Shown here one piece after another: positions 1-57,501 of a DNA stretch of 57,501 nt; position 1 is the stretch's first letter; each line of letters begins with the position of its first letter. This stretch comes from Lachnospiraceae bacterium (GTDB lineage: Bacteria; Bacillota; Clostridia; Lachnospirales; Lachnospiraceae): contig JAAVAE010000026.1 of the NCBI GenBank assembly GCA_014804245.1, positions 1 to 57,501 on the forward strand, given 5' to 3'. The translations under genes and the position numbers were made by a program. The notes beneath the pieces are model-generated. The model was given only the letters and a program-made list of their open reading frames with translations, was not told where the DNA came from and did not search any database.

Positions 1-170
1 AATCAATGTACTCGTTGCTATATATGGAAAATTCTTGTATCGCTATGTTTTTTAGCGAGAATTTATTATTAAACTGCTTTAAACTGGTGTTTATGGAAGA
101 TAAATTATCATTTAATTCAGTAAGAAACAGAAAAAATCAAAGACAACCTAAAAAGGAGGTAAAAACAGAA

Positions 171-488
171 ATGGATGGCGAATACATTTCACTGCGAGAG
201 CATGAGGCTTTTGAGAGAAGGATGGATGAGGCAAATGATAGACAGAGTAAGCGTATCAGCATCCTCGAAGATGAAGTAAAGGAACTTCGGGAAATCTCCA
301 GTGATATTAAATCTCTCTTAGTGGAGATGAAAGGCATGAGGGAGGAACAGGAGAAACAGGGCGTAAGGTTGGCAACATTAGAGGGGCGCGACGGCGAAAA
401 ATGGAGAGACACAGCAAAAGATGTTCTTTCTGTTATAATTGGAGCGATCATTGCTTTTGTCCTTATGAAAGTGGGGTTAGGTACATAA
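171..488 (+). CDS. XhlA-like phage haemolysin/holin accessory protein
   Basis: Small 105-aa protein built like the XhlA family that accompanies phage holins. The N-terminal two thirds is a charged, heptad-rich segment likely to form a coiled coil, with a run of Glu/Lys/Arg from about residue 10 to 80. It ends in one hydrophobic helix (about residues 85-103) followed by a very short tail. The ATG at 171 is preferred over upstream starts because AGGAGG lies at 154-159. The stop overlaps the next ATG (taATG at 486-490), so translation is probably coupled. It belongs to a lysis cassette with the two following membrane proteins and the endolysin. Family assignment is by architecture and composition, not by a search. 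Confidence 0.7.
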   Translation: MDGEYISLREHEAFERRMDEANDRQSKRISILEDEVKELREISSDIKSLLVEMKGMREEQEKQGVRLATLEGRDGEKWRDTAKDVLSVIIGAIIAFVLMKVGLGT

Positions 489-895
489 TGGAGTCATTCA
501 AGTTGATTCTGGCCTTTGCTATCGGAATGATAGCCGCATTTCTGATTGTGGCTATCATAAACCTTAAAACACTTAGGCATAGGCGAAAAAAGAGAAAGAA
601 AGTAAGACTCAACACATACACGAAACTCATTACAACGGCGGTAGTGGCGCACGGAATGATCCTCACGTCATGTTCTTACATGCTTGCATATATAGGAATG
701 GATCCCGTTGTTGATGTTTCAAGTACCATTGTAAAGGAAATTGTTGCCCCTCTGGTGGTATATCTTGGAACGAATACAATTATGAACATCTTCGAGAAAA
801 ATAAGCTAAGTTTTTCCATTCCGCTCAACACGGAATTTATTAACAAAGAAACACAAACACAAAATTCAAATACCGACAATGAAGCGGTAGGATAG
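488..895 (+). CDS. Small phage membrane protein of lysis cassette
   Basis: 135 aa starting at the ATG that overlaps the previous stop. A strongly hydrophobic N-terminal helix (residues about 4-26) is followed by a basic patch of Arg/Lys (HRRKKRKKVR). There is a second, weaker hydrophobic region around residues 45-70 and a third around 80-100. The C-terminus is polar and rich in Asn, Thr and Gln. The layout fits a holin or holin-regulating protein, and the position between the XhlA-like gene and another small membrane protein supports that. I do not recognise the family, so the role is inferred from context only. Confidence 0.55.
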   Translation: MESFKLILAFAIGMIAAFLIVAIINLKTLRHRRKKRKKVRLNTYTKLITTAVVAHGMILTSCSYMLAYIGMDPVVDVSSTIVKEIVAPLVVYLGTNTIMNIFEKNKLSFSIPLNTEFINKETQTQNSNTDNEAVG

Positions 896-906
896 GAGGA
901 AAAGTT

Positions 907-1221
907 ATGAGTTTAGAATTTTTAGTAATTGCACTGTTGGTTATCTCAATTCTTACTAACCTGACGGTAGAGGGTATCAAAAAGGTTGCCGACAAGAAAG
1001 AAAAAGATTATTCCGCAAACGTGCTTGCGGCAGTCACATCGGTTGTCATATCGGTGTCAGTATCGGTTGGGTATCTGGTGTGGACTGAAACGGCGTTTAA
1101 TGCCAAGATTGCCGTTGAACTGATTGCCCTTATGTATCTCAGCTTTTTAGTTGCCACGAATGGGTATGATAAAGTTATTCAGGCAATCACGCAGATAAAG
1201 GAAGCAAGAAAGGTAAAGTAG
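907..1221 (+). CDS. Phage holin-like membrane protein
   Basis: 104 aa with AGGAGGA at 894-900 in front of the ATG. Hydrophobic helices lie at about residues 3-20, 38-60 and 68-86. The loop between helices one and two is charged (KKVADKKEKDYS) and the tail is basic. Size, number of helices and position just upstream of the endolysin match small phage holins, which make the membrane lesions that release the lysin. The exact holin superfamily cannot be assigned by eye. Confidence 0.65.
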   Translation: MSLEFLVIALLVISILTNLTVEGIKKVADKKEKDYSANVLAAVTSVVISVSVSVGYLVWTETAFNAKIAVELIALMYLSFLVATNGYDKVIQAITQIKEARKVK

Positions 1222-1259
1222 CAGCAATTCCGCTGTGAAATGTATAAAGAGCCATTGAG

Positions 1260-1287
1260 CCGGGTGTGTAAAAGCATCCGGTTTTTC
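1260..1287 (+). terminator. Hairpin with T-run between holin and endolysin genes
   Basis: CCGGGTG (1260-1266) pairs with CATCCGG (1275-1281, one G-T pair) around an 8-nt loop and is followed by five T residues. It sits just before the endolysin ribosome binding site, so it may lower lysin expression relative to the holin genes. Confidence 0.55.
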
Positions 1288-1304
1288 TTATTGGAGGTGG
1301 TCTT

Positions 1305-2681
1305 ATGGCATTAAAGGGAAACACACGAGAGGAACAAATCTGGAATTTCCTTAAAACAGAAATAGGAAATGATTACGGAGTTGCCGGACTCATGGGAAAT
1401 TTGCGTGCGGAAAGCGGTTTAAATCCGCAGAATCTCGAAAATCTGTGTGAAAGGCGGTTGAAAGAAGCCGGAAAGTCTTATTGCACTGATGAAGCATTCA
1501 CATCTGCGGTTGACAATGGAACAATAGGCAGAGAGGAATTTCTACACCCACTTCCCAACAAACAGTATGGGTACGGATTGGCGCAATGGACTTCTGCAGG
1601 ACGGAAAGCCGGATTATATGATCTGGCAAAATCAAGAGGTAAATCAATAGGGGATCTGGAAACACAGCTTGAATTTCTGTGCTATGAGTTAAGAAGCAGC
1701 TATAAGTCTGTTCTTTCCATATTAAAGAGTGCAACAGGAATAAAAGAAGCCTCAGACGTTGTTCTGATAAAGTTTGAAAATCCAAAAAACAAAAGTGATT
1801 CTGTAAAAAACGAGCGGACCGGCTATTGCCAGACGTTTTTCGACAAATATGCGATGGGAGGCAAAAAGATGAGCATAAAGGTAGGAAGCGCGAGAGTAGA
1901 TGAGAATGGGAAACTCAGCGGTGGAGCAGCCGGGGATCAGACTGGATCGGAAGTGTCTACACAAACGTATTATATGCATAGCAAAGGGTGGTATCTGCTC
2001 AGACCAAAAGATGTTTCAGTGGCAAATGCCATAGCCAAAGCAATGCAAAATGCTTGTGACAACAATAATATAGGATATTGTCAGGGGCATAGAACGACAG
2101 TAATCGCACAGTTGCATAAATATGGGAGTATGGCGGAGATTGCTGAGAAAACCGAGGCGGATTGCAGTTCTCTTGTAAGAGGATGCTGCATTGAGGCCGG
2201 ATTTGATCCCGGAAACTTTAACACATCAAACGAGGCAAGTTGTCTTGAAAATACAGGCAAGTTTGAAAAGAGAGTTTCCGTAACATCTTCCACTACATTA
2301 TATAATGGGGATGTTCTGGTAACAAAGGCAAAGGGGCACACCGTTGTGGTTGTCAGTGGAAATCCAAGAGACGGATATTCTTTAGGAAGCGCAAACACAG
2401 CAGCTGGTAATATGGGAAATGCACTTATAACAAAGATGCAGTCAGCGAAATCAAAAAACAGCAGCCTCGCCGGCACATATAAAACAACTGCAAACTTAAA
2501 TCTGAGGTATGGTCCGGGCAAAGATAAGTACGATTCCATAATCATTCTGCCTGCCGGAACAAGATGCCAGTGTTACGGATATTATACTTTAGCGTCTGGT
2601 GTGAAGTGGTTATATGTTGTTGCTTCTGTGAACGGAAAGCAGTACACAGGATTTGTAAGCATGAAATATTTGGTAAGATAG
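1305..2681 (+). CDS. Modular phage endolysin (lysozyme + cysteine peptidase + SH3)
   Basis: 458-aa cell-wall hydrolase with three recognisable parts. Residues about 8-180 resemble the phage tail lysozyme domain: an opening EEQIWNFLKTEIGNDYGVAGLMGNL-like segment, then LRAESGLNP and YGLAQWT. Residues about 235-365 look like an NlpC/P60-type or CHAP-like cysteine peptidase, with ADCSSLVRGCC carrying a plausible catalytic Cys and GHTVVVVSG a plausible His. Residues about 388-458 form a bacterial SH3-like cell-wall-binding domain (NLNLRYGPG, GFVSMKYL). There is no signal peptide, as expected for a holin-dependent lysin. GGAGG sits upstream of the ATG. It is the last gene of the lysis cassette and marks the prophage edge. 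Having two enzymatic domains plus a binding domain is common in Clostridia phages. Confidence 0.85.
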   Translation: MALKGNTREEQIWNFLKTEIGNDYGVAGLMGNLRAESGLNPQNLENLCERRLKEAGKSYCTDEAFTSAVDNGTIGREEFLHPLPNKQYGYGLAQWTSAGRKAGLYDLAKSRGKSIGDLETQLEFLCYELRSSYKSVLSILKSATGIKEASDVVLIKFENPKNKSDSVKNERTGYCQTFFDKYAMGGKKMSIKVGSARVDENGKLSGGAAGDQTGSEVSTQTYYMHSKGWYLLRPKDVSVANAIAKAMQNACDNNNIGYCQGHRTTVIAQLHKYGSMAEIAEKTEADCSSLVRGCCIEAGFDPGNFNTSNEASCLENTGKFEKRVSVTSSTTLYNGDVLVTKAKGHTVVVVSGNPRDGYSLGSANTAAGNMGNALITKMQSAKSKNSSLAGTYKTTANLNLRYGPGKDKYDSIIILPAGTRCQCYGYYTLASGVKWLYVVASVNGKQYTGFVSMKYLVR

Positions 2682-3021
2682 CTGTTGAATTGTTGTATCA
2701 CAGAAAGATATATTTGAAATAAACGGTTTGGATTATTTATGAAACCATGTTGTAATGATTTTCGGATATAAATTGAAATAATTGCGGATAGAATGAAATA
2801 GTAATATACACGTAATATGCAATGCGTCCTGAAAACCGCATGAATACTGAATACCTGTGTTATTGCCATGACGGCTCAGGGTATTGTTTAATAAAAATTG
2901 AAAAACGGCAAAACTCCCGCAAACACTGGATTTGTGGGAGTTTTTTCTATTCTCCGAAAGAGAGATAAATGCAGATATATACACTTATTACCGCCTAGGT
3001 AGCCCTCACAGGAAAATGAAA
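2682..3021. other. Gene-free prophage edge
   Basis: No convincing open reading frame. The stretch is AT-rich, holds the lysin terminator and ends near a CCTAGG palindrome (2994-2999). No duplicated attachment-site core could be identified inside the window, because the other prophage end lies outside it. Confidence 0.4.
2911..2946 (+). terminator. Intrinsic terminator after endolysin
   Basis: A 13-bp stem (AAACTCCCGCAAA at 2911-2923 against TTTGTGGGAGTTT at 2931-2943) with a 7-nt loop, running into T residues. It is a strong factor-independent terminator for the lysis cassette. Confidence 0.85.
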
Positions 3022-3061
3022 AAGGTGTAAAGCCTTGATAATTCAATAGTCTTTACACCTT
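3022..3061 (-). terminator. Terminator of the 59-aa gene
   Basis: An 11-bp perfect stem (AAGGTGTAAAG at 3022-3032, CTTTACACCTT at 3051-3061). Read on the minus strand it is followed by a T-rich stretch. It lies just past the stop of the divergent small gene. Confidence 0.7.
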
Positions 3062-3089
3062 GTTATGTGTTAGTTATGTGGTTACTACT

Positions 3090-3269
3090 TTAAAGTGTTA
3101 TATCTTCAACATTTACGCCTAAAGATGATAACTTAGCGACTAATAACTTGATTGCATAATCAAGTTCTTTGTTTTCTTGATTACCGTTTGCTTGTTTAAT
3201 ACGCTGTAACTCGGCATATCTGTCAATCATGATTGTGATTAACTCTTTGTCTGACATCTCTTGTACCAT
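3090..3269 (-). CDS. Small 59-aa protein divergent from the toxin-antitoxin locus
   Basis: Minus-strand gene of 59 codons with ATG at 3269 (reverse complement of CAT at 3267-3269) and a GGCGGTG Shine-Dalgarno-like sequence upstream. The predicted protein starts MVQEMSDKEL and is mostly helical and charged (MIDRYAELQRIKQ, NKELDYAIKLLVAKL). It could be a small two-helix regulator. It has a textbook sigma-A promoter and its own terminator, so it is very likely a real gene. I do not recognise a family. Its promoter region abuts the promoter of the type III antitoxin RNA, so it may be a phage cargo gene or a regulator of that locus. Confidence 0.7.
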   Translation of the reverse strand: MVQEMSDKELITIMIDRYAELQRIKQANGNQENKELDYAIKLLVAKLSSLGVNVEDITL

Positions 3270-3299
3270 CTTTTCACCGCCTTTTTAATTGATATGATT

Positions 3300-3328
3300 A
3301 TTATAGCGGACTATGTACAAGGTGTAAA
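3300..3328 (-). promoter_or_regulatory. Sigma-A promoter of the 59-aa gene
   Basis: On the minus strand TTTACA (3328-3323), a 17-bp spacer and TATAAT (3305-3300). It lies about 30 bp upstream of the ATG. Confidence 0.8.
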
Positions 3329-3350
3329 GCCTATTCAGTTATCAAAATGA

Positions 3351-3379
3351 TTGACTAAGATATGAGAATTGCGTATACT
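3351..3379 (+). promoter_or_regulatory. Sigma-A promoter of the antitoxin RNA/toxin operon
   Basis: TTGACT (3351-3356), a 17-bp spacer and TATACT (3374-3379). Transcription should begin near 3386, just ahead of the repeat RNA, as in known type III toxin-antitoxin loci. Confidence 0.8.
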
Positions 3380-3435
3380 ATAGGTGAACAAAGAAATTTG
3401 TTCGGCGCGAATAACGCCCAGAATATTATTCACTT

Positions 3436-3541
3436 GTATGTTTGGTCTCCGCGAATGACGGGACTTGAATGTAGAATATCATTCATTAGTATGTTTGGTC
3501 TCCGCGAATGACGGGACTTGAATGTAGAATATCATTCATTA
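3436..3541 (+). repeat. Two perfect 53-bp direct repeats of the antitoxin RNA
   Basis: The units start at 3436 and 3489, are identical over all 53 positions and start with GTATGTTTGG. The sequence at 3420-3435 matches the last 16 positions of the unit imperfectly, giving about 2.4 repeats overall. Confidence 0.95.
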
Positions 3542-3547
3542 GTATGT

Positions 3548-3576
3548 GTATAAGCCGCCTACATGGCGGCTTATAC
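3548..3576 (+). terminator. Leaky terminator hairpin between antitoxin RNA and toxin
   Basis: A perfect 12-bp stem (GTATAAGCCGCC at 3548-3559, GGCGGCTTATAC at 3565-3576) with a TACAT loop and only a weak T tract. Type III systems use a hairpin here so that most transcripts stop at the antitoxin and few reach the toxin. Confidence 0.75.
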
Positions 3577-3596
3577 TACTTTAGGAGATACAAAAG

Positions 3597-4046
3597 ATGC
3601 AGTTGGTGACAGTTGAAAAAGACTTTTTTGCACAATGTAAAAAATATGGAACAGATAGAGAATTACTTTATGATAAGCAAGGCAGACCGTGTGTTTTGCT
3701 TGTCGCTTTAGTATATAAAGGGCAGAAGCATACCTTCGTGGTTCCCCTTCGCTCCAACATAGCTAAAAATGTACCCCAAAGTCAGTATTTCCCATTACCC
3801 CCTAATGCTTTTACACAGCCAGGGAAAAGACACGGAGTACATTACATTAAGCTGTTTCCGATGGACAGAAAGTATGTACATCCATACAAAATATCGAAAA
3901 GTGCTTATCTGGTAATGGTAAAAAGTATCTTGGATAAGAATGAAAGTAAGATCGTAAATGCCTGTCAGATCTATCTTAGCGAATATGAAAAAGGGCAGGG
4001 GAGTTCCATGACACCAGATATAGATGGAATTTTGGCTTGGCTATAA
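3597..4046 (+). CDS. ToxN/AbiQ-family endoribonuclease toxin of a type III TA system
   Basis: 149-aa protein resembling the ToxN/AbiQ/CptN superfamily. These toxins are sequence-specific endoribonucleases that trigger phage abortive infection and are neutralised by a repeat RNA. Visible family-like segments are RPCVLLVALVYKGQKHTFVVPLRSNI near residues 25-52, YFPLPP near 61-66, GVHYIKLFPM near 78-88 and YLVMVKSILDKNESKIV near 102-118. The length is close to CptN and TenpN types and a little shorter than ToxN. AGGAGA at 3583-3588 precedes the ATG. The upstream repeat RNA and hairpin complete the expected operon. It is placed beside the prophage lysis cassette, which suggests phage-borne anti-phage cargo. 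I cannot choose between the ToxN, CptN and TenpN subfamilies by eye. Confidence 0.85.
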   Translation: MQLVTVEKDFFAQCKKYGTDRELLYDKQGRPCVLLVALVYKGQKHTFVVPLRSNIAKNVPQSQYFPLPPNAFTQPGKRHGVHYIKLFPMDRKYVHPYKISKSAYLVMVKSILDKNESKIVNACQIYLSEYEKGQGSSMTPDIDGILAWL

Positions 4047-4169
4047 TTAAGGGCTATTTATCAATTATCGGTTCTTCAAAGAGTGAAAGTTTATATAAGC
4101 AGGCGAAGATATGAAATGGTAATTTGATTTGTAAAGGGAAACAGAATTTTTAGTTTTAGTAAATTTTTT

Positions 4170-4198
4170 TTGACATAAAAAATACCGCTTCATATAAT
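4170..4198 (+). promoter_or_regulatory. Consensus sigma-A promoter of an uncharacterised short RNA
   Basis: TTGACA (4170-4175), exactly 17 bp, then TATAAT (4193-4198). This is a perfect match to the sigma-A consensus, unusual for an intergenic stretch with no good gene behind it. Confidence 0.85.
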
Positions 4199-4204
4199 AA
4201 TAGT

Positions 4205-4352
4205 AACAAGACAGATACGTCTGTCTGGGTGCGCTGACACCTTAAAAATCTGACATATATGCCGTATATGATAGGACGGACAGTTGGCAGACAACAGAAA
4301 AATCAGCATATTATTAAAAGAAAAGGTTGTCCATGAGGACAGCCTTTTTGTG
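4205..4352 (+). ncRNA. Structured short RNA or attenuator leader of unknown family
   Basis: From the predicted start near 4205 to a terminator there are about 145 nt with several hairpins. AGACAGA and TCTGTCT pair around TACG near 4209-4226. GGTG and CACC pair near 4229-4242. A 10-bp stem AAGGTTGTCC/GGACAGCCTT around ATGA (about 4323-4346) ends in TTTTT. Promoter plus structure plus terminator suggests a small RNA, or an attenuated leader of a gene now lost. Remnant coding sequence follows. It does not match the ykkC, mini-ykkC, T-box or preQ1 patterns I know. Confidence 0.45.
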
Positions 4353-4367
4353 ACTAAAGGTCGGGAT

Positions 4368-4514
4368 ATGAATAAATTATTTCTTTTAGAAGAAGTGAAA
4401 GAGTTAGTACGGATAGATGACAATATTGAAGTATTAGATAGAGATAATGAGAAATTCATTCCGAAAGATGCCCCTTTATTGAATGAGATAGAACCAACCT
4501 CAAAACCCCGGTAA
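4368..4514 (+). pseudogene. Short ORF remnant downstream of the attenuated leader
   Basis: An ATG at 4368 opens a 48-codon frame beginning MNKLFLLEEVKELVRID and ending at 4514. The frame continues upstream to a TTG at 4284, but that part overlaps the terminator hairpin and is unlikely to be coding. The acidic, helical peptide may be the surviving end of a larger gene once governed by the upstream leader. No family is recognised, and it could also be a genuine tiny gene. Confidence 0.3.
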
Positions 4515-4553
4515 ATTTGCAGAACCCTTAGAAGCGGCTATGACTGTTTATAG

Positions 4554-4603
4554 TTGACAGAGAAAATGAAATCGCTTACAATATCAATGAATAAATATTC
4601 ATT
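4554..4603 (+). promoter_or_regulatory. TetR-type promoter and operator
   Basis: TTGACA (4554-4559), a 17-bp spacer and TACAAT (4577-4582) are followed at once by a perfect palindrome, AATGAAT (4586-4592) and ATTCATT (4597-4603), over the probable start site. The site suits dimeric TetR binding and autorepression of the downstream regulator-oxidoreductase pair. Confidence 0.75.
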
Positions 4604-4623
4604 CATTAAAAGGAGTTGATTAC

Positions 4624-5220
4624 ATGCCAAAATCCCCAGAACGGTGCCAGGAAATCCGGGAGGAAACGCGTTCAAAAATATTGCATGACGCTATGCTATA
4701 TTTTGCCAAAAATGGATTTGCAGGGACTAAGATAAGTGATTTATCAAAAAGTATAGGAATTGGTCAGGGAACATTATACCTATATTTCAAATCGAAGGAA
4801 GACTTGTTTCATGAAATATATTCCATGATTGATTACGGAAAAGAAACGCAGAAACTGGAGCTTTTAGCAGGATTACCTATGCCCGCCAGGCAAAAAATTC
4901 ATAAGTTGTCAAAATTTTTGATAGATCGATTGGAAAAAGAGGAAAGCTTTGCTGCCATGATTGCCTTAAATGCACAGGCAACCCTTGAAAAGAACGATTT
5001 TACATACAAGGATACCTCTTATCAGTCGGACTGGTATCAATATACGGCAAAAATAATTGAACAAGGACAAAAAGAGAAAAGCGTAGTAACCGGTTCACCA
5101 ATGAAATTAGCTGATTTTTATTGGGGAGTAGTGTACTTATATTCGTTGAAAAAGCTATTTACCGCAAAATATGAAACAATTACGGTACATGACTTAGAGC
5201 GTATTTTGCTTAGGGATTGA
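4624..5220 (+). CDS. TetR/AcrR-family transcriptional regulator
   Basis: 198 aa with a typical TetR N-terminal helix-turn-helix: ILHDAMLYFAKNGFAGTKI, then DLSKSIGIGQGTLYLYFKSKEDL at residues about 21-60. The variable all-helical C-terminal domain should bind a ligand. AGGAG precedes the ATG. A palindromic operator overlies its promoter, so autorepression is likely. The SDR dehydrogenase gene starts about 20 bp after the stop and is presumably co-regulated. The ligand cannot be told from sequence. Confidence 0.9.
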   Translation: MPKSPERCQEIREETRSKILHDAMLYFAKNGFAGTKISDLSKSIGIGQGTLYLYFKSKEDLFHEIYSMIDYGKETQKLELLAGLPMPARQKIHKLSKFLIDRLEKEESFAAMIALNAQATLEKNDFTYKDTSYQSDWYQYTAKIIEQGQKEKSVVTGSPMKLADFYWGVVYLYSLKKLFTAKYETITVHDLERILLRD

Positions 5221-5240
5221 GCGGGATAGGAGGTGTGGGA

Positions 5241-6002
5241 ATGACAAAAGAAATAGCGATTGTAACGGGGGCGACGGGAGGTATTGGGAGAGAATTTATC
5301 CGTGTACTTGATAAAGAAGCGCTTGATGAAATCTGGATTATTGGCAGAAATAAGGAACAGCTCACCAAGATAAAAGAACAATATGGGGAAAAGATAATCC
5401 CTATATGCATGGATCTAACAAACGCGCAGGACTTACAGTCAATCCAGACTTTGCTGACAGAGAATATGCGGATTTCCTATTTGGTCAATAATGCAGGAAT
5501 GGCCCGGATGATGCCGTCAAAAGATTTCGAGGCAGAGGAGATAGTGAAAACAATTCAGTTGAATTGCAATGTGCCGGTCATATTAATAAACTATTGTATT
5601 CCATACATGGCAAGAGGGAGCAAAATTATTAATGTATCTTCCGCATCTGCTTTCCAGCCTGTTCCTTTTATAAATTTGTATGCTGCCACAAAGGCTTTCG
5701 AACATAGCTATTCCCGTGCTTTACACATGGAATTAAAGCCTATGGGAATAACGGTCACTGCGGTCAGTCCAAGTTGGGTAGACACAGATATGTTGGAAAA
5801 AGAAAGAAACGGAAGAAAGATAAAATTTCATGGAATTGTAAGTCCCCAAAAAGTTGCAGAAAAAGCGATAAAGGATGCTAAAAATGGAAAAGATGTATCA
5901 ATCTGTTCATTCTATGTAAAATGCCAGCATCTCAATGTAAAACTGATTCCGCACAAGTTGGTGATGCAGATTTGGATGCGGGGAATAAAGAAGTATTTGT
6001 GA
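5241..6002 (+). CDS. Short-chain dehydrogenase/reductase (SDR)
   Basis: 253-aa classical SDR. The Rossmann glycine motif TGATGGIG lies near residues 9-16, NNAG near the end of strand four, and the catalytic Ser/Tyr/Lys set includes NVSSASAF and YAATK. The ATG at 5241 is chosen because AGGAGGT lies just upstream, and the in-frame TTG at 5217 overlaps the regulator stop. It should oxidise or reduce an alcohol/carbonyl with NAD(P)(H). Its substrate is unknown. The pairing with a TetR regulator suggests an inducible detoxification or lipid-modifying role, which is inference. Confidence 0.88.
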   Translation: MTKEIAIVTGATGGIGREFIRVLDKEALDEIWIIGRNKEQLTKIKEQYGEKIIPICMDLTNAQDLQSIQTLLTENMRISYLVNNAGMARMMPSKDFEAEEIVKTIQLNCNVPVILINYCIPYMARGSKIINVSSASAFQPVPFINLYAATKAFEHSYSRALHMELKPMGITVTAVSPSWVDTDMLEKERNGRKIKFHGIVSPQKVAEKAIKDAKNGKDVSICSFYVKCQHLNVKLIPHKLVMQIWMRGIKKYL

Positions 6003-6040
6003 GGTTGTTTGCAAGAATTAAAGTACAGAGAATTATTTAC

Positions 6041-6092
6041 TTGACACATATATCACTATGATATATGATTTAATATATCAGTTTGATATATG
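6041..6092 (+). promoter_or_regulatory. Promoter with two identical-type palindromic operators (probable PadR sites)
   Basis: TTGACA (6041-6046), 17 bp, TATGAT (6064-6069). CATATATCA (6047-6055) and TGATATATG (6059-6067) form a palindrome with a 3-bp centre. A second copy, ATATATCA/TGATATAT, spans 6073-6091. The two centres are 25 bp apart. The PadR gene at 6401 is the obvious candidate repressor. Confidence 0.75.
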
Positions 6093-6101
6093 TAAGACAT
6101 A

Positions 6102-6411
6102 ATGAGAAGACAGAAAATAAGAAAATTAACTTTAATATTGTCATTACTGCTTTTCCCAATTACGCTGTATTATTTTAGTCCGGCATTAACATTTGGAGCG
6201 GCATTCAATAGAATAATTAATGGCAGCTTTATCATTTTCGCAATGATGTTTTTACTTTCAATTCCTTTTGGAAGGTTATTCTGTGCCTATTTATGTCCGG
6301 CAGGTGGATTGCAGGAGTGCGTGTATTTTGTGCGGTGCGTGCGTTGATGGGTGTCCGCGAAAAGTTCTATCCTATGGGATGATGGAGGGGAGAAAAAAGC
6401 ATGGCGACTGA
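6102..6411 (+). pseudogene. 4Fe-4S ferredoxin-like membrane protein, internally deleted
   Basis: The first 75 codons are the N-terminus of a NapH/YccM-like membrane ferredoxin: a hydrophobic helix, then FGRLFCAYLCPAGGLQE. The reading frame then breaks and stops at 6347. In the +1 frame, CILCGACVDGCPRKVLSYGMM, the cluster-binding C-terminus of the same family, follows directly from about 6321 and runs to a TGA at 6409-6411. From memory the intact family is roughly 250 residues, so more than 100 codons are missing between the Cys motifs. The gene still sits behind an intact regulated promoter and its end overlaps the PadR start. Confidence 0.8.
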
Positions 6412-6949
6412 AAAGAAGATTGACTGTGTGATTTTGGGACTATTAAGTCATGAAGATTTGACAGGGTATGAAATAAAAAAGCGGATGGACACTGCGTTAA
6501 AGTATTTTTGGGGAGCAAGCTACGGCAGTATTTATCCCGCGCTGAGTGATCTGGTGGGACGCGGGCTTGCAACCAAACGTGACGGAGCAGAAAATAAGCG
6601 GAATAAAATCATTTATTCCATTACGGAAGAGGGAAGAAAATATTTGAAAGAGTGGGTCATGCTTCCAGTGGAGAAGGATGAACTGCGCTATGAAACACTG
6701 CTTAAATTATTCTTTGGCAAGGAAGGCGGTCCTTTGCAGGCAGAATCTCATATTGATGCGTTTCAAAAGAAAATTGAAGAAGAATTGCCATATCTTATAG
6801 ACGCGGCAGATACGCTTAGAGAGAATAGGGAGCTGGATGAGGCACATAAGTATTATCTGCTGACGGTGGAATTTGGCATTAAAACATATCGTGCCTATTT
6901 GGAATGGTGTGAAGAAGCAAAAGCCATGTTAAATAAGGAGCGTGAGTAA
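6401..6949 (+). CDS. PadR-family transcriptional regulator
   Basis: 182 aa. The N-terminal winged helix has the PadR pattern: VILGLLSHEDLTGYEIKKRM, FWGASYGSIYPALSDLVGRGLA, then a beta wing YSITEEGRKYLKEW. The C-terminal half forms the helical dimerisation domain of the VirR-like class. GGAGGGGAG precedes the ATG. The gene lies in the operon of the broken ferredoxin, downstream of a promoter with two palindromes, so it probably represses its own operon. The inducer is unknown. Confidence 0.9.
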   Translation: MATEKKIDCVILGLLSHEDLTGYEIKKRMDTALKYFWGASYGSIYPALSDLVGRGLATKRDGAENKRNKIIYSITEEGRKYLKEWVMLPVEKDELRYETLLKLFFGKEGGPLQAESHIDAFQKKIEEELPYLIDAADTLRENRELDEAHKYYLLTVEFGIKTYRAYLEWCEEAKAMLNKERE

Positions 6950-6953
6950 ATTG

Positions 6954-7427
6954 ATGGGACATTTTGGATTTTCGTATGTAGGATTCATTTTTATACTTAT
7001 GCTGAGCATTCCCAATTTCATATGGATAAAAAATCAACCCAAAGGTTACAGCGCAAAAAATGAAAATAAAATTTTATTAATGTTGGAACGGACAGGAGAG
7101 ATACTGACTACCTGCTGTGCCCTTCTATTTTCTGATTTTAACTTACAAAAATGGTCAAAATGGACCTGGTGGCTTGTTGCCGCATTTGTCTTGATGCTCA
7201 TGTATGAAGTATGGTGGATACGATATTTTAAAAGCAAACGTTCGTTGGCTGATTTTTACAGCAACTTTCTGGGAATTCCGGTTGCCGGAGCTACCTTGCC
7301 GGTAATGGCATTCTTTTTACTCGGCATATACGGAAAAGTGATCTGGATGCTGATTGCCTGTATTATTTTAGCAATAGGACACATTGGCATCCACTTACAG
7401 CATCAGCAGGGTCTTTTCTCTTCATAG
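6954..7427 (+). CDS. Small membrane protein, four predicted helices
   Basis: About 157 aa from the ATG at 6954 (GTG at 6942 is possible, but AGGAG at 6936-6940 is too close to it). Hydrophobic helices lie near residues 8-24, 40-55, 65-85 and 105-145. Trp-rich loops (KWSKWTWWL, YEVWWIRYF) are prominent. I do not recognise the family. It follows the PadR gene with almost no gap and probably belongs to that operon. Its last 25 bp overlap the 3' end of the convergent AgcS gene, so there is no separate terminator between them. Confidence 0.7.
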   Translation: MGHFGFSYVGFIFILMLSIPNFIWIKNQPKGYSAKNENKILLMLERTGEILTTCCALLFSDFNLQKWSKWTWWLVAAFVLMLMYEVWWIRYFKSKRSLADFYSNFLGIPVAGATLPVMAFFLLGIYGKVIWMLIACIILAIGHIGIHLQHQQGLFSS

Positions 7428-8800
7428 TCTTTCAATGAATCAAGTGCTTGGCGTGATAAAGGGAATAATGAAATCATATTGAAAATCGTCATCAGACCAA
7501 TTCCGATATCACCTAAATCCCAGACAAAGGTATAAGCAGCCAGACCGCCAATAAAGAGCATGACAAGAGCAAGGAGCTTGTACAAGGTCTGAGACAGCCA
7601 GTTGTCGCCAAAAAGGTATGCAATGTTTGGTCTGGCATAAAATAAAATGCCGATAAAGGTGGAAAAACTGAAAAGCCACAGGATAACGGCAATGAAAGTG
7701 ACACCGAACGCTCCCAGATGATAATGCATGGCAGTCTGCAGAAGATCCATCCCGGAAAGTCCCTGGGTCAGATCAATGGGAGTCAGAAGCATGATCATTG
7801 CGGAACAGCTGCATATAACAATGGTATCAATGAATACGCCAAGGGCTTGAAGAAGACCTTCTTTTGCTGGATGGCTTATGTCGGCAGCGGCAGCAGCACA
7901 CGGAGCAGAACCTGAGCCGGCTTCATTGGAAAACAGACCGCGCTTTGCACCGTTCATAATAACTGCGCCGAAACCTCCGGCAGCAACCTGGCGCAGACCA
8001 AAGGCTTCTGAAAAAATCCGCTGGAAAACCGAAGGAAGCTGACCGGCGTTTAGCAGGATGATGATAATCGTAATCAGAAAATATAAGCCCGCCATAATCG
8101 GCACTACAATATTAAGCACCCGTACGGTGGCGTTTTTGCGAAGGACAATCACAGCCGCAATCACTACGAGGAGCATTGTGGTATAACGAGGAGGAATCTG
8201 AAAGGCATTTTCAAATGCAGAGGAAACGGAATTTCCAATGACCTGACTGATTCCGCACCAGCAGATTAAACCGGAAAGGGCAAACAGCATGGCGATGACA
8301 GAATGCTTCCGTCTGCTGTCCTTTTTAATGAAAAGATGATGAATATAATAGGCGGGACCGCCTCTGTAACCTCCATAAAGGGGGTCTTTTTCTTTATAAA
8401 GCTGTGCCAAAGTAGCTTCCACGAAGGCAGTGGAGGAACCAAGCAGAGCCGTGACCCACATCCAGAAAACAGCGCCTGCACCACCTAAGGAAATCGCAGC
8501 GACTACGCCTACAAGATTACCCATGCCAACTCTTGTGGCGGTAGATATGATCAGCGCCTGCATGCCTGAAATAGAGCCTTTCTGGAAAGAAATCTTCTTT
8601 TCCATGGAAATTTTCAACATTTCGGGAAAAAACCGAAATGGCAGGAAACGAGTTCTGACTGTAAAATAAATTCCCGAAGGTATCAGTATTATGACAAGCA
8701 GTGAAAGCCCGAGAGAACTTCCGCCGGGCAGCGGTATGGTAATCAAATCACCCCATAAAAACTGGTAAATGGAATTGATGATCTTAATAATGATGTTCAT
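7403..8800 (-). CDS. Sodium:alanine/glycine symporter (AGCS family)
   Basis: 465-aa polytopic membrane protein of the alanine/glycine:cation symporter family, which imports small amino acids with sodium. Family segments include GMQALIISTATRVGMGNLVGVVAAI near residues 75-100, GGPAYYIHHLF near 145, and a highly conserved GAKRGLFSNEAGSGSAPCAAAAAD near 285-308. The total length and roughly ten hydrophobic helices fit. AAAGGAG precedes the ATG. It is transcribed divergently from a LysR regulator, which is likely to control it. Confidence 0.92.
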   Translation of the reverse strand: MNIIIKIINSIYQFLWGDLITIPLPGGSSLGLSLLVIILIPSGIYFTVRTRFLPFRFFPEMLKISMEKKISFQKGSISGMQALIISTATRVGMGNLVGVVAAISLGGAGAVFWMWVTALLGSSTAFVEATLAQLYKEKDPLYGGYRGGPAYYIHHLFIKKDSRRKHSVIAMLFALSGLICWCGISQVIGNSVSSAFENAFQIPPRYTTMLLVVIAAVIVLRKNATVRVLNIVVPIMAGLYFLITIIIILLNAGQLPSVFQRIFSEAFGLRQVAAGGFGAVIMNGAKRGLFSNEAGSGSAPCAAAAADISHPAKEGLLQALGVFIDTIVICSCSAMIMLLTPIDLTQGLSGMDLLQTAMHYHLGAFGVTFIAVILWLFSFSTFIGILFYARPNIAYLFGDNWLSQTLYKLLALVMLFIGGLAAYTFVWDLGDIGIGLMTIFNMISLFPLSRQALDSLKDYEEKRPC

Positions 8801-8911
8801 TACAAAATTCTCCTTTGCATTTCACTCATAATCAGTATATAGTAGAAAGTAGCATCTGTAAAACTGATAAAAATGATAATATAAATCGAAAAAATAGATG
8901 GAGGAAAGCAG
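8801..8911. promoter_or_regulatory. Divergent control region of AgcS and LysR genes
   Basis: The intergenic stretch has ATCAGT near 8831 and its complement ACTGAT near 8862. This is an interrupted dyad of the sort bound by LysR proteins between divergent genes. No unambiguous promoter could be chosen. Confidence 0.35.
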
Positions 8912-9820
8912 ATGGACATTAAGAATCTGATTACATTTATTCATGTGGCAGAGCTGAACAGTTTTACAAAGGCAGCAGAGAAATTAGGTTATTCGCAGTC
9001 AACTGTTTCATTTCAGATTAAGCAGCTGGAGGCAGAGTTGGATACGCTTTTGTTTGAAAGGATCAATCATACAGTGGCATTGACCGAAATGGGAAGAGCG
9101 GTACTGAAATATGCACATCAGATCAATGAATTGACGCAGACGTTGAAAGAAAACATGCAGAAGGAAAAGGTGGTAAGCGGTCATGTGCGTCTGGCCATGG
9201 CAGACTCGCTTTGTGATTCTCTTCTGGGAGAAGGGTTCCTTGAGTTCAGGAAAAAATATCCGGGAATTACTTTGAAAATCACCGCTGCAGTGACGGAAGA
9301 GATGTTCCGCCTGATTGATCACAATGAAGCGGATGTAATTCTGACATTGGACAATCACATCTATAATACAGAATATGTCATTGTCAGGGAAGAGAAAATA
9401 GGTATGCATTTTGTGGCGGGAGCGGCAAGCCCATTGGCGCATCTGGATTCCATTTCCGTCAAAGAACTGGTAAATCAGCCTTTTATCCTCACAGAGAAAG
9501 GAATGAGCTATAGAAGACTCATGGATGAGAAACTGGCAGGTATGTCTTTGGAAATTCAGCCAGTTCTGGAAATAGGCAGCGCAGGTCTTATATGCTCCCT
9601 TGTAGAGCAGGGAGCAGGAATTTCATTTTTACCGGATTATGTGACGGAGGAAGGGATGAAAAGCGGAAAATTGGCATATCTGAATGTAAGCGATTTCAAA
9701 ATTGAAATATGGAAGCAGCTTTTGTATCATCGCGATAAATGGGTTTCACCCCAGATGGAGTCGGTCATTCAATATTGTGTGAGCAGGGAATTTGGCAGTC
9801 CTTTGGAAGACAGGCTTTAA
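8912..9820 (+). CDS. LysR-family transcriptional regulator (AgcS neighbour)
   Basis: 302 aa. The N-terminal winged HTH is classical: IKNLITFIHVAELNSFTKAAEKLGYSQSTVSFQIKQLEAELDTLLFER. The C-terminal periplasmic-binding-like co-inducer domain spans about residues 90-290. GGAGG lies upstream of the ATG. Divergent placement from the sodium:alanine symporter suggests control of amino-acid uptake. The effector is not known. Confidence 0.9.
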   Translation: MDIKNLITFIHVAELNSFTKAAEKLGYSQSTVSFQIKQLEAELDTLLFERINHTVALTEMGRAVLKYAHQINELTQTLKENMQKEKVVSGHVRLAMADSLCDSLLGEGFLEFRKKYPGITLKITAAVTEEMFRLIDHNEADVILTLDNHIYNTEYVIVREEKIGMHFVAGAASPLAHLDSISVKELVNQPFILTEKGMSYRRLMDEKLAGMSLEIQPVLEIGSAGLICSLVEQGAGISFLPDYVTEEGMKSGKLAYLNVSDFKIEIWKQLLYHRDKWVSPQMESVIQYCVSREFGSPLEDRL

Positions 9821-9877
9821 AGGAGTCGTGTTTTATGATATGATGTCATTATAAAAATACAGAATATGGAGAGCAGT

Positions 9878-11158
9878 ATGGGTTCAGAACTGGTAAGTAC
9901 GAGAGACGTATATAACGTGGTACGCAGGACTTTAGGGGTCATGGACGCCCAGATTCTCTGGCATGGAGAAATTACAGGGTACATTTTTTATAATATTTTG
10001 AAGGCAGAAGGACTTTATACAGAGATGGAGCTTGCAGAATACACGCTTATCGGTATGCTTCATGATCTGGGAATGATCAAGACCGGCTATGAGGGCGGCA
10101 TCATTCAATGCGAAAACACCAATATTTGGGCACATTCCATATATGGCTATCTGTTTTTGAAGAATTTATCCCCAGTGGATGATAAAGCAGAGATTGTATT
10201 ATATCATCATTTGCCTTATAAACTGCATGCCCGCATAAAGAGCAACTATATGAAGGTTGCGGAATATCTGACGCTTGCGGACAAAATGGCAGTCTTTTTA
10301 CACATGGGAGACGACAGAACGGGCATAGATATCTACATGCGGCAGGCAGAAGGGGAATTATCTGCAAAAGCATTGGAATTGTTTCAAATCGCACAGACCA
10401 AATTTAATGTTCTGGGAAAACTGAAAACGGATGAGTATCAAAAAGAACTGGAAGAATTATTTGAACGTATCACTTTCACAGAGAAGCAGAAAAGAGGATT
10501 TCTGGATATGCTGATTTATGCAATAGATTTCAGAAGTCAGCCTACCGTCATTCATACCATGTCAACCAGAACCTTTGCCCTTGAATTGGGGAGGCATATG
10601 CGGGTATCGGCGGCGGATCTGCAGATTTTATATTATGGTTCTCTCTTACATGATATTGGCAAGATTGCAATTCCCATATCGATTCTGGAAGCACCGAGAA
10701 GACTGACAGAGGAAGAGATGCAGGTCATGCAGGGGCATGTGGTCATGACGGATCAAATCCTGCGGGGCGTCATGGATGAAAGAATCGTGAATGTTGCGGC
10801 GAAGCATCACGAAAAGCTGGATGGTTCGGGATATCCTAAAGGCATCGGGGAGGCGGAATTGTCGACTCTTGAAAGAATCATAGCGGTTGCGGATATTTTA
10901 AGCGCGCTTTATGGAAAAAGAAGTTACAAAGATGCCTTTCCGCCGGAAAAGATAAAGGAAATCCTGCAGGAGGATGCCCAGCAGGGTAAAATCTGCAGCA
11001 AGGTAGTGCAGGCAGCGCTTGCTCATTATGATCAAATCATTCGCACTTATGAAAAACAACGGGATGTAACGATGGAAAGATATATGGAAATCGTCAATCA
11101 ATATGACAGTATTTATGAACGGTTTAAAGAGTTTGATCAGGCTGAGATGACCGCATAA
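9878..11158 (+). CDS. HD-GYP-type phosphohydrolase with two HD-like domains
   Basis: 426 aa from the ATG at 9878, which has GGAGAG close upstream; the ATG at 9866 lacks any ribosome site. The N-terminal half carries one HD-like domain (LWHGEITGYI, GMLHDLGMI, HSIYGYLFL, LYHHLPY). The C-terminal half is a clear HD-GYP domain: LLHDIGKIAIP near residue 255 and HHEKLDGSGYPKGI near 310. HD-GYP proteins hydrolyse cyclic di-GMP or related nucleotides. There is no receiver or membrane domain, so the input signal is unclear. The first HD copy may be regulatory. Confidence 0.85.
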   Translation: MGSELVSTRDVYNVVRRTLGVMDAQILWHGEITGYIFYNILKAEGLYTEMELAEYTLIGMLHDLGMIKTGYEGGIIQCENTNIWAHSIYGYLFLKNLSPVDDKAEIVLYHHLPYKLHARIKSNYMKVAEYLTLADKMAVFLHMGDDRTGIDIYMRQAEGELSAKALELFQIAQTKFNVLGKLKTDEYQKELEELFERITFTEKQKRGFLDMLIYAIDFRSQPTVIHTMSTRTFALELGRHMRVSAADLQILYYGSLLHDIGKIAIPISILEAPRRLTEEEMQVMQGHVVMTDQILRGVMDERIVNVAAKHHEKLDGSGYPKGIGEAELSTLERIIAVADILSALYGKRSYKDAFPPEKIKEILQEDAQQGKICSKVVQAALAHYDQIIRTYEKQRDVTMERYMEIVNQYDSIYERFKEFDQAEMTA

Positions 11159-11201
11159 ATTCCTGTGCGGATTTTTGTGATGCTTTGGTTGGGAGAAAGA
11201 C

Positions 11202-11852
11202 ATGAGTATGAAGAAAACAAAAGAAAAACTGGCATTAGAAATAATCGAACGATTAAGAAAGGAATATCCTGACGCAGGTTGTACTCTCGACTACAATCAG
11301 GCATGGAAGCTTCTGGTAAGTGTGCGCTTAGCGGCACAGTGTACGGATGCCAGAGTGAATGTGGTGGTGCAGGATTTGTATGCCAAATTCCCGGACGTGG
11401 ATGCACTTGCATCAGCAGATGTGGAGGAAATAGAGCGCATTGTAAAGCCCTGTGGACTTGGACACAGCAAGGCGAGAGATATCAGTGCATGCATGAAGAT
11501 ATTGCGGGATGAATATCAGGGAAACGTACCAGACGATTTCGATGCCTTGTTGAGGCTGCCCGGAGTGGGACGTAAAAGCGCCAATCTGATCATGGGTGAT
11601 GTGTTTGGAAAACCTGCCATTGTAACGGACACCCATTGCATCCGCCTGGTTAATAGGATGGGACTGGTTGAGGGCATTAAGGAGCCAAAGAAGGTGGAGA
11701 TGGCACTGTGGAAAATTATCCCGCCGGAGGAAGGAAGCGATTTCTGCCATCGACTGGTGTATCATGGAAGAGAAGTGTGCACTGCGAGAACGAATCCTTT
11801 TTGTGACAAATGCTGCCTCAATGATATATGTGCAAAATGCGGAGTGAAATAA
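11202..11852 (+). CDS. nth: Endonuclease III (DNA glycosylase/AP lyase)
   Basis: 216 aa base-excision repair enzyme that removes oxidised pyrimidines and cleaves the abasic site. The helix-hairpin-helix LPGVGRKSANLIMG lies near residues 114-127, with the catalytic Lys in it and the downstream Asp in VTDTHCIRL. The C-terminal 4Fe-4S loop has the C-x6-C-x2-C-x5-C pattern (from CTARTNPFC to DICAKC). Length is typical. GGGAG precedes the ATG. It follows the HD-GYP gene by 43 bp. Confidence 0.95.
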   Translation: MSMKKTKEKLALEIIERLRKEYPDAGCTLDYNQAWKLLVSVRLAAQCTDARVNVVVQDLYAKFPDVDALASADVEEIERIVKPCGLGHSKARDISACMKILRDEYQGNVPDDFDALLRLPGVGRKSANLIMGDVFGKPAIVTDTHCIRLVNRMGLVEGIKEPKKVEMALWKIIPPEEGSDFCHRLVYHGREVCTARTNPFCDKCCLNDICAKCGVK

Positions 11853-11925
11853 GGATAAAAAGATAAGAGTTGCGGTAGGACAGTCTTACCGTCAGGAACA
11901 GGACACACCATAGGGAACGGAAAAG

Positions 11926-11956
11926 GCTATGACAGAAAAGGTTATAGTCTTTTTTG
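11926..11956 (+). terminator. Terminator after nth
   Basis: GGCTATGAC pairs with GTTATAGTC (two G-T pairs) around AGAAAAG and runs into six T residues. Just beyond is a CGGTAATTACCG palindrome near 11961-11972, whose role I cannot assign. Confidence 0.7.
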
Positions 11957-12029
11957 TTGCGGTAATTACCGTAGCAAATGAAACCGACTTTTGAGAGATG
12001 GGGAAATATCCACCGCCGACAATGCACAT

Positions 12030-12917
12030 TCAGGATATTTTGAAAAAATCAATATTATCAGTATCCGAGAGATACTGCACAAAAATCTTTGTCAAATTAG
12101 TTGCCCTGTCCATAGGCAGAGTGGCGATACCAATGGTTCTATAAGGAGTTGGTTTTATTGGGCGGACTGCAAGGTTAAAAGCAGTATTCCTTAAAATCAA
12201 GTCAGACATGATTGTAATGCCGAAACCGCCTGCGACCATTGCCATGACAGAAAAATCATCATTAAGGGTATAACATACATTTATTTTTTGATTGTCGCTG
12301 TTCAGTACAGTAAGAATATCGTTGTCAGAACCTTTCATCGGTAAAATAAAGGGTTCTTTTTTTAATTCAGACAGCGTAAGAGTTTTCTTCTTTGCTAATG
12401 GATGATCAATTGGGAGTAAGGCCATCATAGGGTCTTGGTATAAGGGAAAAAATGTCAAGTCATCTGCTACAGGTGCAGTCAGAAAACCGCAGTCGATTTT
12501 GCCCAAAAAGATGCGCTTTGTAATATCATCGTAATCTCCAGCGAGCGGTTCAAACTCTACTTGTGGATATAATTTCTGAAAATTTTTGATGATGGCAGGA
12601 AGCCAGTGTGTTGATACGCTGGTAAATGTGCCAATACGCAAAGTACCGGCGACCACTTTGTTAATTTCATAGATTGTCTGTGAAAGTCGGCGTTGGTCAT
12701 TTACCAAAGTCTGTATTGGTGTAAGCAATCGTTTCCCATTTTCTGTAAGAGCAACACCGTTTGAACTGCGGATTAGCAAAGGAACACCTGCTTCTTTTTC
12801 TAAAGCAGCGATTGCATGGCTTATGCCTGCTTGTGTATAATGCAGAACTTCGGCGGTTTTGGTTATATTCCCGATTTCTGCTACTTTCAAAAATATTTCA
12901 TATCGATTTAGATTCAT
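12030..12917 (-). CDS. LysR-family transcriptional regulator
   Basis: About 295 aa from the ATG at 12917 (MNLNRYEIFLKV). An in-frame ATG four codons upstream is possible, but neither start has a strong ribosome site. The N-terminal HTH is typical (VAEIGNITKTAEVLHYTQAGISHAIAALEKE), and the effector domain follows to the end. It is divergent from the ybaK-like and EamA transporter genes, which it may regulate. It resembles regulators that control drug/metabolite exporters, but the effector is unknown. Confidence 0.9.
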   Translation of the reverse strand: MNLNRYEIFLKVAEIGNITKTAEVLHYTQAGISHAIAALEKEAGVPLLIRSSNGVALTENGKRLLTPIQTLVNDQRRLSQTIYEINKVVAGTLRIGTFTSVSTHWLPAIIKNFQKLYPQVEFEPLAGDYDDITKRIFLGKIDCGFLTAPVADDLTFFPLYQDPMMALLPIDHPLAKKKTLTLSELKKEPFILPMKGSDNDILTVLNSDNQKINVCYTLNDDFSVMAMVAGGFGITIMSDLILRNTAFNLAVRPIKPTPYRTIGIATLPMDRATNLTKIFVQYLSDTDNIDFFKIS

Positions 12918-13041
12918 TGTATGCCCCATAACTTTTTAGAATGGTTTTCATTCACAATATTCTCTTTTCAAATGTATATATATCATTATAATACTATGTA
13001 TGAAAATAGAAAGCAACCATCACAGGAAAGAGGTAGAACTT

Positions 13042-13509
13042 ATGGATGAAAAGGTTTTGGAGGCATTGCAGAGAATGAATGTAGAATATGAAGAATTCAT
13101 ATTTGAAACGCCATTTGAAACAACACTCCATTCAGCCGAAATGCTACATACGGATATGGAGCATATTGCAAAAACAATGGTATTCAAAGCACCCTTCGGC
13201 GTAATTGTGGTAATTGCCAGCGGCGCTGCTAAAGTGGACAATAAAAAATTCAAAAACAGATTTGAAGTGCGTCCTGTTATGTTGAAAGCAGAGGAGTTAC
13301 TGGCACTGACTGGTTTTGAACCAGGAAGTGTTTCGCCTATTGGTATTGCCAGTGAAAAACTTCAGGTCTATATGGATAGCTCTCTGCTGGCGTTCTGCGG
13401 AGAATCAGTATTTCCGTCAGGAGGAACGGACCGCTGTGCGATTGGAATTACACCAGAAAATTTATATAAAGCTGCGGAGTGCCATGGAAGGGTAGATGTA
13501 TGCAAATGA
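13042..13509 (+). CDS. YbaK/EbsC-type aminoacyl-tRNA deacylase
   Basis: 155 aa from the ATG at 13042, preceded by GAAAGAGG. The YbaK/prolyl-tRNA-synthetase-associated domain hydrolyses mischarged tRNAs, typically Cys-tRNA(Pro) or Ala-tRNA(Pro). Family pieces are IAKTMVFKAPFGVIVVIASG, KKFKNRF, GFEPGSVSPIG and VFPSGGTDRCAIGITPENL. The C-terminus overlaps the start of the EamA transporter gene. TATAAT at 12987-12992 probably belongs to its promoter in the divergent region. A tie to the exporter downstream is suggested only by the shared transcript. Confidence 0.85.
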   Translation: MDEKVLEALQRMNVEYEEFIFETPFETTLHSAEMLHTDMEHIAKTMVFKAPFGVIVVIASGAAKVDNKKFKNRFEVRPVMLKAEELLALTGFEPGSVSPIGIASEKLQVYMDSSLLAFCGESVFPSGGTDRCAIGITPENLYKAAECHGRVDVCK

Positions 13510-14390
13510 GATCAGAAAAAAGAAAAAAAGAATGGAATCAACATAAAGCCGACAGCATGATCGCTCTTGTTGCAATAATCTGGGGAAGTTCGTATCTCTT
13601 GATGAAAATTGGGCTAGGCAGTATTCCGCCCTTTTCCATTATTGCACTGCGATTTGGTATCGCTTTTTTCTTTGTTGTGCTCCTGTTTTTTCAGAAGCTG
13701 AAACTGACTTCAAAATATACACTGCTCTATGGTGCACTTCTGGGTTTCATTTTATTTGCTGTTTTCGCCTTTTTAATGCACGGATTGGAAACAACAACAG
13801 CATCCAATGCGGGATTTTTAACAAGTACAACTGTTGTGTTGGTTCCAATTTTCCATTCACTGGTCTCCCGAAAATTACCAGAACATCCGATCATTTTTGG
13901 ATCAATTTTGACAATGACAGGAATTGGTTTTTTGACCTTACAACAATCTTTCGCTTTTCATAATGGAGATTTGCTCTGTCTTTGCGGAGCGGCAGCCTAT
14001 GCCTGCCACATTCTTTTGACAGACAGGCTGGCACAAAAAGAAGACGGGCTGATATTAGGTATCTGGCAGTTGGGATTTGCAGGAATGTATGGTTTGTTCT
14101 GCTCGGTTGCTTTTGAAAAGCCGACACTTCCGGCTAATACGGAAGAATGGATGGCAGTATTAGGACTGGCTCTTATTTGTAGTGCATTTGGATTCGTAGT
14201 ACAGCCCATTGCACAGAAATACACTACGCCTGAACATACCGGATTACTCTTTGCCTTGGAACCAGTATTTTCAGCTATATTTGCTTTTCTATTTTTGCAT
14301 GAAACTTTGTCTGTAAAGGGGTATTTCGGCGCTGTTTTAGTATTAAGCGGTGTGCTGACTGCTTCTGTCTTTTCAAAGAGAGAATTTTAA
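13500..14390 (+). CDS. EamA/DMT-family transporter
   Basis: About 296 aa with ten hydrophobic helices in two EamA repeats, as in drug/metabolite exporters of the RhaT/YdcZ class. The first repeat opens ALVAIIWGSSYLLMKIGLG, and the second contains ALEPVFSAIFAFLFLHE near residue 262. The ATG at 13500 is taken, with GGAAGGG upstream; ATG 13506 overlaps the previous stop as ATGA and is equally possible. The gene is translationally coupled to the ybaK-like gene. The substrate cannot be predicted. Confidence 0.88.
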   Translation: MQMRSEKRKKEWNQHKADSMIALVAIIWGSSYLLMKIGLGSIPPFSIIALRFGIAFFFVVLLFFQKLKLTSKYTLLYGALLGFILFAVFAFLMHGLETTTASNAGFLTSTTVVLVPIFHSLVSRKLPEHPIIFGSILTMTGIGFLTLQQSFAFHNGDLLCLCGAAAYACHILLTDRLAQKEDGLILGIWQLGFAGMYGLFCSVAFEKPTLPANTEEWMAVLGLALICSAFGFVVQPIAQKYTTPEHTGLLFALEPVFSAIFAFLFLHETLSVKGYFGAVLVLSGVLTASVFSKREF

Positions 14391-14402
14391 TGAAACGCAA
14401 AC

Positions 14403-14634
14403 TGTTTGTCGGGGAGATACACTAAGCACTTAGGAAAGATGTTGCTTGCAGAGGGGAAAAAATAACCCCCAAAGCATGGAGGACGGAAAGGGAACAGCTT
14501 GAAAAAGAAATTCTGAAACTTCGGAGTGAACGAGCGAGGCGTGTCACGACCTTGCTTTTGCAGAAGTGATAAGCTACAACGAAGCTAATTTTGAACGTGT
14601 GGAGCAGAACGGGAGCCGACAGAGCAGGGGATAA
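14403..14634 (+). pseudogene. Frameshifted C-terminal remnant of a mobilization relaxase
   Basis: Two frames in sequence read like the tail of a MobA/MobL-type relaxase from Clostridial mobile elements. From about 14403 the frame gives LGKMLLAEGKKITPKAW, then RTEREQLEKEILKLRSE. After a frame change near 14540, a second frame gives DLAFAEVISYNEANFERVEQ and stops at 14632-14634. No start or intact domain remains. I compare this from memory of relaxase C-termini and could not search. The scar suggests that a mobilizable element once covered this spot. Confidence 0.5.
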
Positions 14635-14674
14635 AGCTAAAAAAGGAAATACTTAACAGTTTGACATTAATGTA

Positions 14675-14992
14675 GGGGATAGGATGGGACGGCACAGGGC
14701 ATACGGAGGGGAGGCTGTGAAGGGGAAGGGCTTGCTTCTGGTTTCAGGGCTATGGCGGAAAATCGGCAATTTCACTTACGGAATGGTAGATACACAGGGG
14801 AGTCCCGCCACGGATGGCGGGACTAGGAGCCACAAGGCAGGATGCCGCCTGGCTCCGACCCGTTCGCATTGAGCTACTTATACCCATTCCGTTAGTGAAA
14901 TCCGATTTGAAGACCAGACCTGAAACCAGAAGCAAGCCCTTCCCCTTCACAGCCTCCCCTCCGTATGCCCTGTACCGTCCCATCCTATCCCC
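14675..14992. repeat. 318-bp palindromic (MITE-like) element
   Basis: The 74-bp arms (14675-14748 and 14919-14992) are inverted copies with one mismatch. Inside them the symmetry continues imperfectly (TTTCACTTACGGAATGG against CCATTCCGTTAGTGAAA). At the centre are two further hairpins: AGTCCCGCCA/TGGCGGGACT at 14801-14824 and GGAGCCA/TGGCTCC at 14826-14856. No target-site duplication was found at the ends. No transposase is present, so it is non-autonomous if mobile at all. Transcripts would fold into a very long hairpin. Confidence 0.85.
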
Positions 14993-15028
14993 GGACTAAA
15001 ACCAAACCATATTTTTTTATCAAAAGGG

Positions 15029-15076
15029 TTGACATATCCAAAGATTTGTTTTATCATACATATGAACAGTTGTTCA
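15029..15076 (+). promoter_or_regulatory. Metal-responsive promoter with ArsR/SmtB operator
   Basis: TTGACA (15029-15034), a 17-bp spacer and TATCAT (15052-15057). The dyad TGAACA-GT-TGTTCA (15063-15076) overlies the probable start. It matches the operator pattern of CadC/SmtB-type repressors and precedes an ArsR-type gene. Confidence 0.85.
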
Positions 15077-15103
15077 AATGAAAGAATATAATAAAGGAGG
15101 GCA

Positions 15104-15469
15104 ATGAATTTGGCAATTCATGACGTAGAGTGTTGCGAGACATTTCAGACCCATGAGGAACTGCTTGAAATCGTTCATGCCAAAATGCCGGATGAGGATG
15201 AGTTATATGATCTGGCAGAGCTATTTAAAGTATTTGGAGATTCCACCAGAATCAGAATCTTATACGTACTTTTTGAAGCGGAAGTATGTGTGTGCGATTT
15301 AGCGCAGGCGCTCCAGATGACACAGTCTGCAGTCTCACACCAGCTTAAGATATTGAAGCAGTCAAAGTTGGTGAAGAGCAGGAGGGAAGGAAAGTCCGTA
15401 TTTTATTCACTGGCAGATGGTCATGTGAGAACCATCATTGCTCAGGGAAGAGAACATATCAACGAATAG
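15104..15469 (+). CDS. ArsR/SmtB-family metal-sensing repressor
   Basis: 121 aa winged-helix repressor. The core reads LAELFKVFGDSTRIRILYVL, then CVCDLAQALQMTQSAVSHQLKILKQSKLVKSRREGK. Potential metal ligands are an N-terminal Cys pair (residues about 8-9, ECCE), the CVCD motif at the start of the second helix as in CadC, and a C-terminal DGHVRT...GREH set matching the alpha-5 site. These suggest Cd, Pb or Zn sensing. AAAGGAGG precedes the ATG. It should release its operator on metal binding and induce the HMA and P-type ATPase genes that follow. Confidence 0.92.
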   Translation: MNLAIHDVECCETFQTHEELLEIVHAKMPDEDELYDLAELFKVFGDSTRIRILYVLFEAEVCVCDLAQALQMTQSAVSHQLKILKQSKLVKSRREGKSVFYSLADGHVRTIIAQGREHINE

Positions 15470-15482
15470 CGAGGGAAAATGT

Positions 15483-15701
15483 ATGAAGAAAAAATTTAAA
15501 CTGGAAGATTTAGACTGTGCAAACTGTGCCGCAAAGATGGAGGAAGCAATCAAGAAGATTGATGGCGTGAATGATGCGAACGTAAGCTTCCTGGCACAGA
15601 AGATGACCATTGATGCACAGGATGATAAGTTCGATGAAATCATGAAAGAGGTTGTCAGAGTCTGCGCCAAGGTAGAGCCTGACTGCCAGATTCTGATGTA
15701 A
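15483..15701 (+). CDS. Stand-alone heavy-metal-associated (HMA) domain protein
   Basis: 72 aa with the ferredoxin-like HMA fold. The metal-binding loop is DCANCAAK near residues 11-18, with the CxxC pair, and the rest matches IDGVNDANVSFLAQKMTI. It probably hands metal ions to the ATPase encoded 9 bp downstream. That ATPase has no N-terminal HMA domain of its own, so this looks like a split version of the usual fusion. The start is taken at ATG 15483 with GAGGG upstream. Confidence 0.9.
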   Translation: MKKKFKLEDLDCANCAAKMEEAIKKIDGVNDANVSFLAQKMTIDAQDDKFDEIMKEVVRVCAKVEPDCQILM

Positions 15702-15710
15702 GAGGGCATC

Positions 15711-17582
15711 ATGACAAAGAAACAGCAGAAAATGCTTGTTCGCATTATCATCACATTTGTCATCTTTGTGGGATTATTTGTTTGCGAACATGCCGGATTA
15801 CTGGATAGGATAGGGAATACATGGATTTTGTTCCTGATTTATCTGATTCCTTATCTGGTAATCGGCTATGACATTATTTATAAGGCAGCAAGAAACATCA
15901 GTCACGGGCAGGTGTTCGACGAAAACTTCCTTATGATGATTGCCACCTTTGGGGCCTTTGGTGTAAGGGAATATTCAGAGGCAGTAGCGGTCATGCTTTT
16001 TTATCAGGTTGGTGAACTGTTTCAGGGATATGCTGTGGGAAAATCCAGACAGTCTATTTCGGATATGATGGATATCTGTCCCGAGTATGCCAATGTTGAA
16101 ATAGATGGAAAGCTGACACAAGTGGATCCTGATGATGTGGAAATCGGGAGCGTTATCGTGGTGAAGCCGGGAGAGAGGATTCCTCTTGACGGTGTCGTGA
16201 TTGAAGGAGAATCTCTGATTGATACAGCAGCGCTTACCGGTGAGTCCGTACCGAGAAGGGCAGCTGTGGGAGATGATATCATAAGCGGCTGCGTCAATGG
16301 CAGCGGTACCCTTAAAGTCAGGGTTTCAAAAGAATTTGATGATTCCACGGTATCTAAGATACTGGAACTGGTAGAAAATGCCAGCAGTAAAAAAGCAAAG
16401 GTTGAAAACTTCATCACCAGATTTGCGAAATATTATACACCTGTGGTAACCATTTCGGCAGTTGCGCTTGCAGTGCTTCCGCCCCTTATTTTAGGAGGCG
16501 GATGGGGAGAATGGATACAGAGAGCGTGCATCTTTCTGGTAATTTCCTGCCCTTGTGCGCTGGTTATCTCAGTACCCCTTGGATTTTTCGGAGGAATAGG
16601 AGCAGCTTCGAAAATCGGCGTTCTGGTGAAAGGAAGCAACTATTTAGAAGCTGTTGCAGAAATGACTACCATTGTTTTTGACAAGACCGGAACCCTTACT
16701 AAAGGAGAGTTTAAAGTACAGGATATTCTTCCAAGTGATTGTACCAGAGAGGAACTTATAGAACTGGCAGCGCTTGGAGAAGCTTACTCCAATCATCCGA
16801 TTGCGGGCTCCATTAAGGAAGCTTACGGAAAAGAACCGGATTTAAGCCGGGTAGGGCAGGCAGAAGAAATTGCCGGACATGGCATTTGTGTTCCGATTGA
16901 TGAAAAAAAGGTGCTTCTGGGCAATGAAAAACTGATGAAAGCCAGACAGATTCCGTACATTGCGGCAGAGTGCACCGGAACGATTGTTTATGTGGCATGT
17001 GAAGAAAAGTATATGGGCGCGATCGTCATTGCCGATTCCGTAAAGGAGGGTGCAGGGGAAGCGATTCGGAGCATGAAGCAGGTGGGTGTCAAAAAATGCG
17101 TCATGCTGACCGGTGACAGGCAGCAGGCTGCCCAGGCAGTGGCGGAGGAACTTGGAATAGACGAGGTGCATGCGCAGCTTCTTCCGGGGGATAAGGTCTC
17201 TAAGGTTGAGGAACTTTTAAAAGCCCAGAAAGAAAAAGAAAAGCTGGCATTCGTAGGAGATGGAATCAATGATGCGCCGGTGCTGACCAGAGCTGATATT
17301 GGTATTGCCATGGGAAGCATGGGATCGGATGCGGCCATTGAAGCGGCGGATGTGGTTCTGATGGATGATGATGTGCGAAAGATTGCAGCCGTTGTAAGAA
17401 TATCCAGAAAGACCCTGCAGATTGTAAAGCAGAATATAGTGTTTGCACTTGGCATCAAGGCGCTGGTGCTGATTTTAGGGGCATTTGGTCTTGCCAATAT
17501 GTGGGAAGCGGTGTTTGCAGACGTGGGTGTATCGGTTATTGCAATCCTCAATGCCATGCGTGCATTAAAGATTGAAAAGTAG
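15711..17582 (+). CDS. Heavy-metal P1B-type ATPase (Zn/Cd/Pb exporter type)
   Basis: 623-aa P-type ATPase. The actuator motif TGES is near residue 178, the metal-channel CPC sits in SCPCALVIS near 282, the phosphorylation loop is DKTGTLT near 324, HP is in YSNHPIAG near 361, TGDR is near 467 and GDGINDAPVL is near 520. The CPC motif and late MxxxD-like helix suggest the Zn/Cd/Pb group rather than copper. It lacks an N-terminal metal domain, which is supplied by the separate HMA protein. It is the last gene of an ArsR-controlled efflux operon. Confidence 0.93.
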   Translation: MTKKQQKMLVRIIITFVIFVGLFVCEHAGLLDRIGNTWILFLIYLIPYLVIGYDIIYKAARNISHGQVFDENFLMMIATFGAFGVREYSEAVAVMLFYQVGELFQGYAVGKSRQSISDMMDICPEYANVEIDGKLTQVDPDDVEIGSVIVVKPGERIPLDGVVIEGESLIDTAALTGESVPRRAAVGDDIISGCVNGSGTLKVRVSKEFDDSTVSKILELVENASSKKAKVENFITRFAKYYTPVVTISAVALAVLPPLILGGGWGEWIQRACIFLVISCPCALVISVPLGFFGGIGAASKIGVLVKGSNYLEAVAEMTTIVFDKTGTLTKGEFKVQDILPSDCTREELIELAALGEAYSNHPIAGSIKEAYGKEPDLSRVGQAEEIAGHGICVPIDEKKVLLGNEKLMKARQIPYIAAECTGTIVYVACEEKYMGAIVIADSVKEGAGEAIRSMKQVGVKKCVMLTGDRQQAAQAVAEELGIDEVHAQLLPGDKVSKVEELLKAQKEKEKLAFVGDGINDAPVLTRADIGIAMGSMGSDAAIEAADVVLMDDDVRKIAAVVRISRKTLQIVKQNIVFALGIKALVLILGAFGLANMWEAVFADVGVSVIAILNAMRALKIEK

Positions 17583-17610
17583 AAAAAGGTACAGCAGTGT
17601 TGTAATTTAA

Positions 17611-17662
17611 CCCGCCGTTCACACAATCAGAGGTATGGAAAAATGATTGTGTGAACGGCGGG
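17611..17662. repeat. Perfect 19-bp inverted repeat between operons
   Basis: CCCGCCGTTCACACAATCA (17611-17629) is repeated inverted at 17644-17662 around a 14-nt loop. There is no T-run on either side, so it is not a standard intrinsic terminator. It may block transcription from the ATPase operon, stabilise mRNA or be a binding site. TATAAT at about 17671-17676 may be the -10 of the next operon. Confidence 0.85.
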
Positions 17663-17721
17663 CTTATGCTATAATATCCCAAAACGCAGTCAATCACAAA
17701 AGAGAAGCCGGTGACATTGTC

Positions 17722-18852
17722 ATGAAAAAGAAAATCCATTTTTTACCTGTATTATTATGTGTCTGCACGTTGGTGCTTTCGTCTCCTTTTTCTATCTATG
17801 TATGTGCAGCAGGCGAAGGCTATATTTATGCCGCAGCGGATTCGGACGCGGCAAAGGCGCTGGCGGGTGCTTATCAGGATTACAGACAGCGTTTCTCACA
17901 AATCAAAGACTATGCGGAAATCGAACCCGCGGGATTTGATATCATAGAAAATCAGATATTTCCCATAGAAACAAAAAGCTTTGGACAGGTCTCATTTGTG
18001 CCCGCAATGGATAAAAACTATCACAGGCTGGCGTTATTTTTTACGGATGAAAACGGCAGTGTGGTATATAAGACAGATCAGCTTGAGGTCAATAACCGCA
18101 ATCCGGGAGAAATGAAGCAGCCTCTGAGGGAATTAAAGGCGGTTTCTTTTCAGGAACTGAACGGGGATGGAAGAATGGATATCATTCTTATAACAACCTG
18201 TGTGAATGACAAAGGTGATTATGCCGGAAAGTCTTATAAGATTGGGGATGTCCTGTTTCAGGATGAAAAGGGATTTTACAGAGATTACAGAATTTCCGAT
18301 AAGATCAATCGATTCAGCATGAATAAAAGTGTGGATAGTATCGTGGCTTTTGTGAGGGATGGGTACTCCACAGAGTTTCTTTATACGGCAGCGACCAAAC
18401 AGGAGTTGTTAGAGCATGGGTTTGTGATTGCCAAGGAACAGTGTTATTACAGGCAGTTTGAGAAACTGGGAAGACTGGAGGTCGTGCCGGGCACCTATAC
18501 GATGGCAAACTTTGCCACATTTATGATTTACCTGATTAATGAGCAGGGATATATCGTGTGGAGCTTTCAGCCAATGGGAGAGTTTGACAATTTATATGCA
18601 CTTAAGGGAATGACCTGCAAAGATATTGACGGGGACGGAATGAAGGATATTCTTGTTCTTGCCAAATACAGCTACGAAGGTAACGGAAATGAAATGATTA
18701 CAGAAAGTGACTATTCAATTTACTATCAGAGGACAGGCGGCTTTTTTGAAGATAAGGAGATCAAGCTGAAGAATCCCTGCAGTGATGAAGATACAGTGTC
18801 GGGTCTTGTGGATAGTGCAAGAGCATATTGGGGGTGGAAAACAAAAGAATGA
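17722..18852 (+). CDS. Secreted VCBS/FG-GAP-like protein upstream of a two-component system
   Basis: 376 aa. The N-terminal signal peptide is MKKKIHFLPVLLCVCTLVLS with a likely cleavage after CAA near residue 34. The body contains two calcium-loop-like repeats, LNGDGRMDIILITT and DIDGDGMKDILVLAK, typical of VCBS/FG-GAP propeller proteins. The ATG at 17722 is used because the signal peptide begins there. Its stop overlaps the response regulator start (ATGA), so it is coupled to the sensor system. It may be an extracellular sensor accessory, which is inference from the operon. Confidence 0.8.
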   Translation: MKKKIHFLPVLLCVCTLVLSSPFSIYVCAAGEGYIYAAADSDAAKALAGAYQDYRQRFSQIKDYAEIEPAGFDIIENQIFPIETKSFGQVSFVPAMDKNYHRLALFFTDENGSVVYKTDQLEVNNRNPGEMKQPLRELKAVSFQELNGDGRMDIILITTCVNDKGDYAGKSYKIGDVLFQDEKGFYRDYRISDKINRFSMNKSVDSIVAFVRDGYSTEFLYTAATKQELLEHGFVIAKEQCYYRQFEKLGRLEVVPGTYTMANFATFMIYLINEQGYIVWSFQPMGEFDNLYALKGMTCKDIDGDGMKDILVLAKYSYEGNGNEMITESDYSIYYQRTGGFFEDKEIKLKNPCSDEDTVSGLVDSARAYWGWKTKE

Positions 18853-19502
18853 TTAAGATATTGATTGTAGATGATGAAAAACCGATTTGTGATCTGATCG
18901 ATTTGAATCTGTCAGCGTCCGGCTATCACTGTACGTCAGTACAAAATGGACTGGATGCGATTGATTTGATTGAAAAGGAAGTATTTGATCTGATTTTACT
19001 GGACATCATGCTGCCGGGGGCAGATGGTTATGACGTGATAGAATATATCCGTCCTCTGAAGATTCCCGTTATTTTTATTACAGCCAAGCATGAGGTGAAG
19101 GACAGAGTGAAGGGATTGAAGCTGGGGGCTGATGATTACCTGGTAAAGCCCTTTGATGTGGTAGAACTGGTGGCGCGGGTCGAGGCTGTCCTTCGGCGTT
19201 ACAATAAGACTGATAAGCAGCTTACGGCGGGAAATATCGTGGTGGATGTGGATGCAAGAAGAGTTCTGAGGGACGGAAGGCAGGTTATACTGACCAATAA
19301 GGAGTTTGGCTTATTGGTATTATTCATGCAGAACAAAAATGTAGCGCTGTTTCGGGAAGCGCTATATGAGAAGGTATGGGGAGACGAGTACATAGGAGAC
19401 AGCCGTACTCTGGATCTTCATGTACAGCGGCTTAGAAAGAAATTGGGCTGGGAACAGAACTTAGTGGCAGTATATAAGGTTGGTTACCGTTTGGAGGTAT
19501 AG
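18849..19502 (+). CDS. OmpR-family response regulator
   Basis: 217 aa. The receiver domain has the acidic pocket VDDEKP at residues 8-13, the phosphoacceptor Asp in LILLDIMLPGADGYD near 52, and ITAKHE and Lys in LVKPFD near 102. The C-terminal winged helix runs from about residue 125, including LTNKEFGLLVLFM, SRTLDLHVQRLRKKLG and YKVGYRLEV. OmpR-type proteins bind tandem direct repeats, which fits the 11-bp-period array downstream at 21747. It is coupled to the upstream VCBS gene and the downstream kinase. Confidence 0.95.
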   Translation: MIKILIVDDEKPICDLIDLNLSASGYHCTSVQNGLDAIDLIEKEVFDLILLDIMLPGADGYDVIEYIRPLKIPVIFITAKHEVKDRVKGLKLGADDYLVKPFDVVELVARVEAVLRRYNKTDKQLTAGNIVVDVDARRVLRDGRQVILTNKEFGLLVLFMQNKNVALFREALYEKVWGDEYIGDSRTLDLHVQRLRKKLGWEQNLVAVYKVGYRLEV

Positions 19503-19504
19503 GT

Positions 19505-20938
19505 TTGAAGTTTTCTTTAAAACTATTGCTGTGGACGATAATTGTCATGGCAATTGCGCTTGGAATCAGCGGCTTTTATTTTGTCAATTATGTTTTTGAG
19601 ACTTCCCTGGCGAGGGAAGCAGGGCAGGCACTTGATGAAAATAGCATTTTGTGTTTTGCTTTTGAGACTGCTGCATTAAACGTGCCGGCAAAGTATGATG
19701 TACTGCAGAATAATACGGTGGAGCAGATTGCGGCAAATTTGGAATCGGGCGGACAAAATGCTAATCGTATGCTGCGTCTGTCTGATGAGGAAAAAAACAC
19801 ATTGTATGCCAGCAGCAGATTTGAGACGGATGACGGACTGCTCCTGCAGACAGATGCCGTCACAAAGACATATCGCACGATTCGGTTGAATGACCGCTAT
19901 TACATACAGACCAGCAGCACCGTCAATGCCCTTGACAGAGTGCTGTATCTGGAAACGCTTCGGGATGTATCGGAGGTATTTAATGAAAGAGAATTAGGAT
20001 TTAAAGTCTATCAGCGGGTAACGATTATCATGTTGTTTTTCGGAACCATCATTATGCATCTGATCGCTTCCTGGCTGACGAAGCCAATCCGACTTCTTAC
20101 GAAGGCAACGAAGCGCATGGCGGCGGGAGACTATGATTATCGCGCAAAGCAGATCAGTGATGATGAATTGGGGCATCTGACCATTGACTTTAATCAGATG
20201 GCAGAGGCACTGGAAGAAAATATTAATAAATTAGAGGATGAGATACAGGCAAGAGAAGATTTTGTGGGAGCATTTGCACATGAATTAAAGACACCGCTTA
20301 CGGCTATCATCGGATATGCGGATATGCTGCGTTCCAGAAAACTGGATGAGGAGAAGAGTTTTTTATCCGCTAATTATATTTATACGGAAGGAAAGAGACT
20401 GGAAGCTATGTCGCTCCGCCTTCTGGATATTATGGTCACCAGACATGGGCAGGTGCAGTTTCAGGAGGTACCGGCAGAAAGCCTGTTTCTTTATGTCAAA
20501 GATATGTTTAAGACCAATGAAAGTATGAAATTTGAATATGTCTACGACAAAGCGGTGGTATGGGCAGAAAGCAATATGATCATAACTGTTCTGATTAATC
20601 TGCTAGACAATGCCTGCAAGGCCTCCGAGCCGGGCAATATCATAGAAGTAAATGGAAAAGCGGAAGAAACCGGCTATCGATTTACCGTGAGAGATCATGG
20701 GATTGGAATACCCCAGGAGGAATTGCAAAAGATTACAAAGGCATTTTACATGATAGATAAATCCAGAGCAAGAAGCAGAAATGGAGCAGGGCTGGGACTT
20801 TCCCTGTGTACGGAAATTTTATCTCTTCATGGCAGCAGCCTTGAAATAGACAGTACTCTGGGAGAGGGAACGAGGATCAGCTTTGTTCTTCCGGACAGGA
20901 GAAAGGAGGATGCAGGGCATGAAGAAATCAACCATTAA
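19505..20938 (+). CDS. Membrane sensor histidine kinase
   Basis: 477 aa. The start is a TTG at 19505 with GGAGGT upstream; no ATG fits the signal-anchor helix. The protein has a TM helix at residues about 7-28, an extracellular domain of about 140 residues, a second TM at about 175-195 and a HAMP linker. The HisKA box is FAHELKTPLTAIIGYADML with the phospho-His near 260. ATPase boxes N (LLDNACKAS), G1 (DHGIGIP) and G2 (GAGLGLSLC) follow. It should phosphorylate the regulator encoded 2 bp upstream. The signal is extracellular and unknown. Confidence 0.94.
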   Translation: MKFSLKLLLWTIIVMAIALGISGFYFVNYVFETSLAREAGQALDENSILCFAFETAALNVPAKYDVLQNNTVEQIAANLESGGQNANRMLRLSDEEKNTLYASSRFETDDGLLLQTDAVTKTYRTIRLNDRYYIQTSSTVNALDRVLYLETLRDVSEVFNERELGFKVYQRVTIIMLFFGTIIMHLIASWLTKPIRLLTKATKRMAAGDYDYRAKQISDDELGHLTIDFNQMAEALEENINKLEDEIQAREDFVGAFAHELKTPLTAIIGYADMLRSRKLDEEKSFLSANYIYTEGKRLEAMSLRLLDIMVTRHGQVQFQEVPAESLFLYVKDMFKTNESMKFEYVYDKAVVWAESNMIITVLINLLDNACKASEPGNIIEVNGKAEETGYRFTVRDHGIGIPQEELQKITKAFYMIDKSRARSRNGAGLGLSLCTEILSLHGSSLEIDSTLGEGTRISFVLPDRRKEDAGHEEINH

Positions 20939-21749
20939 TGTTGCATTCCTCATTTTTACAGTATTGGTAATGGTATGTTCCATCTGGGGACCGGAAATGC
21001 TTGCTGAGTATAGGGACAGGACGGTGCTTGACAGGATTAATACTCAGACGTCTGAAATGGAAGGAGAGGGCTATCGATATAAGCTTGATTATAATGAAAG
21101 ATTGTATATTCTGTCACAGGCATTAAACAGCCAGACTCCTCCGGAAAGCGAGCAGAATGCGCTTACCAGATTGGAGGATGAGACAAGAGATTATCAGGAG
21201 TTGGATGGCACTTATGCTTTCGTGGTCAATCACAGAGGTCCTACCGGGAAGGAAATAACGGATGAACAGATATTTGCTACCTGTAATCAGACGATTGCAT
21301 CCTTAAAGGAACTGGGAATGCTGCCGGATACGGTGAAGGATGTTAACGGAAGCGACTATGATGCCGTGCTTTATTCCGCAATTGACGTTTTAGAGCCTAG
21401 AAATAATGTTGCCGTCTGGAAGGTGAGTCTTTCTACCAATATCAAGAATGCAGATAAAAGCAATCGGCTGATAGATGCTTATCTTGATGCAGATGACGGA
21501 AAAGTGTATGAATTTTATGCCAGAACAGAATTGGAATGGTCGGATATTAATCCCGATGAACTGATTGAAAAGTGGAGTGCTTACATGGGGCTTTCAAGTC
21601 CCATTCCGTATGAGACAGAAAATCCCCTGTTGGAATCTACGCCTTATTACAAAAAATACGTATTTTCAGGGAGAGGGGATGAAAAATGTATCGTGACAAT
21701 TGGTTTTTACGAAGGAATTAATGAACTGTTTCTGAAAATCTCAAAATGA
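20919..21749 (+). CDS. Membrane-anchored extracytoplasmic protein of the two-component operon
   Basis: 276 aa from the ATG at 20919, which overlaps the end of the kinase gene and has AAAGGAGG upstream. An N-terminal signal anchor (residues about 7-24) is followed by a soluble domain with no recognised motif, containing many acidic and aromatic residues. I do not recognise the family. Position as the fourth gene of the operon suggests a partner that tunes the kinase. Its last codons run into the 11-bp repeat array, so the operator overlaps coding sequence. Confidence 0.75.
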   Translation: MKKSTINVAFLIFTVLVMVCSIWGPEMLAEYRDRTVLDRINTQTSEMEGEGYRYKLDYNERLYILSQALNSQTPPESEQNALTRLEDETRDYQELDGTYAFVVNHRGPTGKEITDEQIFATCNQTIASLKELGMLPDTVKDVNGSDYDAVLYSAIDVLEPRNNVAVWKVSLSTNIKNADKSNRLIDAYLDADDGKVYEFYARTELEWSDINPDELIEKWSAYMGLSSPIPYETENPLLESTPYYKKYVFSGRGDEKCIVTIGFYEGINELFLKISK

Positions 21750-21808
21750 TGCAGATTTGATGCAAAAATGATGGTACTATGATGCAAGAATGATGAAAAA
21801 ATGATGCA
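21747..21808. promoter_or_regulatory. Six-fold TGATGCA array with 11-bp period (response-regulator operator)
   Basis: TGATGCA or a close variant starts at 21747, 21758, 21769 (TGATGG), 21780, 21791 (TGATGAA) and 21802. The spacing is exactly 11 bp, so all copies face the same side of the helix. OmpR/PhoB-type regulators bind such direct half-sites cooperatively. The array lies between the two-component operon and the amidase gene. Confidence 0.8.
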
Positions 21809-21861
21809 CCCTGCGTGTAAGCTTAAAATAAGCAGTATGACACGAAAGGGGCATCATTTTT

Positions 21862-22668
21862 ATGTACAAAAGAAAAAACAGCAGGCGAACAAAGGGAAGA
21901 AAAAAGGGCTGGAAGATGGGACTGGCGTTAGCCGTTTTCTTTATGACATTGGTAACGGGAGTTTATACTTTTATGGAAATAAGCGCGCTGGCAGCGCCGG
22001 AGAAGGTATCTGTGCAGGTAAAGGAAATGGAGGCGCCAGAAGAACCGGAGACGTCAGAGAAAGAGATAATACCGGAAAAGACAGCGGAAGTAAAAGAAGA
22101 GCAGGAACGTCCTCTGATCGTTGTGGATGCAGGGCATGGCGGTGAAGATTCGGGTTGTGTGGGATACGGAGTTTATGAAAAAGATATAAATCTTCAAATT
22201 GCCATGCGCGTGAAGCGCAGGCTGGAAGAGCAGGGATTTCGGGTTATGATGCCAAGAGAAACAGATGAATTTCTTTCCGTTGAAGAAAGGGTGGAACTGG
22301 CAAACAGTTATCAGGCAGATGCCTATGTGAGCATTCATCAGAACACCTATGAGGGCAGTGATAAAAGTGTAAACGGCATTGAAATGTGGTATGACGGGGC
22401 TGATGGGAGCAGGGATAACGAAAGACTTGCAAGGCTGATTCATGAGGAAACCATAAGGAGTACCGGAGCGAACGAGAGGGTGCTGTGGGATATAGCGGAT
22501 CTGTGTGTGACGAACAGGACACTGATGCCTGCATGTCTGATTGAAACAGGGTTCCTGACAAACAAGGAGGAGTGCCGGAGACTTTCCACGGCGGAATATC
22601 AGGAAAAGATTGCAGAAGGGATTGTGGAAGGAATTGAATTGTACTTTTATTCCGAAACAGAACTGTAA
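21862..22668 (+). CDS. N-acetylmuramoyl-L-alanine amidase (Amidase_3)
   Basis: 268 aa. There is an N-terminal basic stretch and a signal-anchor helix (residues about 20-42). A Glu/Pro/Lys-rich linker follows to about 80, then the zinc amidase domain with VVDAGHGGEDSGC, INLQIAMRVKRRLEEQG, SIHQN and CLIETGFLTNKEE. These give the Zn-binding His, Glu and His residues and the catalytic Glu. It cleaves the stem peptide from peptidoglycan outside the membrane. The TGATGCA array just upstream suggests control by the two-component system, so that system may respond to wall state. Confidence 0.92.
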   Translation: MYKRKNSRRTKGRKKGWKMGLALAVFFMTLVTGVYTFMEISALAAPEKVSVQVKEMEAPEEPETSEKEIIPEKTAEVKEEQERPLIVVDAGHGGEDSGCVGYGVYEKDINLQIAMRVKRRLEEQGFRVMMPRETDEFLSVEERVELANSYQADAYVSIHQNTYEGSDKSVNGIEMWYDGADGSRDNERLARLIHEETIRSTGANERVLWDIADLCVTNRTLMPACLIETGFLTNKEECRRLSTAEYQEKIAEGIVEGIELYFYSETEL

Positions 22669-22680
22669 TGTATAAAATAT

Positions 22681-22742
22681 CCTTTTTTACCCATAATATG
22701 GATAGGATCAACGATCAACCAGTGAGATTCAGGGTAAAAAGG
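22681..22742 (+). promoter_or_regulatory. Leader hairpin overlapping the rubrerythrin ribosome site
   Basis: CCTTTTTTACCC (22681-22692) can pair with GGGTAAAAAGG (22732-22742, one bulged T). The right arm includes the AAAAGG part of the Shine-Dalgarno sequence. The RNA could therefore hide the start of the rubrerythrin message. The transcription start is unknown, so this is only a structural possibility. Confidence 0.4.
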
Positions 22743-22752
22743 AGAATGGATT

Positions 22753-23349
22753 ATGGCAGTAGATTTTAAAAACAGTGAGACAAAAGATAATTTGATGCGT
22801 TCATTTGCAGGAGAAAGCCAGGCAAGGAATCGATATACCTTTGCAGCAGCCCAGGCGAAGAAGGAAAATCTGCATGTGATTGAGGAAGTGTTTACTTATA
22901 CAGCAAATCAGGAAAAGGAGCATGCGGAAATTTTTTATAATCATTTAAAAGAACTTTCAGGCGAGACTATTCATGTGGACGGAGGATATCCTGTGGATAT
23001 AACGGATGACATGGTAAAGCTTCTGCGCATGGCACAGCATAATGAATACGAAGAACATGATCCTGTTTATAAGGTATTTGGGGAAAAGGCGAAAGAGGAG
23101 GGATTTCCTCAGGTTGCCAATTCGTTTTTTATGATTGCGGAAATTGAAAAGATACATGGAGACCGGTTTGGCAGATTTGCCGATCTGATGGAGAAGGACA
23201 GGCTGTTTGCTTCTGATCAGAAGACCAGCTGGATCTGCTTAAACTGCGGTTATATTTATGAAGGTGAAGCAGTGCCGCCCAAGTGCCCTGTATGTGCTCA
23301 TGATAAGGGATATTTCATCAGACTTGAGCAGTCTCCATATGAAAATTAG
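22753..23349 (+). CDS. Rubrerythrin
   Basis: 198 aa peroxide-scavenging di-iron protein. The N-terminal four-helix ferritin-like domain has SFAGESQARNRY and EKEHAEIFY, and the second pair of ligands is in FFMIAEIEKIHGDRF near residue 125. The C-terminal rubredoxin-like domain has CLNCGY and CPVC (residues about 165-185). It reduces hydrogen peroxide in the cytoplasm of anaerobes. AAAAGGAG lies upstream of the ATG. Confidence 0.95.
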   Translation: MAVDFKNSETKDNLMRSFAGESQARNRYTFAAAQAKKENLHVIEEVFTYTANQEKEHAEIFYNHLKELSGETIHVDGGYPVDITDDMVKLLRMAQHNEYEEHDPVYKVFGEKAKEEGFPQVANSFFMIAEIEKIHGDRFGRFADLMEKDRLFASDQKTSWICLNCGYIYEGEAVPPKCPVCAHDKGYFIRLEQSPYEN

Positions 23350-23402
23350 TAAAAAAATGCGCAAAGCTTTATGAATTAATTCTTAATACTGGCTTCTGGT
23401 AA

Positions 23403-23432
23403 TTGACATAAACGCTCGATACGGAATATAAT
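23403..23432 (+). promoter_or_regulatory. Sigma-A promoter of the VanZ-like gene
   Basis: TTGACA (23403-23408), 18 bp, TATAAT (23427-23432), about 45 bp upstream of the ATG. Confidence 0.8.
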
Positions 23433-23476
23433 AACTCTGTTGTAGGTGATTTAGCAGACTGAAAATGGGGTAGGCT

Positions 23477-23986
23477 ATGAAGAATAAAAAAAGATGGCCT
23501 TTTATATTAGCGTTATGGATTGTTTTTGGATTACTGGTAGCCGGTGTTGCATATTTGTCCTTCCAAAACGGCGAAGATGCAAAGCTGCTTGGAAAACAGG
23601 TTATTACAAAGCTGGCTGAAGTGCAGTATTCTTCTCAGGAAATTTCAGAAAATGACATGAATGCATTTACTTATATGATCAGGCAAAACGGAAGAATCAT
23701 TGCGTTCCTTCTTATTGGTATTGTAGGAACAATCACGATTCATGTTTCATGTGCAAAGTGTAATTGGCTTATTAGAACATGTATAACTGCGGTTATCCTG
23801 GTGGCAATTGCTTATTTAACCGAAAAGCTGAAAATTTATATTCCCACCAGGCATTACAGTTATGAGGAAATGCTGGTCAGTATGGCGTCAGCAGCAGCCG
23901 GATTTATTTTGGTTTCAGCAGTCACACTGACTGTCAAAGCTGTGAAGGGCTTTTTCCGCCTGATGGCGGCAAGCCATGTTTCATAA
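23477..23986 (+). CDS. VanZ-like membrane protein
   Basis: 169 aa with four hydrophobic helices (residues about 8-25, 72-90, 97-115, 138-158) and the VanZ-type RHYSYEEML segment near residue 131. VanZ proteins lower teicoplanin or other envelope-drug sensitivity by an unclear mechanism. It has its own promoter. Its 3' end overlaps the convergent pyrI gene by 6 bp. Confidence 0.75.
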   Translation: MKNKKRWPFILALWIVFGLLVAGVAYLSFQNGEDAKLLGKQVITKLAEVQYSSQEISENDMNAFTYMIRQNGRIIAFLLIGIVGTITIHVSCAKCNWLIRTCITAVILVAIAYLTEKLKIYIPTRHYSYEEMLVSMASAAAGFILVSAVTLTVKAVKGFFRLMAASHVS

Positions 23987-24412
23987 GGTTTCCGTGCATT
24001 TTTCTTCACAGTACTTGCAGCGATAGATCTCCTTATCTTCATCGGACAGTACGAAGATATGGGGGAGTTCCTGCTCAATGGAAGTGATGCACCTGGGGTT
24101 CTTGCAACGGATGACGTTTTTGATTTCCCTGGGAAGCAGCAGTTCCTTTTTTGATACAATCTTACCGTCTTTGATGACGTTGACAGTGATGTTGTGGTCG
24201 ATGACTGCCAGAACATCAAGGTTGAGCATATCAATATCACATTCTACCTTCAAAATATCCTTTTTTCCCATTTTATTGCTCTTGGCGTTTTTAATGATCG
24301 CGACGGTACAATCCAGCTTATCCAGTTGGAGATGATGATAAATGGAAAGACTTTTTCCGGCTTTGATATGGTCTAAAACAAATCCCTCTTCAATTTTTCC
24401 TACATTAAGCAT
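23981..24412 (-). CDS. pyrI: Aspartate carbamoyltransferase regulatory subunit
   Basis: 143 aa, the allosteric subunit of aspartate transcarbamoylase. The N-terminal nucleotide-binding domain has GFVLDHIKAGKSLSIY. The C-terminal zinc domain has CKNPRCI and CKYCEEKC, giving the four cysteines that hold the contact with the catalytic chain. It follows pyrB by 12 bp in the usual order. Confidence 0.95.
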   Translation of the reverse strand: MLNVGKIEEGFVLDHIKAGKSLSIYHHLQLDKLDCTVAIIKNAKSNKMGKKDILKVECDIDMLNLDVLAVIDHNITVNVIKDGKIVSKKELLLPREIKNVIRCKNPRCITSIEQELPHIFVLSDEDKEIYRCKYCEEKCTETL

Positions 24413-24424
24413 TTTTCTTCCCTC

Positions 24425-25342
24425 CTAATCTACCTGAATATTCAATAATGTTAAAATGAGAGCCATCCTTACATAGACACCGTACTGCACTTGTTTGAAG
24501 TAAGCAGCTCTGGGGTCATCGTCCACCTCCACAGAAATTTCATTTACTCTGGGAAGAGGGTGAAGCACCAGCATATCGGATTTCGCCAGTTCCATTTTTG
24601 CTTTGTCAAGAATATAAAAATCCTTTAATCTCACATAATCTTCTTCATTGAAGAAACGCTCCTTCTGCACTCTGGTCATATACAGCAGATCAAGCTGGGG
24701 CATGATTTCTTCCAGACGGATGACTTCTTCATAAGGAATATTTTTTTCTTTGAGCATGTCTGTCACATAATCAGGTACCCTTAATTCATTAGGGGAGATG
24801 AAAATAAACTTGATTCCTTCGTAACGGACCAGCGCATTGATCAGAGAGTGTACAGTGCGTCCAAATTTAAGGTCTCCGCAAAGACCTATGGTAAAGTGAT
24901 CAAGGCGGCCTTTCATGGATCGGATGGTCAGAAGATCCGTGAGTGTCTGGGTAGGATGCTGATGTCCGCCGTCCCCTGCATTGATGACTGGGATGGAAGA
25001 TCTGCTGGCAGCTACCATAGGTGCGCCTTCTTTAGGGTGGCGCATGGCACAGATATCGGCAAAACAGGAAATGACGCGGATCGTGTCGGAAACGCTCTCT
25101 CCTTTAGATGCAGAGGAGGAGTCCGCATCAGAAAAGCCAATGACGCCGCCTCCCAGATTCAGCATGGCAGATTCAAAGCTAAGCCTTGTACGTGTACTGG
25201 GTTCATAAAAACAGGTGGCAAGTTTCTTTCCGGTGCAGGCATGGGCATATTTATCCATGTTTGCCTCAATATCGTTTGCCAGATCAAAAAGCTGGTCTAA
25301 TTCCGAAACGGAAAAGTCCAGGGGATTCATAAGATGTCTCAT
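24425..25342 (-). CDS. pyrB: Aspartate carbamoyltransferase catalytic subunit
   Basis: 305 aa from the ATG at 25342, with GGAAGGAG 8 bp upstream; an ATG six codons earlier overlaps that ribosome site and is rejected. Carbamoyl-phosphate loop [13 protein letters not shown] lies near residue 50, and HPTQTLTDL and [11 protein letters not shown] carry further substrate residues. It catalyses the first committed step of pyrimidine synthesis. A hairpin with a T-run lies just before the ribosome site and may either end the upstream gene or attenuate pyrBI. Confidence 0.96.
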
Positions 25343-25362
25343 ATTCTTTACTCCTTCCATAA

Positions 25363-25392
25363 AAAATCGAAGAGAAAATACTCTTCGATTTT
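25363..25392 (-). terminator. Terminator or attenuator before pyrB
   Basis: A perfect 12-bp stem (AAAATCGAAGAG at 25363-25374, CTCTTCGATTTT at 25381-25392) with a 6-nt loop. On the minus strand six T residues follow. It touches the nitroreductase stop and lies just ahead of the pyrB ribosome site. No PyrR-type anti-terminator was identified. Confidence 0.8.
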
Positions 25393-25933
25393 AGCTTTGA
25401 AATGATAATAGTTCTTCCACAGGTTTTCTTCTGGGCGCTGTCGGCTCCTCATCGGGATATCCAACAGGAATAAGCGCTACCAGCTCTCTTTCCTCGGGAA
25501 TATTTAATAAAGAAGCAGCTTTTGCTTCGTCAAAGATGCCCATGATAACACTGCCAAGTCCCTTTTCGTAGGCAGCCAGGCAAAAAGTCTGTGCGGCAAC
25601 TCCGGCATCGAACATCTGCCAGGATGCGCCGCGCGGTGTAGAATAGGAGCCGTCACGCTCAAAGCCGCTTCTTCCCTTAATATAAGTTACGGCAATTAGC
25701 AGAGGTGCCTGTGCAATGATCTCACCATTTTTAGGATATGCCGGAGTACATTCAGCAGCAATCTTATCTTTTAAATCTCCCTCAACTGCAATGTAGCGGG
25801 TGATTTGTGTATGCTTCCAGCTGGGAGCATAGGAAGCGGTTTCGATGATTTCAGAAAGTAATTCGTGATCAACGCTCTGAGCTTTGAATTTACGGATACT
25901 TCTGCGTTCTTTAATACAGTCTTTTGCAGTCAT
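25391..25933 (-). CDS. Nitroreductase-family protein
   Basis: 180 aa from the ATG at 25933 (AGGAG upstream). The FMN-dependent nitroreductase fold is suggested by ERRSIRKFKAQ near residue 9, SWKHTQITRYIAV, and GLGSVIMGIFDEAKAASLLNIPEERELVALIPVGYP. It probably reduces a nitro, quinone or flavin-like substrate with NAD(P)H. A promoter (TTGAAA at 26006-26001, 17 bp, TATGAT at 25983-25978) lies upstream on the minus strand. Confidence 0.88.
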   Translation of the reverse strand: MTAKDCIKERRSIRKFKAQSVDHELLSEIIETASYAPSWKHTQITRYIAVEGDLKDKIAAECTPAYPKNGEIIAQAPLLIAVTYIKGRSGFERDGSYSTPRGASWQMFDAGVAAQTFCLAAYEKGLGSVIMGIFDEAKAASLLNIPEERELVALIPVGYPDEEPTAPRRKPVEELLSFQS

Positions 25934-25977
25934 AAGCACACTCCTATCTGTTTAGATTTTAAAACTTTATTTATAAC

Positions 25978-26006
25978 ATCATAGCATACAGGAACACTTC
26001 TTTCAA
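25978..26006 (-). promoter_or_regulatory. Promoter of the nitroreductase gene
   Basis: Minus strand TTGAAA, 17-bp spacer, TATGAT. It may also serve pyrBI if the intervening hairpin is read through. Confidence 0.6.
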
Positions 26007-26029
26007 TCAAATAATGCCGCAAAATATAA

Positions 26030-26058
26030 TTGCAATATGGGTATGGATTTAGTATACT
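26030..26058 (+). promoter_or_regulatory. Promoter of the PH-domain gene
   Basis: TTGCAA (26030-26035), 17 bp, TATACT (26053-26058), back-to-back with the nitroreductase promoter. Confidence 0.65.
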
Positions 26059-26123
26059 ACGAAGTAGAAAACAGCATCATCATACAAAGACAGATGAGAA
26101 GGTTCCGAAAGGAGAGATAGATT

Positions 26124-26501
26124 ATGGCAGCAGAATTCGTAGAGAGAAAAAGATGGTTATTTTTAGGACTTCCATTTACCTTTACCAAATACATCATCAA
26201 GGAAAATATACTTACCATAGACAGCGGTCTTTTAAAGAAGGTTGAAAATGACTGCTATATGTACAAGGTACAGGACGTGGAACTGGTAACGTCCCTCGCA
26301 GAAAGGATTGTGGGAATCGGAACGGTTATCTGCTATACAGGAGATACGACACATCCGAAGCTGATTTTATCCCATATTAAAAATGCGAAGGTCATTAAGG
26401 ATTTCATTCTTGAAGCTTCTGAGCAGGCAAGGCTGAAACGCCGTACCCTCAACACATTGGATATCGGCGCAGGCGATTTGGATCTGGATGATGTGGACTG
26501 A
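26124..26501 (+). CDS. Bacterial PH-domain protein
   Basis: 125 aa. A strand-rich region (KYIIKENILTIDSGLLKKVENDCYMYKVQDVELVTSLAERIVGIGTV) fits the bacterial pleckstrin-homology (YdbS/bPH_2-like) fold, followed by a short helix and an acidic tail. No membrane helix is evident. GGAGAG precedes the ATG. The function of this subgroup is not established. A dyad (CGGTATGA/TCATACCG, 26510-26530) after the gene may terminate both it and the convergent neighbour. Confidence 0.7.
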   Translation: MAAEFVERKRWLFLGLPFTFTKYIIKENILTIDSGLLKKVENDCYMYKVQDVELVTSLAERIVGIGTVICYTGDTTHPKLILSHIKNAKVIKDFILEASEQARLKRRTLNTLDIGAGDLDLDDVD

Positions 26502-26509
26502 AATTAAGG

Positions 26510-26530
26510 CGGTATGAGTCAATCATACCG
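26510..26530. terminator. Shared dyad between convergent genes
   Basis: CGGTATGA (26510-26517) and TCATACCG (26523-26530) around GTCAA. The right arm includes the stop of the minus-strand gene. T residues are sparse, so termination strength is uncertain. Confidence 0.45.
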
Positions 26531-26942
26531 CTTCCTTGTTACAGGGTTCTTTGTCGGACAGGAGTTTTTCAAACAAAAGCCCGGCAAGAAACCAGTTGGG
26601 AAAGTAATCCAGTCGGATCACTTTTTGGATATGCCACCGAGAACCCTCATAATTCCAGGGGCATAGCTTTTTGTTGTCCAGAAAACGGCCTGTAAGATAT
26701 TCTCCGGCAAAGATGCATAGAGAATAAACGCTGCCTCTTATAGAAAGAGGCATATTTTTAAGCCTTTTAAAGATGGGATTTAAAAGGCAGGCACTGCCGT
26801 ATATGGGGAACATCCACAGGGAAGTCTGTCCCAGCAGGCGCATGTCTCTTTTTTGGAGAGAATGCAGGGCAGTAAAGGTGATTTCAAGACACCATCCAAG
26901 GAGTCCGCATTTCACAAAGTTTTTCAAAAATGTTTTCATCAT
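26523..26942 (-). CDS. Putative ABC-type membrane protein (CmpB-like)
   Basis: 139 aa with conserved pieces of the family annotated as putative ABC transporter permease CmpB: GWCLEITF, SLWMFPIYG and CPWNYEG. There are three or four weakly hydrophobic helices. No ATPase gene is nearby and the transporter label is historical, so the function is open. The start may be at 26942 or one codon later; neither has a clear ribosome site. Confidence 0.65.
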   Translation of the reverse strand: MMKTFLKNFVKCGLLGWCLEITFTALHSLQKRDMRLLGQTSLWMFPIYGSACLLNPIFKRLKNMPLSIRGSVYSLCIFAGEYLTGRFLDNKKLCPWNYEGSRWHIQKVIRLDYFPNWFLAGLLFEKLLSDKEPCNKEAV

Positions 26943-26997
26943 AGTATCAGTATGTGAAATAGTATTTTAAATTATTCATAAGAAAGAAGCAGTTAAT

Positions 26998-28356
26998 ATG
27001 GAAAACCAAAAAGATATGACTTTTAGAGAGGTTATGGATTACGTTGAGGAACTTAAAGCATATGGAAGCGTACCGGGACTGACCAATATAAAAAATCTGT
27101 GTGACAAACTTGGCAATCCTCAGACGGAGCTTCAATTTGTCCATATTGCAGGAACCAATGGAAAGGGCTCTACACTTGCATTTATCTCAGAAATCTTAAA
27201 AGCCGCCGGATACCGCACCGGAAGATATATTTCTCCTACGCTGTTTGAATACAGAGAGAGGATTCAGGTAAATAACCGTCCAATCAGTAAGAAGGAACTT
27301 GGCAGGCAGATGACGATATTGAAAGGAATCTGCGGGGAACTTGCGGAAGAAGGAAAACCTCATCCTACAGCGTTTGAAATCGAGACGGCTATGGCATTTC
27401 AATATTTCAAGGAGCAGAATTGTCAGATTGTAGTTCTGGAAACGGGGCTGGGAGGACTTCTTGATGCTACCAATGTCATTTCCAATACACTGGCAGCCGT
27501 ATTTGCGTCCATCAGCTTGGACCATATGGGTATCTTAGGGAAAACCCTTAAGGAAATCGCTGAAAACAAAGCGGGAATCATGAAGCCGGAATCGGCGGCG
27601 GTGGCGCTTAAAGGAGAGTTGGAGGTAAATGAAGTTCTGCAAAAAAGGGCGGAGAGCCTGGGCATTCCGTTTATCATGGCGGATCCTTCTGATGTGTCGG
27701 GAGTAAAGCGAAGTCTGGGGAAGCAGACTTTTTCGTATAAAGAATATAAAAATCTGACCATTACCCTTGCGGGAACTTATCAGATTGAGAATGCAATTCT
27801 TGCGGTAGAGACGGTCAGGACACTTGAGGGGGCGGGATTTACCATACCGGAAAAGGCAGTTTACAAAGGGCTGGAAAATACCTTTTGGCCGGGCAGGTTC
27901 CAGATTTTGTCAAAAAAGCCTTATTTTATTGCCGACGGCGCTCACAATCGGGATGGGGCGAGGCGGCTTGCGGAAACCATTCGTTTCTATTTTACAAACA
28001 GGGAAATTATATATATAATAGGAATGTTGAGAGATAAGGAGCAGGATGAAATTTTAAAGGAAACCTGTCCGCTGGCATCTTCGGTATTGACGGTGCCCAC
28101 AAAGGGGGAGAGAGGGCTTTCCTCCTATGATCTGGCATGTAAGGCAAGGGAATATCATGCCCATGTGACGGCTGCAGACAGTGTGGAGGAAGCGGTGGAA
28201 ATGGCGTATCTTTTTGCAGATAAAGATGCGGTCATCGTTGCATTCGGTTCTTTGTCTTATCTGGGAAAGCTGATTCAAATCGTTGAAAAGATAAATGCAG
28301 GAAAAGGCAGAAATGATATCGGGAGAGATTCGCATGGTAAACAAAGAGAAAATTGA
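26998..28356 (+). CDS. folC: Folylpolyglutamate synthase/dihydrofolate synthase
   Basis: 452 aa Mur-ligase-like ATPase. The P-loop GTNGKGST lies near residue 49, [16 protein letters not shown] near 78, [14 protein letters not shown] near 148, [20 protein letters not shown] near 176 and [12 protein letters not shown] near 318. It adds glutamate to dihydropteroate and to folates. It is the first gene of a folate operon; its end overlaps the folE start region. Confidence 0.94.
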
Positions 28357-28888
28357 GGAGGCAATAAAACTCCTTTTAGAAGGCATAGGAGAGGATGTCA
28401 GCAGAGAAGGGCTGAAAGATACACCGGCAAGAGTGGCAAGAATGTATGAGGAAATATTAGGCGGCATGGAAGATTCGGCAGCGGAGCATCTTTCCAAGAC
28501 GTTCACTGCTGAAAATAACGAGATGGTGATAGAAAAGGATATTCTTTTCTATTCCACCTGTGAACACCATTTGATGCCCTTTTTCGGAAAGGCGCATATT
28601 GCCTATATTCCTGACGGAAAAGTAGTAGGAATCAGCAAACTTGCCCGTACCGTGGAAACCTTTGCAAAAAGGCTCCAGATTCAGGAAAAGATGACGGTGC
28701 AGATTGCAGATGCAATCATGGAAAATCTGAAACCGAAGGGCGTGATCGTGATGGTCGAGGCAGAGCATATGTGCATGACCATGCGGGGCGTGAAAAAGCC
28801 GGGAAGCCGTACAGTGACCATGGTTTCCAGAGGAGTATTTGAAGAGGACGATAAACTTAAAAGGACTTTTCTTGATCTGGTGAAATGA
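28334..28888 (+). CDS. folE: GTP cyclohydrolase I
   Basis: 184 aa. The start is at ATG 28334 with GGGAGA upstream, inside the end of folC. Zinc ligands are in [20 protein letters not shown] near residue 75 and [14 protein letters not shown] near 146. It converts GTP to dihydroneopterin triphosphate, the first pterin step. Confidence 0.95.
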
Positions 28889-28900
28889 GGGCAGTAATAG

Positions 28901-29383
28901 ATGGAGCGTATCAACAGGATTCTTACATGCAGTACCTATCAGAAATATCTGAATCAAAACAATCTGGCAGAGGCAGGGCGACGCTTCTGCCATCATAATA
29001 TGGGGCATTTTCTGGATGTGGCGCGGATTGCCTGTATCTTAAATAAAGAAGAGGATTATGGGCAGAGCAAGGAAATGATTTATGCAGCAGCGCTTTTACA
29101 TGACATTGGAAGATGGAAACAGTATGAGGACGGCACGCCCCATGAAGCGGCAAGTGCAGATCTGGCGCCGGAGATCCTTTCAGAGAGTGGTTTTAGTGCA
29201 CAGGAGAGCGATGGGATTCTGGAGGCAATCAGAAATCATAGAAATGCCTTGATAAAGGAAGAAAAATCTTTATCCGGACTTTTATATCGGGCTGATAAAT
29301 TGAGCCGTCCCTGTTTTGCCTGTGAGGCAGAAAAGGAATGTGACTGGAAAAAAGGCAAAAAGAATTTGAAGCTGCTGATATAA
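28901..29383 (+). CDS. HD-domain phosphohydrolase within the folate operon
   Basis: 160 aa. HD motif residues are visible as HHNMGHFLDVARIA near residue 28, AALLHDIGRWKQY near 66, HEAAS near 83 and IRNHRN near 110. The C-terminus is Cys- and Lys-rich (CFACEAEKEC). It sits between folE and folP with short gaps. No Nudix-type enzyme for removing the phosphates of dihydroneopterin triphosphate is seen in this operon, so this HD protein is a candidate for that step. That is inference, and it could also be an unrelated nucleotide hydrolase. Confidence 0.8.
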   Translation: MERINRILTCSTYQKYLNQNNLAEAGRRFCHHNMGHFLDVARIACILNKEEDYGQSKEMIYAAALLHDIGRWKQYEDGTPHEAASADLAPEILSESGFSAQESDGILEAIRNHRNALIKEEKSLSGLLYRADKLSRPCFACEAEKECDWKKGKKNLKLLI

Positions 29384-29427
29384 TCCTGCAAACAATAAGA
29401 CAGCATCGATGAAAAGGAGAAAATGAA

Positions 29428-30270
29428 GTGAACATTGGCGGACGGGAATTTGACTTGAAAAATCATACTTATGTTATGGGAATCTTAAATGTGACACCGG
29501 ACTCTTTTTCGGACGGCGGAAAATACAGCCGTCTTGACGACGCACTTTTTCATGTGGAGGAAATGATTCGTCAGGGGGTGGAACTGCTGGATATAGGCGG
29601 AGAGTCTACCAGACCGGGATATACGTTTGTATCGGCGGAGGAAGAAACGGAGCGTGTGGTTCCGGTGATTGAAGCAGTGAAGCATCGTTTTGATGTGCCG
29701 GTCTCGCTGGATACCTATAAAGCGGAGGTGGCAAAGGCAGGACTTGGGGCAGGGGCAGATATGATTAATGATATCTGGGGACTTAAATATGATCCGGATA
29801 TGGCAGGTATGATTGCCAAGGCAGGTGTTCCCTGTGTTTTGATGCACAACAGAAAAGAGGCGGCTTATCATCATTTCATGAAGGATGTGATTCTGGATTT
29901 GAAAGAGACGATCCGGATTGCAAAGAGCAGTGGGATTGCAGATGATAAGATTATTTTAGATCCGGGAATCGGTTTTGGTAAGACCTATGAGCAGAATCTT
30001 AAGATGATCCAATCGCTGGATGAACTGCTTGGATTAGGATATCCGATGCTTCTTGGATGCAGCCGAAAATCTGTGATAGGTCTTACTTTGGATCTTCCCG
30101 CCGCGGAGCGGATGGAGGGAACACTGGTCACTACGGTCTTTGCTGTGCTGAAAGGCTGTTCTTTCGTGAGGGTACATGATATCAGGGAAAATGTACGTGC
30201 AGTTAAAATGGCAGAGGCAATTCTTTTAGCGGAGGGCGCACCCCTGCCAAGAGGGAAATTTTGTTTATAG
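29428..30270 (+). CDS. folP: Dihydropteroate synthase
   Basis: 280 aa, GTG start at 29428 with AAAAGGAG upstream. It carries the TIM-barrel signatures MGILNVTPDSFSDGG near residue 17, LLDIGGESTRPG near 54, INDIWG near 110 and LDPGIGFGK near 175. It joins p-aminobenzoate to the pterin and is the sulfonamide target. It overlaps the upstream part of the folB-folK frame. Confidence 0.95.
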   Translation: MNIGGREFDLKNHTYVMGILNVTPDSFSDGGKYSRLDDALFHVEEMIRQGVELLDIGGESTRPGYTFVSAEEETERVVPVIEAVKHRFDVPVSLDTYKAEVAKAGLGAGADMINDIWGLKYDPDMAGMIAKAGVPCVLMHNRKEAAYHHFMKDVILDLKETIRIAKSSGIADDKIILDPGIGFGKTYEQNLKMIQSLDELLGLGYPMLLGCSRKSVIGLTLDLPAAERMEGTLVTTVFAVLKGCSFVRVHDIRENVRAVKMAEAILLAEGAPLPRGKFCL

Positions 30271-30281
30271 GAGGAATTCTG

Positions 30282-31133
30282 ATGGATCAGATTAGGATAG
30301 AAAATCTAGAAGTTTATGCTCATCATGGCGTTTTCCCGCAGGAAACTCAGAAAGGGCAGATATTTATGATTGACGCTGTCTTATATACGGATTTAAAAGC
30401 AGCAGGCATGGCGGATGAACTGACATTGTCCACGAATTACGGTGAGGTATGCCATTTTATTGATGATTATCTGCGGGAGAATACCTTTCTTTTGATAGAG
30501 GCAGCAGCGGAACATCTGACGAAAGAATTGCTTTTGCATTTTCCGCGGATTGAACGCTTGGTACTTGAAATCAAGAAACCCCACGCCCCTATAGACCTGC
30601 CTTTTTCTAATGTGTCTGTAAAGATAGAGAGAGGATGGAAAAAGGCGTATTTGGGAATTGGATCTAATCTGGGAGATAAACAGATATTTATTGAAAAAGG
30701 GATAGAGGGGCTGAAAGACAATCCCATGATTCGGGATGTGAAGTGTTCGAAGATCATTGCCACACCTCCTTATGGCGGCGTGGAGCAGGATGATTTTCTA
30801 AATGCTGCGATTGGACTAAAGACCCTTCTTACGCCTTACGAGCTTCTTTCATTTCTGCATGAATTGGAGGCGGAAGCGGGGAGGGAGCGGAAAGTGCACT
30901 GGGGTCCAAGAACGCTGGATTTGGACATTCTGTTTTATCAGGACTTTCTGTCAAATGACCCGGTGCTTACAGTGCCCCATCCGGACATGGAAAACAGGCA
31001 GTTTGTGTTAGAACCGCTTAACGAACTCTGCCCATGGTATTTCAATCCGGTTACAGGAAAAAATGTAAGACAAATGTACTTAGAACTGAACCAGAACAAA
31101 GATAGTGATGACAGGCAGGAGGATGTGCGGTGA
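30282..31133 (+). CDS. folBK: Bifunctional dihydroneopterin aldolase / HPPK
   Basis: 283 aa fusion from the ATG at 30282 (AGGAGG upstream). Residues 1 to about 118 are dihydroneopterin aldolase (IENLEVYAHHGVFPQE, TLSTNYGEV, EIKKPHAPI). Residues from about 122 are 6-hydroxymethyl-dihydropterin pyrophosphokinase (YLGIGSNLGDK, FLNAAI, WGPRTLDLDILFY, VPHPDM). The fusion joins two consecutive steps of the pathway and is known in some Firmicutes. The last codons overlap the next gene's GTG. Confidence 0.95.
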   Translation: MDQIRIENLEVYAHHGVFPQETQKGQIFMIDAVLYTDLKAAGMADELTLSTNYGEVCHFIDDYLRENTFLLIEAAAEHLTKELLLHFPRIERLVLEIKKPHAPIDLPFSNVSVKIERGWKKAYLGIGSNLGDKQIFIEKGIEGLKDNPMIRDVKCSKIIATPPYGGVEQDDFLNAAIGLKTLLTPYELLSFLHELEAEAGRERKVHWGPRTLDLDILFYQDFLSNDPVLTVPHPDMENRQFVLEPLNELCPWYFNPVTGKNVRQMYLELNQNKDSDDRQEDVR

Positions 31134-31327
31134 CAAAGAAAGCAAAACGCCTTGTGGGCAGTTGTGAACAATGCAATAATTTTGTATATGATGACGATTA
31201 TGAATGCTACATCTGCGAGATGGATCTGGACGAAGACGAGATGGCAAAATTTCTGTCCGATTCCTTCAGGGATTGTCCTTACTACCAACCCGCAGATGAA
31301 TATCTAATCGTGAGAAAACAGATGTAA
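31130..31327 (+). CDS. Small Cys-rich protein (DUF6472-like)
   Basis: 65 aa, GTG start overlapping the folBK stop as GTGA, with GGAGG upstream. Four cysteines (CEQC, CYIC) in the first 35 residues and a fifth later suggest a small zinc ribbon. The rest is acidic, with CPYYQPADEYLIVRKQM at the end. I believe it belongs to the DUF6472 family found in Lachnospiraceae, from memory. The function is unknown. Confidence 0.7.
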   Translation: MTKKAKRLVGSCEQCNNFVYDDDYECYICEMDLDEDEMAKFLSDSFRDCPYYQPADEYLIVRKQM

Positions 31328-31337
31328 AACGTATATT

Positions 31338-32372
31338 TTATGATTCGGGCACTGCCGCTTCAAGGGCAGCAGAAAATGGAGTGACATATATCTCGCCATT
31401 TACGGGTGTGTGATAAACGGGAACACTCTGTCCGAATGCATTAAAATATGCATAGGCGGAAGTCAGATGAATCTTTTCAAAGTTGCCTTCTGCTACAATC
31501 TCTGGGTTGCTTCCATCTAATCTCATCCGCTTTAGGGCGGGTTCAGTACTGGAATTCTTCTGGTAATAAATAAATTGATCCCCTACGTTAAAAGTATCAA
31601 CACGGTCATTTGTCAGAATCTCTACGGTGTTTCCGGAGAGAGAATAACGGCACAGACGGTAATCGGAGGAGATATCCATGTAATAAATGTATCCGTCATG
31701 ATAAGAAGGGAAACACAGATTGCCTTCAAAAATGGTAGTTATGGTATCAGTCCTTGTATCAAGGGAATAGAGATAGTGATCTCTTCCTGTTCCGCAAAAG
31801 TAAATAATACCGTTATTGCATGCGACAGGATTGATAATATCCTTGGATACAAGTTCCGGTTCGGATTGGTTGGTCTTTACTTTGTACAGCTGAGTATAAT
31901 CAGTGTTGTTGTAGTGCTGATAGTAAAGATAATCGCCTGTAAGAAGCATTGTGACGGCAGCGCTGCGGTCAAGGCATTTAGTGTGCGTACCGTCGAGTCT
32001 GGCACGGTAAACACCATAAGTACGTACTACATAGCCCATACCGGTGCCGCCGCCCTGCTGGCTGTCCATGTAATAATAAATAAAATTGCCGCCTATATTT
32101 ATGGCGCTTGCCTGTGCTTCGGTCAGCTTCTGCAGATCTGTTTCATCCACATTCATGGAATAAAGACATCCATTGTCATAGGCATTTGCAAAGAAAACTT
32201 TTCCGTTATTTTCTGCAAAAAGACCGCCGTTATTTAGATTGCCTGCGGTATTTCCGGTGACAGAAATATCATTTGAAGGGACTTTTTCTGAAATGGAAGA
32301 AATTGCGGTAAAAACAACCAATATCAGTAGAATGATGGCTACAACAAGCAGCACTTTCCAGTTTTTTTTCAT
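31338..32372 (-). CDS. Membrane-anchored DUF5050/TolB-like beta-propeller protein
   Basis: 344 aa. An N-terminal signal anchor (residues about 6-27) is followed by repeated short strands with the motif FIYYY/YLYY/IYYMD and DG, as in DUF5050 and TolB-like propellers (e.g. GNFIYYYMDS, GDYLYYQHYN, DGYIYYMDI, GDQFIYYQKN). The repeat spacing is about 40-45 residues. It is probably exposed outside the membrane. The role is unknown. Its promoter (TTGCGT, 17 bp, TATAAT at 32419-32414) lies upstream on the minus strand. Confidence 0.75.
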   Translation of the reverse strand: MKKNWKVLLVVAIILLILVVFTAISSISEKVPSNDISVTGNTAGNLNNGGLFAENNGKVFFANAYDNGCLYSMNVDETDLQKLTEAQASAINIGGNFIYYYMDSQQGGGTGMGYVVRTYGVYRARLDGTHTKCLDRSAAVTMLLTGDYLYYQHYNNTDYTQLYKVKTNQSEPELVSKDIINPVACNNGIIYFCGTGRDHYLYSLDTRTDTITTIFEGNLCFPSYHDGYIYYMDISSDYRLCRYSLSGNTVEILTNDRVDTFNVGDQFIYYQKNSSTEPALKRMRLDGSNPEIVAEGNFEKIHLTSAYAYFNAFGQSVPVYHTPVNGEIYVTPFSAALEAAVPES

Positions 32373-32413
32373 GAGGGTAATTCCTTTCAGTCAAAATAAA
32401 ATAGATTAGTTTC

Positions 32414-32442
32414 ATTATAATAAGCTGGAAATCTTTACGCAA
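32414..32442 (-). promoter_or_regulatory. Promoter of the DUF5050 gene
   Basis: Minus strand TTGCGT (32442-32437), 17 bp, TATAAT (32419-32414). Confidence 0.65.
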
Positions 32443-32469
32443 TAGTTATTTCAAATATTGGGGAAGTGC

Positions 32470-32498
32470 TTGAAACCAGTATTTATTTATAATAAAAT
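32470..32498 (+). promoter_or_regulatory. Probable promoter of pheA
   Basis: TTGAAA (32470-32475), 17 bp, TAAAAT (32493-32498), about 43 bp before the ATG. Confidence 0.55.
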
Positions 32499-32541
32499 AA
32501 TAACGAAAGTGAAATGAAAAAAGAAAGGCATGTGAATAGAT

Positions 32542-33666
32542 ATGGATTTAATGGACTTGCGGGGGCAGCTGGATGAGATTGATGCCCAGATTGTGGATTT
32601 GTATGAGAAGAGAATGGATCTGTGCAGGCAGGTGGCGGAATATAAGATTGAAAATGGGAAAAAGGTGTTCGACAAGGCGAGGGAGGAGGAAAAACTCCGC
32701 AAGGTGAAATCATTGACCCATAATGAATTTAACAGCCATGGAATCGAAGAATTGTTCGAGCAAATTATGTCCATCAGCCGTAAACTCCAGTATCGTCTTT
32801 TGTCAGAACATGGAAGTATTGGAAAATTGCCTTTTATCGGAGTGGACAAGCTGGATATTGGAAAGGCAAGAGTCGTGTTTCAGGGAGCGGAAGGGGCTTA
32901 CTCTCAGGCGGCTATGGTACAGTATTTCGGAGAGCAGGTGAACAGCTTTCATGTAGATACGTTCAGGGACGCGATGATTGCCATAGATGAAGGAAGCGCT
33001 GATTTTGCGGTGCTCCCCATAGAAAATTCTACGGCGGGAGTTGTCAGTGAAATTTATGATCTGCTGGTGGAATTTGAAAATTATATTGTTGGGGAGCAGA
33101 TCATCAAGATAGAGCATTGCCTTATGGCAGTTCCGGGAACGAAAATGGAAGATATCAAAACCGTTTATTCTCATCCCCAGTCATTGATGCAGTCGGCGAG
33201 ATTTTTAAAAGATTATAACTGGCAGCAGATCAGCATGCAGAACAATGCCTTTGCAGCCCGGAAGGTTGCCCAGGATAAGGACAAGGAGAAGGCGGCAATC
33301 GCAAGCGCTTATGCGGCGGAACTTTATGGACTTGAGGTGCTAAAGAAGGGTGTAAACCAATCCAGTACAAACTCCACCCGGTTCATCATTGTAACGAATC
33401 AGAAGATTTTTCTTGAAAATGCCGGGAAAGTGAGCATTTGCTTTGAGGTTCCCCATGAGAGCGGTTCTCTGTACCACATGCTTTCTCATTTTATTTACAA
33501 TAATCTGAATATGAACAGAATTGAGAGCAGACCCATAGAAGGAAGGAACTGGGAATACCGTTTCTTTATTGATTTTGACGGCAACTTATCTGACAGTTCT
33601 GTAAAGAATGCGCTGAGGGGATTGCGTGAGGAAGCAAGAAACATGAAGATTCTGGGAAATTATTAA
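32542..33666 (+). CDS. pheA: Chorismate mutase/prephenate dehydratase (P-protein)
   Basis: 374 aa. The N-terminal AroQ chorismate mutase domain (residues 1 to about 90: LRGQLDEIDAQIVDLYEKRMDL) is fused to prephenate dehydratase (residues about 110-290: FQGAEGAYSQAAM, NSTAGVV, STNSTRFIIV). A C-terminal ACT domain with the ESRP phenylalanine-sensing motif (RIESRPIEG) follows. It converts chorismate to phenylpyruvate and should be feedback-inhibited by Phe. No leader peptide or T-box was found upstream. Confidence 0.95.
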   Translation: MDLMDLRGQLDEIDAQIVDLYEKRMDLCRQVAEYKIENGKKVFDKAREEEKLRKVKSLTHNEFNSHGIEELFEQIMSISRKLQYRLLSEHGSIGKLPFIGVDKLDIGKARVVFQGAEGAYSQAAMVQYFGEQVNSFHVDTFRDAMIAIDEGSADFAVLPIENSTAGVVSEIYDLLVEFENYIVGEQIIKIEHCLMAVPGTKMEDIKTVYSHPQSLMQSARFLKDYNWQQISMQNNAFAARKVAQDKDKEKAAIASAYAAELYGLEVLKKGVNQSSTNSTRFIIVTNQKIFLENAGKVSICFEVPHESGSLYHMLSHFIYNNLNMNRIESRPIEGRNWEYRFFIDFDGNLSDSSVKNALRGLREEARNMKILGNY

Positions 33667-33687
33667 CGGGGAGCGTAAAATCTTAAA

Positions 33688-34998
33688 ATGAGAGAACAGG
33701 AATTAATTGTATACAAAGATTTCCAAAAGGACGAGGGCAGGATTCTTTATGATATGGTCTGGCTCATGGAACACTATAAAGATACATATTATAATAGGGA
33801 GGATATGGCAGGGCTTTTGTATGAGTGCATCCACCGCCTGCTTGAGATGGCTGGGAACCATGGATTTTACGGTAATCTTTGGCACTGCTATTTATCAAAC
33901 CTTCTGGTAAACAATGAAAACAGCTACAGTAAGGCGTGTGAGATCAGGGGAGCGGTGGAAGGGACGATCAATCGGGCGGTGCTTCATGATATCGTTATCT
34001 TCAAAGAGTTTTTTGATTATGATTTTTCAGATATGGTAAGCACACTTTGTGTGGAAGGGTTTGACCTGATTACAGATTATGTGTGCAGTGACAGTGAAAG
34101 TAAAGTATATAACAGCCGCATCAGGGAGAGAATCTGTTCTCTGGCGGTTAAATTTACCAAAGACCATACGCCGGACGAAATGAAGGATACGCTCACGGAA
34201 TTTTATAAGGATTACGGCGTGGGGAAATTCGGACTTCACAAAGCGTTCCGCGTGGTACATGACACAGATGGTGTACAAATCGTTCCGATTCAGAATATTG
34301 CCCATGTGTACTTAAATGACCTGGTGGGATATGAGATTCCCAAGCAAAAACTGATTGAAAATACAGAAGCTTTTGTGGAGGGAAGAAAAGCCAATAACTG
34401 CCTGCTTTTTGGTGATGCGGGAACAGGGAAATCTTCCAGCATCAAAGGAATCGCCAACGAGTATTATGATAAAGGACTTCGTATCATAGAAGTGTACAAG
34501 CACCAGTTCCAGGATCTGAATGAGGTGATTACTCAGATCAAGAACAGAAATTACAAGTTTATCATATACATGGACGATTTGAGTTTTGAAGATTTTGAAA
34601 TTGAATATAAATATTTAAAGGCAGTGATAGAAGGAGGTCTGGAAAAGAAGCCGCAGAATGTGCTGATTTATGCAACCTCCAACAGGCGTCATCTGGTACG
34701 TGAAAAATTTTCAGATAAAGAAGACAGAAGAGATGACCTGCATGCGGGAGACACGGTTCAGGAAAAGCTTTCGCTGGTATCCAGGTTCGGCGTTACGATT
34801 TTCTTTGCAGCACCGGATAAAAAAGAGTTTCAGAATATCGTAAAGGTGCTGGCGGAGCGTTATCACGTTACCATGCCGGAAGAAGAACTTCTGCTTGAGG
34901 CGAATAAGTGGGAACTTTCCCACGGCGGACTTTCCGGAAGGTGTGCGCAGCAGTTCATTGATTATTTACTTGGAAAGAGGGGAGATTCATGTCAGTAA
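33688..34998 (+). CDS. DUF815-type AAA ATP-binding protein
   Basis: 436 aa. The Walker A is GDAGTGKSS near residue 250, and Walker B-like IIYMDDLSFED lies near 300. Conserved GLSGRCAQQFIDYL near the end is typical of DUF815. The N-terminal half is helical and of unknown role. It overlaps the start of the ppx-like gene by 10 bp, so it is tied to the polyphosphate operon. Function is not established. Confidence 0.85.
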   Translation: MREQELIVYKDFQKDEGRILYDMVWLMEHYKDTYYNREDMAGLLYECIHRLLEMAGNHGFYGNLWHCYLSNLLVNNENSYSKACEIRGAVEGTINRAVLHDIVIFKEFFDYDFSDMVSTLCVEGFDLITDYVCSDSESKVYNSRIRERICSLAVKFTKDHTPDEMKDTLTEFYKDYGVGKFGLHKAFRVVHDTDGVQIVPIQNIAHVYLNDLVGYEIPKQKLIENTEAFVEGRKANNCLLFGDAGTGKSSSIKGIANEYYDKGLRIIEVYKHQFQDLNEVITQIKNRNYKFIIYMDDLSFEDFEIEYKYLKAVIEGGLEKKPQNVLIYATSNRRHLVREKFSDKEDRRDDLHAGDTVQEKLSLVSRFGVTIFFAAPDKKEFQNIVKVLAERYHVTMPEEELLLEANKWELSHGGLSGRCAQQFIDYLLGKRGDSCQ

Positions 34999-36530
34999 AA
35001 ACTTTTGCAGCGATTGATGTCGGTTCCTATGAACTATCCATGAAAATTTTTGAAGTGTCGAAGACAAGGGGCATGAGGGAAATTGATCATATCAGGCACA
35101 GCATCGATATGGGCACGGAAACTTACAGCACCGGCAAGCTTTCTCATGACAGAGTGGATGAACTCTGCAGGGTGCTCCGCGAATATTCTGACATTATGAA
35201 GTCTTATCAAGTGGCAGATTACAAAGCTTATGGAACCAGCGCCATAAGAGAGTCCAAAAACAGGTCGATTCTGCTGGATCAGATTGAGCAGAGAACAGGA
35301 ATACAGATATCTGTCCTTAGTAATTCAGAACAGCGTTTTCTGGATTATAAGTCGATTGCTTTCCAGGGAGAAGGCTTTCAGAAAATCATTGAAAATGGGA
35401 CTGCAATTTTGGATATCGGGGGAGGAAGCATTCAGATTTCCCTGTTTGATAATGATACGCTGGTTTCTACGCAGAATATGAAGCTGGGGGTTTTGAGGCT
35501 TCAGGAGAATTTAAATCATTTAGATGCCAGCATCAGCCAATATGATCTGCTTATTGGAGAGATGGTGGCATCTCAGATGAATGTATACAAAAAACTTTAT
35601 CTGAAAGATCGGGAGATTAAGAACATTATTATAGTGGATGACTATATTTCTGCAATCGTAAAACGCAGAGAGAATGGCAGTACCATAAGAGGATTTGCAG
35701 ATAAAAAGACGCTGGATGATTATACACAGATCTGTCAGAGCAAGAGCCTGTCGGAACTGGCGAAAGCGCTTGATATGCCGGAGGAAAATATGCCGCTTTT
35801 CCTTATTTCCATGGCTCTTCTGCGGAACATTATGAACAGCATGGGAGCAGAACAGATCTGGGCTCCCGGTGTGACTTTGTGTGACGGTATTGCATATGAG
35901 TATGCGGAAAAGAACAAAGTCATAGCATCCGCTCACGATTTTGAGAAAGATATTATTGCCTGCGCCCAGAGTATCAGCAAGCGGTACAGAGGCAGTAAAA
36001 AGAGAAGCGAAACACTGGAGAGAATTGCACTCACGATTTTTGACAGTACGAGGAAGATACATGGACTGGGAAGAAGGGAGAGACTGCTTTTGCAGATTTC
36101 TACAATTCTTCATGACTGTGGAAAATATATCAGTCTGGTGAATCTGGGAGAGTGTTCCTATAGTATTATTATGGCAACGGAAATTATAGGGCTGTCTCAT
36201 CTGGAGAGGGAAATTGTGGCCAATGTAGTAAAATATAATCATCTGGAATTTGATTATTATGAAATCAGAGGAAGCTTAAGTTCTTTTGACAATGACGCTT
36301 ATTTAAGAATCGCAAAGCTGACAGCGATTCTACGTCTTGCCAATGGACTTGACAGAAGTCACAAGCAGAAATTTGGGAACATAAGAATTTCCTTAAGAGG
36401 GGATGAACTGGCGATTACAGTGGATACGAACGAGGATATTACACTGGAAAAAGGTCTTTTCGGCGCCAGGGCGGATTTCTTTAGGGAAGTGTATAATATA
36501 AGACCGGTAATCAAAAGAAAAAGAGTGTAA
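34989..36530 (+). CDS. Ppx/GppA phosphatase with C-terminal HD domain
   Basis: 513 aa. The N-terminal actin-like fold has AIDVGSYELSMKIFEVS near residue 6, GTSAIRESKN near 80, ILDIGGGSIQISLF near 145. The C-terminal part from about residue 320 resembles an HD domain (STILHDCGKYIS, YNHLEFDYYEIRG). Enzymes of this class hydrolyse polyphosphate or pppGpp. Location beside ppk suggests polyphosphate turnover. Confidence 0.9.
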   Translation: MSVKTFAAIDVGSYELSMKIFEVSKTRGMREIDHIRHSIDMGTETYSTGKLSHDRVDELCRVLREYSDIMKSYQVADYKAYGTSAIRESKNRSILLDQIEQRTGIQISVLSNSEQRFLDYKSIAFQGEGFQKIIENGTAILDIGGGSIQISLFDNDTLVSTQNMKLGVLRLQENLNHLDASISQYDLLIGEMVASQMNVYKKLYLKDREIKNIIIVDDYISAIVKRRENGSTIRGFADKKTLDDYTQICQSKSLSELAKALDMPEENMPLFLISMALLRNIMNSMGAEQIWAPGVTLCDGIAYEYAEKNKVIASAHDFEKDIIACAQSISKRYRGSKKRSETLERIALTIFDSTRKIHGLGRRERLLLQISTILHDCGKYISLVNLGECSYSIIMATEIIGLSHLEREIVANVVKYNHLEFDYYEIRGSLSSFDNDAYLRIAKLTAILRLANGLDRSHKQKFGNIRISLRGDELAITVDTNEDITLEKGLFGARADFFREVYNIRPVIKRKRV

Positions 36531-36560
36531 AGGATATTCATAAAAAATGGGAGGACCAGT

Positions 36561-38693
36561 ATGATGAGTAAATCCAGATATGATGATCCAGGCTTTTACA
36601 GCAACAGAGAGTTGAGCTGGATATTGTTTGATAAAAGAGTCTTAAGTGAGGCGAGGGATAAAAATAATCCGCTGTTTGAGCGGCTTAAATTCTTAAGTAT
36701 TACAGCTTCCAATTTGGATGAGTTTTTTATGGTCAGGGTGGCGACCCTAAAGGATATGGTAAATGCAGATTATACCAAGCCGGATATTGCCGGGATGACG
36801 CCGGCAGAGCAGCTTGCGGCGCTGAATCAGGTGACTCATGAACTGGTTGCCCAGCAGTATTCAACCTATAACAGGGCGATTATTCCCCAGTTGGCTGCTA
36901 ATGGATTAAGGGTCATAAGGCGTCATGAGGATCTGACAAAAGAAGAAGCAGCATTTGTGGATCAGTATTATGAAGGAAATGTTTATCCGGTACTGACTCC
37001 CATGGCGGTGGATTCCTCCCGTCCATTCCCACTGATTCGGAACAAGACGCTCAACATAGGTGCGCTGGTAAAAAAGAAGGAAGGAGACGGCAGCCTTGAG
37101 TTTGCTACCGTGCAGGTGCCGGGCGTGCTTTCAAGAATCGTGCAAATTCCTTCTGCCAAAGATGGAGAGACGGCAATCATTCTTTTAGAGGAAATCATAG
37201 AAAGAAACATACATAAACTGTTTCTTAACTATGATATCGTCTGCGCCTATCCATTCCGCATTATGAGGAATGCTGATTTGACAATAGAAGAGGATGAAGC
37301 GGAAGATCTGCTTCAGGAAATCGAAAGGCAGTTGAAAAAAAGGCAATGGGGGCAGGCGATTCGTCTGGAAGTGGAGGAAGGAATCGATGTCAGGCTGCTT
37401 GAAATCATAGAAAAGGAACTGCATGTGGCAAACGAAGATATATATAGGATCGATGGACCGCTGGACCTTACCTTTTTAATGAAAATGTATGGACTTCCCG
37501 GTTTCGACCATCTAAAAGAAAAAGCATATGCAGGTCCCCAGCCGGTGACAGATTTCCCGGCAGAATACGATATTTTTGAAAGAATCAGGGAAAAGGATAT
37601 CATGTTGTTCCACCCTTACGAGTCTTTTGATCCTGTAGTTGAATTTATCAGACAGGCAGCCAGGGATGCGGATGTGCTTGCCATCAAGCAGACCCTCTAT
37701 CGTGTCAGCGGTAATTCACCTATCATTGCCGCACTTGCCCAGGCAGCGGAAAATGGAAAGCAGGTTTCGGTGCTGGTTGAATTGAAAGCAAGGTTTGATG
37801 AGGAAAACAACATTGTATGGGCAAAAAAGCTTGAAAAAGCCGGATGCCATGTAATCTATGGATTGGTGGGATTAAAGACACACAGTAAGATTACGCTGGT
37901 GGTGAGAAGAGAAGAAGATGGCATAAGGAGATATGTGCATCTCGGAACAGGTAATTATAATGATGCAACTGCCAAGCTGTACACAGACATAGGGCTTTTT
38001 ACCTGCTCGCCATCTATCGGAGAAGATGCTACGGCGGTATTTAATATGCTTTCCGGCTATTCGGAGCCGCTTGGATGGAATAAGCTGTCACTGGCTCCTT
38101 TGTGGTTGAAAGACAGATTCCTGTTCTTGATCGGAAGGGAAAAAGAAAACGCCCTTGCGGGAAGAGGAGGACATATCATTGCCAAGATGAACAGTTTGTG
38201 CGATAAGGATGTGATAGAAGCACTTTACGAGGCGGCGGCGGCAGGCGTGAAGATTGAGCTGATTGTCAGGGGAATCTGTTGTCTTAAGACGGGGCTTCCG
38301 GGAATCGGTGATCGTATCAGCGTGCGTTCGATTGTGGGAAATTTTCTGGAGCACAGCCGTATTTTTTACTTTGAGAACAATGGAAAAGCAGAATATTATT
38401 GTGCAAGCGCTGACTGGATGCCCAGGAACTTAGAGCGGCGTGTGGAAATCATGTTTCCAGTAGACCAGCCTCAGCTGCAGAAAAGGCTGATGACGATACT
38501 GGATATGCAGCTTAAGGATACAGTAAAAGCCCATATATTGACGAAGAACGGCACCTATGAAAAAGTCGATAAGAGAGGAAAGGGATCATTTAATTCACAG
38601 CTGGAATTCTGTCGCATGGCAGTGGAAAATGCCAAGATGCAAAAGCAGCTGGTGAATAACAGAGTATTTATCCCGGAGACGCACCATGAATAA
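36561..38693 (+). CDS. ppk: Polyphosphate kinase 1
   Basis: 710 aa. The N-terminal segment is FYSNRELSWILFDKRVLSEA. The phospholipase-D-like catalytic core has the phosphoacceptor His in TLVVRREEDGIRRYVHLGTGNYN near residue 455. A second HSRIFYFEN motif near 590 and ADWMPRNLERRVEIMFPV follow. It makes long-chain polyphosphate from ATP. GGGAGG lies before the ATG. The end overlaps the maf start by 8 bp. Confidence 0.96.
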   Translation: MMSKSRYDDPGFYSNRELSWILFDKRVLSEARDKNNPLFERLKFLSITASNLDEFFMVRVATLKDMVNADYTKPDIAGMTPAEQLAALNQVTHELVAQQYSTYNRAIIPQLAANGLRVIRRHEDLTKEEAAFVDQYYEGNVYPVLTPMAVDSSRPFPLIRNKTLNIGALVKKKEGDGSLEFATVQVPGVLSRIVQIPSAKDGETAIILLEEIIERNIHKLFLNYDIVCAYPFRIMRNADLTIEEDEAEDLLQEIERQLKKRQWGQAIRLEVEEGIDVRLLEIIEKELHVANEDIYRIDGPLDLTFLMKMYGLPGFDHLKEKAYAGPQPVTDFPAEYDIFERIREKDIMLFHPYESFDPVVEFIRQAARDADVLAIKQTLYRVSGNSPIIAALAQAAENGKQVSVLVELKARFDEENNIVWAKKLEKAGCHVIYGLVGLKTHSKITLVVRREEDGIRRYVHLGTGNYNDATAKLYTDIGLFTCSPSIGEDATAVFNMLSGYSEPLGWNKLSLAPLWLKDRFLFLIGREKENALAGRGGHIIAKMNSLCDKDVIEALYEAAAAGVKIELIVRGICCLKTGLPGIGDRISVRSIVGNFLEHSRIFYFENNGKAEYYCASADWMPRNLERRVEIMFPVDQPQLQKRLMTILDMQLKDTVKAHILTKNGTYEKVDKRGKGSFNSQLEFCRMAVENAKMQKQLVNNRVFIPETHHE

Positions 38694-39291
38694 GATCATA
38701 CTTGCTTCCGCTTCACCCAGAAGGCGGGAGCTTCTAGAACAGATTGGGATGGAGTTTGAGGTCATTCCAAGTGATATAGAGGAAAAAGCGGTAAGCCATG
38801 TGCCCTGTGAAATGGTCATAGAGCTTTCGGAAGTGAAAGCTATGGACATTTTTGAAAAGCTTCCTTTGGAAAGAAGAGCTTCTGCCATTGTGGCAGGTGC
38901 AGATACTGTGGTAGCCTTTAAAGAACGGATTATGGGGAAGCCTTCTGACAGAAAGAATGCAGAAGAAATGCTGTCCCTTCTGCAGGGTAAGACCCATCAG
39001 GTCTACACAGGAGTAACGCTGGTCTGGCAGAAGGAAAAGGAAGAGCCGCCTTCAAAGATTTCTTTTTATGAGAAAACGGAGGTGAGTATGTATCCCATGA
39101 GCATGCAGGAAATCGGCAGATATGTGGATACAGGAGAACCTATGGATAAGGCTGGAGCCTATGGCATACAGGGGAAATGTGCCGCATTTATAAAGGAAAT
39201 CTGCGGAGACTATTATAATGTGGTGGGACTTCCAATCGGCAGACTATATCAGGAGATAAAGAAAATAAACGATGGGGAATGTAAGTCATGA
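38686..39291 (+). CDS. maf: Maf-family nucleotide pyrophosphatase
   Basis: 201 aa. The opening IILASASPRRRELLEQIGMEFEVIPSDIEEKA is the Maf signature. GADTVVAFKERIMGKP and YMDKAGAYGIQG-like (EPMDKAGAYGIQGKCA) complete the active site. It removes non-canonical nucleotides (dTTP/UTP or modified forms) from the pool. It is coupled to ppk upstream and to the HAD gene downstream (ATGA overlap). Confidence 0.93.
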   Translation: MNKIILASASPRRRELLEQIGMEFEVIPSDIEEKAVSHVPCEMVIELSEVKAMDIFEKLPLERRASAIVAGADTVVAFKERIMGKPSDRKNAEEMLSLLQGKTHQVYTGVTLVWQKEKEEPPSKISFYEKTEVSMYPMSMQEIGRYVDTGEPMDKAGAYGIQGKCAAFIKEICGDYYNVVGLPIGRLYQEIKKINDGECKS

Positions 39292-40085
39292 TTAAACTGA
39301 TTGCATCAGATATAGATGGAACATTGATTCAGGATTCCACTCCGGATCTGTATCCGGAGATGGTGGAAACAATCAGGAAACTGAAAGAAAAAGGCATTTT
39401 GTTTTGTGCCGCCAGCGGCAGGCAGTACGCCAGCATTAAAAATGTTTTCCGTGATGTGGCGGATGATATTGCTTATATTGCGGAGAACGGTGCACACATC
39501 CGTTATAAGCATAAGAACATTTCTGTGACTCCCATGAAACAGGAGCATATTGAAGGAATTATGGAAATGCTGCGTCCCTATTATGGAGAATGCGAGGTAA
39601 ATATCTCCACGGCAAATGGCAGTCTTGTTGAAAGCAGGAATCAGGATTTTATCGATCTGCTTACTTATGGATATCATAATGAATTCAGACGGGTTGAAGA
39701 TGTACTGAAAGAAAAAGAGGAAATCATTAAGATTGCCGTTTACCGCAAGGGAAGCATTCGTGATTTGGGAGAAAATCTTTTTATTCCATCATGGGATAAA
39801 AAAGTCAAAGCATGCATGGCGGGCGAGGAATGGGTCGATTTCATGGATCAGTCGGTTGATAAGGGAAATGGACTTAAAATTTTGGAGGCATACCTAGGGG
39901 TTATGAAGGAAGAGACGATGGCATTTGGAGACAATGATAATGACATCGGAATGATGCTTGCAGCGGGAGAGAGTTATGCAGTGGACACGGCAACGGAAGG
40001 TGTGAAGAAAGCGGCGGGGCAGATTTGTCCCGGGTGGAGAGAAAAAGGGGTTTATCAGGTGATAAATACAAAATTTTTTTCGTAG
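39288..40085 (+). CDS. Cof-type HAD hydrolase
   Basis: 265 aa. Motif I is ASDIDGTLI near residue 6, motif II CAASGRQ near 38, the Lys in KGNGLKILEAYLG near 199 and motif IV GDNDNDIGM near 218. It is a cytosolic phosphatase of the Cof/YbiV group for sugar phosphates or flavin. Start overlaps the maf stop. Confidence 0.9.
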   Translation: MIKLIASDIDGTLIQDSTPDLYPEMVETIRKLKEKGILFCAASGRQYASIKNVFRDVADDIAYIAENGAHIRYKHKNISVTPMKQEHIEGIMEMLRPYYGECEVNISTANGSLVESRNQDFIDLLTYGYHNEFRRVEDVLKEKEEIIKIAVYRKGSIRDLGENLFIPSWDKKVKACMAGEEWVDFMDQSVDKGNGLKILEAYLGVMKEETMAFGDNDNDIGMMLAAGESYAVDTATEGVKKAAGQICPGWREKGVYQVINTKFFS

Positions 40086-40156
40086 GTATTGACTTAATAT
40101 GAGGAAATACAGCATAATAATAGTACCAATTAGATTTTGTCAAAGGAGAATGGGGT

Positions 40157-40423
40157 ATGCATGAATTTGATGATGCGGTATTGCAGTGCTTTTTAGACAA
40201 TCAGGGGCAGTTGTTCCCGGAGGAAGATGTGGCTTCCAATCTGGAGGAGGCGGAGTCCTTTCTTGAGGAATGTCTGGCGGTAGTAGTGAACTCTATTGAG
40301 GAAGTGTGGGATTTCTTTGAGGAGGAAGGCATTGATGTGGATGGTGCCAGAGGAGAAGAAATTCTTGAGGCTGACGAGGTTTTTGACATTGGAGACGGAA
40401 GATATCTGATTGTCGAAGGATAG
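40157..40423 (+). CDS. Small acidic protein of unknown function
   Basis: 88 aa, very acidic (many Glu and Asp) and free of membrane helices. The recognisable pattern is FDDAVLQCFLDNQGQLF at the start and ADEVFDIGDGRYLIVEG at the end. Homologues are sometimes labelled glyoxalase, which nothing in this sequence supports. AAAGGAG precedes the ATG. It is followed by a strong terminator that closes the core block before the EPS switch. Confidence 0.65.
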   Translation: MHEFDDAVLQCFLDNQGQLFPEEDVASNLEEAESFLEECLAVVVNSIEEVWDFFEEEGIDVDGARGEEILEADEVFDIGDGRYLIVEG

Positions 40424-40460
40424 GGTTAAAAGGTCAATTGAATCATGAAGAAAATTTTTA

Positions 40461-40508
40461 AAAAGCCTTCAAGGCAGTAACGGGATTGCTGCTATGAAGG
40501 CTTTTTTA
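40461..40508. terminator. Bidirectional terminator to the left of the invertible segment
   Basis: AAAAGCCTTCA (40461-40471) pairs with TGAAGGCTTTT (40495-40505), with an inner stem GCAGTAA/TTGCTGC. T-runs follow on the plus strand and, read the other way, on the minus strand. It would also stop leftward transcripts leaving the switch region. Confidence 0.8.
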
Positions 40509-40514
40509 TTTTAT

Positions 40515-40543
40515 TTTTCATTGAATTTCTAGATTTACGAAAA
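40515..40543 (+). other. Left recombination core site 1
   Basis: Arm ATTTACGAAAA (40533-40543), spacer TTTCTAG (40526-40532) and a weaker left arm TTTTCATTGAA (40515-40525). The spacer and adjoining arm are the inverse of the site at 42072-42100. It is read here as a crossover core for the tyrosine recombinase. Confidence 0.65.
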
Positions 40544-40565
40544 ACAGTATAAAAAACAGAGAGTT

Positions 40566-40594
40566 ACTTCATAGAATTTCTAGATTCACGAAAA
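40566..40594 (+). other. Left recombination core site 2
   Basis: A second copy in direct orientation, 51 bp after the first: spacer TTTCTAG (40577-40583), right arm ATTCACGAAAA (40584-40594), left arm ACTTCATAGAA (40566-40576). The left arms of the two copies share TTCAT-N-GAA. Confidence 0.65.
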
Positions 40595-40647
40595 GAAACA
40601 AAAAAAGTAGTAAATGCGTGAACTATGTAGCAAAAATCACTATATGA

Positions 40648-40676
40648 ACTATATTACAATTTTGGAAAAGAGTCAA
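40648..40676 (-). promoter_or_regulatory. Outward-facing promoter inside the invertible segment
   Basis: Minus strand TTGACT (40676-40671), exactly 17 bp, TATAGT (40653-40648). It points left, away from the recombinase and the EPS genes, and in this orientation its transcript runs into the terminator at 40461-40508. After inversion it would face the EPS operon. Confidence 0.7.
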
Positions 40677-40760
40677 GTGTGTATTTGAAATTATACATGA
40701 AAGAAATAAAGTGAGTAAAACTTATGAAATAAGAACCATAAAACAGAAAAATTGGTATAT

Positions 40761-40789
40761 TTGTTTATAACTATTGTTCGTATTTTAAT
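40761..40789 (+). promoter_or_regulatory. Possible promoter of the recombinase gene
   Basis: TTGTTT (40761-40766), 17 bp, TTTAAT (40784-40789). It is a weak match, about 45 bp before the ATG. Confidence 0.4.
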
Positions 40790-40833
40790 TTTTTAACCGT
40801 CAAATAACTGGTCATGAAGAAAGGAGTTTACAA

Positions 40834-41979
40834 ATGCCAAAGAGAGGAATCAATATTTACAAACGAAAGGATGGGCGCTGGGAGGGGCGTATTAAAAAAG
40901 AGGATGCAGAATATGCTGTAGGATGTGCTTCCCGAAAGTACATTTCCGTATATGGAAAGACTTATACTGAAGTGAAAAGTAAAATGGAAAAAATGAAAAG
41001 AAGTAGAAAAGTGGGAGGAAAAAACCGTCACACATTGGAGGAAACAATGAATATCTGGCTTAAGGAGCGGAGTTCAAGATGGAAACAGACAACTTATGCG
41101 ACCTATTGCCAGATGGCAAACAAATATATTATCCCACTGCTGGGCAATGTCCAAATAGACTGTGTAGACGAACAGATGATAGAACAGTTTCTTTCAGAAA
41201 TTGATAAGGCCAAGCATGGAAGTCCTCTTTCGGATTCCTATCTGCGGAATATATGTGCCGTCATGCTTCGGGCGATGAGCTATGTAAGGAAGAAATATCA
41301 TTATGATATGGACATTCCTGAGAACCTGATTACGCCTGTCAGACAGTCCCAGATTATACTTCCAAAGAAGCAGGATATGGCGGTTTTGGAGAAATACTTG
41401 TTGGAAAATTCTGAAAATGATACCTGTCTTGGCATACTTACGGCTTTTTATACAGGAATTCGAATCGGAGAGGTATGCGCGCTCACATGGGATGATGTCA
41501 ATCTAAGCGACGAGGTGATTTATGTCCGTAAAAATTTACAAAGAGTAAAATCCGATGACACAAAAGATGGTAATACCCAGATTTTGATCCAGACGCCCAA
41601 AACCTCCACTTCATTCAGGATTATCCCAATTCCGCCCATCCTTCTTTGCCATTTGAAAGAACATAAGAAAGGAGATGGGCAGTACATCATCAAAGGAAAG
41701 AAAAAACCGTGGACAGAGCCAAGGACGCTGCAATATCGTTTTGCGCAGATTTTGCAGAAATGCCGCATTGATAATTTCAATTTTCATATGCTGAGGCATG
41801 CCTTTGCGACTCAATGTGTAGAACAGGGCTTTGATGTCAAGAGCTTGAGTGAAATTTTAGGGCACAGCAGTATACAAGTCACGCTTAATTTGTATGTCCA
41901 CTCTAATATGCAGCGAAAAAAACAACTTATGGAAAAGTTTGATATATCTATATATCAGAGTTATATCTCTGTAGTATAG
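40834..41979 (+). CDS. Tn916-type tyrosine recombinase (probable DNA invertase)
   Basis: 381 aa. The N-terminal MPKRGINIYKRKDGRWEGRI segment matches the arm-binding domain of Tn916-like integrases. The core-binding domain spans about residues 65-160. The catalytic residues are Arg in GIRIGEVCALTW near 212, Lys in an FRIIPIP strand region near 260, HMLRHAFATQ near 316 (His-x-x-Arg), GHSSIQVT near 345 and the nucleophile Tyr in LNLYVHS near 354. No excisionase or other transfer gene accompanies it. Core-like sites flank the gene in inverted orientation, so inversion rather than integration is the likely job. AAAGGAG precedes the ATG. Confidence 0.9.
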   Translation: MPKRGINIYKRKDGRWEGRIKKEDAEYAVGCASRKYISVYGKTYTEVKSKMEKMKRSRKVGGKNRHTLEETMNIWLKERSSRWKQTTYATYCQMANKYIIPLLGNVQIDCVDEQMIEQFLSEIDKAKHGSPLSDSYLRNICAVMLRAMSYVRKKYHYDMDIPENLITPVRQSQIILPKKQDMAVLEKYLLENSENDTCLGILTAFYTGIRIGEVCALTWDDVNLSDEVIYVRKNLQRVKSDDTKDGNTQILIQTPKTSTSFRIIPIPPILLCHLKEHKKGDGQYIIKGKKKPWTEPRTLQYRFAQILQKCRIDNFNFHMLRHAFATQCVEQGFDVKSLSEILGHSSIQVTLNLYVHSNMQRKKQLMEKFDISIYQSYISVV

Positions 41980-42007
41980 AATTTTAATACCCGTCAATAT
42001 TACCGTC

Positions 42008-42040
42008 AGCAGGGCAAATATTTTGTCCTGCTTTTCTTAT
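42008..42040 (+). terminator. Terminator after the recombinase gene
   Basis: AGCAGG-G-CAAA pairs with TTTG-T-CCTGCT (42008-42032, one G-T pair) around TAT, then TTTCTT. It lies inside the bracket of inverted sites, so it isolates the EPS operon from recombinase transcripts in this orientation and would be moved away by inversion. Confidence 0.85.
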
Positions 42041-42071
42041 TTTATCAGCCTTATGCTTTGTGATAGATAGC

Positions 42072-42100
42072 ATTTCGTAAATCTAGAAAATTTACGAAAT
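42072..42100 (-). other. Right recombination core site (inverted)
   Basis: Perfect 11-bp arms ATTTCGTAAAT (42072-42082) and ATTTACGAAAT (42090-42100) around the 7-bp spacer CTAGAAA (42083-42089). A spacer of 7 bp between inverted arms is typical for tyrosine recombinase crossover sites. Read on the minus strand its spacer is TTTCTAG, identical to both left sites. Confidence 0.75.
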
Positions 42101-42142
42101 TAGGCAAGCAAAAATCAGAGATGGAAAATCAAGGAAGAGCAG

Positions 42143-42877
42143 GTGAGGTTTGTGGATTCTTATATAGATATTCATTCCCACATTTTGCCCCAAATAGACG
42201 ATGGAGCAGAAAATTTTGAGATGAGTATGAAAATGCTGCATATTGCTAAGGAAAATGGAATATGCGGGATTATTTTGACACCTCATAATAAGCCCATGCA
42301 TCACAATGCCAGCCCCGGAACAATTCAGAATCTAATCAAAAAACTGGAAATGGAACTGCTGCACAGTAAAGTGGAAATTCAGTTGTATGCAGGAAATGAA
42401 ATTTATTATCGTAGTGATATTTTGGAGATGCTGGAAGAAGGAAAGGCATGTACCATGGCAGGTTCTTCTTACGTTTTGATGGAATTTGGTCCTATGGATG
42501 ACTTTGAGCATATAAGAAGAGGACTTTATAAGGTGCTTTCAGGAGGATATCGTCCAATTATTGCCCATATTGAGCGATACAGGAACATTTGCGCAAAAGA
42601 GGAAAGAGTAGAAGAACTAATTGAAATGGGATGTTATGTGCAAGTGAATGCCGGAAGCATTATGGGACAATATGGACTTGGAACAAAGAATTTCGCGAAA
42701 CGTCTGCTTAGGGAAAGACAGGTCCATTTTGTGGCGACGGATGCCCATGACGCTGATAAAAGAAAACCGGATATAGGCAGCTGTGTGCGGTATATCAGCA
42801 GAAAATATGGAGATGCATTTGCCAGAGCGCTTGTATATGAAAATCCTGTTCATGTCATTAAGAATGAATACATATAG
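42143..42877 (+). CDS. cpsB: CpsB/CapC-type tyrosine-protein phosphatase (PHP fold)
   Basis: 244 aa, GTG start at 42143 with AAGGAAG upstream (a GTG at 42152 is an alternative). Metal-binding motifs of the PHP fold are DIHSHILPQIDDGAEN near residue 9, ILTPHNKPMHH near 48, and VATDAHDADKRKP near 193. It should dephosphorylate the CpsD kinase. It is the first EPS gene after the switch, and no promoter is visible between the right core site and its start. Confidence 0.92.
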   Translation: MRFVDSYIDIHSHILPQIDDGAENFEMSMKMLHIAKENGICGIILTPHNKPMHHNASPGTIQNLIKKLEMELLHSKVEIQLYAGNEIYYRSDILEMLEEGKACTMAGSSYVLMEFGPMDDFEHIRRGLYKVLSGGYRPIIAHIERYRNICAKEERVEELIEMGCYVQVNAGSIMGQYGLGTKNFAKRLLRERQVHFVATDAHDADKRKPDIGSCVRYISRKYGDAFARALVYENPVHVIKNEYI

Positions 42878-42888
42878 GGAGAAAAGGG

Positions 42889-43617
42889 ATGGAAAATCAG
42901 AAAGTAAATGATGAAATTGAGATAGACTTGCTGGAGGTATTCAATGTGCTTCTTGGCAGGATATGGATAATCATGGGGGCGGGCCTGCTTTTGGCGCTTA
43001 CTGGGTTTGCAATAAGCAAATTTGTCCTTACGCCCACCTATAAATCTACCACGAAGATATACATACTCAATAAATCGGAAAGTCAGACGGTTACATACAG
43101 TGATGTACAGCTGGGGACACAGCTGACCAAAGACTATGCAGAACTGATTAATAGCCGTTATGTGTTGGAAGAAGTAATCCAGATGCTGTCGCTGGATATG
43201 GATTATGGTGAGATGCTCCATATGGTCAGCGTGGACACGCCTGCGGATACGCGTATCGTTTCCATTACAGTTGAAGACACGGACCCTGCGCAGGCAATGA
43301 ATATTGCAAACTGCGTCAGGGAGGCAGCAAGCAATCATATCCAGAATGTTATGGATATTGAAGCGGTAAATGTGGTGGAGACAGCCAACATGCCTACAAC
43401 AAAGGCAAGTCCCAATGTCATGATGTGGACTCTGGCCGGCGGTGTCATAGGAGTATTCCTTTTGTGTGCCGTCATTTTGATTCAGTATCTTATGGATGAT
43501 ACCGTCAAGTCTTCTGAGGATGTGGAGAAGTATCTGGGACTTGGCACCCTGGCACTTATTCCGGTGGTGACAGAGGAAAATAGCAAAAAAAAGAAAAAGA
43601 AGAAAAAACGTAAGTGA
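42889..43617 (+). CDS. cpsC: Wzz/CpsC-type polysaccharide co-polymerase
   Basis: 242 aa with two membrane helices (about residues 27-46 and 179-200) flanking an extracytoplasmic domain, as in CpsC/YveK. The cytoplasmic C-terminal tail (KKKKKKKKRK) is strongly basic. It sets chain length and activates CpsD. Confidence 0.9.
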   Translation: MENQKVNDEIEIDLLEVFNVLLGRIWIIMGAGLLLALTGFAISKFVLTPTYKSTTKIYILNKSESQTVTYSDVQLGTQLTKDYAELINSRYVLEEVIQMLSLDMDYGEMLHMVSVDTPADTRIVSITVEDTDPAQAMNIANCVREAASNHIQNVMDIEAVNVVETANMPTTKASPNVMMWTLAGGVIGVFLLCAVILIQYLMDDTVKSSEDVEKYLGLGTLALIPVVTEENSKKKKKKKKRK

Positions 43618-43657
43618 CTTTTAAGAAGCAAAATATGGGAAAGGTATAGGAATAAAG

Positions 43658-44485
43658 ATGCAGAATGTAAGGCTCCAATTTGGAAAAAAAGAGGATTATC
43701 GCACAAAAGAAGCATTTAAAACACTGCGTACAAATATTGAGTTCTGCGGCGGAGATGTAAAGGTGATTGCAGTCACCAGCTGTACGCCCAATGAAGGAAA
43801 GTCAAGTATCGCCATGGAAATGGCAAGGGCATTTTCTGAGGCGGGATATAAGGTCATTCTGGTTGATGCCGATATGCGCAAATCGGTGCTTGTGGGACGT
43901 TACAAAACGGGCGGTGTAAAGCTGGGGCTGACTCAGTGTCTGGCGGGAAAAGCGGATTACAGGGATGTGACCTGCGAAACCAATATTCATAACATGTATG
44001 TAATTTTTTCAGGACCGGTTCCGCCAAATCCAAGCGAACTTTTGGGCAGTGAAAGATTTGTAGATGTTGTCGGAAAGCTTAAGGAGGACTATGACTATGT
44101 AATCATTGATACGCCGCCATTAGGGAGTGTCATTGATGCAGCCGTAGCGGCAAAAAGCTGTGACGGAACCATACTCGTGGTAGAAAACAATGCAATCAGC
44201 TATAAATTCGTGCAAAAGGTGAAGGACCAGCTGGATAAGGCTGACAGCCGTATATTAGGAGTTGTGCTCAATAAAGTGGATATGACCGGAAAAGGTTACT
44301 ACGGTCATTATGGAAAGTACTACGGAAAATATTATGGAAAGTACTATGGCAGATATGGGGAAGACAATATTGAATCCAAGGCATCTGCGGAGATTGTCAG
44401 GGCATTTCGGGAAGACCTTGATGATGACAGGGAAGAAGCGGGAGAAAATTCAGGAAGTGATATAGAGTACATAGAAGATATCTGA
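43658..44485 (+). CDS. cpsD: CpsD-type bacterial tyrosine kinase with Tyr-rich repeat tail
   Basis: 275 aa. Walker A is TPNEGKSSIAMEMA near residue 46, Walker A' is VDADMRKS near 70 and the Walker B-type strand is YVIIDTPPLGSVID near 148. The C-terminal tail has a tandem KYYG motif four times in a row (GHYGKYYGKYYGKYYGRYG), the substrate cluster for autophosphorylation. The tail runs into an acidic end. Known CpsD tails are Tyr-rich, but such a regular array is notable. Confidence 0.93.
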   Translation: MQNVRLQFGKKEDYRTKEAFKTLRTNIEFCGGDVKVIAVTSCTPNEGKSSIAMEMARAFSEAGYKVILVDADMRKSVLVGRYKTGGVKLGLTQCLAGKADYRDVTCETNIHNMYVIFSGPVPPNPSELLGSERFVDVVGKLKEDYDYVIIDTPPLGSVIDAAVAAKSCDGTILVVENNAISYKFVQKVKDQLDKADSRILGVVLNKVDMTGKGYYGHYGKYYGKYYGKYYGRYGEDNIESKASAEIVRAFREDLDDDREEAGENSGSDIEYIEDI

Positions 44486-44526
44486 CAATACCAAAGATGA
44501 CGTATAAGGTATGCAGGGGGGTGCAG

Positions 44527-45330
44527 ATGAAGCAGAGCAGAGTGATTAACATAGCGCTTTTGGTAATAAACGTGATTTTGATAGCAGTCTGTGCGGTCAT
44601 GTATTTGAGAACTGACAGAATCGCGCCTGAATTTGAATTCCAGGCGGCGGATGTGATTTACCGGAGGGAGATGAATACGGCGGAACTTCTTGCAGGCATC
44701 ACTGCTTATGACCGGGCGGACGGTGATGTGACAGACCGCATCGTAATCGAAAAGATTACAGAGAACCTAAAGGATTCCACCGCCGTGGTATTTTATGCAG
44801 TGAGCGATCGGGCCGGCAATGTGGCGCAGACGTCAAAATTGTTTCAGGCTGTATTTGACAAAGGAGCCGAGAGCTTCATGGAGGCAGGTATCAACGCAGA
44901 GCTGAACCGGGATTTGACAGGCAGTGAAGGCAACGGGGAAGAAAAAGATGGACAGACGCAGCAGCCCTCTCCGACGCTCCAGCCTACTCCATCGGCTGCA
45001 CCGACAGTGGCACCTACATTACGTCCGGTGCCGACGGCGTCACCGCAGCCCTCATCAGAACCGGAACAAGAACCAGATGATAATTCCGGCTCCCCCGTCC
45101 TTACCCTAAAGGTTTCGGAGGTTAAGGTGAACGCAGGACAGGGACCTGCATGGGTAGATATCATTGGGACGCTTTCAGATGATGCAGATGATTATAACAC
45201 GCTTTTCCAGAATCTGAATGTCAGCAGATATGACAGAAATAAACCGGGTACCTATCAGGTCAGTGTTTACACGGAGGACTCTGATGGAAATAAGTCGCAT
45301 TCAGTCCCGCTTACGATAGTTGTCCAGTGA
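44527..45330 (+). CDS. Membrane-anchored Ig-like protein with Pro/Thr linker
   Basis: 267 aa from the ATG at 44527 with GGGGGTG upstream. A signal anchor (residues about 5-23) precedes a bacterial Ig-like (DUF5011-type) domain, TAYDRADGDVTDRIVI. A Pro/Thr/Ser linker follows (PTLQPTPSAAPTVAPTLRPVPT), then a second beta domain of about 80 residues at the end. It would lie outside the membrane in the EPS assembly region. The role is unknown; it may be a scaffold or an adhesin-like partner. Confidence 0.75.
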   Translation: MKQSRVINIALLVINVILIAVCAVMYLRTDRIAPEFEFQAADVIYRREMNTAELLAGITAYDRADGDVTDRIVIEKITENLKDSTAVVFYAVSDRAGNVAQTSKLFQAVFDKGAESFMEAGINAELNRDLTGSEGNGEEKDGQTQQPSPTLQPTPSAAPTVAPTLRPVPTASPQPSSEPEQEPDDNSGSPVLTLKVSEVKVNAGQGPAWVDIIGTLSDDADDYNTLFQNLNVSRYDRNKPGTYQVSVYTEDSDGNKSHSVPLTIVVQ

Positions 45331-45365
45331 TAAAACATTTGTAAATGCTTTATAGGAGTATATAG

Positions 45366-46496
45366 GTGAAGAGTAAGAAAAAAAGGGATATACAAGCGGA
45401 TCAGGAAAAGAATCTGCTGCTGGATCCCGAAAAAGTGGAAAAAAAGAAAAAACAGAAGAGAAAAAAGCGACTGGTCATGATTCTATGCGAGGCAGCTGTT
45501 TTTGTGGGGATTGTGATAATTTCTTTCCAGATTCTGCGAGTGATAGGAAAATCCAGTCTGCAGATTAAGGCTGAGGCAGCAGCACCGCAGCTTGCAACTG
45601 GCCAAGAGACTTTGACGGAAGAGGAAAAGAGCCGGTGGCAGGAGGGATGGGTAAAGTATCAGGACACCATCTATGCTTACAATGAGGATATCATGACCTT
45701 TCTCTTCATGGGAATAGATAAGAACAGTGATGTAAAGCAGGAGGAAGAGGGGACCAACGGAGGACAGGCGGATGCTTTGTTCTTGGCCGTCATGAATCCT
45801 CATGACCATACAATCAAAATCATTGGAATCAACCGTAATACAATGACGGACATTGATATTTATAACGAAGAGGGAGCCTATGTGACGACTGCAAAGGCGC
45901 AGATTGCAGTGCAGCATGGATTTGGAAACGGTATGGAAGAGAGCTGTGCGTTCCAGCAAAAAGCGGTGCGCAAGCTGTTCTATAATCTGCCGGTTCATGG
46001 CTATGCCGCCATCAATATGAGTGCAATCTCCACCATCAATGATGCAGTGGGAGGCGTGGACGTGACGGTACTTGAAGATCTGACCAGAGTGGATAAGACG
46101 CTGGTGAAAGATGCAAAGGTCCGCCTTATGGGAGAAAGCGCTTTCTGGTATGTAAAAGCCCGCGACACCAGTGAATTTGGCTCCGCTGATGCACGGCTTG
46201 CAAGACAGAAACAATATCTGAATGCCTTTATTGGCTCTGCAAAACAGGCAGCAAAAAAGGATATTACAACAGTAATGGATTTATATCAGGCAGTTTCCAG
46301 GCAGATGGTGACAAACATCACTGTGGATGAAGTGGCATATCTTGCCCCCATATTAGCGGATTACCAGTTTGACGAAAGTGGCTTCTATATGCTGAAAGGG
46401 GAAACTGTCATGGGGGAAGAGTTTGAAGAGTTTTATGTGGATGAAGATGCTTTGTATGAGATGATTCTTGAAATCTTTTATGAGGAAGCCAGATAA
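45366..46496 (+). CDS. LytR-CpsA-Psr (LCP) family glycopolymer ligase
   Basis: 376 aa, GTG start at 45366 (AGGAG upstream). A basic cytoplasmic segment rich in Lys precedes a TM helix (residues about 38-58). The LCP domain has LFMGIDKNSD near residue 115, GINRNTMTDIDIY near 154 and AISTINDAVGGVDVTV near 219, with Arg residues of the pyrophosphate site. It should attach polymer to the cell wall. Confidence 0.92.
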   Translation: MKSKKKRDIQADQEKNLLLDPEKVEKKKKQKRKKRLVMILCEAAVFVGIVIISFQILRVIGKSSLQIKAEAAAPQLATGQETLTEEEKSRWQEGWVKYQDTIYAYNEDIMTFLFMGIDKNSDVKQEEEGTNGGQADALFLAVMNPHDHTIKIIGINRNTMTDIDIYNEEGAYVTTAKAQIAVQHGFGNGMEESCAFQQKAVRKLFYNLPVHGYAAINMSAISTINDAVGGVDVTVLEDLTRVDKTLVKDAKVRLMGESAFWYVKARDTSEFGSADARLARQKQYLNAFIGSAKQAAKKDITTVMDLYQAVSRQMVTNITVDEVAYLAPILADYQFDESGFYMLKGETVMGEEFEEFYVDEDALYEMILEIFYEEAR

Positions 46497-46508
46497 GGAT
46501 AAATAAGT

Positions 46509-47333
46509 ATGAAAGACAGAATCAGGACACAGAAAAATAAATATGTCGTTTTACTTGCAGTAGTATTTCTCCTGCCGACTTTTCTTGCAGGATGCGGAAA
46601 AGAAACTGGCAGCGGAGCAGAAAATGCGGATGCAGGAGAGATGAAAGACGGACAGGTGCAGAAGATTATTGCGCAAACAGAGAAAGCAACAGCGATTGCC
46701 GGTGAATCGGCAAAAGACACAGTTGTGGATATTAAGGCGCTTCAGTCAGAGAATCCGGATATTTTCGCATGGCTCTATATACCGGATACAGATATAGACG
46801 CACCAGTGCTGCAGAGCGCAGAGTCAGATGACTTTTATGAAAACCACAATGCGTATCAGGAAGAGGACTTGGAAGGCGCGCTCTACACGGAGCTTGCTAA
46901 TCTTAAAAATATGTGTGACTTCAACACAGTGATTCATGGAAAGACGACAGAAGATGGGAAAGAGGGACTATTTTCTGACCTATACAGATTTGCAGATCCT
47001 GAATTTTTCGAGAAACATGAGGATGTGTATCTCTATCTTGACGGGAACCTGCTGACCTATACAGTGATTGCCGCTTATGAGCGGGAAAATACCAGTTTGA
47101 TACGCAGTTATGACTTTACATATGGTTCAGGATGTGAGCAGTTCTTTGAGGACATGTATGGCACCAGAGAGATGGGAAAAAACCTAAGGGAAGGATGGGA
47201 GAAAATCACGCCCTATCATTTTCTGCTCACCTTGACCACGCAGCAGGGCACAGACCCGGAGAAACAGTTCGTGGTCATTGCAGTGCTCGTAGGAGATGCG
47301 GCAGGAGAAATGGACCGCGTTGTTGAATGGTAA
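46509..47333 (+). CDS. Sortase-B-like lipoprotein lacking catalytic residues
   Basis: 274 aa. The lipobox is LAGCGK near residue 28, so the protein is lipid-anchored. Sortase B-like sequence starts at LQSENPDIFAWLYIPDTDIDAPVLQS near residue 80. The segment that normally holds the catalytic His reads NTVIHGKTTED, with the usual Gly-His pair lost. The strand normally ending in Cys reads LLTLTTQQG. The Arg strand reads EKQFVVIAV. All three catalytic positions seem changed, so it is probably a pseudoenzyme, perhaps a binding protein for EPS or wall assembly. Confidence 0.8.
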   Translation: MKDRIRTQKNKYVVLLAVVFLLPTFLAGCGKETGSGAENADAGEMKDGQVQKIIAQTEKATAIAGESAKDTVVDIKALQSENPDIFAWLYIPDTDIDAPVLQSAESDDFYENHNAYQEEDLEGALYTELANLKNMCDFNTVIHGKTTEDGKEGLFSDLYRFADPEFFEKHEDVYLYLDGNLLTYTVIAAYERENTSLIRSYDFTYGSGCEQFFEDMYGTREMGKNLREGWEKITPYHFLLTLTTQQGTDPEKQFVVIAVLVGDAAGEMDRVVEW

Positions 47334-47449
47334 AAGTTCCAAGTTTTACACTTATGATATTTCCATCCTTGGGGGCATAGCCCTTGGGGTGTAAATATAA
47401 ACCACACTTAGGATACCCGGGATACCGGGGAGAAAGGAGGAAACGTCCA

Positions 47450-48031
47450 ATGAAAAAGTTAATCGCATTAGCACTGGCAGGCGCAATGCTCTGCGCACTG
47501 CCTGTATGTGCAGCACCAAGCCCTTCTGCGGCAGTCGTTGCAAAATCTTCTTCAGGAAGCAGCCAGCAGCAGTCTGCAGCTGTAACTCTCGAAGAGTCTG
47601 CAGCAGCAGTGGGCAAATCCGTGGGTGAATACACCAATAATGCAGTAGTAGAAGTTCCTGGACTTACCGAGGTCACCCCGCTCGGTCAGGGCGGACACGT
47701 AATCATTAACGGTGCACCCAGCAACGTAGTATTCTTTTTGACAAAACCGTCAGCAGCTGTTGTAGCTTCTGCAAAGAGCCAGGCAGCGGCACTTGGCGGC
47801 AAAGTTCTGAACGTAGTCGGAACTACTTCTCAGGTAGTAGGCAAGTTCAATACAGCCCAGGTTAACTTCTATGCAAAAGGAGTAAAGGCAGGACAGCTCA
47901 TCAAAGTTTACCAGCTGGTAAACGGACAGTGGGTAGAACTTACCGTAGCCGAAATCAGGGAAGACCATGTAGTAGTCAATATGACTTCTCATGGAATACT
48001 GGCATTCATTGAAGTGCCTGCAGCTCAGTAA
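47450..48031 (+). CDS. Small secreted protein of the EPS operon
   Basis: 193 aa from the ATG at 47450 with AAAGGAGG upstream. The signal peptide is MKKLIALALAGAMLCALPVCA. The Ser/Ala/Gln-rich N-terminal part is followed by a domain with many Val and Gly residues, ending in MTSHGILAFIEVPAAQ. I do not recognise the family. Its position after the sortase-like gene and its export suggest a matrix or wall-associated role. The sequence upstream (47334-47449) has repeats of CCTTGGGG and GATACC but no clear promoter. Confidence 0.65.
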   Translation: MKKLIALALAGAMLCALPVCAAPSPSAAVVAKSSSGSSQQQSAAVTLEESAAAVGKSVGEYTNNAVVEVPGLTEVTPLGQGGHVIINGAPSNVVFFLTKPSAAVVASAKSQAAALGGKVLNVVGTTSQVVGKFNTAQVNFYAKGVKAGQLIKVYQLVNGQWVELTVAEIREDHVVVNMTSHGILAFIEVPAAQ

Positions 48032-48098
48032 TACAAATCCTCCTCTTTGGGTGAAAAAGTATTACGGGCAGAGTTCTAAAATTCCGGGTGTGGGGATT

Positions 48099-48126
48099 GC
48101 GCACTGCCGCGGATGCGGCAGTGTGC
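48099..48126 (+). other. 12-bp hairpin ahead of the sugar cassette (possible antitermination or regulatory RNA)
   Basis: GCGCACTGCCGC (48099-48110) pairs with GCGGCAGTGTGC (48115-48126) around GGAT, followed by TAAAAAAAG rather than T residues, so it is not an intrinsic terminator. EPS operons of Firmicutes often carry structured leader RNAs that control read-through. Confidence 0.45.
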
Positions 48127-48189
48127 TAAAAAAAGATTTTATTAAGGGCAGGAAATTTTTTGCCTGTAACGAAAGCTAGGGCGCAAGCT

Positions 48190-48612
48190 ATGGATTATAA
48201 AGTTATTAAGATTCGGACAGTCATGGAAGAAACGGAATCCGGTCTTTCTTTCTTGGAGGGAGAACGTGATATTCCTTTTAAAATCAATCACCTGTACTGT
48301 ATTTTTGAAAAAGAAAAAAACAATCAAAATGGATTTCTAAATCATAAACAAAGCTGGCAATTGCTATTATGCCCGTATGGATCTATTGAGGTGCTGGTTG
48401 ACAACGGGATAAAAAGAGAAAGAATTTCGCTTGATAATCCATCTATAGGACTCATCCTTCGCGCTGACATTTGGCGTGAGATGATTTGGAAAGAAAAGGG
48501 AAGTGTCCTATGTATAGCATCTTCTTCGGATTATGATGTTGATAATTTTTACGGAGATTACGCAGCATATCTTGATTATGTTAGAAAGCAAAAGCAGCCG
48601 GAACGCAAATAG
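48190..48612 (+). CDS. FdtA/QdtA-like cupin, divergent, one catalytic His replaced
   Basis: 140 aa of the sugar 3,4-ketoisomerase (WxcM/FdtA) cupin family, which turns dTDP-4-keto-6-deoxyglucose into the 3-keto isomer. Recognisable parts are DIPFKINHLYCIF, NHKQSWQLLLCPYGS and IGLILRADIWREMIW. In the usual GxHAHK motif the first His is Leu here (GFLNHK) while the second is kept. It may be inactive or altered. The start at ATG 48190 has only a weak ribosome site. It lies 25 bp before a second copy of the family. Confidence 0.75.
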   Translation: MDYKVIKIRTVMEETESGLSFLEGERDIPFKINHLYCIFEKEKNNQNGFLNHKQSWQLLLCPYGSIEVLVDNGIKRERISLDNPSIGLILRADIWREMIWKEKGSVLCIASSSDYDVDNFYGDYAAYLDYVRKQKQPERK

Positions 48613-48637
48613 CTGTCTTGAGTTTAAGGAGGAAAAA

Positions 48638-49069
48638 ATGAATAAGTATGCCGCAGGCGTAAAGGCGCTTACATTCCCTGATTTTAATACAGATGAAAAT
48701 TCTGCCGGATTTATTGAAATTGTGGGGATGAAAGATGTTCCATTTGAAATTAAAAGAGTATTTTATATTTTTGGAAAAGGAAATGTCGGTCTTGTACGGG
48801 GACGGCATGCTAATCGTAAATCAGAGTTTGTTTTGTTTAATGTATCCGGCAAGAGCAAGGTTAAGATTGTTGATGAACAACAAGAAACGAAAGTTTATGA
48901 ATTGAATCATCCTAATGAAGGAGTATACCTTCCCCGCATGGTATGGAAGGAAATGTATGATTTTACGGATGATTCGGTATTGATGGTTCTTACGAATGAA
49001 TACTATGAGCCGGAAGAGTATATTCGAAATTTTGACGATTTTGTAGAGGAAATTAAGGCAGAAAAATGA
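48638..49069 (+). CDS. FdtA/QdtA-like sugar 3,4-ketoisomerase
   Basis: 143 aa from the ATG at 48638 (AAGGAGG upstream). The cupin matches the family through [55 protein letters not shown]. In the usual GxHAHK motif the first His is kept but the second is Asn (GRHANR). It is followed with an ATGA overlap by the aminotransferase that would use its product, so the pair makes dTDP-3-amino-3,6-dideoxyhexose (Fuc3N- or Qui3N-type). Confidence 0.82.
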
Positions 49070-50172
49070 GCAGAGAAAAAAGAATTGTTGAATCTGTAGT
49101 TCTGAAAAAAACATTTGATTTACATAAAGCAGAATATGAAGAAGCAGCCCTTCGTGCCCTGAATTCTGGTTGGTACATTTTGGGCAAGGAGATGGAGGAG
49201 TTTGAGGAGAAGTTTGCCGCGTATATGGGAGTGAAACACTGTGTGGCTTTAAACTCTGGTACAGATGCGCTGATACTGGCTTTCAGGGCGTTGGGAATCG
49301 GACCGGGTGATGAGGTAATCGTACCGGCAGGCGCATATATCGCCTCGGTTATCGGAGTAACGGAGAATAGTGCAATTCCTGTATTTGTTGATATGGATGA
49401 CTGTATGGAGATTGATGCAGATATCATCGAGGCAAAGATTACGGATAGGACTAAGGCAATCCTTCCGGTTCATTTGTTCGGTCAGTGCAGCCGTATGGAC
49501 AAGATTGCAGAACTGGCAAAGAAATATAACCTGAAGTTGATTGAGGATTGTGCACAGTGCCACGGCTCTACCTATAACGGAAAGCTTGCGGGAACTTTTG
49601 GGGATATCGGATGTTCCAGCTTCTATCCTACAAAGCCGTTGGGGGCTTTGGGCGATGCAGGAGCAGTCATCACGAATGATGATGAACTTGCTGAAAAGGT
49701 GCGTCTTCTTCGCAACTATGGCAGCAAGGTGAAGTATCACAACGAGATTAATGGTATAAACAGCCGGATGGATGAAGTTCAGGCAGCGGTTCTGAAGGTT
49801 GGTCTTAAGTATTTGGACAAAGGGAACGAGGAGCGCAGACGTCAGGCACAGATGTATATGGATGGGATAAAGAATCCAAAAGTTGCCATACCTGCGGTAT
49901 ATAAGAAAGTTTATCATGTTTATCATTTGTTTCCGGTACTTACGAAGGACAGGGATGGTTTTCAGAATTACTTGTACGAAAACGGCATAAGGACGCAGGT
50001 GCATTACCCGATTCCGCCTTATGTGGCAGAGTGTTACTCGGAATTGGGTTACCAGTGGAGCGATTTCCCAAACGCGGAAAAGTTTGCGAAGCAGGAAGTT
50101 TCTCTGCCGATTTATTGTGGTATGTCAGATGAAGAGATTCAATACGTAATTGATGCGATTAATCGTTATTGA
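49066..50172 (+). CDS. DegT/DnrJ/EryC1/StrS sugar aminotransferase (FdtB/QdtB-like)
   Basis: 368 aa PLP enzyme. [31 protein letters not shown] near residue 60, DCAQCHG near 163 and the Lys-bearing [16 protein letters not shown] near 185 are typical. It transfers amino nitrogen to a keto sugar nucleotide. The preceding ketoisomerase genes argue for the C3 position. The ATG overlaps the upstream stop. Confidence 0.92.
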
Positions 50173-50230
50173 AACTTATGTTCAAATTGCAAATGAGGTT
50201 ACCTTAAAAAGAAACAGGAGTTGCTTAGCA

Positions 50231-50932
50231 ATGTATGATGGTTGGATCAAAAATATATGCCGGGCGGGGATAAAAGCACTCAACAAAAGAAAATACGACA
50301 GGTATATAAACGATATTCGGGCAAGAGGAAAAAATCTTCCGGACTTCACATTATTAACAAGTGACTGTATGGGTGGACTGATTTACCATACGCTAGGGCG
50401 ACAGTTCCTTTCCCCTACAATTAATCTTAGTATAAAGGATTCTGACTTCCTGAAATTGATTTCGGATCTGCCATATTACTTTTCACAAGAGTTTCTTTTC
50501 AAAGAATGGACGAATTATCCAGTCGGTTCTATAGGAGAAGAAAGTAGGAAAGTGGAAGTCAGGTTCGAGCATTATAAAACGGAAGAAGATGCAGTTGCTA
50601 AGTGGAACGATAGAAAAATGAGATTGACTAATGATATTTATGTTATTATGGCTGATTTGGATTTATCGAATGAAGAGTTGGAGTCTTTTAAACAATTAAA
50701 TAAGCGTCTGAATGTTAAGCGAAAAATTATGTTCACATGGAATAAAAACCGGGCAGATGGCAAGGAAATATTTTTTGTGAATAGCTATGGGAGACAAAGA
50801 GTTAAAAGCTACAGTAAGTTGAGAAAAGATGGATTCAGAGATTACGAAATCTTCTTTGATTATATTAAATGGATGAAAATGGAAGATGATTTTATGCTTG
50901 ATAAAGGAAATTTGGTGGACAGCACGCTATGA
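50231..50932 (+). CDS. DUF1919-family protein
   Basis: 233 aa from the ATG at 50231 (AGGAG about 12 bp upstream); longer starts would overlap the aminotransferase. The pattern NFTLLTSDCMGGLIYHTLG-like (DFTLLTSDCMGGLIY), SPTINL and YPVGSI matches DUF1919, which occurs in polysaccharide clusters and is probably a glycosyl- or acyl-transfer enzyme. The function is unproven. Confidence 0.8.
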   Translation: MYDGWIKNICRAGIKALNKRKYDRYINDIRARGKNLPDFTLLTSDCMGGLIYHTLGRQFLSPTINLSIKDSDFLKLISDLPYYFSQEFLFKEWTNYPVGSIGEESRKVEVRFEHYKTEEDAVAKWNDRKMRLTNDIYVIMADLDLSNEELESFKQLNKRLNVKRKIMFTWNKNRADGKEIFFVNSYGRQRVKSYSKLRKDGFRDYEIFFDYIKWMKMEDDFMLDKGNLVDSTL

Positions 50933-51891
50933 AAGTTATTGAGATTACTTCAAATGAATATGGAAAACTGGTCGGGAATGAAGTTCCCTGTTTTTGCAGT
51001 CAGGAATTTCTGGAACTGAATGCAGATAAGGTAGAAAAGGTGCATTATCTTGTGGGGAAAGATACAAAAAACAGGATAGCCTTTGCTGTTGGCGAAAAGA
51101 ATGGTGAATGGAGTGCACCATATTCTGCGCCCTTTACTGATATTATACTTCTCAGAAGGGATGTTACCGTTGAACAGATATGGGCATTTACAAAGGCGTT
51201 TATTGAATATGCGAGGGGAAATGGTGCTAAAAGCATAAATATATTTCTTCCAGCGCAAGTTTATGATTTTCAGACTACTTCCAGATTTTCGAATGCGCTT
51301 CTTGGAAACGGATATGAAGTGCAGTTTGAGGATATAAATTATTCCTTTGATCTTAATTCTATTGATATGGAAACCTATGCGGATTCTATATGGCATATGG
51401 CGCGGAAGAATCTTCGAATTGCCATGAATTCAGAACTGCAATTTGTGAGGTGCGAAACAGTTGAAGAAAAAGAAGAGGCATATGATGTCATAAAGATCAA
51501 TCGTGCCTACCGTGGATATCCGCTTCGGATGACCAAGGAACAGGTAATGGCTACGATACAGATTGTTGCGCATGATTTGTTCCTTGTAAAAAAGAATAAT
51601 GTCTCTATTGCTGCTGCTGTTGTGTATAGAGTCACAGGCGATACAGCTCAGGTTGTCTACTGGGGGAATATCCCAAATGTAGAGGAATATAAGCCGATTA
51701 ATTTTATTGCTTATAAGCTGATTTCGTATTATAAAGAACTGAATTTCAGAGTTTTGGACATTGGTTCTTCAACTGAAGCAGGAGAGCCAAATTTCGGTCT
51801 ATGTACATTTAAAGAAAGTATCGGATGTATTCCATCAGCAAAGTGCAAATATCAGTTAGATTTTGCAGACTATATGTCCAATTTTGGATAG
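50929..51891 (+). CDS. GNAT/FemAB-like acyltransferase
   Basis: 320 aa. N-terminal part (residues 1-150) is lipid-free and beta-rich. The C-terminal half has GNAT/FemAB-like features: MARKNLRIAMNS, IKINRAYRGYPLRMTKEQV, VSIAAAVVYRVTGDTAQVVYWGN and LDIGSSTEAGEPNFGLCTFKESIGC. It may N-acylate the 3-amino sugar, a step that FdtC/QdtC performs elsewhere. It overlaps DUF1919 by ATGA. Confidence 0.7.
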   Translation: MKVIEITSNEYGKLVGNEVPCFCSQEFLELNADKVEKVHYLVGKDTKNRIAFAVGEKNGEWSAPYSAPFTDIILLRRDVTVEQIWAFTKAFIEYARGNGAKSINIFLPAQVYDFQTTSRFSNALLGNGYEVQFEDINYSFDLNSIDMETYADSIWHMARKNLRIAMNSELQFVRCETVEEKEEAYDVIKINRAYRGYPLRMTKEQVMATIQIVAHDLFLVKKNNVSIAAAVVYRVTGDTAQVVYWGNIPNVEEYKPINFIAYKLISYYKELNFRVLDIGSSTEAGEPNFGLCTFKESIGCIPSAKCKYQLDFADYMSNFG

Positions 51892-51934
51892 ATGTAAAAC
51901 ATGTGAGATAAATATTTTTAACGGAGATTGTGTA

Positions 51935-52765
51935 ATGAATAATTCAGAAGCAGCATCAGGACTTACCGGGAACCTTAACCTGATATCTAACGATGAGGAG
52001 ATACTTGCTCAATATTTAAAAGAAACAAATCTTGAGAAAGTAAACAGGGCAGCGACTCCTGTATATCCCAAGGAGACGATTTATACAAGGTATATTAAGC
52101 GTCTTTTGGATCTTGCAATTGCAATTCCGGTATTTGCAGTGGCACTTCCTTTTAACCTGATTTTTGGAATCTGTACATTTTTTGATGTCGGACATCCGGT
52201 TTTTTATAAACAGGCAAGATCAGGGAAAGACGGAAAACCGTTCCTTTTGGTGAAGTTCAGGAACATGAATGAAAAGAAGGATAAAGATGGCAGACTCCTT
52301 CCGACAGCCCAACGCGTAACGAAATTTGGCAGGATTATGAGAAAGTTTTCGCTGGATGAACTGTTGAATTTTTGGTCTGTTTTGAAAGGCGATATGTCAA
52401 TAATAGGACCGCGGCCTTTGCCTATAACATTTGTAGAGCGTATGAGCGAGCGGCACAAAAAACGTAACGCAGTAAGACCTGGATTAGAGTGTCCAAGAAT
52501 AATAAAAGGTGATTCTAAGCAATGCCAATATCAGAATCAGTTTGAAAATGATATCTGGTATGTAGAAAATGTCAGCTTTCACAATGATCTTAAAATGTTA
52601 ATCATGCTGTTTTCTATGACGTTTGAATTAAAGAAACGAGATAGAGCAGCGGAGGGAGCGGGGTATTTTGCCGGTTATGATGAAAATGGAGTTGCAACAA
52701 CGCTAAATAGATTTAAGAGAATGTATCCAGAAACTTGGATTAAAGTGATAGAGGGAAGCAATTGA
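51935..52765 (+). CDS. Initiating undecaprenyl-phosphate sugar phosphotransferase
   Basis: 276 aa, ATG at 51935 (GGAG upstream). One hydrophobic helix (residues about 53-75) precedes the catalytic domain with VFYKQARSGKDGKPF, LVKFRNM, KFSLDELLNFWSVLKGDMSIIGPRPLP and RNAVRPGLECPR. This bacterial sugar transferase family places the first sugar-1-phosphate on the lipid carrier and so starts each repeat unit. Confidence 0.92.
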   Translation: MNNSEAASGLTGNLNLISNDEEILAQYLKETNLEKVNRAATPVYPKETIYTRYIKRLLDLAIAIPVFAVALPFNLIFGICTFFDVGHPVFYKQARSGKDGKPFLLVKFRNMNEKKDKDGRLLPTAQRVTKFGRIMRKFSLDELLNFWSVLKGDMSIIGPRPLPITFVERMSERHKKRNAVRPGLECPRIIKGDSKQCQYQNQFENDIWYVENVSFHNDLKMLIMLFSMTFELKKRDRAAEGAGYFAGYDENGVATTLNRFKRMYPETWIKVIEGSN

Positions 52766-52789
52766 ATATAAGTCTATGAAGGTGATGTT

Positions 52790-54067
52790 ATGAATTTAAA
52801 TGATTTAAAAGGGAAAAAATTGCTAGTCCTTTCAGGGGTTGGTTCTCATATGAAGGTAGTGGATGCTGCACATGAACTTGGAATATATGTTATTGTCGCG
52901 GATTATCTCGAACCATCTTTAGCAACGCCGGCTAAGTTTTTGGCTGATGAAAACTGGAGTGACAGTGTTCTTGATATTGATACCATTGTAGGAAGATGCA
53001 GAAAAGAGCATGTTGATGGTATTATTTCATGCAACAGTGATATAACACAAATTCCATATTGCAGAATATGCAATGAACTTGAACTTCCTTGTTATGGAAA
53101 TGAAGAACTATTTTTGAAAATGTCAAATAAATCTTTGTTTAAAGATATATGCAGGAAATATGAACTGGATGTTATAGAGGAATATAGTTCCGAAGATATT
53201 CAGAAAGGAACAATTAAGTATCCGGTGTTTGTCAAACCGGTTGATGGAATGGGCTCTAAAGGACAATCGATATGTAATCATCAAAAGGAACTTGAAGCGG
53301 CTGTTTTATATGCGCAGCAATTTTCTCGAACAAAGGAAATTTTGATTGAAAGATATGTCGCGAACACGAATAGTTTTCAAGTTACGTACTTTTTTATGAA
53401 TGGTGAAGCGTATTTATTAAGAACGGCAGACGGGTACAAAGGAGAGTGTAAAGACAGCCTTGATAGGGTTGCTCTATGCAGCCTTTCGCCTTCAGTTTAT
53501 ACAGATGAATTTATAAAGAAGGCGAATGATAAATTTATAAAAATGTTAAAGGATCTGGGGTATAAAAATGGTCCGGCAATGGTTCAGGCATTTTATGAAA
53601 ATGGTGTATTCCGTTTTTATGACCCAGGTCTTAGATTTCCTGGCACAGACTTTGAACTGATTCTTAAAGAAGTTTATGGCATAGATTTTATGAAAGCTAT
53701 GGTCATATATGCCATGACCGGGATGTTGCCGGAACTTAATATCAGCAATGAAATTTGCCGGTTAAATGGCAAGAAAGCGGCAGTATTGTATCCTACGTTG
53801 GGAGAAGGGGAAATCAGTGCAGTATTTGGACTTGAGGATGTGAAAACTTACAAAAACGTATGTGCAATAAATCAACGATACCAGAAAGGTGACTATGTGC
53901 AGATAACGAATACAACACGCCAGCGATTGGCAGAAATTGATGTATTATGCGAGAACATGGTTGAATTGAAAGAAACAATTAAAAGTATACAAAGATGCAT
54001 TGATGCTATAGATTCGGAAGGAAACAGCTTGCTTTATATGCCTTTTGATGTAGATAGATTGCCATAG
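52790..54067 (+). CDS. ATP-grasp protein, carbamoyl-phosphate-synthase-like
   Basis: 425 aa. The N-terminal Rossmann-like part (KKLLVLSGVGSHMKVVDAAHELGIYVIVADYLEPS) precedes the ATP-grasp fold with YPVFVKPVDGMGSKGQSI near residue 145 and EKLLIERYV-like ILIERYVANTNSF near 183. Acidic metal ligands are expected in FRFYDPGLRF-like VFRFYDPG. Such proteins join an amino acid or carboxylate to an amine. It could act on the 3-amino sugar or on a lipid-linked intermediate. GAAGGTG lies upstream. Confidence 0.8.
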   Translation: MNLNDLKGKKLLVLSGVGSHMKVVDAAHELGIYVIVADYLEPSLATPAKFLADENWSDSVLDIDTIVGRCRKEHVDGIISCNSDITQIPYCRICNELELPCYGNEELFLKMSNKSLFKDICRKYELDVIEEYSSEDIQKGTIKYPVFVKPVDGMGSKGQSICNHQKELEAAVLYAQQFSRTKEILIERYVANTNSFQVTYFFMNGEAYLLRTADGYKGECKDSLDRVALCSLSPSVYTDEFIKKANDKFIKMLKDLGYKNGPAMVQAFYENGVFRFYDPGLRFPGTDFELILKEVYGIDFMKAMVIYAMTGMLPELNISNEICRLNGKKAAVLYPTLGEGEISAVFGLEDVKTYKNVCAINQRYQKGDYVQITNTTRQRLAEIDVLCENMVELKETIKSIQRCIDAIDSEGNSLLYMPFDVDRLP

Positions 54068-54095
54068 GATGCATTAAGTGAGGTTTATTTTATAG

Positions 54096-55214
54096 ATGGA
54101 ATTTTTATATCTAAGCGAAGAAGATATGATTAAAGCTGGTGTCAGGGACATGGAGAAATGCATTGATACCATGGAGGATACTTTTAGATTGCTTCATCGG
54201 GGAGACTACAGGCTTGGCGGTCCAAACAGCAGCGAGCATGGTTTGAGGACGAAGTTTCCGAAGGAATCCGATATAGAAGGGATGCCGTTGGACGCTCCGG
54301 GGCGCTGGTTTACGGCGATGCCTGCATATCTCGGCGGTAAGTATCATTGTTTTGGGTTTAAGACATACGGGGCAAACCAAGATAATCCGGTACAAGGAAT
54401 TCCCCGCTCTATTCTTATGATGCAGCTGCTGGATGCAGTTACGGGAGCGCCTATGGCGTTTATGTCGGCAAATATTCTCAGCGCGATGAGAACCGGAGGA
54501 GTTTCAGGAATGTTCGCCAGAAAGTTTGCCTCTGCGTATGCCAAAAAGATTGCTGTGATTGGTCCCGGCGTCATTGGCAGGTATTCCCTTGATGGTGTCA
54601 TGTCGGTGTGTAAGGAAATTGAGGAAGTTGCCATTTACGGCAGAGGAGAGAGGAACAAGAAAATATTCGAGGAATACTGCATGCAGCAGGGCTACAAGCT
54701 AAGGAAGTATCGAGTGTGCGCATCCATAGAGGAAGCCTGCAGGGATGCGGACATCATTATAACAGCCAGCAGTCAGGCACAGAAATTTGGGGATTATCCT
54801 TTGCTTGATGAAGGATATATCAAACCGGGCGCTTGCGTGATAGTTACATCCGCTGTACGCATAAGCCGGAAATATTCAGATGATGTACAAAGCAACAGTG
54901 TTTTTGTTGCCGATGACAAGCGCATGTACATAGAAAACAGGGGAATTGATGCAAAGCCAGAGACCGAAGACGAGAAAAGAACGGTGACCGTCAAAGGGGC
55001 ATTGAGTGAATGGCTGATGACAGGGAAAAATGCACTGAATCTTCCTGAGATTGTTGATATGTCCGATTTCAAACGGGATGAAAGATTCACTTATTTTTGT
55101 GCTTCCGGAGGAATACCTATTGAGGATGTGGCGTGGGCTTACGAGTGCTATCAGAAAGCGATAAAGGCTGGTATTGGTATAAAGCTGCCGGTGTGGAAAG
55201 TGTCTCATCTGTAA
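54096..55214 (+). CDS. Ornithine cyclodeaminase/mu-crystallin-family enzyme
   Basis: 372 aa. The NAD-binding region KIAVIGPGVIGRYSLDGVMSV near residue 150 and the upstream GVSGMFARKFASAYAK are typical of ornithine cyclodeaminase/mu-crystallin proteins. Homologues are sometimes called tyramine oxidase subunit B, a label this sequence does not support. In an EPS cluster it could make an unusual amino acid or imino acid. Together with the adjacent ATP-grasp genes it suggests an amino-acid-type substituent on the polymer. Confidence 0.8.
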   Translation: MEFLYLSEEDMIKAGVRDMEKCIDTMEDTFRLLHRGDYRLGGPNSSEHGLRTKFPKESDIEGMPLDAPGRWFTAMPAYLGGKYHCFGFKTYGANQDNPVQGIPRSILMMQLLDAVTGAPMAFMSANILSAMRTGGVSGMFARKFASAYAKKIAVIGPGVIGRYSLDGVMSVCKEIEEVAIYGRGERNKKIFEEYCMQQGYKLRKYRVCASIEEACRDADIIITASSQAQKFGDYPLLDEGYIKPGACVIVTSAVRISRKYSDDVQSNSVFVADDKRMYIENRGIDAKPETEDEKRTVTVKGALSEWLMTGKNALNLPEIVDMSDFKRDERFTYFCASGGIPIEDVAWAYECYQKAIKAGIGIKLPVWKVSHL

Positions 55215-55278
55215 ACTAGGACAGCAGATTGAGAGTAGTCTGAGCATGATAATTTTAGAATTTAGAGGAGAATTTTTT

Positions 55279-56448
55279 ATGGACATAAAGCTTAAAATCC
55301 TGTTTCATTGCCCGAATATCAAGATACTTCGCAAAGGCATTTCCCAAATTCGTATTCACTGCCTAGAGAGCCGTCTGCTGCCGGATTCGGTCATTCTGAA
55401 TGTTGAAGAGGATAAGGAAAGAAAAAGTAAAATGGTTGGGAAATACCTGAAAAAAAACAAAGCCCGATTTTTAAAAGTAAAACCTATGATGGAGTCAATC
55501 CTGAAAGAACATTATGCTGAATTAAGTCAGGGCGAGCAAAAGCATATCTTTGAAGATATGGTCTTTTGCTTTTTTGCGTATGGATTCCAGCCTGATGAAT
55601 ATTTTTTTTATGAATTAAAAGATAAATCTGTGGCTGAGCGGAAATCTTATGTTTCTGATGTAGAAAGAACCATATGCTTTATGCAGATGAACGATATCTG
55701 TGAGGGTGAAGTGTTCTTAAATAAAAGCAAGACTTACCAATTTTATCAAAAATATTATAAGCGAAATGCGATTGTAATTAATCAACGCTGTCGGTACTCT
55801 GATTTTAAAACATTTATCCAGAAATATCCGATTTTTGTAAAAAAGTGTGTGGATTTATGCAAGGGTGATGGAATTGAACTGGTTGATATTCGTGAGGTTG
55901 GAATGTCTGCCAAAGAATATTTTGACCAATTGAGAACTTCTAATGTCTATCAGCTGGAAGAAAAAATCAATCAGAGCAAAACAATGGCATCTCTAAACGA
56001 ATCCAGTGTGAATACGGTAAGATGCAATGCCTTCGTGACGCGCCATGGTGTGAAAGTTCCATTCATATTTCTAAAGGTTGGCAGGAGAAATTTTTTTGTC
56101 GATAATGGCGATAAAGGCGGTATACTCGCAGGAATTGACAAAAAGACAGGCATAATCAATACCAATGGAATGGATGAATATGGAAATGAATTTGCGGTTC
56201 ATCCAGACAGCAATATACGGTTCAAAGGTTTTAGACTGCCGGACTGGGAAGGAATTTTGCGGCTTTGTGAAGAGATAACACCTATGGTCAAAGGCGTGCA
56301 GGCGGTTGGCTGGGATTTGGCGCATACAGATCGCGGGTGGGTAATTGTGGAAGGCAATTTATTCAGTCAGTTTGTTGGACCGCAGTTAACGAGGAAGCAA
56401 GGACTTAAACAAGAGTGGCTTACGATTATGGAGGATATGGAGATTTAA
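55279..56448 (+). CDS. Sugar-transfer-associated ATP-grasp protein
   Basis: 389 aa from the ATG at 55279, with GAGGAGA upstream. An N-terminal helical part is followed by an ATP-grasp-like domain of the ATPgrasp_ST type: YPIFVKKCVDLCKGDGIELVDI, SSVNTVRCNAFV, GWDLAHTDRGWVIVEGN and the end GPQLTRKQGLKQEW. Family members sit in polysaccharide loci and have unknown reactions. It overlaps the Wzy start (taATG). Confidence 0.8.
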   Translation: MDIKLKILFHCPNIKILRKGISQIRIHCLESRLLPDSVILNVEEDKERKSKMVGKYLKKNKARFLKVKPMMESILKEHYAELSQGEQKHIFEDMVFCFFAYGFQPDEYFFYELKDKSVAERKSYVSDVERTICFMQMNDICEGEVFLNKSKTYQFYQKYYKRNAIVINQRCRYSDFKTFIQKYPIFVKKCVDLCKGDGIELVDIREVGMSAKEYFDQLRTSNVYQLEEKINQSKTMASLNESSVNTVRCNAFVTRHGVKVPFIFLKVGRRNFFVDNGDKGGILAGIDKKTGIINTNGMDEYGNEFAVHPDSNIRFKGFRLPDWEGILRLCEEITPMVKGVQAVGWDLAHTDRGWVIVEGNLFSQFVGPQLTRKQGLKQEWLTIMEDMEI

Positions 56449-57501
56449 TGAGAATTCGAATAACGAATATAGGCAGAACTAAACTTAGCGCTGATAGATT
56501 GGAGGAATTATCGTTTGTATTATATTTGTGTATTCCGCTGTTATCTGCTATAGTCAGCATTTTCTATTCGACTGTTGCGGTTGCTGTTGCTATCATTATT
56601 GCTTACTTTCCGCTTGCTATTGCCTGTGCAAAGAAGCGAATGATTTTTGATTTTTGGGGGCTGTATATTTTTCTGCTTTTGTTTTTATTGTTGACTTATA
56701 TTTTGAATCCGGGATATGAGGAGTGGTTTGCGAGAGAAACTTATGGCGTATGGGATTATGTTCTTAGACCTGACAATGGCATATATATTTATTTGTTTAT
56801 ACGAATTTTGAATTCCCCAAAGCGAATTATTAAATGTATTCGTGAAGCCGGCTGGATTATGCTTGTTTACTATGGTTATAGATCGATAAATGCTGTATTA
56901 AGAGGGTATTGGATAGATACAAGTAACAAAGGATATGAAATTCGTATGTCATATAATCTGGGATTGGGATATCATGTACTTTTCTTAACACTTATTTTTC
57001 TTTTCTGCGCGCTTGAAAATAAAGAAATGAAAAGCTGGTTTGCTTCCTTTGTCGGAGTTGCTATCATGATGGTTGCCGGCTCCAGAGGTCCTTTTTTATG
57101 TATATTAATATTCTTTGCTTTATATTTTGGAGTAAAACTCATAAATTCAAAAAAGAAAATTTTTTACCTAGTTGGATTGATGAGTGCTGCATTAATTTTA
57201 TGGATGGCATTACCATATCTTTTGGAGTTTTTAATACAGTTGCTGGATGCTTTTAATCTTCCTTCAAGATTAATAAAAAAACTTGCAGAAGGTTCAATTT
57301 CAGATGATTCTAGGAGACATCTTATTTGGAACGCAACCATACAAATGATAAAAAATCAGCCGCTTGGCTATGGAGCCCTGGGGAGCAGGCATTTTTTATC
57401 CCGGTATGTATATGCTGGATATCCACATCAATTTTTTTTGGAAATACTTGTTGATTTTGGTGTAATTGTTGGGGCATTAATTATTATACTCATGGCGGTT
57501 T
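56448..57501 (+). CDS. O-antigen/EPS polymerase (Wzy-like), 3' end missing
   Basis: Partial gene of at least 351 codons, cut by the window end. Many hydrophobic helices alternate with short loops. MVAGSRGPFLCI and the long loop DSRRHLIWNATIQMI...GYGALGSRHFLSRYVYAGYPHQFFLEIL hold the Arg and His residues typical of Wzy_C/WaaL-type ligases and polymerases. It should link repeat units outside the membrane. GGAGGAT... lies upstream and the ATG overlaps the previous stop. Confidence 0.85.
   Translation, partial: MRIRITNIGRTKLSADRLEELSFVLYLCIPLLSAIVSIFYSTVAVAVAIIIAYFPLAIACAKKRMIFDFWGLYIFLLLFLLLTYILNPGYEEWFARETYGVWDYVLRPDNGIYIYLFIRILNSPKRIIKCIREAGWIMLVYYGYRSINAVLRGYWIDTSNKGYEIRMSYNLGLGYHVLFLTLIFLFCALENKEMKSWFASFVGVAIMMVAGSRGPFLCILIFFALYFGVKLINSKKKIFYLVGLMSAALILWMALPYLLEFLIQLLDAFNLPSRLIKKLAEGSISDDSRRHLIWNATIQMIKNQPLGYGALGSRHFLSRYVYAGYPHQFFLEILVDFGVIVGALIIILMAV

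Follow-up and report, generated by a model that had tools for sequence, protein, structure and literature searches.

Does the tyrosine recombinase gene ahead of an exopolysaccharide (EPS) operon in a Lachnospiraceae bacterium control that operon by inverting a promoter? The window analysed here is the whole 57,501-nt stretch of contig JAAVAE010000026.1 (GCA_014804245.1). We consider it very probable (roughly 0.87) that positions 40526–42089 (or 40577–42089) form a self-encoded invertible promoter cassette whose promoter is OFF in the present orientation. This reading, already proposed in the first-pass annotation, is supported by matched spacers, a conserved outward promoter, a paralogue and an orthologue of ON type, homologues in the opposite orientation, and isolate 28-4. 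From this evidence we infer that the segment inverts in this strain and that inversion affects EPS expression; catalysis, ON/OFF expression, reversibility and a phenotype would be expected likewise.

Inverted core sites around the recombinase gene

Three core sites share a 10-7-10 bp layout with the spacer TTTCTAG/CTAGAAA, and the tyrosine recombinase gene lies between the left pair and the right site. On the + strand, L1 (40516–40542) comprises an outer arm, the spacer TTTCTAG (40526–40532) and the inner arm ATTTACGAAA, and L2 (40567–40593, spacer TTTCTAG at 40577–40583) is its direct repeat. The right site R (42073–42099, − strand, spacer CTAGAAA at 42083–42089) reads ATTTCGTAAAT-CTAGAAA-ATTTACGAAAT and is inverted relative to both. 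From site orientation, 40526–42089 (L1 × R) or 40577–42089 (L2 × R) is predicted to invert. Inverted complementarity is 85% across 27 nt for L1/R and 85% across 26 nt for L2/R.

The 17-mer TTTCTAGATTYACGAAA, covering spacer and arm, has three exact matches in the 2.93-Mb draft genome, all at the cassette, and two matches elsewhere when two mismatches are allowed; the same pattern read backwards, as a control, gave 0 forward matches and 1 reverse match. For the perfect core TTTCGTAAAT-N7-ATTTACGAAA, R was the sole match in the draft genome with up to three mismatches allowed. Besides the two-mismatch words, these 17-mer and perfect-core searches revealed no further targets of the enzyme in the draft genome. 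Two left sites facing one inverted right site, an exact 17-bp match over spacer and arm, and a right site with perfect 11-bp arms around a 7-bp spacer had all been annotated previously, and each agrees with the coordinates (40526, 40577 and 42083), the genome count and the re-read sequence. The window's best own 27-mer score is 23, against a maximum of 21 in 400 mononucleotide shuffles, but 9 of 800 mismatched-locus pairs reach at least 23, so that the window alone is significant without being extreme. The case for these predicted sites is carried by the whole-genome count and the family, not by the window alone.

The paired left sites invite a tentative addition to the cassette reading, which we regard as rather unlikely: L1 × L2 recombination may delete a 51-bp piece, or the choice between L1 and L2 may yield two ON states with different leaders. 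The window and an 81% relative both have two left sites with identical spacers 51 nt apart, whereas four further loci (G018, G028, G030 and G026) have a single left site, and no deletion product was seen.

Promoters, terminators and a proposed mechanism

The outward promoter TTGACT-17-TATAGT (40648–40676, − strand) points left in the present orientation, and a second outward promoter-like site, TTTACT-18-TATAAT (40690–40719, − strand), is a consensus match only. In themselves, promoter-like sites are nothing unusual in this stretch (10 found vs 6.5 expected, sd 1.8). To the left of the cassette, a bidirectional terminator-like hairpin with T runs both ways (40460–40506) folds at −26.5 and −22.4 kcal/mol on the two strands (z −6.4 and −7.5), with none of 200 shuffles equally good on either strand. 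The terminator after the recombinase gene (42008–42032, + strand) folds at −15.1 kcal/mol (z −5.2) and is the sole terminator listed by the consensus scan, which found 1 against 1.3 expected. Between R and the first EPS gene, the consensus scan lists no promoter-like site on the + strand. The first-pass annotation had named these same four elements, namely the outward promoter at 40676–40648, the bidirectional terminator, the recombinase's own terminator ahead of R and the lack of a visible promoter ahead of cpsB, and the scans and folds bear it out.

The operon opens with cpsB/capC (CpsB_CapC, Pfam PF19567, E 5.3e-96; 42152–42877, + strand), followed at 42889–46496 (+ strand) by genes for a Wzz-like protein, a CpsD-like tyrosine autokinase, a protein with weak Ig-like hits, and a LytR-CpsA-Psr protein. 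Its start had been placed at 42143 but is likely the GTG at 42152, which matches the ATG of the paralogue and orthologue. The promoter, expected about 100 nt ahead of cpsB once inverted, would instead be separated from it by 133 nt (L2) or 184 nt (L1), measured from −10 box to start.

In the mechanism that we propose, the recombinase would bind the core sites and probably also CCGTCA arm sites beside its own gene, pair R with L1 or L2, exchange strands in the 7-bp spacer and flip the segment, leaving only the outer half-sites behind. As now oriented, the promoter would fire left into the bidirectional terminator and the recombinase gene would stop at its own terminator, leaving cpsB without a visible promoter and the EPS operon OFF. 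Once inverted, the promoter would stand 133–184 nt ahead of cpsB and transcribe it (ON). Since the promoter, the gene and the putative arm sites would all be carried along within the flipping DNA, both orientations would present nearly the same substrate, and no separate directionality factor should thus be needed for reversal.

Orientation in relatives, a paralogue and assemblies

An orthologous locus (L168) has no recombinase and carries the same 88-aa gene on the left followed by cpsB, towards which this promoter points. Aligned to that locus, the window's upstream sequence scores 57 after inversion at L2 and 20 as is, and the best of 300 shuffles scores 40. At a paralogous EPS operon on the same contig, the homologous promoter faces cpsB2, with 141 nt from −10 to start, a spacing that would be 133 nt in the window after inversion at L2. 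The match to this paralogue is 141 as is, rises slightly to 149 on inversion at L1 and reaches 169 on inversion at L2.

Two relatives (L086 and L088) have the opposite, ON orientation, with cpsB on the promoter side. Isolate 28-4 (L079), the sole two-copy case among the loci examined, carries two 1509-bp cassette copies that differ by 2 mismatches and lie head to head over a 200-N gap starting about two bases past the spacer. One copy has its promoter end beside a LytR-type EPS gene and the other copy has it at the opposite flank, so that both orientations occur in one assembly, although the copies could be a true inverted duplication.

Of the 15 EPS loci that can be classified, 12 are oriented as in the window, 2 are reversed and 1 has both forms, which suggests that inversion may be infrequent or may strongly favour one orientation. 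The count sets aside L067, which is oriented like the window but whose contig stops short of the left site, L073, in which no site was found, the G015 contig, which has the ON order but does not contain the recombinase, and second copies of loci listed under two ids. A strict terminator separates the recombinase from R in just 13 of 95 loci, so OFF may be leaky elsewhere, and one recombinase match spans two frames (G030) while another contains a stop (G060:C157). These three observations would suit a cassette that once inverted and is now (almost) fixed codirectional with the recombinase gene, with low EPS expression by read-through or another signal. Against it stand the window's open recombinase frame with catalytic residues, its exact spacer match, the ON-orientation relatives and the two orientations in 28-4, and we judge a fixed cassette to be unlikely.

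Some contigs break near sites: G012:C141 ends in a site-like spacer ahead of cpsB, and L075 ends exactly with the right site. A candidate for the other flank of the broken G012 cassette, on C4, is a one-mismatch match located 23 kb inside a contig of 38 kb, probably by coincidence. In the named collection, a contig stops within 120 nt of a site at just 5 of the 63 loci that have sites, and L125 alone stops precisely at one, so such breaks are not the rule. If draft assemblies do tend to break at cassettes, as a few contigs hint, the family would be under-counted.

The recombinase and putative arm-type sites

The 381-aa recombinase (40834–41979, + strand), encoded inside the predicted invertible segment, matches PF00589 (E 8.9e-26) and PF14659 (E 4.8e-12) in Pfam. 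R210, K256, H318, R321, H344 and Y354, which we take to be its catalytic residues, are among the invariant columns of an alignment of 40 homologues, and this R-K-H-R-H-Y set together with the catalytic domain places it in the Phage_integrase family. Its best solved relative is 6emy ('Int protein', E 6.5e-17), presumably the Tn1549 integrase.

The earlier label 'Tn916-type' holds for the catalytic domain, given the match to 6emy; for the N-terminus, arm binding is suggested solely by a predicted three-strand-plus-helix start and conserved CCGTCA repeats. In the AlphaFold2 model, residues 8–60 form three strands and then a helix, with pLDDT <50 at residues 25–32, and a phmmer search of residues 1–62 against the PDB gave no match. 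Repeat conservation marks CCGTCA at 40797–40802 as a putative left arm-type recombinase-binding site and CCGTCA at 41991 and 42003 (41991–42008) as putative right ones, all on the + strand. Across 95 loci, CCGTCA occurs within 100 nt before the recombinase in 75 (about 1.4 expected) and within 130 nt after it in 67 (about 1.5 expected). What we assume to be a Tn916 arm-like word, AGTAGTAAAT, occurs once, at 40606, and is not counted as evidence.

The window's enzyme thus resembles the Tn916/Tn1549 integrases in its catalytic domain and putative arm-type repeats, but no transposon genes lie beside its gene and its sites are inverted. An alternative reading, in which the cassette is left over from an integrated mobile element and its integrase excises or integrates but does not invert, would agree with an integrase-type protein closest to an 'Int protein' and with the weaker tyrosine recombinase matches elsewhere in the same genome. 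This reading is nevertheless very unlikely: the sites are inverted rather than direct, so that R × L gives inversion and not excision, the recombinase is the sole cargo, and the cassette, with a spacer particular to each locus, recurs at the EPS operons of several species.

Sites, spacers and promoters across the homologue family

Inverted sites matching at least 23 of 27 positions surround the recombinase in 59 of 85 homologue loci, compared with 9/800 mismatched-locus pairs and 0/400 shuffles; these counts take in viral loci L147–L155 and leave out L156–L158, although L147 and L153 did not offer enough sequence to be tested for sites. The other 26 loci, L085 and L087 included, fall below the threshold. 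Isolates represented among the homologue loci include 28-4 (L079), 1XD21-87 (L070), Eisenbergiella porci (L090) and E. tayi DSM 26961 (L091). Spacers vary among loci and agree with their partner inside each; examples are TTTCTAG, TTTCCAG, TTTCATG, TTTTAAG and TTATATA. That the window's repeats are regulatory or chance palindromes, with the recombinase acting elsewhere, gains something from the AT-rich region, its common promoter-like sites and the mismatched pairs that equal the window's score, but is almost negligible given three exact genomic sites confined to the cassette, the excess of own-locus over cross-locus scores and the pairwise covariation of spacers.

Of 64 loci, 44 have an outward promoter at the same end of the cassette as in the window that scores above the 95% shuffle threshold, compared with 5 for inward promoters and 2 for the right end; in the other 20 it is not significant. 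In at least three of the 44 positives (L077, L081 and L092) the chosen −35 is TTGACG, probably the CCGTCA repeat itself.

Comparison with known inversion systems

The invertible segment of the Hin/hix flagellar switch of Salmonella carries an outward promoter. It is also a cited example of a recombinase gene inside the segment that it inverts (PMC5903667), a likeness to the window, where site positions place the gene within the predicted segment and inverted recombinase sites surround an outward promoter, as in an inverton. Hin is described as a serine recombinase (PMC11868660), whereas the window cassette has an integrase-type tyrosine recombinase, putative arm sites and an EPS operon as its target; its enzyme would work like Hin but, not being a serine recombinase, is no Hin.

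Closer in lineage, RecV of Clostridioides difficile (cwpV, flagella) is presented as a tyrosine recombinase acting on invertible elements before surface genes (PMC5903667), which, within Clostridia, resembles the window's arrangement. One RecV serves several switches per genome according to the same source, whereas each cassette of the window's family brings its own enzyme and spacer. In gut commensals of other phyla, capsule loci are described as being controlled by inversion, through the master serine recombinase Mpi in Bacteroides fragilis (PMC5903667) and at the Akkermansia cps1 inverton, in a report whose main text mentions recombinase 0 times (PMC13343947). Clostridia inverton group 139 and invertase group 35 are linked by proximity to tyrosine-type recombinases, but the example given for group 139 spans about 0.26 kb by its coordinates (PMC11892184). 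In titles, abstract openings and passages of the literature we found no description of the cassette family, which does not establish its absence from print.

Targets of the cassette family

The self-encoded invertible cassette design is not unique to the window locus. Its relatives occur at EPS operons of several species and, in gut Clostridia, also at LytTR systems, BREX, an IIG-like methyltransferase and LRR proteins. We lean towards a widespread, target-agnostic family of self-inverting promoter cassettes of ~1.3–1.8 kb in Lachnospiraceae, Ruminococcus and Oscillospiraceae, each with an integrase-type enzyme, arm sites, one outward promoter and a 7-bp spacer as locus-specific address, reused before EPS, two-component, surface-protein and anti-phage (BREX, IIG-like) genes. 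For gut Clostridia, the window locus offers a concrete, testable ON/OFF switch for an EPS operon and hints that a single compact module serves many target genes. An own enzyme and spacer per cassette would permit several switches per genome without cross-recombination. If such a family exists, a single plug-in module would make unrelated functions phase-variable and would escape surveys of intergenic invertons.

Pfam counts of neighbours cover 83 of 90 right-side and 25 of 46 left-side ORFs. A pair of genes encoding ~240 and ~600 aa lies beside R in seven loci; it gave no Pfam hit (L091, L077 and L082) and, for the L082 member, no NCBIfam hit. A scan of viral contigs with a single protein returned no relative, and the scan with alignment A1 returned 12 loci.

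Cassette architecture and comparison with known systems

The window covers bases 1–57501 of contig C26 in a draft assembly that spans 2.93 Mb in 59 contigs (59.7% complete). In the window, a gene for a 381-aa tyrosine recombinase (40834–41979, Pfam) lies inside a bracket of two left core sites (L1 and L2) and one inverted right core site (R), each of 10-7-10 bp, which delimit a cassette predicted to invert. The 17-bp word formed by spacer and inner arm is exact at L1, L2 and R (one place being T or C), with no further exact match elsewhere in the 2.93-Mb draft. An outward promoter (TTGACT-17-TATAGT) between the left sites and the recombinase gene points left, and a hairpin that has T runs in both directions, identified by folding, lies in its path to the left of the cassette. 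The 3′ side of the recombinase gene carries, in order, two CCGTCA repeats, a terminator, R and cpsB, the first gene of the exopolysaccharide (EPS) operon, which begins 52 nt past R. Left of the cassette is an 88-aa gene (40157–40423) without a Pfam match, 99% identical in a relative whose recombinase is 81% identical. Further along (48160–49069), two neighbouring FdtA (WxcM-like) genes were called in overlapping frames.

The Hin recombinase of S. Typhimurium is cited, in a passage of one paper, as an example of a recombinase within its invertible segment (PMC5903667). Like Hin, the enzyme here is encoded inside the segment, but its class differs. A passage of another paper describes the use of PhaseFinder to search for invertible intergenic regions (PMC11868660). 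The titles, opening parts of abstracts and passages returned by our literature search contained no account of this self-encoded recombinase-cassette family.

Assignment of the promoter to cpsB

Three lines of sequence comparison assign the outward promoter to cpsB. First, the contig carries a second EPS operon 19 kb further downstream (L024, L180; outside the window, at G000:C26:61363-62257). Its cpsB is 77% identical and is faced by a fixed promoter homologous to that of the cassette (84% over 51 nt, E 3.1e-8), with no recombinase alongside. Second, in a genome of the same genus (G020), cpsB (78%) again lies behind the 88-aa gene, with no recombinase between them and the same promoter pointing towards cpsB; its cpsB-upstream alignment scores 57 for the window inverted in silico at L2 vs 20 uninverted, the best of 300 shuffles being 40. 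Third, the distance from –10 to start is 133 nt after inversion at L2 and 184 nt after inversion at L1, vs 141 nt in the paralogue. Alignment to the paralogue scores 169 for the L2 inversion, 149 for the L1 inversion (a small gain) and 141 uninverted.

Inverted sites and promoters across homologues

Of 90 loci with a recombinase homologue (80 from the named collection, 9 from the viral collection and the window), 85 had ≥ 150 nt on each side of the gene. In these, the 600 nt before the gene were searched against the 700 nt after it for the best inverted 27-mer. Scores of ≥ 23 were reached in 59 of the 85, vs 9 of 800 draws in which the upstream and downstream sequences came from different loci; mononucleotide shuffles gave a maximum of 21 in 400. 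The window itself scores 23 and, taken alone, is therefore not extreme. Arms are similar between loci and spacers are different (TTTCTAG in the window, TTTCCAG in L068, TTTCATG in L069, TTTTAAG in L071, TTATATA in L009), each spacer having its inverted match on the other side. Such locus-specific pairing is what site-specific inversion would require. Two family members, L085 and L087, have no recognisable inverted sites; in the recombinase tree their enzymes cluster with those of L086 and L088, and they are possible orphans.

Among 64 loci with site scores ≥ 22, a promoter exceeded the 95% threshold from first-order Markov resampling in the outward direction in 44, inward in 5 and at the right end in 2. 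In at least three of the 44 outward positives (L077, L081, L092), the –35 picked is probably a CCGTCA repeat read backwards.

Orientation and possible traces of flipping

Orientation was counted in those EPS-type loci for which the two sites and the target gene were all identified, a locus under two identifiers being counted once. The window orientation, read as OFF, occurs in 12 distinct loci, with cpsB (the window, L068, L069, L070, L071, L009, L089, L090, L092) or a LytR-type gene (L033, L080, L081) as target, vs the opposite orientation in two (L088 and L086, where cpsB lies 46 and 437 nt, respectively, from the promoter-end site) and both in one assembly (L079, isolate 28-4).

The 28-4 scaffold holds two head-to-head cassette copies of 1509 bp, which have 2 mismatches between them and are separated by a 200-N gap. 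This gap starts ∼2 bases past the spacer, at the point from which the outer arms diverge. Of the two promoter ends, one abuts the LytR-type gene and the other the opposite flank. A mixed culture would assemble like this, a true inverted duplication being the alternative. This double arrangement was absent from every other locus examined, among which long inverted repeats occur only in L011 (= L031) and L051.

Further possible traces lie at contig ends. G012:C141 terminates at the final base of a site-like spacer preceding cpsB, the L075 contig terminates exactly with its right site, and the left contig end of L125 repeats the right outer flank, inverted. A G015 contig that carries no recombinase begins within a cassette-like leader, where a promoter-like stretch, a site and cpsB follow one another in ON order. 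Only 5 of 63 named-collection loci with sites have a contig end ≤ 120 nt from one, which speaks against a general pattern of breaks at sites. Together, orientation and assembly traces are suggestive of flipping, short of proof.

Recombinase and proposed mechanism

Invariant catalytic residues and the Pfam match support a normal tyrosine recombinase. In 95 loci from both collections (window excluded; ≥ 5 loci entered under two identifiers), CCGTCA occurs ≤ 100 nt before the recombinase gene in 75 (∼1.4 expected) and ≤ 130 nt after it in 67 (∼1.5 expected), in identical orientation on both sides. We read these repeats as putative arm-type sites; they could instead be an operator. Arm-binding domains consist of three strands and a helix, and such an arrangement opens the AlphaFold model of the recombinase (mean pLDDT 86.1); a PDB search with the N-terminal sequence gave no match. 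If the repeats are arm sites, they would travel with the recombinase gene and promoter in the inverting segment, so the synapse would be nearly unchanged by inversion and free reversibility is predicted. Selection or outer-arm differences would in that case account for the predominance of the OFF orientation.

Recombinase family and targets

The closest named relatives are recombinases of Lachnospiraceae bacterium IMSAGC_005 and an uncultured Lachnospiraceae MAG, each 81% identical. In a sample of 392 genomes from the order, 55 have a protein match at E ≤ 1e-50, spread over 34 of 174 genera; at E 1e-40, matches occur in 10 of 37 genomes of the genus.

ORFs adjoining the right site (83 scanned) most often matched LytTR (11), response regulator (11), GHKL (9) and CpsB (5), and more rarely LRR_5 (4), HTH_3 (4), Wzz (3), LytR (2), BrxA (1), BrxB (1) and others. 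PADLOC identified BrxA and BrxB (BREX) beginning beside the cassette right site at L100:7174-8345, a possible phase-variable phage defence, and a type IIG/II methyltransferase-like gene as the second ORF past the right site at L129:3264-4961; LeoA/LeoBC-like matches in L101 were weaker. A SipW-type matrix protein in L102 scored under the curated cut-off.

On a quickly built tree of 78 recombinases, the window recombinase clusters with EPS loci L067–L071 (SH-aLRT 98). Mapped onto this tree, seven target labels that we assigned by hand, using neighbouring genes and blastp clusters, require 10 changes, which suggests that targets are largely clade-stable with several changes.

A gene pair (mostly ∼240 and ∼600 aa) lies beside the right site in seven loci (L077, L082, L083, L084, L091, L106, L111), with no family match in the members scanned. 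Recombinases lie between inverted repeats of 808 bp at 92% in L051 (G242) and 166 bp at 93% in L011 (G045). In both loci the ORFs on the two sides are related to one another, and the arrangement may form an either/or switch. In G030 (L029:7366-8483) the recombinase match is split over two frames, broken at about residue 50, and this switch may therefore be locked. L119, L120, L125 and L126 share near-identical sequence outside the right site, including a promoter-like stretch, with different genes downstream; the cassette may act differently there.
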